Virus record (IMG/VR): IMGVR_UViG_3300009163_000160
Coordinates: 1-25,857 of that record
Length of the DNA: 25,857 nt
Direction: 5' to 3' (one strand)
Source of the DNA: a virus
Part shown: in pieces, positions 1-25,857 of the stretch
Layout: each line of letters begins with the position of its first letter
Position numbering within the stretch: the stretch's first letter is position 1
Translations under genes and position numbers: made by a program
Notes under the pieces: generated by a model
Seen by the model: the letters and a program-made list of their open reading frames with translations, nothing else
Databases searched by the model: none
Told to the model about the DNA's origin: nothing

Positions 1-1
1 A

Positions 2-451
2 ACAAATATAATCACATCTGGATCTAATAAAAATCAAAAGTTAGATATTGTCTACAGAACAACTATATTGGCAGAAGTATCTACAAACACATTACCAACT
101 CTTCCAACAACAGATGACATATACAACACACAGGGAGTAAATTCAACAAATCCCAGTGTAACCTCAAGTACAACAAATGGTGTTTTTATTGGTGGTGTAG
201 GGGATATTGGTGCAGGTGGAGCGGCATCTTTTTATATTGCAAGTGAATTAAAAAATGTAGCATATGCTAAAGCAAATTCATTGGTTGGAGTCACACTGGC
301 AAATAATGTAACTATTACGGCAGTATACCAACAACCAGAATTTATTCAATATACTGGTAAAGTTCTGTCAGTTAAGAAACTAAATACAGATCTGCCAATA
401 AGTGATGTGGATTCTGTAATTATTCGTATAAATATGATAAAGGGAATGTAA
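2..451 (+). CDS. C-terminal fragment of baseplate protein, possibly gp8-like
   Basis: The reading frame is open from the window edge to the TAA at 449-451, so this is the last 149 residues of a gene that begins outside. A TTG at 68 could be taken as a start, but the frame continues upstream without a stop and there is no ribosome-binding site, so a partial gene is preferred. The fragment is Ser/Thr/Asn-rich with beta-type sequence and no membrane segment. Its end (TGKVLSVKKLNTDLPI followed by DSVIIRINMI) has a layout like the C-terminus of T4 baseplate wedge gp8 (a 'SGEMIYMENRPPI' turn followed by a final strand). The place, just before tail-fibre genes and well before gp13, also fits gp8. 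That identification is inference from weak similarity; it could be another baseplate or fibre protein. The last codons overlap a late promoter for the next gene. Confidence 0.4.
   Translation, partial: TNIITSGSNKNQKLDIVYRTTILAEVSTNTLPTLPTTDDIYNTQGVNSTNPSVTSSTTNGVFIGGVGDIGAGGAASFYIASELKNVAYAKANSLVGVTLANNVTITAVYQQPEFIQYTGKVLSVKKLNTDLPISDVDSVIIRINMIKGM
427..434 (+). promoter_or_regulatory. T4-type late promoter TATAAATA
   Basis: An exact match to the T4 late consensus TATAAATA, lying inside the last codons of the upstream gene and 18 bases before the ATG at 453. With the usual spacing, transcription would start near 440, just ahead of the AAGGGA ribosome-binding site. The octamer could occur by chance in AT-rich coding DNA, but its geometry matches the other late promoters in the window. 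Confidence 0.65.
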
Positions 452-452
452 C

Positions 453-1187
453 ATGCCACAAAGTCCTCTAGGTTCAGATTTACCCCTAAGCGGGTCACCA
501 TACCACAGTAGAGTATCTTCACACTATGGAAGTGAAGATAAGAATTACTATATGGTTGCATTTACCCCTGGATACGCTTTACAAGCATCAGAACTTAATG
601 AATTTCAAGAATTATTCTTTTTGAATCAAAGTCTAATGCAAAGAATGAATAGTAATTGGTCAGCAACTGCTTACAGTACTCCATTTTGGGAAGGGTTGAT
701 TCCACTACAATCAAATGGATGTACAGCATCTACTCCAATTATCGCTGCCGATATAGGCACTAATTTTAATCAGGCAAGCACAAGTGTAACTTTTAATGCT
801 GGTTGGTATCTTTGGACGGAATATTCAAGCAAATTGAGTTTTTGGATATATTTAAGTAGTACATTACGAAGAACAGTACAAACTACTGCTGTGGGTGGAG
901 TAGGCACATTTTATATTGGTCTTGATGGATCAACCAATCAAATAAATTGCTGTCCATCAGCAGAATGTTCAGATACTCAAGATCCAACACTTAGAGACAA
1001 TTCTAGAGATGGAAGCACCAGTAATTCTTACTTTACTTGTGGTGCTGCAAGATTGGGAATAACTTTTGGATCAACTCCAGAAATACGAAATGCGATTGCT
1101 TCTAATTTTTATCCAATATTTAAATTTAGCATAAATGGTGCTACGGCAACAGTCAAATTCATGGACGATCAACAAGTTTCAACCTAA
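453..1187 (+). CDS. Virion protein with DUF4815-like N-terminus
   Basis: A 244-residue protein starting one base after the previous stop, with AAGGGA as ribosome-binding site and a late promoter at 427. Residues about 30-65 read YYMVAFTPGYALQASELNEF, then FQELFFLNQSL. This resembles the 'F.PG..LQARELN..Q' segment at the start of phage tail/baseplate proteins of the DUF4815 type, which precedes a trimeric fibre or baseplate-attached body. The remainder is beta-rich and Ser/Thr-rich. It contains an isolated CC pair and further Cys in the 'INCCPSAEC' segment (about residues 168-176). There is no signal peptide or membrane helix. Position directly before fibre-type genes suggests a baseplate-to-fibre connector. 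Family membership is from motif memory only, and the exact role is unknown. Confidence 0.5.
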   Translation: MPQSPLGSDLPLSGSPYHSRVSSHYGSEDKNYYMVAFTPGYALQASELNEFQELFFLNQSLMQRMNSNWSATAYSTPFWEGLIPLQSNGCTASTPIIAADIGTNFNQASTSVTFNAGWYLWTEYSSKLSFWIYLSSTLRRTVQTTAVGGVGTFYIGLDGSTNQINCCPSAECSDTQDPTLRDNSRDGSTSNSYFTCGAARLGITFGSTPEIRNAIASNFYPIFKFSINGATATVKFMDDQQVST

Positions 1188-1202
1188 GCGGATTAACTAC
1201 AA

Positions 1203-3593
1203 ATGGCATTTAATACTAGTATTTCAAATTTAACGGGAACTTCTACCTTTTACGATTGGTATCAAAAAGAAAATAATGAAATTATTTCAAAATTAAATCT
1301 CGCCCAAATTTCAAGTATTACTGGTGGAGATGGTATTCTTGTTGGGTTAAGCGCATCTAGTGGTCTTGCTACTCTTTCCATTGGTGGAACATCTGGAAAT
1401 ATAGCAGCAGGATTAACTTTTAGTGGTTCAATTTCTTTCTTAGGTGAAACAGTATTTCCAAATATTTCCTATAAGATTACAGGAGTTACTACGGGAACTT
1501 CTGGATATACTTTTGGTAGTGTAGTTAGAATTACATCAACTGGTTATACTCTCGCACAGGCAAATGGTGCGGACAGTGCTGAAGTTATAGGTGTGATTTC
1601 TTCAATGAAGTCTTCATATTCTGTGGTTTCTCTTTCTGGTAAGATAGATGGAAACTTTACCACGGTTGCTGGTGGAACTCTATCCCCAGGTTGTGTATAT
1701 TTCTTGGATGGTCAAACTGCTGGATTCTTGACAACCACAGAACCAAATACAATTGGATATGTTTCAAAACCAGTCATGATTGGTATCGGCGAAACAGCAG
1801 GAATGATTGTTCAGTATCGTGGAAACTTTTTAAATTCAACATCTTCTGGATCTGGTCTTTCTGGTTCAAATATCATTTATGTTGCATTTCCAAAAAGTCC
1901 AGATCCAAGACTTCTTGGATTTACATTAGGTACTTTCCTCTCATATGCTCCACATGTCGCAGGAGCATCTGCATCTGTAAATGGTGCAACATTCTTTAAC
2001 CAAGTATTAGCAGATACTGGCAGAACTGCATTAAATAAAGGTTGGTTTATTAGCGGAAGTAAGAACTTTATCAGTAGATTATATACTCCAGGAGCCCCAT
2101 TCTATAATTTACCATGGGAAGATGATTTTGTTGTTGGAATGATTCAGGGTATGGTAACAACTGGTAGTGCATTCGTTTATGAAATTGTAACTAAAGGATA
2201 TTCAACTGTAATTCCTCTTGGAGTTAGTTCACGCAATCCAAACGATGGTGTATATTATCTTGCTGGAACCACATATACAGTTGCTGCTCTAGGCGTTACT
2301 GGACAACTAACATTAGGTGCTACATCTAGTAATTCTGCATATCAACCAGTTTATCAACTTGGTCGTAACTTTACATCTTCAACACGACCTTCAAATTTCT
2401 TTGTAGATATTCGTCCACTGATGAATAGTCCAATTACAAGTTCATATAGATCCACTGCGGTTCCAGAAACTCTTACCAATGGATCAAATACGACATACAA
2501 TGGAGATTTCTCTATATGGCAAAGAGATGCTGGAAATAAATCTGGAGTATATACGACATATGGTGATGTTTACTTTGCCGATGGATGGATTCGTAGACAA
2601 TCTGGATTTGTATCAACTACTACAAGTTCACAAAATTTACAAAAACAAACATTTGCCAAGACAGATACAAGTGTTGAAGGAACTCCGACAAATTATATTG
2701 ATATTAAATGCTTAGAAAGTCTTGCAAGCACATTAAGCACAACAACATCAAATCCTGTATATTCTATTGGTCATGTTGTTGATGGAATCAATACTTTTAG
2801 TAATACTGCAATAACGGTAAGTTTCTATGCCAAGACAGCAGTATTTGATAACAACTACAAAGTAAATGTGTATTTTGCACGATATGGAAATGGTGCTCTT
2901 GTTGAGAAGAATATCATTGGACAGATAACTCCACAATCAAATTGGACTAAGCATACACTCAATTATAATGTTCCAGCATATACAGATGTGACAAGTTATT
3001 CAAATGATTATGTTGAAATTGGTTTGGATTTGAATCCATTGATTCGCACTGCGTTTACCAGTTTAGTCGCATCTAGCACAAATGTAACTATTAGTGTTGC
3101 TTCAATGTGTGTATATCCAGGAACATTTACTGCTCCTCCACATATGTTCATGACAACTACAGAGAAATTAAAAGTAGCACAGAAATATTACTACACAACA
3201 TATTCTGATTCACAGACTGTTGGATCTCAAACAATGTCAAGTCCAAGTGAACCCGAATTGAATACTTATAGTTTTACAGTACTCCCAAATGCTCAATTTT
3301 CTATATTTAAGTTACCAACTAAAATGAGAGCAAATCCAACTGTAACTGTATATTCACCATCTAGCGGGACAGCGAATGAAATGTTTAATTATACTTTTGG
3401 AAATGACTTAAGAAATGCTGCGGGGTCAAGAGGGTACAATGGATCAGTTCGTACAGCACCTCTGGGAACACAAACAACATCCACATCATCCGATAATCCC
3501 GCAACAAATGTTAGATTGAATGTAAATTCTGGTGCGGTGTTTTACGATGTAGTCAATTGTAATTTAGTAGTAGATTCAAGTTATCCAATTTAA
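1203..3593 (+). CDS. Tail fibre protein with NGDFSIWQR carbohydrate-binding-like domain
   Basis: A 796-residue structural protein. The N-terminus (FYDWYQKENNEIISKLN, about residues 17-33) is of the type that anchors fibres in marine T4-like phages. Residues about 100-210 form a beta-rich module (G-x-VVR-x-T-x-GYTLAQANGADSAEVIGV, then VYFLDGQTAGFL, then KPVMIG and IVQYRGNF) that recurs in the next gene. From about residue 427, TYNGDFSIWQR opens a domain common at the end of phage tail fibres, inferred to have a galactose-binding or CBM-like jelly-roll fold. It continues through 'FADGWIRR', 'VSFYAKT' and 'LKVAQKYYYTTY'. The C-terminal 130 residues (RANPTVTVYSPSSGTAN) are the usual closing segment of such fibres. 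Probable role: host-surface recognition. The sugar target cannot be told. Confidence 0.75.
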   Translation: MAFNTSISNLTGTSTFYDWYQKENNEIISKLNLAQISSITGGDGILVGLSASSGLATLSIGGTSGNIAAGLTFSGSISFLGETVFPNISYKITGVTTGTSGYTFGSVVRITSTGYTLAQANGADSAEVIGVISSMKSSYSVVSLSGKIDGNFTTVAGGTLSPGCVYFLDGQTAGFLTTTEPNTIGYVSKPVMIGIGETAGMIVQYRGNFLNSTSSGSGLSGSNIIYVAFPKSPDPRLLGFTLGTFLSYAPHVAGASASVNGATFFNQVLADTGRTALNKGWFISGSKNFISRLYTPGAPFYNLPWEDDFVVGMIQGMVTTGSAFVYEIVTKGYSTVIPLGVSSRNPNDGVYYLAGTTYTVAALGVTGQLTLGATSSNSAYQPVYQLGRNFTSSTRPSNFFVDIRPLMNSPITSSYRSTAVPETLTNGSNTTYNGDFSIWQRDAGNKSGVYTTYGDVYFADGWIRRQSGFVSTTTSSQNLQKQTFAKTDTSVEGTPTNYIDIKCLESLASTLSTTTSNPVYSIGHVVDGINTFSNTAITVSFYAKTAVFDNNYKVNVYFARYGNGALVEKNIIGQITPQSNWTKHTLNYNVPAYTDVTSYSNDYVEIGLDLNPLIRTAFTSLVASSTNVTISVASMCVYPGTFTAPPHMFMTTTEKLKVAQKYYYTTYSDSQTVGSQTMSSPSEPELNTYSFTVLPNAQFSIFKLPTKMRANPTVTVYSPSSGTANEMFNYTFGNDLRNAAGSRGYNGSVRTAPLGTQTTSTSSDNPATNVRLNVNSGAVFYDVVNCNLVVDSSYPI

Positions 3594-3604
3594 TGGAGAA
3601 ATAA

Positions 3605-4729
3605 ATGGCAAGTTGTAGCAACAGTTCAAATATCCAATCGTCATTGACTTCCCTAAGTGTTGTTCAGGGGGGATCGCGACTAGTTACTGACATCACACGA
3701 ATTTCTGGTCTTACAATTGGAAATGTGATTCGTTATGATGTTGCAACTACTGGGTTTACTGCTTCTAAGGCGAATGATGCTCCAAGTTCAGAAGTATTTG
3801 GTGTAATTGAATCTCAGAATGTTTCCACAAATACATTTAGTGTTGTCATATATGGTTCAATTAATCTTGGAGCATCTTATCTCGCAGATATGGGAAGCGG
3901 TGGGGGATCTGGTGGAAATGACATTTACTTCGTAAGTGGAATTACTGCTGGAACTCTTCAAAATCTTGCACCCACAAGTTTGAATCATATAATCAAACCA
4001 GTATATCAAGCAGCACCACATGGATCATTTTCTGGAATTGTAATGAATTATCTTGGATATAAGATAGGTGGAGATATAGAATCTGTTCTTGAAGATACAG
4101 AATTGGGAAATATTCTAATAGTTCTTGGCACAAATGAATTTACAGAAGGTTATGTTGATGCTTCAATTTCACACGAACTTGCAATAGCAGATTATGGCGA
4201 GTTTTATTCTAAATTTGGAACACAATACGGATATGTTGAAAAGATAGTTGTTAATGAAGCTATAGGTGGTACTATACAAGTTGGAATGAAAGCAAGACAA
4301 CCATCATCTGGATATGTGGGAACTATTGTAAGAACAGATAGTGCAAATGCAACTTTATATCTTTATAAATCACCAACTTCAAGTCTAGCAAGCACTTCTA
4401 AAAATTTGATTGTTGATACAAGCAGTAATACAACTCAGACATTCACTATCGTTTCTACAGAGATATATGCTGTACAATCGCCAGTGATTACTTTATCACA
4501 ACCGTTGAATATTAGTGGTAAAGATGGAACAAATGTTGTAACCCAAAAGGTAAATACTGCAATAAAGGTAAAACCCCAGGGAATAAAAGTAAATGTTCCA
4601 AGGTCAGTGACAGTCACATCTTTAACGGCATCTAATATTGCTCTTGGCATTACATGGGCAGATGTTGGAACTACATTAACAAGTTATGATACAAGATTAA
4701 GAGCACTTGAGGCAATAGTTAAACCATAA
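3605..4729 (+). CDS. Tail structural protein sharing a module with the preceding fibre
   Basis: A 374-residue protein with GGAGA at 3595-3599 as ribosome-binding site. Residues about 35-155 repeat the beta-rich module of the upstream fibre: GNVIRYDVATTGFTASKAND, SSEVFGVIES, then NDIYFVSGITAGTL, IIKPVY and GIVMNYLGY. The two genes therefore share a common building block, interrupted here by a GSGGGSGG linker. The middle is beta-rich (VGMKARQPSSGYVGTIVR). The last 16 residues (TSYDTRLRALEAIVKP) look like a short coiled-coil end of the kind that trimerises or docks fibre proteins. Its TAA shares a base with the ATG of the next gene (TAATG at 4727-4731), implying coupled translation and perhaps a shared structure, for example as connector or chaperone for the large collagen-bearing adhesin. 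No enzymatic motif is visible. Confidence 0.55.
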   Translation: MASCSNSSNIQSSLTSLSVVQGGSRLVTDITRISGLTIGNVIRYDVATTGFTASKANDAPSSEVFGVIESQNVSTNTFSVVIYGSINLGASYLADMGSGGGSGGNDIYFVSGITAGTLQNLAPTSLNHIIKPVYQAAPHGSFSGIVMNYLGYKIGGDIESVLEDTELGNILIVLGTNEFTEGYVDASISHELAIADYGEFYSKFGTQYGYVEKIVVNEAIGGTIQVGMKARQPSSGYVGTIVRTDSANATLYLYKSPTSSLASTSKNLIVDTSSNTTQTFTIVSTEIYAVQSPVITLSQPLNISGKDGTNVVTQKVNTAIKVKPQGIKVNVPRSVTVTSLTASNIALGITWADVGTTLTSYDTRLRALEAIVKP

Positions 4730-7700
4730 TGTTTTACGGAAGCAGTCCATATCTTCAACGAAAACTTCTAGGAATTCTTGGAGCAACTGGTGCTACTGGA
4801 GCAACTGGTGCTACTGGCGCAACTGGTGCTACTGGTTCTCAAGGATCAATTGGAAATACTGGTCCTGGTTTAACAGGAATGACTTATTCAAACGGAGCAA
4901 TAATCCACACATATACTGATGGATCAAGCATTAGTGTTGAATCTCCAAATGGAATACAAGGATCTGATGGTGATTATTATATCTTTGCTGATGGTGAGAA
5001 TATTGTAGCAGGAACTCCAGGAATATTTTCTGGATTATCTTTGAATACATCTCTACCTCAAGATAGAGATGGTATCTTCACAATATCAAGATTGAATATT
5101 CGTGGAATAACAACAAGTTCACAAAATAGTAATCTTACATTAATTGGAATTAGTAGTTCTGTAGAATCCAGGATGATAAATGTTCAATATAATTTATCAG
5201 GTCTTCCATATCTTGGATTGTGTGGTGGATCGGAAGGACAACTGGTTGTATTTCAGAGTGGAACCAGATTTGTTGGATTGACTGGCACAAAGTATAATAT
5301 AGATGCAAAAACGGTTGACCTACAATCTCTAAATTATGGAGAAAGAGTTCAATTTGTAAGACCAATACTAAAAACATTATCCTCAACAACAGGAACAGAT
5401 CAAAGGTATTTCTACTGGCCAATAGATTGCCAAAATGCCAATACATTTGTTTTAAATTCGTTTCAAGATCAACTTATAGTTGGAACTAAAACAGTTGCTC
5501 AGGTAGTTTTAATTAAGAATCCACCAACTGCTAATATAGCAAAAGCAATCACTATAGTTGTACCATCAGGAATCACTGGTGGATTGGTAACTAAATTTGC
5601 TGTTGCCGATGATGTATCTGGATTTACACTAAACGATGCCGATTTCTCTGTATCTTGGCCATTGACATATCCTCCATGCTTCACTAGTGGAATAGATGTG
5701 ATAAATTCTGTACATTTTGATGGAATTTGGTATTCTAATTATGGACTATACAATTCAGGAACAAGTTCTGTTTCATGGAATACATCATATAGCGATTGCC
5801 CAGGATCATATAATATACCAGATCCAGACTATCCAGCCTATGATCCAGTTGGTCTTTGCTGTGTTGGTTGTAGTGGTGCATCCGCTTCATTTGTTGGCAC
5901 ACAATCATCTTGTCAATTGTTAATATCTCAAGGATTGGCACAATTCTTTGAAGGAAAAGATGGAACATATAGTGGATGCACATTCAATGATGCTCCTGTT
6001 GGAATTTGTTGTTATAAAAATGGAAATAATTCCACAATCAAACATCCAAATCTACTTAGATTGTGTGATTGTTTAAGACTGTCTAGAAATTCAAATGAAC
6101 AACCATGGTCATATTGGCAACAAATAGATAGTTGTTGCAAGAATATAAATTGTGTAGATTGTGATGCTGCGTTTAACGATACTGGTGCTTGCTGCAATGG
6201 TGTTGGTGGATGTGAAAACAATACATCTCGCGCTTCGTGTGCTGACAGTGGAAAATATTGGCAAGGAAAAGGAACAGTGTGTCAATATTTTCCACCTAAT
6301 CCACCAGATTTTCCTGCACCTATAGAGATCTGTAAAACAGGAACTGCTGGGTGTTGTGTGACAGGAACATGCTCAGATGTTTCTAGACAATCTTCTTGCT
6401 CTGGATTATATTATGGATGTGGTCATACATGCGGATCATTTGATTGCGTGGATAATCCACAAGTTATATGTCCTTCATGTCTTGATTCAAATCAAATATT
6501 CCAAGTTAAAAAATATAATTCTACTGGCAGTTTTATTGGATTTACTGAAGTCAAAATTGGTGATTTCTTTGCAGGTGGAATTGTTGCTGGTGTATTTAGT
6601 CCAAATGGAGCAACATGCTTAGGAAATAGATCTGCATTTGGTGGATTGTATGATGGATTACCTCTTGGTTCTTATACCGATGATGCGCTTAGAAATTCAA
6701 TCACTGGACCATTAGTATTTAATGAATTAAATTCTGGAACTGAAAAAACATCAAGCGCATATAGAAGTGTGTATGATCCAATGGGATATGGATTTACTTT
6801 GCCAGAAGCACATCAATCCAACTGCGATTCATGGTTAATGATTGTTTCTCCGTGGCCTGCTAGAATACGAGAAGATTGGGATATAACTACTCATCAATTC
6901 ACAGCAACACCATTTGTAGATTCTACTGTTTCACCAGATACAAGTATATTGCCAGCTGCAGACTTCGTACTAAATGAAATTGGCGAAAATCTAGTATACT
7001 CCAGAATAATTAATTTATTCACATGGAGTCATGGTGGAACATCACATTGCTTCACACTCGATGATAATTTAAATTCAATTTTTGATGGACAAGTATTATC
7101 TGAATCATGTGCATTCATTGGAACAGGGATTCGATCCGATGGTGCATATGGAACATTGCCTATACTAAAAAATGGAACTATGGGCAATACTTATTGGGGA
7201 AATGCTACAAGTTTTGATACATGTCCAGATGTAAATCTGTGTGTTGATTGTGAAGATTCCCCATTAGCAAGAACTAGTTTAGGAAGACCTTTCATATTTA
7301 CCAGAAATACTGGATGGTGGTCAAGAAATTGGGGTCTATACAATTCTTGTAGATTGTTCGGTTCTGATGTTGCTGAATATTATCTCAGATCTGGAAATGG
7401 TATTGGTGGGCCACAATTTGCCAATCTTAAAACAATATTTGGTGCTACAGGATATGCTGGATTTACAGCAAATTTCTTTCATACAGGAACACCTACAGCA
7501 AAGACAACTATTGCTGAAGGAACTAGCGTATATAACAGATATTATTATTCTTCAGAACAAATGAAATCTGAAGGATATCCACAAGTATCAAGATGGTATG
7601 TTCCCAGCATAGACGAACTTTCATTCTTAGCAAAACAATGCGTAGATATAAATCTTCAAGAAAAACTATACAATTATGGAATAACTTATGGAATTCCTAT

Positions 7701-8211
7701 TGGAAGTTCTTCCATAGGAGCAAATGGATATGTTTGGTCATCTACTGGAACATTTGATGAAGGTGTCACACGACAATACATTCAAGCAACTGGTGGATCG
7801 CCATGGCCAAATTCTGGAGAAAATGGATCAGAGGTAATATTACCATCCGATTCAAGATATGGGCAGATATTAACAAACCAATTTACCAAGGCGTGGGTAT
7901 TGAAATTTCCAGAACATGATATTGACACACAATTACCACCATCTCCAAATTCGTTTAAAGTTAAAAAAGCACACGACTTTGACGATAAATATGAATTGAG
8001 ATTGGTAAGACTTATTCGTTGTGATCAAAGATATTATGATAATAATTCACCTGAATTTTTAAGAAATAGAACATGGATGGTTCCCAGACTAACTGATGCT
8101 GCGGTATGCAATGGAACAAATCAAGAGATAGATGGAATCAATCCGCAGTACAGTTCTGCCAATTTTACTCTAGATCCACAGACATCCACTATATTCAGAA
8201 ACGCAACATAA
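4729..8211 (+). CDS. Giant tail adhesin: collagen repeat, Cys-rich modules, DUF1566/Lcl-like end
   Basis: A 1160-residue protein. After the start MFYGSSPYLQRKLLGIL come collagen-like Gly-X-Y triplets (GATGATG type, about residues 18-49), expected to form a triple helix. A beta-rich shaft follows (about 55-370). Residues about 375-581 are Cys-rich, with modules beginning GLCC, GICC, GACC and GCC. From about residue 600, GDFFAGGIVAGVFSP and later SWLMIVSP, RWYVPSIDELSFL (about 954) and YVWSSTGTF (about 1002) match the pattern of DUF1566/Lcl C-terminal domains ('GGIV', 'WRLPT.EEL', 'YWSST'), which I infer to be C-type-lectin-like. It ends 'LRLVRLIRC' plus a short tail. Role: trimeric receptor-binding fibre or spike (inference). 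It starts in TAATG overlap with its predecessor and is followed one base later by a paralogue. Confidence 0.75.
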   Translation: MFYGSSPYLQRKLLGILGATGATGATGATGATGATGSQGSIGNTGPGLTGMTYSNGAIIHTYTDGSSISVESPNGIQGSDGDYYIFADGENIVAGTPGIFSGLSLNTSLPQDRDGIFTISRLNIRGITTSSQNSNLTLIGISSSVESRMINVQYNLSGLPYLGLCGGSEGQLVVFQSGTRFVGLTGTKYNIDAKTVDLQSLNYGERVQFVRPILKTLSSTTGTDQRYFYWPIDCQNANTFVLNSFQDQLIVGTKTVAQVVLIKNPPTANIAKAITIVVPSGITGGLVTKFAVADDVSGFTLNDADFSVSWPLTYPPCFTSGIDVINSVHFDGIWYSNYGLYNSGTSSVSWNTSYSDCPGSYNIPDPDYPAYDPVGLCCVGCSGASASFVGTQSSCQLLISQGLAQFFEGKDGTYSGCTFNDAPVGICCYKNGNNSTIKHPNLLRLCDCLRLSRNSNEQPWSYWQQIDSCCKNINCVDCDAAFNDTGACCNGVGGCENNTSRASCADSGKYWQGKGTVCQYFPPNPPDFPAPIEICKTGTAGCCVTGTCSDVSRQSSCSGLYYGCGHTCGSFDCVDNPQVICPSCLDSNQIFQVKKYNSTGSFIGFTEVKIGDFFAGGIVAGVFSPNGATCLGNRSAFGGLYDGLPLGSYTDDALRNSITGPLVFNELNSGTEKTSSAYRSVYDPMGYGFTLPEAHQSNCDSWLMIVSPWPARIREDWDITTHQFTATPFVDSTVSPDTSILPAADFVLNEIGENLVYSRIINLFTWSHGGTSHCFTLDDNLNSIFDGQVLSESCAFIGTGIRSDGAYGTLPILKNGTMGNTYWGNATSFDTCPDVNLCVDCEDSPLARTSLGRPFIFTRNTGWWSRNWGLYNSCRLFGSDVAEYYLRSGNGIGGPQFANLKTIFGATGYAGFTANFFHTGTPTAKTTIAEGTSVYNRYYYSSEQMKSEGYPQVSRWYVPSIDELSFLAKQCVDINLQEKLYNYGITYGIPIGSSSIGANGYVWSSTGTFDEGVTRQYIQATGGSPWPNSGENGSEVILPSDSRYGQILTNQFTKAWVLKFPEHDIDTQLPPSPNSFKVKKAHDFDDKYELRLVRLIRCDQRYYDNNSPEFLRNRTWMVPRLTDAAVCNGTNQEIDGINPQYSSANFTLDPQTSTIFRNAT
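4780..4833 (+). repeat. Three 18-bp repeats encoding GATGAT collagen triplets
   Basis: Three tandem copies of an 18-bp unit (first unit GGAGCAACTGGTGCTACT; the third differs by GGC for GGA) encode Gly-Ala-Thr triplets. The near-identity of the DNA, not only the protein, suggests recent slippage or recombination, so the collagen length may vary between relatives. Confidence 0.9.
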
Positions 8212-8212
8212 T

Positions 8213-11200
8213 ATGATTTACGGGTCATCCAGAATTGTACAAGTAGTATCGGGAAATGTTCCAGGGGCAACTCAAGGACCAACTGGTCCTACTGGGTTTA
8301 CTGGTCCTACTGGTCCTACAGGGTCAACTGGGTCTACTGGAGTTCAAGGACCAATTGGTGCGGGAATTACTGGAGCAACTGCGATAGGTTCCAATGTTGT
8401 ATTCTTTGGTAATGGACTCTCATTCTCATTTTTCGCCAGAGGAAATACTGGAGTTTCAACGGGAGATGAATATTATAAAGTGAACGGTTTAGGTGTCAAT
8501 ACCGAAAACAAATCAACAAACATAATATACACATCTCAAGAAGATTATTATCCAGCAAATAATGATATTGTTAATTTTAAATCATTTAGACTATCTGGTG
8601 GACTTGGTGCGACATTTGTTGGAATGAGTGCGGATGCTGGAACTGTATTTTTGTTTGGAGCAACGGTTTCAGATTCTCAGATACCATTTGGAAATACAGG
8701 AGAAATTCTGTATATAAACAGCAATGCTGGATTTGGAACAGGAACACTAAAAGCAGCTGCTGCTCCAAATACAAGTTTCACTCCAAGCACCCAACAATTA
8801 ATAATTGATCAAGTATTTTCAAGAGAATCTATATTTAAAAATAAAAACTGGTCAACAATTGGAACTATTCCATTTAGATTCAACAATAGTATTCCATTTT
8901 CATATTATGGTGGATTGACTACTGATACATTTGGTAAATCTGTTGTAGAAAATAATATTTTACCAAAATTTATATTTGAAGTTGGTTCCAGATATAAACT
9001 CGCAAGTCCAGTTGATAGTATCTCGCTTGGTCAGAAAATATTCTTAGGATTTACCAGTGGATCTACATTTGATACAATCACTTTCATTAATTCCACAGGA
9101 ATATCATACACCAATACATATCTTCCACAAAATGTGACTAGAGATAAAATAGGATCTTGTTGTTACTGTAAGACGAATGTGACAGGTCAGGTTTGTTTAG
9201 ATTATGTTTCTCAAGATTATTGCAATGCTATTTCTGGTGTATTTGGAGCAAGTGCTTGTGTTGAGAGATCCACAAGTTCAGATTGCTATTCTGAAGGTGC
9301 TTGTTGTGTATATGATCCAGAAACAGAAAGCGTTCGTTGCCTCAACACAACCGCTGCGCGATGTGAACAGTTTGGTGGAGTATTCAATGAAGCAAAGACA
9401 TGTAGTTCTGTATGGGTAAATGGGCAATTATTCACATGTCCAACAAATTTATGTAATAGTGGTGGAGCACAAATAGGAAAATGCTGTGTTAATGGAAGAT
9501 GTTACAATCTATCTAGCGGAGATTGTGCGTCTATTGCAGGATCTGTATTTGTTGCTGGACAATTATGCACATCTGAAGAAGGTGATTCTGTTTGTTGTTC
9601 TGTAAGTTATGATCTAAAGGGTGCTTGCTGCACGGGTAGCAATTGTATAGATGATGTTCTGCCTCAAAATTGCAATGGAATCTATCAAGGTGCTGGAACA
9701 AAATGTAAAGAAGTCAATTGCTGCGGGTATTCATTCTCCGATGATTATTTCAAGGGAGCATCTGGAACTAAAAATGCATGTAAAGCATTAGGAGCAGATC
9801 AAATTTATTCGTGTCTTCAACCAGGAGATAAACTTGGTGGTGGATATTTTGTAGGATTCGTAGGTATGCCAAATCCTTGCGATTCATTCCTTTCGCCATC
9901 CTTGGCATTTGGTGAACCACTTGAATGTATGATCTATCCAAGAGGTAGATTGGAAAATGTTCCAAGTTGGTATCTCAAGACATGCAAGGGAATAACAGGA
10001 AATGATAATACAGGATCTATTGAATACTTTGCACGAACATATCCAAAGATTCTTCCAAAGAATGCATTGGATTCTCGCTGTATGCTCAAGGCAGGAGCAC
10101 CATTTGTTCAACAAGCATATGCATTGAATGGAGTTGTTTGGCCATCAGAATTGATGTTTGAGGGTGGAACAAATTATTCCGCAAATCGTGGAGCATTCTC
10201 GTATTCATTAGTTGGTTCAGGTCTAGCAGTAGAATACTTAGATCAGAATAATGAAACATTATACAAATATCTCTCACAAAGAGTCTATGGAGAATCAGAT
10301 ATTCATATTCTTTGGGCATTGATAATTGGACCAGAGGATGTTGAAGTTTCTACAACACCAAATGGAACAGATGGTGGATCTAGACTTCTCAGTTGGGGAA
10401 TGATGCAAGGAGCACATAAACCTGGAGTGACTGGTGTTCCATTGGATATAGTGCTGGAAGAAATTCCAACCTATCCAGTAGATGGATTACTCAATACAAG
10501 AATTCACGATTCGTCTTCAAAGAATAAACCAGAATATTGGTTCAGAGGAACTGGAACTACAGATGCAAAAGCATATATGCGCTTCTCATTTGGAAATGGT
10601 CCAGCATGGACATCAAGTGTTAGAGAATCTCAAATTACAACAAACATAAATTCATTTAAAGAAGCATATACTGAAATGTGGAATAATAAAAATCCACTAT
10701 CCTCTGCTATAAGACAAATTTCTAATATAAATGAATCTGGTCTTTATGGACATAATGATTGGTACATTCCTAGCATCATTGAATTGAACTACATCTACAA
10801 TAATCTTCCACAACTAAATGCCGCATTTGCGGTCAATGGCGATCAACTATTGTCGGGAAGCGAATATTGGAGCTCAACAAGTGTTACTCGTCTCAAGAGT
10901 TGGAGTCCTTTTGTTCCTCTTGATAAAGATCAATATGTTTTAGAAAATATTGATCCCCAAATAGAACCATATCTTTCTGACAATAGGTTAACAAGTAATA
11001 ATATTAATTTCTTCGCCAATGAAGATGAAGCATATAAATTCACAATGGCAGTTGCTAATGGACAGAAAATGCTCACGCAGGTATTTGATGGCAATTCTAC
11101 TACTGAAGGTATGATCAAATCCCAAAATAGAAATGCTAGAGTTGCTAATCTAAGACCAGTTAGACGAATTCCTTTAGTGGTTACTTGTAATAATTTCTAC

Positions 11201-11290
11201 TATAGTGCATCTATTCTAAATAATTATTGGTCATCAGGATCTACAGGATGTGCGTCTTGTCTTGACATTGTAGAAGGAATGTGTACATGA
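8213..11290 (+). CDS. Giant tail adhesin paralogue with collagen, Cys-rich and DUF1566/Lcl-like domains
   Basis: A 1025-residue paralogue of the upstream adhesin, starting one base after its stop. The start MIYGSS echoes MFYGSS of the neighbour. Residues about 18-50 are collagen-like (GPTGPTG, GSTGSTG, GPIG). A beta-rich shaft follows to about 310. Residues about 315-505 hold four Cys-rich modules, the clearest being GKCCVNGRC and GACCTGSNC with their following Cys. The C-terminal DUF1566/Lcl-like domain runs from about 535: LQPGDKLGGGYFVGF, LWALIIGP, NDWYIPSIIELNYIYNNL (about 848), YWSSTS (about 884) and LRPVRRI (about 981). It closes with a short Cys-containing tail. I infer a trimeric host-recognition protein with a disulfide- or metal-stabilised stalk. 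Which surface it binds is not visible. Its TGA overlaps the next start (ATGA). Confidence 0.75.
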   Translation: MIYGSSRIVQVVSGNVPGATQGPTGPTGFTGPTGPTGSTGSTGVQGPIGAGITGATAIGSNVVFFGNGLSFSFFARGNTGVSTGDEYYKVNGLGVNTENKSTNIIYTSQEDYYPANNDIVNFKSFRLSGGLGATFVGMSADAGTVFLFGATVSDSQIPFGNTGEILYINSNAGFGTGTLKAAAAPNTSFTPSTQQLIIDQVFSRESIFKNKNWSTIGTIPFRFNNSIPFSYYGGLTTDTFGKSVVENNILPKFIFEVGSRYKLASPVDSISLGQKIFLGFTSGSTFDTITFINSTGISYTNTYLPQNVTRDKIGSCCYCKTNVTGQVCLDYVSQDYCNAISGVFGASACVERSTSSDCYSEGACCVYDPETESVRCLNTTAARCEQFGGVFNEAKTCSSVWVNGQLFTCPTNLCNSGGAQIGKCCVNGRCYNLSSGDCASIAGSVFVAGQLCTSEEGDSVCCSVSYDLKGACCTGSNCIDDVLPQNCNGIYQGAGTKCKEVNCCGYSFSDDYFKGASGTKNACKALGADQIYSCLQPGDKLGGGYFVGFVGMPNPCDSFLSPSLAFGEPLECMIYPRGRLENVPSWYLKTCKGITGNDNTGSIEYFARTYPKILPKNALDSRCMLKAGAPFVQQAYALNGVVWPSELMFEGGTNYSANRGAFSYSLVGSGLAVEYLDQNNETLYKYLSQRVYGESDIHILWALIIGPEDVEVSTTPNGTDGGSRLLSWGMMQGAHKPGVTGVPLDIVLEEIPTYPVDGLLNTRIHDSSSKNKPEYWFRGTGTTDAKAYMRFSFGNGPAWTSSVRESQITTNINSFKEAYTEMWNNKNPLSSAIRQISNINESGLYGHNDWYIPSIIELNYIYNNLPQLNAAFAVNGDQLLSGSEYWSSTSVTRLKSWSPFVPLDKDQYVLENIDPQIEPYLSDNRLTSNNINFFANEDEAYKFTMAVANGQKMLTQVFDGNSTTEGMIKSQNRNARVANLRPVRRIPLVVTCNNFYYSASILNNYWSSGSTGCASCLDIVEGMCT
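8276..8362 (+). repeat. Collagen-like Gly-X-Y repeat (GPTGPTG/GSTGSTG)
   Basis: About ten consecutive Gly-X-Y triplets, mostly Gly-Pro-Thr and Gly-Ser-Thr, encoded by related 9-bp units such as GGTCCTACT. The codons are partly degenerate, so this run is older or less homogenised than the one at 4780. Confidence 0.85.
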
Positions 11291-14004
11291 GTAATAGTCC
11301 AATAACTAATATAATATCTGTAGGAAAAACTGGATCAGTAGGACCAGTTGGTTCTACTGGTGCTACTGGTAATAGAGGAAATACTGGTAATGGTGGTATT
11401 ACTGGAGAACGAGGAATACACTTTTTAAGTTCTCGCGGATTTGCGAACGGAATAACATTAACATTCTCTGATTTAAGTACAATTGCTGTAAATGGGGCTT
11501 TCAGAGGAACAACATTTATTGATAAGACTTCTGGATTAGTTCAAGGATCAAATACAGCATCAAGTTCCTTCCTTACACAATATGGATTATTTTCCGCTGT
11601 AAATGGTGGAACATTTCAATTTAAAGGATTGTGTGCTTATGGTTCACTAAGAGCATCTTTAACTGGACCAGCAAATGAATATATTTCCATTGATACGATC
11701 TATTGGGGTAAAGATCTTATAGGAAATTATGATGCTGGTACAATGACTCCTGGAAGATTAACATTTCTAGGAACTCCAACAGTAGTTAATGGTTCTGGAA
11801 TCACACATACTCAATTAAATAGCGATAATATTAGTTTTGGTCATACTGGTACATTTAATTTTCAAAACACATTTTTTAGTTCTGGAACATCAGATGATAC
11901 AAGTTACAACTTAAATGCTGGAGCAAAAGTATCTACTATTGGACCAATTCGTAAAGGAGCATTTTCAGGATTAACTGGAAATAATCCAATTGGTGGAGTT
12001 GGGACCACGCAGGGAATATACATTGACGCAAATTCTGCTGGCGCATTCATTCTTCATACACCAATTGGAATACGAGGAATCAGCGGAAATTTCAATTCAA
12101 ATGAAGTTGATTCAATAACACTAGTAATTGATTCTGATGATGTGTGGAAATTTCCAGAAAATATTTACTTTGAACCAGATGAAAACTATCTTTCTTGTGG
12201 TAAGAATATAATTGGACTCATGACATATGATGGTGGTGAAACCTGGTTGGCAACTGTATCGCATCGTGGTCATGGTGTGGCAGATGTAAACAGAGCATGT
12301 ATTCCAGGATATTTATTTGGTTCTTGCTGTTATAATAATCCAGATGGTACTCTTGAATGTTTGGATTATACTTCTCGTTCAACATGTGATAAATTATTTG
12401 GAAATTTTAGTCCAGCGAAGTCGTGTGAAGATTCATGTGGTGGCGAAAACGGAATTTGTTGCTCAAATGGTAAATGTTTAGGTGAAATTACTGTTGCTTT
12501 ATGTGATCAATTTGGTGGTCAGTATTGGAGTGGACTCAATTGTACAGACTACACTGGAAATTTGAATTACCCAATTGGCGAACTAAGTTCAGATCAACTA
12601 AAAGAGCAAGGAAGTTTTTGTTATAATAACTGTAATGATACTCCAGTTGTTTGCTGTAAGGATGGTCAATGTTTAGGAAACTATACAAGAGTTCAATGTG
12701 AATTGATTCTTGGTGGTAGATCATTGACCGCTGCGTCTTGCTCTGAAGCAGATTGCTGCGATTATGGGACAATTAAGGGTGCTTGTTGTAAATGTAATTC
12801 TGTTAATGGAATTATACAATACGAATGTATACCCGATTTATCTCCATCAGCTTGTAAATCTCTTGGTGGGTCTTTCATGGGTCCAGGAAAACAATGCAAT
12901 GAGGTAAGTTGTGGTTGTGTTTGTGGACCAATTGGACCCTCTGGACCATCTGGACCCTCTGGACCATCTGGACCCTCTGGACCTAATGACGCTATTGGAA
13001 TTTGTTGCAAAAATGGAACATGCCTACCAAATATTGGAAGCAAAGCAGAATGTTCTGCCGCATGTGGAAATTGGTTAGATAAAATTTATTATGATCAACA
13101 AGTACCCACCCCAGGTAGTTATCAGTTTGGATCAGACCCAAACGACTGTGAATTCTGTGCGTTACACCGACCTGTTATGGTTTTATCGCAATTTTTAATC
13201 CCTGGCGATTGCAGTCCTTTTATTCAATTTCTAAGATTTTCTATGTCTATTGGCGATAGCAGTTGTGCAGTGTACCCCGAGTTAGATTTATTCATCGCTG
13301 ACCCTGGTGACCAAAGACCTCCAATAACTACTATTAATACACCTAGTGATGATCTTAATATGACAGGTGCTAACATAGCCTTGATTTCTGATCTATTCTT
13401 CAACATATATGGTGTTACAATTCCCTTAAGGTCGGCAGTAGGTGTAAGACAACAACTAATTGATTTAATGTCTTGTCCTCTCTCAACTGAAAATTTAGAG
13501 ATTATAATTGAACTTGGAGATAGAATGTTGAAGGCCTGGCTCGAAGCTGAGTGGATTATAAATGGATGGACTCCTTGCTCACAGAAGTGTTGTACATGTG
13601 AGGGTGAGAACCCTACGGCGCCTGGTTTACCTTTTTGTCTACCAATTGGTGACGACCGAATGACTGTTCGCAACCTTTGTCAATACAGAGACATATGTCT
13701 TGATCTAGGGATTGCCAATGACGCGATGGGTAATCCAGGTTGTCAGTGCGGTGGTCCTGAGAATACTGGAGATTCACCTTGTGGAAAGCCAATTGCTGAA
13801 AGACTGAATTGTCCTTCATTGGACCACCCTGATTCTGAATATTGTAATTGGTCCGAAATCAATACTTGTCAGTGTTCAAATTCAGGTCTTACTGATGATC
13901 TAATTAAGAGTGTAAAGATGTATCTAAATAGTACAGATTATGTTTGTGTTCCTGTTTCATATACAGATTTCTCAGGTTACGAACTCTGCGACGGGGAATC
14001 CTAA
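11287..14004 (+). CDS. Giant tail adhesin with two collagen segments and a distinct Cys-rich C-terminus
   Basis: I place the start at the ATG at 11287, which overlaps the upstream TGA (ATGA) and has AGAAGGA eight bases before it; a GTG at 11281 in frame lacks this spacing. The product is about 905 residues. Residues about 13-43 are collagen-like (VGSTGATGNRGNTG), followed by a beta-rich shaft. Residues about 345-592 carry five Cys-rich modules (GSCC, GICC, VVCC, GACC, GICC). A second collagen stretch of GPSGPSG triplets (about 547-566) is inserted between the fourth and fifth. Unlike its paralogues it has no WYxPS/WSST domain. Residues about 600-905 form an unrecognised Cys-rich module (PLSTENLEIIIELGDRMLK, then CCTCEGE, CQCGGPE, CQCSNSG). 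That module uses CCT/CCC and GGT/GGC far more than the CCA/GGA-rich upstream part, suggesting domain swapping. Confidence 0.7.
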   Translation: MSNSPITNIISVGKTGSVGPVGSTGATGNRGNTGNGGITGERGIHFLSSRGFANGITLTFSDLSTIAVNGAFRGTTFIDKTSGLVQGSNTASSSFLTQYGLFSAVNGGTFQFKGLCAYGSLRASLTGPANEYISIDTIYWGKDLIGNYDAGTMTPGRLTFLGTPTVVNGSGITHTQLNSDNISFGHTGTFNFQNTFFSSGTSDDTSYNLNAGAKVSTIGPIRKGAFSGLTGNNPIGGVGTTQGIYIDANSAGAFILHTPIGIRGISGNFNSNEVDSITLVIDSDDVWKFPENIYFEPDENYLSCGKNIIGLMTYDGGETWLATVSHRGHGVADVNRACIPGYLFGSCCYNNPDGTLECLDYTSRSTCDKLFGNFSPAKSCEDSCGGENGICCSNGKCLGEITVALCDQFGGQYWSGLNCTDYTGNLNYPIGELSSDQLKEQGSFCYNNCNDTPVVCCKDGQCLGNYTRVQCELILGGRSLTAASCSEADCCDYGTIKGACCKCNSVNGIIQYECIPDLSPSACKSLGGSFMGPGKQCNEVSCGCVCGPIGPSGPSGPSGPSGPSGPNDAIGICCKNGTCLPNIGSKAECSAACGNWLDKIYYDQQVPTPGSYQFGSDPNDCEFCALHRPVMVLSQFLIPGDCSPFIQFLRFSMSIGDSSCAVYPELDLFIADPGDQRPPITTINTPSDDLNMTGANIALISDLFFNIYGVTIPLRSAVGVRQQLIDLMSCPLSTENLEIIIELGDRMLKAWLEAEWIINGWTPCSQKCCTCEGENPTAPGLPFCLPIGDDRMTVRNLCQYRDICLDLGIANDAMGNPGCQCGGPENTGDSPCGKPIAERLNCPSLDHPDSEYCNWSEINTCQCSNSGLTDDLIKSVKMYLNSTDYVCVPVSYTDFSGYELCDGES
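11329..11415 (+). repeat. Collagen-like Gly-X-Y repeat near adhesin N-terminus
   Basis: Gly-X-Y triplets (GSVGPVGSTGATGNRGNTG, then GNGGITGERG) follow the short N-terminal segment, at the same relative place as in the two upstream adhesins. The DNA is diverged, with no long identical units. Confidence 0.75.
12925..12984 (+). repeat. Internal GPSGPSG collagen repeat in near-identical 18-bp units
   Basis: Alternating 9-bp units GGACCCTCT and GGACCATCT encode Gly-Pro-Ser triplets in the middle of the Cys-rich region, bracketed by VCGPIG and GPNDAIGICC. The 18-bp period is nearly perfect, pointing to recent expansion independent of the N-terminal collagen. Confidence 0.9.
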
Positions 14005-15512
14005 TGTCTTCAGTACAGTTTAGATCAAGAATAAAACCAGCATTTGACTACTCAGATAAACTGAATAGTTATGGTGTTTGTTGTGGGACTACAGGTGCAG
14101 ACAATAAAACAATAAAATCGTTTACTGAATGTTTTAATGAAGGTGGATATTTTATTCCTACACTAGATGGAAACGCTGACAGTGTTTCATGTCCAGATAG
14201 AGATACTCGTCTTGGATGTTGTTGTGCGTGTTCGTATGTAACTCCAGGAGAATTAAATCAAGTACCTACTTTGGATAGCGAGGGAAACACATCAACTCCA
14301 TATCTTGCATCGGGAACAACAAGTAATGTTTCTAAATGCGAATGTGACCGAGTGAATGGAAAATGGACAGAAGGAACTTGTCCAATATTGACAGCAGATA
14401 CTTGGCAAACTCAATGTTTAAACTCAAGCAGATTAGATGCTAGAGCACCAAGATCTTGTTGTCATTTAGAATTTGATGAAGATACAGGTTGGCCAACTTC
14501 TATTACATGTAAAGATGTTTGTTCTAGTAGAGATTGTGCGCTTTTGGGAACTGAAACATATCCATCGGTGTTTGGAGACAATAGATGTACTACACCGCTC
14601 CGAGAAGGCGATCAAACTACAACATGTATTGATTCACCGTATTATTCATATATGCTTACAAGGTCTTCATTATATGAAGGATTTGTAATGGGGTCTTGTT
14701 ATATCTTGGAAGATAACAATGGATCTTTAGAATATTCGTGTTCTATAACACCACAAGCATCGTGTGCTGGATATTGGATCGAAGATCAGGATGAAAACAA
14801 TTCTTTCTGTACTTCAAGTTTTCAACCAATCAATCCACAAAAAATATCAGGAAAATATCAAGTCCAAACGATGGGTCTTACAGCATTTAATAATTTAGGA
14901 TTGACTTCTGGAGACACATTTCAAGGTGGAATTTATATTGGAATATTCAAACCACCAGTATTAAATGGTAAAAGCAGTGAATTATATGGAAATTTAAGTT
15001 TTGCAAATCCAACATTGACAAACATGTATGCCGATTCTGTCGGAGGTACTGCTTCACAGTGGGCATTGATTGTAAATGAAACTAAATATTCTGTACCATT
15101 TATAACAGCAAATGAAATTGATGTAGACTATACCACTTCACTGTGGGATGGATATTACAATACTTATGGAGATGGAGTATTCAATGGAATTAATAATGCT
15201 CTGACCAATACAATTAGATACGCTGATAGGGGAGGATTTATTGATTATTATCTACCATCAATATATGAATTGTATTTCTACAATGCCTATCTTTATAGAA
15301 ATACTAAAAATATATCTGGAAATGTAATGTCGTCTTCCATATTCAATACTAAATACTTAAACAAGACCACACAGAAATCAAAGATATCTGGAAAAGGATT
15401 TGTGTATGGAGTGGGTATGAGTATCAATTATAGTGTAAATTATAAAACTTTACTTATAGAAAAAACAAATACAGAGAGTGCTTTATTTTTTAGAAGAATC
15501 GTATTACAATAA
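14004..15512 (+). CDS. Fourth Cys-rich tail adhesin, DUF1566/Lcl-like end, no collagen
   Basis: The start is the ATG at 14004 in a TAATG overlap with the upstream gene, with GGGGAA five bases before it; the frame extends upstream to 13944 but that part lies inside the previous gene. The 502-residue product lacks collagen repeats. It begins MSSVQFRSRIKPAFDY, a typical short anchor. Cys-rich modules follow from about residue 24 (YGVCCGTTG, LGCCCACS, RSCCHLEF, GSCYILED), more divergent than in the other three genes. From about residue 300, TSGDTFQGGIYIGIFKPP, SQWALIVNE, YYLPSIYELYFYNAYLY (about 416) and a final FFRRIVLQ match the shared DUF1566/Lcl-like pattern, though a clear WSST is missing. 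It is inferred to be a shorter receptor-binding protein or spike tip, built with the upstream three. Confidence 0.65.
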   Translation: MSSVQFRSRIKPAFDYSDKLNSYGVCCGTTGADNKTIKSFTECFNEGGYFIPTLDGNADSVSCPDRDTRLGCCCACSYVTPGELNQVPTLDSEGNTSTPYLASGTTSNVSKCECDRVNGKWTEGTCPILTADTWQTQCLNSSRLDARAPRSCCHLEFDEDTGWPTSITCKDVCSSRDCALLGTETYPSVFGDNRCTTPLREGDQTTTCIDSPYYSYMLTRSSLYEGFVMGSCYILEDNNGSLEYSCSITPQASCAGYWIEDQDENNSFCTSSFQPINPQKISGKYQVQTMGLTAFNNLGLTSGDTFQGGIYIGIFKPPVLNGKSSELYGNLSFANPTLTNMYADSVGGTASQWALIVNETKYSVPFITANEIDVDYTTSLWDGYYNTYGDGVFNGINNALTNTIRYADRGGFIDYYLPSIYELYFYNAYLYRNTKNISGNVMSSSIFNTKYLNKTTQKSKISGKGFVYGVGMSINYSVNYKTLLIEKTNTESALFFRRIVLQ

Positions 15513-15524
15513 GGATTTTTTATC

Positions 15525-16094
15525 ATGGGATGTAATTGTAAAAACAAGAATACTGGTGGGGAACAACCACCCCAAGAACCCGCTCGCGCAGCAGCACCTG
15601 CGGATATCGTTTTCCGTTCAGAACAAGCAATTCCTCAGGGGGGATTAAAACAAAAATTGACCATGATGCAAAGCTTTGCCATGGCGATTACCTCTCGTGG
15701 AATGAACAACGAAAAGGTCACAAAACCAATCAAACAACTTCGGGTTTTAAGTTGCTTTGGCAATCAGGGTCAGGGTGGGGTACTACCACAATGTGAACAT
15801 CTAAAGAAAAGTACAACAGACGGTAAGTTTTTCTGTGGTGGATGCGGATGTGGTGACCGTAAAGGTACATGGTTGACTCCAGATGATCCAGAATACAGTA
15901 AACTGGATTATCCAAAGTTAAACTGCCCATTACAGATGCCTGGATTTACAAATTATGAAAAGGCAAAACCAGATGAATCTGCATCTCCAATAACAAGAAG
16001 ATATTACATTGAACAGTTGCCATATAGAGATATAGAACACATAAAAGTAACTACGCACGAAGTGCCTATACAACCACCAGAAGTTTTAAAATAA
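15525..16094 (+). CDS. Small Cys-cluster (probable metal-binding) protein, function unknown
   Basis: A 189-residue protein with AAGGA at 15511-15515 before its ATG. It opens MGCNCKNKN, then a Pro/Ala-rich stretch. Residues 77-134 hold a conserved-looking cluster: C77, C90 with H92, then C104-x2-C107-x-C109 in FFCGGCGCGD, and C134 in LNCPLQMPG. The spacing suggests a zinc-ribbon or other metal site. There is no signal peptide with a lipobox and no membrane helix. It lies between the adhesin block and the neck genes, and its codon use (GGT, CGT, CCC) is closer to the core genes than to the adhesins. I do not recognise the family for certain; it could be a tail or neck assembly factor, or a regulator. 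The hairpin and late promoter at 16103-16131 follow it. Confidence 0.55.
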   Translation: MGCNCKNKNTGGEQPPQEPARAAAPADIVFRSEQAIPQGGLKQKLTMMQSFAMAITSRGMNNEKVTKPIKQLRVLSCFGNQGQGGVLPQCEHLKKSTTDGKFFCGGCGCGDRKGTWLTPDDPEYSKLDYPKLNCPLQMPGFTNYEKAKPDESASPITRRYYIEQLPYRDIEHIKVTTHEVPIQPPEVLK

Positions 16095-16102
16095 ACAAAA
16101 AA

Positions 16103-16131
16103 ACTCTCCTTATAAATAAAGTAAGGAGAGT
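16103..16131 (+). promoter_or_regulatory. Perfect 10-bp hairpin covering a late promoter and the gp13 ribosome-binding site
   Basis: ACTCTCCTTA at 16103-16112 and TAAGGAGAGT at 16122-16131 are perfect reverse complements around a 9-base loop. The 3' arm contains AAGGAG, the ribosome-binding site for the ATG at 16138. A TTTT run follows at 133-136 of the same block, so it could also act as a weak terminator. In a read-through transcript the hairpin would hide the ribosome-binding site; a transcript begun at the embedded late promoter would lack the 5' arm. This layout is known from T4 genes such as lysozyme e. Confidence 0.8.
16111..16118 (+). promoter_or_regulatory. T4-type late promoter TATAAATA for neck/packaging genes
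   Basis: An exact TATAAATA match spanning the end of the hairpin's 5' arm and part of its loop, in a non-coding gap. At the usual spacing, transcription would start near 16124, leaving a leader of about 14 bases with AGGAGAG intact before the gp13 ATG. Confidence 0.88.
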
Positions 16132-16137
16132 GTTTTA

Positions 16138-16947
16138 ATGTCTTCAGTAAACGCACCAAATTCAAGAGAAACGCTTATAGAACATGCTCTTCGTGCTCTC
16201 GGGCATCCCGTAATCCAAATAAATGTAGATCAGCAACAATGCGAGGATCGTCTTGATGAAGCATTGCAATATTTTACCACCAGACACTATGATGGTGTTA
16301 TAAAAATGTTTTTCAAGTATCAAGTAACTCAGACGGATCTGGATCGCGGGTTTATAAATGTTTCGGATATTCAAAACCCAGCTAGCGATCCCAATGGACC
16401 CGATGGCACTAATATTGTGTCTGTTGTTAAGATATTCAGATTCGGCACTCTTTCTGGTGTTAATATGTTTGATGTCAGATATCAGTTGGCATTGACCGAT
16501 TACTTTGGAATCAATCGTGGGTTGAACGGAAGTTCATCAACTCCTCTTGCTGGGTATCAAGCGACTATGTCTTACATCAGTCTTCTTGAACAATTTTTTA
16601 GTCCAGAGAAGTCATTAAGATTCAATAAAGTAACAAATAAAATCTATGTGGATGCTTTTAGTCAAGATATAGATGCTGGTGGATATTTAATAATTGAATC
16701 ATATGCAGAACTAGACCCAGATGTGTATACTAAAATTTATGATGATCGCATGGTGAAGAAGTATGTCATTGCTTTGATTAAAAAGCAATGGGGTGCAAAC
16801 ATGTTGAAGTATGATGGTGTTCAACTTCCAGGCGGCATCACTTTCAAGGGACAACAGATATATCAGGATGCCATGGCAGAGATTGTTGCGATAGAACAAG
16901 AGTTTGAAAGATCATACGAACTACCGATAGATTTCATGATTGGATAA
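16138..16947 (+). CDS. gp13: Neck / head-completion protein gp13
   Basis: A 269-residue protein. The N-terminal pattern HALRALGHPVIQINVDQQQC followed by EDRLDEALQYFTTRHYDGV is the hallmark of T4-like gp13 neck proteins in marine phages ('LRRLG.PVI.INVD...DR.DEA...Y'). T4 gp13 is 309 residues, so this is slightly short. gp13 joins gp14 to seal the filled head and make the tail-docking site. The gene is followed three bases later by gp14, as in T4, and opens the operon-like run to gp17. Its ribosome-binding site lies in a hairpin arm overlapping a late promoter, so expression is probably late and tied to that promoter. The C-terminus (IVAIEQEFERSYELPIDFMIG) is also typical. The gp13 and gp14 labels follow the T4 order. 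Confidence 0.87.
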   Translation: MSSVNAPNSRETLIEHALRALGHPVIQINVDQQQCEDRLDEALQYFTTRHYDGVIKMFFKYQVTQTDLDRGFINVSDIQNPASDPNGPDGTNIVSVVKIFRFGTLSGVNMFDVRYQLALTDYFGINRGLNGSSSTPLAGYQATMSYISLLEQFFSPEKSLRFNKVTNKIYVDAFSQDIDAGGYLIIESYAELDPDVYTKIYDDRMVKKYVIALIKKQWGANMLKYDGVQLPGGITFKGQQIYQDAMAEIVAIEQEFERSYELPIDFMIG

Positions 16948-16950
16948 AAA

Positions 16951-17874
16951 ATGGCAACAAATCCATATTTCAACGAATATATCGGAGAACAAGATCTACT
17001 CATTGACTTGACGGTTGAAACCATCAAGGCTACGGGTAGAGATATGATTTATATACCTAGAGAATATGTCAATAAAGATGTTATCTTTGGAGAGGATGTG
17101 CTATCGCAATTTAAGGACTCTTATACAATTGAAATGTACATTCAGTCTGTTACATCTTTCGGTGGACAGATGAACATCATCAATAAATTTGGTATCAACA
17201 TTACTGATAAAGTAACTCTACAAGTAGCAAAAAGAAGATTTGATGAAGAAGTGGTTGCTAGAGACTCAACCATCACACATCCACGCGAAGGCGATTTAAT
17301 CTATTTTCCATTCAATAAAAGTTTGTTTGAAATAAATTATGTTGAAGATAAAATGCCATTTTTCCAATTTGGAATTCTGACAACCTATACACTCACATGC
17401 GAACTCTTCACTTATTCTTATGAAACAATAAACACTGGTATTGCTACTGTAGATGAAGTAGAAGAAAAGAGAAAATACAATATGTACGAATTCCAAATTT
17501 CAGGAGCTCCAATTACGGGATCTATAGTATTTAAACGAGGAGATACTGTTTATCAAGTTTATGGAGTAACTGGTGCTGGAGTCACATACTCTAATGCTAC
17601 AGCGGAAGCAACACTTGTTGAAATTACAGGAGCATATGCGTATATGAAAGGTATAAGTGGAATATTTGCAACAGGTCCAAGTGGTATACAATCTGTCAAG
17701 AATACAACTACAGGAACAGAATATTACCTACTGAATTACAATACAACAAATGTGAATCTTTCAGTTGACCCAATTGCTGGAGTTAATGAGATTGAAAATG
17801 ATATCTACGCAGAAGCAGCGGACAACGAACTTAATTTTAGCAGAGATAATCCATTCTCAGAGGAATGCTCATAA
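16951..17874 (+). CDS. gp14: Neck protein gp14
   Basis: A 307-residue protein (T4 gp14 is 256). Diagnostic segments of the family are visible: TNPYFNEYIGEQDLLIDLTV at the start, then GRDMIYIPREYVNKDVIFGE (residues about 29-48), KFGINITDKVTLQVAKRRF, PREGDLIYFPFNKSLFEI (about 111-128) and YTLTCELFTYSYETINTGI. It joins the head-tail connector with gp13 and receives the tail. About 70 extra residues after 190 (GAPITGSIVFKRGDTVYQVY onward) form a beta-rich insert not in the short T4 protein, before a conventional acidic end with DNPFSEE. It begins three bases after gp13, and its TAA overlaps the gp15 start (TAATG). Confidence 0.92.
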   Translation: MATNPYFNEYIGEQDLLIDLTVETIKATGRDMIYIPREYVNKDVIFGEDVLSQFKDSYTIEMYIQSVTSFGGQMNIINKFGINITDKVTLQVAKRRFDEEVVARDSTITHPREGDLIYFPFNKSLFEINYVEDKMPFFQFGILTTYTLTCELFTYSYETINTGIATVDEVEEKRKYNMYEFQISGAPITGSIVFKRGDTVYQVYGVTGAGVTYSNATAEATLVEITGAYAYMKGISGIFATGPSGIQSVKNTTTGTEYYLLNYNTTNVNLSVDPIAGVNEIENDIYAEAADNELNFSRDNPFSEECS

Positions 17875-18623
17875 TGTTTAAGGTAGGTCAATCATATTAT
17901 AATGAATCCATTAGAAAGGTAGTTTTAACCTTTGGTTCTATATTTGAATCTGTGTATATTACTCGTTATAATGTAGATGGTACAGAAAAAGAAAAAATAC
18001 GAGTTCCTTTGAGTTATGGAAGCAAGGAAAAATTCTTCTGGAGACTGTCGCAAGAGAGCAGTCTGTCAAAGAATAGTAGAGTTGAAATTGTTCTTCCAAA
18101 AATGGGATTTGAAATTACAACATTGATTTATGATCCAAGTAGAAAATTAAATAGAACTTTACAACGAACAAATATTGTTGATGGAAGTGTTTTGAAAGCA
18201 TATGCTGAAGTTCCTTATATTATAAATTTTGCTCTCTATGTTTTTACCAGAAACATGGATGATATGTTACAAGTCATTGAACAAATAGTTCCATATTTTG
18301 CTCCAGACTACACAGTAACTGTAAAGATGAATAATTTGAATGAAACTGTTGATATTCCATTCGTATTAAATAGTGTAAATATAGATGAAAATTATGAAGG
18401 AACTTTTGATACAAGACGATCTCTTATAAGTTCATTTGATTTTTCAGCAAAAACTTACATCTACCCAAATATTTGTGGTGGAACTGGTGGACTGATCTTG
18501 AGAACTGATATAAACATGTATGATGGTGAAGAAGTTGCTGGAAGTGAATACTGGGGTGATGTTGGATATACTGGTGATTATATTACAGGTTCAAGTACTG
18601 CTGTGCCTGGAGAGTGGCCATGA
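17874..18623 (+). CDS. gp15: Tail sheath stabiliser / tail terminator gp15
   Basis: The start chosen is the ATG at 17874, in a TAATG overlap with gp14 and nine bases after AGAGGA. An in-frame ATG at 17865 would place that site almost against the start. The 249-residue product then begins MFKVGQSYYNESIRKVV, matching T4 gp15 (272 residues, MFGYFYNSSFRRY). The segment KIRVPLSYGSKEKFFWRL (residues about 40-57) corresponds to the conserved IRVPITYASKEHF of gp15, and VEIVLPKMGFEI to its next conserved strand. gp15 forms a ring at the head-proximal end of the tail, stopping tube and sheath growth and binding the neck. A Gly/Thr-rich tail ends the protein. Its TGA overlaps the gp16 start (ATGA). Confidence 0.93.
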   Translation: MFKVGQSYYNESIRKVVLTFGSIFESVYITRYNVDGTEKEKIRVPLSYGSKEKFFWRLSQESSLSKNSRVEIVLPKMGFEITTLIYDPSRKLNRTLQRTNIVDGSVLKAYAEVPYIINFALYVFTRNMDDMLQVIEQIVPYFAPDYTVTVKMNNLNETVDIPFVLNSVNIDENYEGTFDTRRSLISSFDFSAKTYIYPNICGGTGGLILRTDINMYDGEEVAGSEYWGDVGYTGDYITGSSTAVPGEWP

Positions 18624-19096
18624 GTGACGAAAAACTAACAGCAGAAGAAAAGTTATCTGAGGTTCTGGACATAGAAATTTTGCCCAAGGAAGAACCAAAG
18701 ACTATAGTTCAATCTGAAATCTTCATAAAAGAAGTAAAGATAAAACGAAAAGACCAAGTGCGACAGGATTATGATTCTGCTCGTAAAAATATGAAAGAAC
18801 TCATAAATCGTGGATTTGAAGCTCTAGATGGAGTTATGAGGGTAGCAGAGGCGGGCGATTCTCCTAGAGCATATGAGGTCGCCTCTATTCTTATGAAAAC
18901 TGTAAGTGAGATTAACACCGATCTAATGGGTATTCACAAAACTACTGCGGAAGCATTAGGCGTAAATAAAGTCGTAAAGACCACCACAAATAATTCAATA
19001 TTTGTTGGATCTACTCGCGATCTTCAAAATATTATTAATCAGTCTCGTAGTCAATTGAAGGCGATACCAACCGAAGAAGTGGAATATGACAGCTAA
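18620..19096 (+). CDS. gp16: Small terminase subunit gp16
   Basis: The start is the ATG at 18620, overlapping the gp15 stop (ATGA), with GGAGAG ahead of it; a GTG at 18614 in frame is less likely. The product is 158 residues (T4 gp16 is 164). After an acidic N-terminal region comes the family's central helical hairpin: VRQDYDSARKNMKELINRGF, then VAEAGDSPRAYEVASILMK and the helix SEINTDLMGIHKTTAEALG (residues about 50-115). This is the oligomerising coiled-coil core with the 'DSPR..EV...LM' signature shared with T4 gp16. The subunit recognises concatemeric DNA and regulates the large terminase. Its end overlaps the gp17 start by 11 bases, so the two subunits are translationally coupled. Confidence 0.92.
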   Translation: MSDEKLTAEEKLSEVLDIEILPKEEPKTIVQSEIFIKEVKIKRKDQVRQDYDSARKNMKELINRGFEALDGVMRVAEAGDSPRAYEVASILMKTVSEINTDLMGIHKTTAEALGVNKVVKTTTNNSIFVGSTRDLQNIINQSRSQLKAIPTEEVEYDS

Positions 19097-20813
19097 AAAA
19101 GATGGTTATCTTGGTAATCCAAATTTAAAACCCGTAGGTGTGCAACAACAATTCACACCAAATCAGGTAAAAGAATATATTAAGTGTGCAGCAGAACCTG
19201 CCTACTTTGTGGAAAAATATGTAAAGATTGTAGCAGTAGATAAGGGTCTTGTTCCTTTTGCAATGTATAACTTTCAGAAAGACCTTATTGATATACTACA
19301 TCATAATAGATTCGTAATAGGAAAGTTACCTCGTCAGGTAGGTAAGACTACCACCGTAGGTGCTTACCTTTTACATTATGTTCTATTCAATCAAAATATG
19401 AATGTTGCAATTCTTGCAAACAAACAATCTACTGCCATTGAAATTTTAGGCAGAATTAAGATGGCATATGAATATTTGCCTAAGTGGTTGCAGCAAGGCG
19501 TAATTGAATGGAATAAGGGTTCTATTGTTCTGGAAAACGGATCAAAGATTCTAGCAAGTGCCACCTCTTCGTCTGCAATCCGTGGCGGTTCATTTAATTG
19601 CATCCTGCTCGACGAATTTGCCCACATTCCTACCCAAATTGCTGAAGAGTTCTTCACCTCAGTGTATCCAACCATCACTTCTGGTCAATCTACCAAGATG
19701 TTCATCATCTCCACCCCAAACGGTCTTAATATGTTTTATTATTACTGGAAGGGTGCTATAAACAATCAAAATGGTTATGTGCCATTTGAAGTTCATTGGA
19801 GTCAGGTTCCAAAATATCCAGGTGGTCCACTCAGAGATGATAAGTGGAAAGAGGATATGATAATCAAGACTTCCGAGAAACAGTTTGAACAAGAGTTCGA
19901 ATGTGACTTCTTGGGCAGTTCCAATACTTTGATATCATCTGCTAAATTACACACTTTGGTATATAACAAACCAATTTTAAGAACCAAAGATGGAATGTGT
20001 GTATATCAGGAACCACAGAGAAAAGACCCCGATGTGGAAAAATCTCAGGATCATCTTTATTTTATAACTGCCGATGTCGCAGAAGGTCAAGGCAAAGACT
20101 ATACCGCTATGACCGTAATAGATGTAACTGAATTCCCATACAGGGTAATTGCCACCTATAAAAACAATACAGTATCACCCCTTCTATTCGCATCAGTTCT
20201 TAGAACAGTTGCCAAGAAGTATAATAACGCATATGTTCTAGTTGAGATTAATAGCATAGGCACGGAAGTTGCCAATATATTACACACCGATCTAGAATAT
20301 GAAAATATAGTTAAAACCACCATGATGGGTAGAAAGGGTCAAATTATTACAGAGGGATTTGGTCCTGGAAAAAAGATACAGATGGGTGTTAAAACTTCAG
20401 TATTGACTAAAAAGGTTGGATGTCAAGTACTAAAGAACATGATTGAAGAAGATAAACTCATTGTTGAAGATGCCGACATTATCTCAGAATTTACAACATT
20501 TATCTCCAAAAAACAAAGTTTTGGAGCAGATGAAGGACATAATGACGACTTAGTGATGTGTTTAGTTTTATTTTCATGGGCGACTCGTCAACAGTATTTC
20601 AAGAATTTGACCGATATGGATGTTAGACTTGCGATGTATCAGCAAGATATTGAGAAAATTGAAGAAGATATGTTACCTTTTGGTTATTTTCTTGACGGAA
20701 TCGAAGATTTTGAAGATGAGGCAGAAGACAAAAAATGGGGTATGTCTTCAGAAAATTGGCTTATAACAGATAAAAAAAATTATAACTTGCCATGGGATTC
20801 GTATAAAAAATAG
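19086..20813 (+). CDS. gp17: Large terminase gp17 (packaging ATPase and nuclease)
   Basis: A 575-residue motor protein (T4 gp17 is 610). ATPase domain: Walker A LPRQVGKTT (residues about 81-89), Walker B CILLDEFA (172-179, D176 and catalytic E177) and the coupling motif IISTPNG (about 207-213). Nuclease domain with an RNase H-like fold: ITADVAEG with D330, LVEINSIGTE with E388, and GHNDDLVM with D487/D488, corresponding to T4 D401, E458 and D542. All key residues are present, so it should be active. It docks on the gp20 portal, pumps DNA with ATP and cuts when the head is full. No intein or intron interrupts it. A late promoter and a 74-base gap separate it from gp18. Confidence 0.98.
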   Translation: MTAKKDGYLGNPNLKPVGVQQQFTPNQVKEYIKCAAEPAYFVEKYVKIVAVDKGLVPFAMYNFQKDLIDILHHNRFVIGKLPRQVGKTTTVGAYLLHYVLFNQNMNVAILANKQSTAIEILGRIKMAYEYLPKWLQQGVIEWNKGSIVLENGSKILASATSSSAIRGGSFNCILLDEFAHIPTQIAEEFFTSVYPTITSGQSTKMFIISTPNGLNMFYYYWKGAINNQNGYVPFEVHWSQVPKYPGGPLRDDKWKEDMIIKTSEKQFEQEFECDFLGSSNTLISSAKLHTLVYNKPILRTKDGMCVYQEPQRKDPDVEKSQDHLYFITADVAEGQGKDYTAMTVIDVTEFPYRVIATYKNNTVSPLLFASVLRTVAKKYNNAYVLVEINSIGTEVANILHTDLEYENIVKTTMMGRKGQIITEGFGPGKKIQMGVKTSVLTKKVGCQVLKNMIEEDKLIVEDADIISEFTTFISKKQSFGADEGHNDDLVMCLVLFSWATRQQYFKNLTDMDVRLAMYQQDIEKIEEDMLPFGYFLDGIEDFEDEAEDKKWGMSSENWLITDKKNYNLPWDSYKK

Positions 20814-20853
20814 TTTAGGGCATTTAAAATATTAAAAGTAGAATTTAACTACA

Positions 20854-20861
20854 TATAAATA
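20854..20861 (+). promoter_or_regulatory. T4-type late promoter TATAAATA before the sheath gene
   Basis: An exact late consensus in the 74-base gap between gp17 and gp18, the largest gap in the window. The predicted start near 20867 leaves a short leader with AAGGAGAG at 20874-20881, six bases before the ATG. The rest of the gap is AT-rich without a convincing terminator. Confidence 0.88.
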
Positions 20862-20887
20862 GCAACTTAAACCAAGGAGAGAAGAAC

Positions 20888-22099
20888 ATGCCAAGACCAA
20901 ATATAAGTTTTAGAGTAAATGATGAATCTATGGTGGTTCCGATCACTGAAGGATTTTCCACAACTATTGGTGCTGTATACAACCCAACACTCAGTATGAA
21001 ATCGTTAGCAGGAAACACAAATGAAAGAGATCTAGGATACTATTTAGTACCTAATATTTCTGACTGGTATGGTCGGTTAACTGACTTTATCATCAGAACA
21101 GACGGTGGACTTTCAGCATCATCAGGAATCACATTTTATAGTCCTGGATATTGTGCTTCCACTTATCTAAATGGATTATATGCTGGCACTGGAATTTGTG
21201 GAGGATTCTCTGCGGAATGGTGGGCAATAAACAACTTTCTTCAATACGGATCAGCCTGCTATGTTGGATTCGGAAATGGATTGGCAGGAGTAACAGCATT
21301 CTATAATATAGGATTTGATGTTATGTTTCAAGGAGCACCAGGAGGACTTTATCCAACAGCAGTGACAACTGTAATTGATGTTAAGTCTAGCACAGATCAA
21401 CCAGCAATTGGTGTTCTTGGCCTAACTTCTTCTGCTAACGCATTTACTACAGCTCCAACTAAACCAGCAACAAATAAAGATTACACCATAGTCTATGGTG
21501 AAAAATTACATTTAGACACTACAGGGTTGTATACAATTGAAACTTCGCTTGCTCCAGATGTTGCTGGGTGTATAGTTCGCACAGATAGAGATTTTTATCC
21601 ATGGTTCTCACCAGCTGGTGCTAGAAGAGGAAGAATCCTCAATGTTCTTCGTTTAAAGAGAGCACTTTCTCCAATTGAACAAGATATTCTCTACGATGCT
21701 GGAATTAATCCAGTTGTAACTTTTGCGGGAGAAGGAACAATTCTCTTTGGAGATAAGACAGGAGAACCTGCAACATCTTCGCTGTCGAGAATAAATGTTT
21801 CAAGACTGTACATGTACATCAAAAAGGCACTAGCACCAGTTGCTCGCTCTATACTTTTTGAGCAAAATGATGCTGTAACTCGCTCTGGGTTTAAGATTGC
21901 TGCCGAAGGATTCTTAGATAGAATTGTTGGACAACGAGGTATTACAGAGTATAGAGTAATTTGTGATCAGTCCAACAACACACCAGCAGTAGTTCAAGCA
22001 AATTACTTTGTTGCTGATATTTTAGTTAAACCAATTACTTCTATTAATTATGTCAGAATAACCCTAACAAATAAAGATCTGTCAGCAGTATTACCATAA
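20888..22099 (+). CDS. gp18: Contractile tail sheath protein gp18, short form
   Basis: At 403 residues it is much shorter than T4 gp18 (659). The C-terminal part is unmistakable: SRINVSRLYMYIKKALAPVA, ILFEQNDAVTRSGF, VGQRGITEYRVICDQSNNTP and VADILVKPITSINYVRITL (residues about 300-395). This is the conserved core that wraps the tube and exchanges strands with neighbouring subunits. Near the N-terminus, 'NNFLQYGSACYVGFG' matches the 'MNFLQYGNDLRVVRA' region of T4 gp18, so both conserved ends are present and the missing part is the outward-facing middle. It contracts to drive the gp19 tube into the host. A strong ribosome-binding site and its own late promoter fit high expression. gp19 follows directly. 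Confidence 0.93.
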   Translation: MPRPNISFRVNDESMVVPITEGFSTTIGAVYNPTLSMKSLAGNTNERDLGYYLVPNISDWYGRLTDFIIRTDGGLSASSGITFYSPGYCASTYLNGLYAGTGICGGFSAEWWAINNFLQYGSACYVGFGNGLAGVTAFYNIGFDVMFQGAPGGLYPTAVTTVIDVKSSTDQPAIGVLGLTSSANAFTTAPTKPATNKDYTIVYGEKLHLDTTGLYTIETSLAPDVAGCIVRTDRDFYPWFSPAGARRGRILNVLRLKRALSPIEQDILYDAGINPVVTFAGEGTILFGDKTGEPATSSLSRINVSRLYMYIKKALAPVARSILFEQNDAVTRSGFKIAAEGFLDRIVGQRGITEYRVICDQSNNTPAVVQANYFVADILVKPITSINYVRITLTNKDLSAVLP

Positions 22100-22102
22100 A
22101 TA
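22095..22102 (+). promoter_or_regulatory. Possible late promoter variant CATAAATA before the tube gene
   Basis: One mismatch from the late consensus, overlapping the gp18 stop codon and 19 bases before the gp19 ATG. This is the same spacing as the exact promoters at 427 and 16111, and would give a start near 22108, just at AGAGG. It could be chance, since the stop codon supplies part of it. Confidence 0.45.
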
Positions 22103-22121
22103 GAAAAAGAGGTAAATTAGA

Positions 22122-22676
22122 ATGGCAAGTTTAAACGAATTCAGAAGTAACTTTTTTGGTGTAAGACCAAATCGTTTTATGGTCCAAGCGAATTGGCCAT
22201 CGGGGGTTCCATCACCTCCAAATGTTAATGACCTCTTCATTTATGTTAAAGGTGCGGATTTACCAGGTTCTACCATAGGAACCATAAATGTCGCTTGGCA
22301 AGGCAGAGTAATTAAGTTCTCAGGTGAACGAAATTATTCCGATTGGGTTATAAATGTTTACGATTCCAATGTGCCAACAAAGGATCTAAGAACGGGATTT
22401 GAGCGTTGGATGGAAGTAATGGATGGTAGAAATACTCACCAAATTAATTATAACTTGGTAAGTGACTGGATCATTCGTTATAGCGATGTAACAATTGGTG
22501 AACAATCTACTCCGTCAAACACTCAAAGTCCAAATAATTTTAATAAAGCAGTTAAATTGAAGAATTGTTTCCCAACAGATATTGGTCCAATTACATTGAA
22601 CTATGATGTTGCCGATACATTCAGTGAATTTACAGTACAACTTGCGTATGATTATTGGGAACCAGTGGATTCGTGA
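22122..22676 (+). CDS. gp19: Tail tube protein gp19
   Basis: A 184-residue protein (T4 gp19 is 163) with the full family pattern: NEFRSNFFGVRPNRFMVQAN at the start, LFIYVKGADLPGSTIG (residues about 38-53), IKFSGERNYSDWVINVYDS (about 68-86), then RTGFERWMEV and a closing KNCFPTDIGPITLNYDVAD with FSEFTVQLAYDYWEP. It assembles hexameric rings stacked on the baseplate, making the conduit for DNA beneath gp18. The ribosome-binding site AGAGG lies nine bases upstream. It is followed after 17 bases by the portal gene, with AAGGA in the gap, in the T4 order 18-19-20. Confidence 0.96.
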   Translation: MASLNEFRSNFFGVRPNRFMVQANWPSGVPSPPNVNDLFIYVKGADLPGSTIGTINVAWQGRVIKFSGERNYSDWVINVYDSNVPTKDLRTGFERWMEVMDGRNTHQINYNLVSDWIIRYSDVTIGEQSTPSNTQSPNNFNKAVKLKNCFPTDIGPITLNYDVADTFSEFTVQLAYDYWEPVDS

Positions 22677-22693
22677 TTTATAAGGATTAATAA

Positions 22694-24262
22694 ATGGCAT
22701 TTGATATTTTTGGTTTTTCTTTTGGCAGAAAAGATGAGGGATTATTCCCAGATGGTGGGTTGACGGGTTCATCTCCGTCAACCCTATCTTTTACTGCACC
22801 TGAAAATTATGATGGAACGCAAGTACTTGAAACAGGTGGATTTATGTCCTCTGTTTATGACTTTGGCGGTTCTTTCATAGATGAAAATTCTTTGGTACGG
22901 CAATACCGTGGTATGTCGCTTTATCCAGAAGTTGATATGGCAATTGAAGATATAGTAACTCAAGCAATAACTTATGATAAGCAAAACATATCACTTAGAT
23001 TAGATTTGAACAATACTGAATTGTCTGATAATATTAAATCCAAGATTAATTTAGAATTTATCAATATTTTGAAACTGTTAGATTTTAAGAACAGAGGATA
23101 TGATATTTTTAGAAGATGGTATGTGGATGGACGAGTATATTTTCAAAATATTATTGATATGGAACATCCAGAAAAAGGCATCCTTGAACTTAGAGCAATA
23201 GATCCTATAAAGATCAGAAAAATCAGAAAAGTTCAAAAGGAAATAAAAAGAGTAAACAATACTACTGTTCCTATTGTTAAGAAAGTGGAAGAATATTTTG
23301 TATATACTGATTTTGAAATGAGTTCTGTAGCAACTTCAGCAACATCAAATGTTGGTGTTAAGATTGAAGTTGATGCAATCACATACGCACATTCAGGATT
23401 GGTTGACCAGACCTCTAAGAGAATCGTAGGATTCTTACACAAGGCAATTCGTCCATTGAACATGCTTCGTCAGACCGAAGATGCGATGGTCGTATATCGC
23501 CTCGCTCGCGCTCCAGAGCGTAGAGTGTTTTATATTGATGTAGGAAATCTGCCTAAACAAAAGGCAGAAGAATACATTAAGACTCTGATGACTCGCTATC
23601 GTAATAAACTTACATACGATTCTGCTACAGGAGACATCAAGGATCAAAAAAACCATATGTCAATGTTAGAAGACTATTGGTTGCCTCGTAGAGAAGGTGG
23701 TAAGGGAACTGAGATTCAGACTCTTCCAGGTGGACAAAATCTTGGAGCAATGGAAGATGTTGAATATCTTCTGCGTAAGGTATACCGAGCACTCAATGTT
23801 CCACTGACCCGAATGGAAGTTCAAAGCGGATTCAATCTTGGTCGCAGCAGCGAAATCACAAGAGATGAAGTTAAATTCTATAAGTTCATAGAGCGTCTTC
23901 AGAATAAATTTAGCAATATGTTCATAGACATTCTCAAGAAGCAATGTATTCTTCGTGGAATTCTAACTCCAGAAGATTGGAAGAATATATATCAAGATAT
24001 CAACATAGTTTATAGCAAGGATTCATATTTTACCGAACTCAAGGAAAATGAAATTCTTAATGAACGAGTTAATATGTTGAATGTCCTTGGAAATTATAAT
24101 GGCATGTTCTTCTCAACGAATTATATTAGAAGAAACATTCTAAAGCAGACAGATGAAGAAATAGCAAAAATGGATATAGAAATTGAACAGGATAGACAAA
24201 AGCAGTTACAACAACAACTACAAATGCAGCAAATGGGTCTGGACCCACAGCAAGAAAAATAA
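22694..24262 (+). CDS. gp20: Portal vertex protein gp20
   Basis: A 522-residue protein, essentially the T4 length (524). Recognisable portal segments include YRGMSLYPEVDMAIEDIV (residues about 69-86), RRWYVDGRVYFQNIID (about 141-156), LRAIDPIKIRKIRKV, AIRPLNMLRQTEDAMVVYRL (about 252-271), APERRVFYIDVGNLPKQKAE and then the wing/stem region with YRNKLTYDSATGDIKDQKNH and MLEDYWLPRREGGKGTEI. Next come QSGFNLGRSSEITRDEVKFY and a Gln-rich C-terminus. The dodecameric portal nucleates the prohead, docks the gp17 motor and later binds gp13/gp14. A stretch near 23450-23560 is visibly richer in G+C than its surroundings, as expected of a strongly conserved core gene. Confidence 0.97.
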   Translation: MAFDIFGFSFGRKDEGLFPDGGLTGSSPSTLSFTAPENYDGTQVLETGGFMSSVYDFGGSFIDENSLVRQYRGMSLYPEVDMAIEDIVTQAITYDKQNISLRLDLNNTELSDNIKSKINLEFINILKLLDFKNRGYDIFRRWYVDGRVYFQNIIDMEHPEKGILELRAIDPIKIRKIRKVQKEIKRVNNTTVPIVKKVEEYFVYTDFEMSSVATSATSNVGVKIEVDAITYAHSGLVDQTSKRIVGFLHKAIRPLNMLRQTEDAMVVYRLARAPERRVFYIDVGNLPKQKAEEYIKTLMTRYRNKLTYDSATGDIKDQKNHMSMLEDYWLPRREGGKGTEIQTLPGGQNLGAMEDVEYLLRKVYRALNVPLTRMEVQSGFNLGRSSEITRDEVKFYKFIERLQNKFSNMFIDILKKQCILRGILTPEDWKNIYQDINIVYSKDSYFTELKENEILNERVNMLNVLGNYNGMFFSTNYIRRNILKQTDEEIAKMDIEIEQDRQKQLQQQLQMQQMGLDPQQEK

Positions 24263-24288
24263 AATAATATATAAATTAGGAGAACCCC

Positions 24289-24813
24289 ATGTCAAATAGC
24301 AAACAAATTATAGAATCACTTTTTGCCGACGATCTATACACAGCAAAAAAAGCAATCACCGAAGTACTCACTAGTAAAATGGCACAAGCATTAGAAGAAA
24401 AATTAATTGATTTTGCGCCAGAAGTTTTCAATGAAAGCTCAAAACCAGATTTCCTTGATCTTGATAGAGATGGAAATAAAACAGAACCCATGAGAAAAGC
24501 AGCCAGGGATAAAAAGAAAGTGGGTAAAAGAGTCAATATGAAAGAAGATATTGAAGATCTTGCTGAAGATTTTGAAAATCAACTTAAGTCATTAGTTGAA
24601 GAAATTGAAGAAGAAACTGGTGAACAATTATCTGAAGAAGAAATTATTGATATTGCTAATATGCTTATTGATATGATCGCTGAAGATCATGTTGATGGTG
24701 ACGAAGATCACGACGATGATGAAGACGATGACGACGATGATGATGACGAAGACAATGACGAAGACCAACCAACTGCAACCAATTATCGTCTTGGGACTAA
24801 TTCCGAGTATTGA
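24289..24813 (+). CDS. Acidic prohead core protein, gp67-like
   Basis: A 174-residue protein with a good AGGAGA ribosome-binding site, placed between portal and protease where T4 encodes core proteins gp67 and gp68. Its N-terminus (QIIESLFADDLYTAKKAITE, then VLTSKMAQALEEKLIDFAP) parallels T4 gp67 ('LIEAIKSNDLVAARKLFAEAM'). Like gp67 it ends in an extremely acidic tract, here an almost unbroken Asp/Glu/His run at residues about 137-161, followed by QPTATNYRLGTNSEY. At 174 residues it is twice gp67 (80) and includes a central helical section (EEIEEETGEQLSEEEIIDIA), so it could combine roles of gp67 and gp68. gp67 is part of the scaffold core and is cut by gp21 during maturation. The assignment rests on position, N-terminal pattern and acidity. 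Confidence 0.65.
   Translation: MSNSKQIIESLFADDLYTAKKAITEVLTSKMAQALEEKLIDFAPEVFNESSKPDFLDLDRDGNKTEPMRKAARDKKKVGKRVNMKEDIEDLAEDFENQLKSLVEEIEEETGEQLSEEEIIDIANMLIDMIAEDHVDGDEDHDDDEDDDDDDDDEDNDEDQPTATNYRLGTNSEY
24694..24770 (+). repeat. GAC/GAT-rich microsatellite encoding poly-acidic tract
   Basis: A run of GAC, GAT and GAA codons encodes the acidic tail of the gp67-like protein. Mixed Asp codons show that it is not a pure slippage product, but length variation between relatives is likely. Confidence 0.8.
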
Positions 24814-24832
24814 ATAATTCAGAAAGACTTCC

Positions 24833-25477
24833 ATGAAACTAATCACAGAAACCGTAGAAGATGTAGAATCCATCGTTGAATCCAACGAAGCGGGTGCTAA
24901 GACATATAAGATTCGTGGGGTCATGATGGAAAGTGATACCCAAAATAGAAATGGTCGTATCTATGAAAATAGAATATTAATCAAAGAAACTAGACGATAT
25001 GTTATAGAATATGTAAATAAAAATAGAGCAATGGGTGAATTAAATCATCCATCTGGTCCAACTGTCAATCTTGATCGCGTTTCCCACATGATTGAATCCC
25101 TTAAGGAAAATGGAAAACAGATAATCGGGGAAGCAAAGATTATTGATACTCCAATGGGAAATATTGTTAAGAATCTAATTGATGCTGGTGCTAAACTAGG
25201 GGTATCTTCTAGAGGCATGGGAAGTTTGGAAAAACGCAATGGTGTAAATTATGTTAAGGAAGACTTTACTCTCGCAGCAATAGATATTGTTGCGGATCCA
25301 TCAGCACCAAATGCGTTTGTAGATGGCATTCTTGAGGGTAAGGAATGGATCTGGAACAATGGAATTTTAATTGAATCTGATATTGCCCATTACGAAAAAC
25401 AATTAAAAAGAACATCAAATCGTAAACTAGAAGAAACTGCTATAAACTTATTTTCTGATTTTCTGAGAAGAATATGA
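24833..25477 (+). CDS. gp21: Prohead core protease gp21
   Basis: A 214-residue protein (T4 gp21 is 212). The family pattern is complete: YKIRGVMMESDTQNRNGRIY (residues about 25-44), AMGELNHPSGPTVNLDRVSH with the catalytic His at 72, GNIVKNLIDAG, KLGVSSRGMGSL with the catalytic Ser at 125/126, and FTLAAIDIVADPSAPNAFVD, which supplies the acidic member (probably D151). It is a herpes-type serine protease that becomes active inside the prohead, cleaves scaffold, core and capsid proteins after (I/L)-x-Glu, and digests itself. The upstream ribosome-binding site is weak (AGAAAGA). Its TGA overlaps the start of the repeat-protein gene (ATGA), linking the two in expression. Confidence 0.96.
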   Translation: MKLITETVEDVESIVESNEAGAKTYKIRGVMMESDTQNRNGRIYENRILIKETRRYVIEYVNKNRAMGELNHPSGPTVNLDRVSHMIESLKENGKQIIGEAKIIDTPMGNIVKNLIDAGAKLGVSSRGMGSLEKRNGVNYVKEDFTLAAIDIVADPSAPNAFVDGILEGKEWIWNNGILIESDIAHYEKQLKRTSNRKLEETAINLFSDFLRRI

Positions 25478-25857
25478 ATAATAATAAAAAACTATTATCG
25501 GAAGAAGCAATATCTGCAATAAGATCTAGAATTCCTACTATGTCAAAGGACATTCATGAAGGAATAGTCAGTGATATTGCGGGTCTTGCCAGAGTTGCAG
25601 GAAGTGCAGTCGCAGCAGGTGCTAGAGTTGGAGCAGATGCGCTTGCTAGAGGTACTGGAACTGTAGCAGACGCTGCATTGAGAGGCACTAGAACTGTAGC
25701 AGACGCTGCATTAAGAGGTACTGCGGTTGGAGCAGCTGCGGTTGGTAGAGGCACTAGAACTGTAGCAGACGCTGCATTAAGAGGTACTGCGGTTGGAGCA
25801 GCTGCGGTTGGTAGAGGCACTAGAACTGTAGCAGACGCTGCATTAAGAGGCACTAGG
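25474..25857 (+). CDS. Ala/Gly/Arg-rich 11-residue-repeat protein, possible internal head protein (3' truncated)
   Basis: The ATG at 25474 overlaps the gp21 stop (ATGA) and the frame stays open for 128 codons to the window edge, so the gene is incomplete. An N-terminal segment (MNNNKKLLSEEAISAIRSRI) leads to DIHEG at residues 26-30. I-H-E followed by Gly fits the gp21 cleavage rule, (I/L)-x-Glu then a small residue. From residue 39 the protein is built from 11-residue units, best seen as TRTVADAALRG alternating with TAVGAAAVGRG, eight complete units before the edge. Most units carry Arg-Gly at positions 10-11 and are net basic. T4 would have scaffold gp22 here, but I see no resemblance to it. 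I infer an internal head protein with a removable targeting peptide, perhaps DNA- or membrane-interacting. A scaffold variant is the main alternative. Confidence 0.6.
   Translation, partial: MNNNKKLLSEEAISAIRSRIPTMSKDIHEGIVSDIAGLARVAGSAVAAGARVGADALARGTGTVADAALRGTRTVADAALRGTAVGAAAVGRGTRTVADAALRGTAVGAAAVGRGTRTVADAALRGTR
25588..25857 (+). repeat. 33-bp (11-codon) tandem repeats with a 66-bp higher-order unit
   Basis: Eight 33-bp units are in frame, the first two diverged. From 25654 the DNA is highly similar. The 66-bp block at 25720-25785 is repeated at 25786-25851 with a single third-position difference at its last base, showing recent duplication of a two-unit block. The array runs on past the window edge. 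Confidence 0.93.

Follow-up and report, generated by a model that had tools for sequence, protein, structure and literature searches.

In the gp37/gp38 adhesins of T-even phages the host-range tip is exchanged by recombination on a conserved shaft, and hypervariable segments lie between glycine-rich motifs. Tail fibres and tailspikes with C-terminal intramolecular chaperones need their end for trimer folding, with or without self-cleavage, and known diversity-generating retroelements have their variable region near the 3' end of a tail-fibre gene. The T4 fibritin (wac) gene presumably sits just upstream of gp13. That T4-like fibres exchange modules at their ends is well known (PMC3797505, PMC7029224). 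In pelagimyophages the region from VrlC to the neck gene gp14 has been named the host recognition cluster; in pelagimyophages and cyanomyophages this cluster is described as variable, placed between tail/baseplate and neck genes, and furnished with tail fibres and collagen-repeat proteins (PMC7029224). Fibritin is described as a fibre gene among T4-like structural genes, with a fixed N-terminal part and a swapped C-terminal module whose types are closely tied to phylogeny (PMC3797505).

The window analysed here, the whole 25,857-nt stretch from an IMG/VR record, belongs to a T4-like phage by its gp13 and terminase matches. Its gp13 neck gene matches gp13 proteins in 2,253 phage records, of which the 15 listed reach at most 44% identity. 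For the gene at 19086-20813 the matches are T4-like terminase large subunits, with at most 57% identity among the 15 matches listed. A 117-kb contig represents the same population as the window (identity of at least 99.98% over the 14.8-16.9 kb compared). 5' of gp13 lie four large genes in which Cys-rich stretches recur: gene 1 (4729-8211) and genes 2 to 4 (Table 1). At the same place the genes of Methylophilales phage Melnitz-3 are annotated 'tail fiber' and those of Synechococcus phage S-PM2 'virion structural protein', while Pelagibacter phage HTVC008M has oxygenase genes directly 5' of gp13 instead. The place is also that of the host recognition cluster and is likewise variable; the unit of variation described for that cluster is a gene island, whereas in gene 3 it is a cassette inside one gene (PMC7029224). 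We consider it probable that gene 3 encodes a collagen-like virion fibre protein of this tail-fibre locus in which residues 549-862 form an exchangeable, probably receptor-binding cassette.

Gene 3 carries the Gly-X-Y repeat of a collagen-like phage fibre protein (Pfam Collagen), and residues 341-547 of its body form a Cys-rich domain with 28 Cys. Judging from relatives, which begin MSNSPI or MSSSAI, the ATG at 11287, two codons past the listed GTG (11281-11289), is the likelier start. The clusters CCTCEGE and CQCSNSG, which the initial annotation had pointed out, are indeed found among the roughly 307 residues at the end of the frame.

Table 1. Features of gene 3 and its neighbours, in window coordinates
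Feature	Position	Strand	Basis or remark
Gene 2, paralogous neighbour of gene 3	8213..11290	+	collagen-like start, related Cys-rich domain, Lcl_C-like end
Gene 3, whole, collagen-like Cys-rich fibre-like protein	11281..14004	+	open frame, 907 codons from GTG
N-terminal collagen-like Gly-X-Y repeat, residues 15-45	11323..11415	+	Pfam Collagen 27.7 bits, cut-off 27.2
Conserved body, residues 3-548	11287..12924	+	homology to residue 543-553 in 11/12 loci
18-bp tandem repeat, 3.3 copies	12924..12983	+	Tandem Repeats Finder; codes Gly-Pro-Ser linker at 5' junction
Probably exchangeable cassette, residues 549-862	12925..13866	+	relatives' alignments, codon shift; 13080 falls inside
Cassette segment, residues 641-700	13201..13380	+	silent divergence from L004 raised
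Cassette segment, residues 751-862	13531..13866	+	silent divergence from L004 raised
Conserved C-terminal tail, residues 863-907	13867..14001	+	leave-one-out profile, alignments; predicted beta-hairpin
Gene 4, next gene	14004..15512	+	conserved neighbour, 35 loci; vertical marker (tree)
gp13 neck protein	16138..16947	+	second vertical marker (tree)

No cultured relative was found when residues 601-907 (the search of the 3' end alone that the initial annotation had proposed), the whole of gene 3, one tail peptide and gene 4 were compared by tblastn with 50,697 phage records. IMG/VR yielded 4 loci when searched with the block, 9 with a six-sequence profile, 35 with gene 4 and 56 with a profile of the body. 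We inspected the upstream regions of 25 of the 35 gene 4 loci, leaving out L017 and L019 (population of L016) as well as L040 and L042-L048 (partial matches, contig ends). We took on 52 of the 56 body-profile loci, without L101, L116 and the pair L064 and L065, which come from the population of L063; among the 52 genes, nine extended past the end of their locus.

Alignments with these uncultured relatives establish a three-part layout in which residues 1-548 are a conserved body, 549 to about 862 a variable cassette and the final 34-45 residues a conserved tail. Among the 78 pairs of 13 complete genes with closer body, median identity is 0.52 over the body, 0.23 over the cassette (shuffled 0.22) and 0.41 over the last 34 residues (shuffled 0.21), and in 47 of the pairs the cassette lies less than 0.03 above its own shuffled value. 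The main gene 3 match ends at residue 543-553 in 11 of the 12 loci with longer context, L036 (residue 635) being the exception; L011, L031 and L034 have an additional, separate match to part of the cassette. In these 12 loci gene 2 and gene 4 both match over the covered length. Uniform conservation of the whole of gene 3, which had been named as evidence against a recombined domain, was found in 0 of the 12. The pattern is seen well in L034 and L029, which share 68% identity over residues 1-551, nothing detectable from there to residue 934, 43% over the last 54 residues and 68% over gene 4.

The slot between body and tail measures 56-1250 residues in the 32 complete genes that remained after 11 loci with near-duplicates, split genes or merged frames were dropped. 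Longer still, L084 (7549-13548, with L118) has about 2,390 residues after the body in one frame, by arithmetic from coordinates. A 2,000-residue part of a similar insert in its relative L081 (7480-13479, with L120) matches PKD and Ig-like families (Pfam). Both records have a similar tail directly before gene 4, with 474 bases of the L081 gene lying outside the sequence read. Candidate slot contents are Cys-rich blocks, arrays of PKD/Ig-type repeats or a separately encoded protein. The last form is seen in two loci. In L010 (1-3242) the frame of the body closes with a Gly-rich stretch, and a 402-residue gene for cassette and tail begins at an ATG that overlaps the body stop; in L011 (5861-9150) an ATG at 7984, two bases past the body stop, opens a second gene of 388 residues. 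It follows from these split genes that cassette and tail can form a separate protein and that the tail stays with the cassette, a parallel to the separate-gene and fused forms of the T-even gp37/gp38 adhesins. At the other extreme, the cassette-poor L108:6001-7710 and L110:91-1530 have about 90 residues after the body, with a possible tail-like strand at the end.

The core of the tail across the family is the last 34 residues. A leave-one-out profile of the last 40 residues (per-domain E <1e-3 at Z=1000) recognises a terminal tail in 34 of 44 genes, the number left from 55 C-termini after rough de-duplication in which near relatives remain (e.g. L086/L087, L069/L072, L073/L035). By eye, a C(V/I)xxxxD-like pattern can still be made out in three of the ten missed genes (L112, L114, L120), is not clear in L103, L104, L106, L111 and L117, and is uncertain in the cassette-poor L108 and L110.

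To follow the history of the cassettes we compared them by blastp, which sorts 25 rows into six components by single linkage. Of these, the 101-residue fragment L035 is a component of its own, labelled D through kinship with L036, and L021/L022 belong to type A by one 97-residue match only (L021 is labelled A2 in the gp13 tree). Type D (L036:2928-4112, L034:8848-9984) shares its first part with type A and not the rest; the shared beginning is a GICCKNGTC unit followed by a YxFG...C..C...RP motif. The cassette types are therefore not all unrelated, and the arrangement hints at exchange inside cassettes.

Trees of the neighbouring genes place different cassette types as sisters. The gene 4 tree pairs L030 (A) with L032/L033 (B) and L034 (D) with L023/L029 (B) as sisters, each with support 100/100, and the gp13 tree repeats both pairings with 98/92 and 97/92 (without L032). 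On the evidence of these neighbour-gene trees, cassettes have been swapped twice between close relatives; the marker genes themselves may have recombined. A second line of evidence comes from L004, which is 95% identical to the window's phage over residues 1-560 and 65% over residues 601-907, and carries an additional Cys-rich block some 145 residues long. At codons for identical residues, silent differences from L004 amount to 34/485 in the body (residues 51-560) and rise to 8/27 in residues 641-700 (p=7e-4 against body) and 12/46 in residues 751-862 (p=2e-4), while they number 4/53 in 576-640, 4/39 in 701-750 and 1/40 in 863-907 (tail). Pooled over residues 641-862 the count is 24/112, again above the body (p=2e-5). 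Silent divergence is thus raised in exactly the variable segments, which points to imported DNA.

The initial annotation had noticed the region through its codons, and here its observations stand in part. A break in codon use, whose absence had been named as a ground for refutation, is present and significant: none of 200 within-amino-acid permutations was as strong, and the best division into two segments falls at codon 670 (nt 13288) and gains 46.7 in log-likelihood, compared to a permutation mean of 30.0. Proline moves away from CCA as claimed, from 20/26 before codon 601 to 6/25 after (Fisher 2.3e-4), and the CCA share of the 3' block is the lowest among 57 Pro-rich 250-codon windows of the 117-kb contig. 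GC3 is 86/591 (0.15) before codon 601 and 77/295 (0.26) after (p=4.7e-5). When gene 3 is split on GC3 only, the observed gain is reached by 0 of 1000 permutations; nine other long window genes show no comparable break, the strongest being reached by 12 of 300. The description of GGA as used almost throughout upstream was too strong, GGA accounting for only 51 of 91 Gly codons. The boundary at 13080 is not found either: the codon break lies at 13288 with all codons or at 12001 with GC3 alone, and homology breaks at about 12925. Since the best GC3-only split is at codon 241, GC3 climbs gradually, with no step at 13080. DUF1566/Lcl motifs are indeed absent from the 3' end, as had been reported, and by Pfam they are absent from the rest of gene 3 as well.

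Codon use fails as a general sign of exchange. Among the 13 genes compared, GC3 and Pro use both shift only in those of L004 and the window's phage, so that the codon signature marks the cassette of their lineage and not cassettes generally; in L073 and L079 body and cassette differ in GC3 alone, in opposite directions. The main interpretation, a recombined domain, nevertheless survives, with the block at about 12925-13866 being unrelated or remotely related among phages with similar body and neighbour genes and with the tree conflicts described above. The other suggestion, an ancestral end that was kept, holds for the last 34-45 residues, which most relatives have kept, and not for the rest of the end.

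One explanation for the variable block that involves no exchange of DNA is fast divergence in place, in which one ancestral domain changed under diversifying selection and weak constraint. The detectable beginning shared by types A and D would fit this, as would the graded series formed by seven A-type rows (25-66% mutual identity over the cassette) and the clustering of cassette types on the trees, with 6 changes compared to a shuffled mean of 12.2. The clustering also means that exchange is occasional at this depth. We consider divergence in place unlikely, as L034 and L029 have cassettes without similarity next to bodies and gene 4 that are equally close, the two conflicts appear in both marker genes, silent divergence is raised in the cassette too, gene 3 shows a codon shift, and slot lengths run from 56 to about 2,390 residues. 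Rewriting of the gene 3 3' end by a diversity-generating retroelement would agree with the place of the variable region, which lies towards the 3' end in a putative tail-fibre gene. We give this almost no weight: reverse transcriptase (PF00078) was found in none of the five records searched, all five fragmentary, the 117-kb contig holds no template repeat, and the differences include long insertions and unrelated blocks.

The codon shift could also be local and selective, for example for translation speed or folding of a Cys-rich domain, with no foreign origin. In its favour, 9 of 13 relatives show no difference at p<0.01 between body and cassette in either Pro use or GC3, GC3 in the window's core genes is 0.19-0.31 and as high as in the block, and no donor phage for the cassette was found. 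This seems to us rather unlikely, set against a proline use at the extreme of the 117-kb contig and a shift that coincides with the block marked by the evidence for exchange. As for the tail, its DNA might be kept for the translation start signals of gene 4, whose ATG overlaps the gene 3 stop (overlap at 14002-14006), and not for the protein. Silent differences do make up a somewhat lower fraction in the tail, 0.35 compared to 0.43 in the body. Such a DNA signal is very improbable, however, because conservation extends over about 100 nt, far beyond the length of a ribosome-binding site, and because different codons are used in 257 of 742 amino-acid-identical comparisons of the tail. The latter indicates that the protein is what is kept.

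Under the preferred reading of gene 3 as a fibre with an exchangeable cassette, recombination would swap the cassette while the body and the C-terminal tail on either side of it stay fixed. The Gly-Pro-Ser repeat at the 5' junction, near whose position several relatives have Pro-, Gly- or Ser-rich stretches, may help this recombination. The body would attach the fibre to the virion, with the cassette as the outer, host-facing part, so that a swap would alter the outer, probably receptor-binding surface and leave virion attachment and assembly unchanged. That the cassette contacts the host we infer from the locus, the collagen stem, the Lcl_C-like paralogue and the PKD/Ig-type repeats in the slot. 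The proposed plan of gene 3 resembles Legionella Lcl, described as a collagen stem with a C-terminal adhesive domain (PMC11162425), and gene 2 next to it has an Lcl_C match below threshold (31.4 bits, Pfam cut-off 34.9). Gene 3 itself was rejected as an Lcl-type adhesin, having no DUF1566/Lcl_C match in Pfam.

The tail may close or register the fibre and may help its folding or assembly. By analogy we speculate that it is a small cap, which would hold the presumably trimeric chains in register, fold them, or dock the tip; T4 fibritin, whose 30-residue C-terminal unit starts trimerisation, offers a precedent for a small C-terminal folding unit (PMC3797505). A model of residues 575-907 has a predicted two-strand hairpin in the tail (pLDDT ~70). 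It is conceivable, as a tentative reading, that the tail is a portable cap, possibly a trimerising or docking hairpin, in a broad uncultured T4-like clade, with the slot of about 56 to about 2,390 residues near universal and gene 3 acting as an interchangeable tool holder.

Like gene 3, fibritin combines a fixed N-terminal part with a swapped module, but gene 3 keeps its very end and swaps the part before, whereas fibritin swaps the C-terminal module; fibritin types follow phylogeny closely, whereas gene 3 shows two swaps between near relatives (PMC3797505). The fibritin shaft is a coiled coil and the gene 3 body is collagen-like and Cys-rich. Membership in the fibritin family was rejected, with no fibritin match in Pfam and a body model that has strands and no long helices, at low confidence (pTM 0.34). 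Fibres and tailspikes with C-terminal chaperones likewise have a fixed C-terminal element behind a binding region; that of T5 has 133 residues, the gene 3 tail about 34-45, and no known chaperone domain (e.g. Peptidase_S74) is among the Pfam matches at the gene 3 C-terminus. To the gp37/gp38 adhesins no sequence relation of the block was seen by Pfam or PHROG matches. No description of a body-cassette-tail layout was recognised among titles and the starts of abstracts of the papers listed. As far as these searches show, gene 3 follows a strategy of evolution that is known, in a gene layout that is new: an internal cassette lies between a collagen-like, Cys-rich body and a short conserved terminal tail, within a clade to which the searches here matched no cultured phage.

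Searches by domain and structure gave no fold for the cassette. Pfam and PHROGs had no match to residues 601-907, PHROGs had none to nine post-body regions (two of them, L031 and L024, from near relatives), and profile A5 had 0 matches to PDB sequences. The structure prediction proposed in the initial annotation, run on residues 575-907, gave an overall pLDDT of 60 and pTM of 0.62, with a weak model of the cassette for which Foldseek found nothing at E<=0.001 in PDB and BFVD and VIA-align nothing at Z>=2. Fold matches of the body model were not used (best E 5e-3 at TM <=0.14). In bacterial and archaeal genome contigs 21 pattern matches to the body included no relative, and hence gave no hint of the host.

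Many uncultured aquatic T4-like phages have unknown hosts, and gene 3 provides a marker for the likely host-binding part; phage-host links could be sought in metagenomes through cassettes instead of whole genomes. Should the tail prove to be a true cap, diverse domains could be displayed on a collagen-like stem with it as a small, natural end unit.

Elsewhere in the window, gene 1 may hold a second variable region, residues ~375-945 being ~30-34% identical in L024, L029 and L034. Acidic, Asp/Glu-rich short tandem repeats occupy 24669-24765 within the gene at 24289-24813, and a 66-bp tandem repeat (2.6 copies, 99% matches) lies at 25648-25856 within the last, truncated gene.

What the first reader, a model, noticed from the sequence alone, without database searches (positions are those of the whole stretch)
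25474..25857. Eleven-residue-repeat protein after the protease, with a gp21-type cleavage site
The gene directly after gp21, where gp22 is expected, encodes alternating TRTVADAALRG and TAVGAAAVGRG units following IHE-Gly at residues 27-30. T4 internal proteins IPI-IPIII are packaged through a short N-terminal signal that gp21 removes at such sites. An 11-residue period is typical of long amphipathic or membrane-associated helices, and the units are net basic. This may be an undescribed internal protein ejected with DNA, a DNA condenser or a membrane-active factor.
Basis: partly seen in the sequence, partly recalled or inferred. Interest (0 to 1): 0.75.

Follow-up and report, generated by a model that had tools for sequence, protein, structure and literature searches.

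The report
Phage internal head protein with repeats
A T4-like phage of uncultured bacteria makes, from the gene right after its head protease, a basic repeat-bearing protein that is probably carried inside the virus head after its first 29 residues are cut off; its relatives nearly always have a different protein in the same spot with the same kind of cutting tag, which points to a dedicated, fast-changing cargo position.

Summary
ORF 25474-25857 starts on the gp21 stop (ATGA overlap), has IHE-Gly at residues 27-30 and near-perfect 11/22-residue repeats. The window stops inside the repeats. Identical contigs hold the full gene: 307 aa, with a well-predicted all-helical C-terminal domain. It is not gp22: gp22 and gp23 follow as the next two genes. 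The gene is an extra one between 21 and 22. In 109 non-redundant relatives, 88 have a gene here, and those 88 lie together on the gp21 tree. It is nearly always translationally coupled to gp21 and diverges extremely fast: 29% identity in one pair whose gp23 is 100% identical. Of 67 diverged representatives, 66 carry [IL]xE (the gp21 site) at residues 6-35 (shuffles 17+-3). The remainder is depleted in that site (0.56x), while scaffold gp22 is enriched (2.3x). Nearly all are basic, none acidic. Best reading: propeptide-targeted, gp21-cleaved proteins retained in the head, working like T4 IPs/Alt but with no detectable homology to IPII or IPIII. The repeats are a lineage-specific insert. Membrane activity is not supported; ejection and function are inferred. 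No cultured phage record holds a detectable relative of the five slot proteins searched.

The parts
25474..25857 (+). Internal-protein-like gene (5' 128 codons; full length 307 aa in L001, L002, L003)
25474..25477 (+). ATGA overlap of this start codon with the gp21 stop (translational coupling); such coupling is seen in 88 of the 89 genes examined at this position
25474..25560 (+). Predicted propeptide / capsid-targeting region, residues 1-29 (alternative shorter site LSE at residue 10, 25474-25503)
   Evidence: motif conserved across the family, cleavage itself not shown
25552..25563 (+). Predicted gp21 cleavage site IHE|G (residues 27-30)
   Evidence: L/I-X-E rule from PMC9026906
25588..25857 (+). 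11-residue repeat region (degenerate from residue 39, near-perfect 22-residue/66-bp units from residue 61); predicted amphipathic helix, low model confidence
24833..25477 (+). gp21 prohead protease (Peptidase_S77, PF03420 E=5e-32), the presumed processing enzyme
24289..24813 (+). Acidic gp67-like prohead core protein (8 [IL]xE sites, charge -38), context
22694..24262 (+). gp20 portal protein, context
   Evidence: phrog_213, E=1e-190

Best explanation
The gene encodes an internal head protein that works like T4 IPI-IPIII/Alt. It is made together with the gp21 protease from an overlapping start codon. Its first 29 residues (or 10) direct it into the prohead core. gp21 then cuts after the [IL]xE motif (IHE|G), and the basic mature protein of about 278 aa (an 11-residue-repeat helical arm plus an all-helical C-terminal domain) stays in the head with the DNA. 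It is probably ejected into the host, where it or its relatives act on a fast-changing host target; a role in DNA arrangement or capsid assembly is the alternative. The position between genes 21 and 22 is a fixed but hypervariable slot in a large clade of uncultured T4-like phages. Shown: gene structure, slot, coupling, motif enrichment, site depletion across the slot families, basic charge, divergence. Inferred: targeting, cleavage, retention. Speculative: ejection and the host-directed role.
For: Slot gene in 88 of 109 non-redundant gp21+gp22 loci (minus the HTVC008M split gp22); those loci lie together on the gp21 tree with no loss seen. 88/89 genes examined start -4 to +8 nt from the gp21 stop. 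[IL]xE at residues 6-35 in 66/67 representatives under 50% identity, shuffles 17.4+-3.4 (z=14.3); of ten variant motifs only [IL]..E clearly exceeds background, partly (35/67, z=5.4); portals 7%. Mature parts depleted in [IL]xE (0.56x, z=-4.9) while most control motifs are not, and gp22 is 2.3x enriched; this protein has 3 sites against 14 in its gp22. 95% of mature parts pI>8, none <6. Slot identity about 23% when gp21 is 80-85% identical; L053/L068: gp23 100%, slot 29%. T4 IPIII has exactly one site, at its annotated propeptide end MKTYQEFIAE. T-even internal proteins are described as highly diverse with only a conserved CTS (PMC3012670).
Against: No virion proteomics for this clade was found. 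In the window's own family alone, depletion of internal sites is weak (21 against 26.6+-4.4), and the window protein keeps one internal site (ILE-196). gp23 is depleted in other motifs too, so it is only a rough reference. The propeptide is not clearly more conserved than the rest in moderately diverged pairs. Unlike T4 IPs (described as dispensable and not highly conserved among relatives), this gene is never lost within the clade and sits in the head operon, which fits a structural duty as well as cargo. Ejection is untested.
Confidence: 0.72

Rival explanations
1. It is a prohead core (scaffold-type) protein like T4 gp68/gp67/gp22: it shapes the core and is then chopped up by gp21 and lost.
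For: Lies in the head operon next to gp21, always present in the clade, and T4 gp68 is also basic (+9) and next to gp21.
Against: Core proteins are rich in sites (T4 gp68 5 in 141 aa, gp22 16 in 269 aa; clade gp22 2.3x enriched) whereas slot proteins have 0.33 per 100 aa, 0.56x of expectation. No profile similarity to T4 gp22, gp67 or gp68. The phage already has a gp67-like protein and a gp22.
Confidence: 0.13
2. It is a retained structural or DNA-arranging head protein (capsid-lining like P1 DarA/Hdf, or a DNA condenser) that is not ejected or does not act in the host. This shares targeting, cleavage and retention with the best explanation and differs only in the final function.
For: Basic throughout the slot families, never lost within the clade, fixed coupling to gp21; P1 DarA-Hdf pairs line the head interior and contact DNA (PMC12810830). 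An L029-type slot protein has a sub-threshold DarA_N hit (E=0.07), not significant.
Against: Extreme sequence turnover beside near-identical gp23 is unusual for a protein fitted to a conserved capsid; no homology to known lining proteins.
Confidence: 0.22
3. It is a membrane-active ejection or pilot factor whose Ala/Gly/Val 11-residue helix inserts into the host membrane.
For: Amphipathic 11/3 helix with a narrow charged stripe (moment 0.47 at 98 degrees, shuffle 95% 0.29); first PDB structural match is colicin Ia, not significant (E=0.9).
Against: Maximum 19-residue hydropathy 1.34 in the window protein, and no excess over shuffles in any slot cluster; the repeat is absent from other family members, so it is not the conserved function.
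Confidence: 0.05
4. It is gp22 itself, or a detached piece of gp22.
For: Position directly after gp21; in HTVC008M a split gp22 N-terminus really does occupy this place.
Against: A complete gp22 follows; no profile similarity between slot clusters and gp22 or gp22 N-termini; opposite charge (+19 against -22).
Confidence: 0.01

Closest known systems
T4 internal proteins IPI, IPII, IPIII and Alt (capsid-targeting-sequence class)
   Same: Short N-terminal segment ending in [IL]xE, basic mature protein, few internal sites, sequence variable between phages apart from the tag.
   Different: No sequence similarity to IPII or IPIII (IPI and Alt not compared); longer 29-residue propeptide with two candidate sites; encoded in the head operon and coupled to gp21; never lost in its clade, whereas T4 IP genes are described as dispensable and not highly conserved.
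T4 prohead core proteins gp67, gp68, gp22
   Same: Same operon; gp68 is basic and adjacent to gene 21.
   Different: Many [IL]xE sites in gp22 and gp68 (degraded core); no detectable similarity; the clade's own gp22 and a gp67-like protein are present separately.
P1 DarA/Hdf internal head proteins
   Same: Head-internal, DNA-contacting, linked to anti-restriction and head assembly (PMC12810830).
   Different: No significant sequence or fold match; only a sub-threshold DarA_N hit in a different slot cluster.
11-residue (11/3) amphipathic repeat helices (LEA proteins, apolipoproteins, synucleins; from general knowledge)
   Same: 11-residue period and amphipathic helix signal.
   Different: Composition is Ala/Gly/Val/Arg with a narrow charged face; occurs only as a recent insert in one lineage; no database match.

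Membership tests
T4-type internal proteins (CTS class) | N-terminal propeptide ending in the gp21 site L/I-X-E | tested here: met
   IHE-29|G (and LSE-10) by sequence; 66/67 slot representatives against 17 by shuffle; actual cutting not shown
T4-type internal proteins (CTS class) | Mature part largely free of gp21 sites (retained, not degraded) | tested here: met
   Slot families together 0.56x expectation, z=-4.9; in the window's own family only a weak trend (21 vs 26.6+-4.4) with one internal site at 196
T4-type internal proteins (CTS class) | Basic mature protein | tested here: met
   pI 11.5, charge +18 after residue 10
T4-type internal proteins (CTS class) | Sequence homology to IPII or IPIII | tested here: not met
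   hhalign of T4 IPIII and IPII against slot clusters: nothing significant
T4-type internal proteins (CTS class) | Presence in virion, cleaved N-terminus, ejection into host | not testable with these tools
   needs mass spectrometry of an isolate or heterologous packaging
gp22 scaffold (PF25623 / phrog_237) | Profile match | tested here: not met
   No match for the slot protein; the next gene matches at 6e-60 and 3e-69
Prohead core gp67/gp68 | Similarity and many gp21 sites | tested here: not met
Membrane-active ejection protein | Hydrophobic membrane segment | tested here: not met
   Hydropathy not above shuffle in any cluster; maximum 1.34 in the window protein

The most novel reading that the evidence does not exclude
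A whole clade of uncultured aquatic T4-like phages keeps one dedicated, protease-coupled position for ejected effector or anti-defence proteins that change almost completely between close relatives, so that position and propeptide alone would allow unknown injected phage proteins to be read off metagenomes.
Probability: 0.35. Interest if true: 0.8.

Novelty: new variant of a known kind. Interest (0 to 1): 0.6.

Why it matters
If right, gene order plus a tagged N-terminus identifies internal head proteins in phages that cannot be cultured, although the proteins have no database relatives. It extends the T4 internal-protein concept, known from T-even phages, to a large unrecognised clade, and shows that such proteins can be fixed in the head operon and coupled to the protease rather than scattered accessory genes. 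It offers many natural propeptide/cargo pairs for testing what packages and cleaves a protein in a T4-type head.

Tried and rejected
Database identification: no Pfam, PHROG or INPHARED tblastn match for the full protein, nor tblastn matches for members of four other slot clusters. Fold comparison of the full model and of the confident C-terminal domain gave nothing significant. gp22 or a gp22 fragment: rejected. HTVC008M gp089, first counted as a slot gene, proved to be a split gp22 N-terminus and was removed. Homology between slot clusters: only a marginal cluster 1/2 match (hhalign E=4e-4, probability 35%); the rest are too diverged or unrelated. Transmembrane segment idea: no excess over shuffles. 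Propeptide more conserved than the rest: not clearly so. Alignment-based collection search failed for lack of conserved columns. psbA, as a sign of a cyanobacterial host: absent from the five records tested, all possibly incomplete. Promoter/terminator scan uninformative.

Full report
OBSERVATION. It starts at 25474, its ATG overlapping the gp21 stop as ATGA, and is open at the window end. Residues 27-30 are I-H-E-G. The DNA repeat has a 66-bp period with 99% match, i.e. recent duplication; protein self-identity peaks at lags 11 and 22. The window is a whole virus record of 25,857 bases that ends inside the repeat. L004, identical over its 4,979 bases to L002, starts in the repeat and overlaps the window end by exactly 176 bp, so the truncation looks like an assembly break. 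L001, L002 and L003 carry the same 307-aa protein.

ANATOMY. Residues 1-29: predicted propeptide with two [IL]xE sites (LSE-10, IHE-29). Residues about 39-158: eleven-residue units; residues 30-165 are 28% Ala, 18% Gly, 13% Val, 13% Arg, net +13. The hydrophobic moment peaks at 98 degrees, the angle of an 11/3 helix (0.47; shuffle 95% 0.29). AlphaFold predicts helices here with low confidence. Residues about 175-290 are predicted mostly with high confidence as an all-helical domain (repeated on the domain alone with 22 aligned sequences, mean pLDDT 88.8). No structural relative was found.

CONTEXT. Order in L002: portal, acidic gp67-like protein, gp21, this gene, gp22 (PF25623, 6e-60), gp23 (PF07068, 7e-134). 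T4 has nothing between 21 and 22, nor do Pelagibacter phage Mosig, Methylophilales phage Melnitz-2 and phage C48C1.

RELATED LOCI. From gp21-seeded scans plus reference records, 110 non-redundant loci hold gp21 and gp22. 21 have gp22 directly after gp21; 89 have a gene of 116-759 aa between. One of these (HTVC008M gp089) is a split gp22 N-terminus, leaving 88. On a gp21 tree these 88 fall in two neighbouring supported groups, apart from all loci without the gene, and families of slot proteins follow the tree with 11 changes, the minimum possible. The simplest reading is one origin, vertical descent and no loss; the deepest forks there are only moderately supported, so two origins are not excluded. 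88 of the 89 genes start within -4 to +8 nt of the gp21 stop.

DIVERGENCE. When gp21 is 80-85% identical, gp22 is 59% and the slot protein 23%, near the shuffled baseline of 21%. L053 and L068 have 100% identical gp23, 86% gp22 and 29% slot protein. The window protein's own family (22 members) shares, in most members, the N-terminal IPxxxxxIxE region and a C-terminal domain; the long repeat is this lineage's own.

TEST OF THE CLEAVAGE TAG. T4 gp21 cuts after L/I-X-E; IP propeptides are 10-19 residues; core proteins are cut many times (PMC9026906). Among 67 slot representatives below 50% identity, 66 carry [IL]xE ending at residue 6-35, against 17.4+-3.4 in shuffles. Ten variant motifs serve as controls: nine lie within about 2.3 SD of background, and [IL]..E is raised (35/67, z=5.4), presumably because leucine or isoleucine also often sits at -3. 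Beyond residue 40 the same motif is depleted (52 against 93.5+-8.4, 0.56x); most controls are at or above expectation, with [IL]..E also low (0.71x). gp22 is 2.3x enriched. This pattern, one tag in front and few sites behind, is that of retained cargo, not of a degraded core. For the window's own family alone the depletion is only a trend (21 against 26.6+-4.4). As a positive control, T4 IPIII has a single site at the end of its annotated propeptide.

CHARGE. 95% of mature slot proteins have pI above 8 and none below 6, as described for the basic T4 IPs; gp22 and the gp67-like protein of this phage are acidic.

MECHANISM. Made with gp21, targeted to the core by the N-terminus, cut at IHE|G, retained with the DNA and probably ejected. 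Targeting, cleavage and retention are inferred from sequence statistics; ejection and host action rest on analogy with T4. A purely structural role is the main rival, favoured by the fixed position and lack of loss.

MEMBERSHIP. It works like a T4 internal protein but shows no homology to IPII or IPIII; T4 IPI and Alt were not compared. It is not gp22, gp67 or gp68.

LIMITS. Everything rests on metagenomic contigs. The collections searched hold no isolate with a detectable relative of the slot proteins tried, and the host is unknown. Repeat copy number in short-read assemblies may be understated, although several contigs agree.

Noticed in passing
window 4729-8211, 8213-11290, 11281-14004: Three large consecutive proteins begin with collagen-like Gly-X-Y stretches, are Cys-rich, and one has an Lcl_C-type domain (E=3e-7, just below the Pfam cut-off): probably collagen-stalked fibre or adhesin proteins.
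   Followed up: partly
window 24289-24813: gp67-like core protein with a long Asp/Glu run near its end, like T4 gp67, with 8 [IL]xE sites.
   Followed up: partly
L087:5712-6062 (HTVC008M I899_gp089): Annotated as hypothetical, but it appears to be the gp22 N-terminal region split off as its own gene (hhalign E=3e-6, probability 88%).
   Followed up: partly
L218 (NYSS01000205.1): A contig binned as a Planctomycetota MAG carries a T4-like gp21/gp22 head module; probably a phage contig in the bin.
   Followed up: no
L029:6649-8580 and related 640-760 aa slot proteins: Very large slot proteins with no Pfam match; one has a sub-threshold DarA_N hit (E=0.07). Worth a structure prediction of their own.
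   Followed up: no
L053/L068, L101/L104, L182/L179: Close relatives whose gp22 is 85-96% identical but whose slot proteins share only 29-49%, good pairs for selection or recombination analysis.
   Followed up: no
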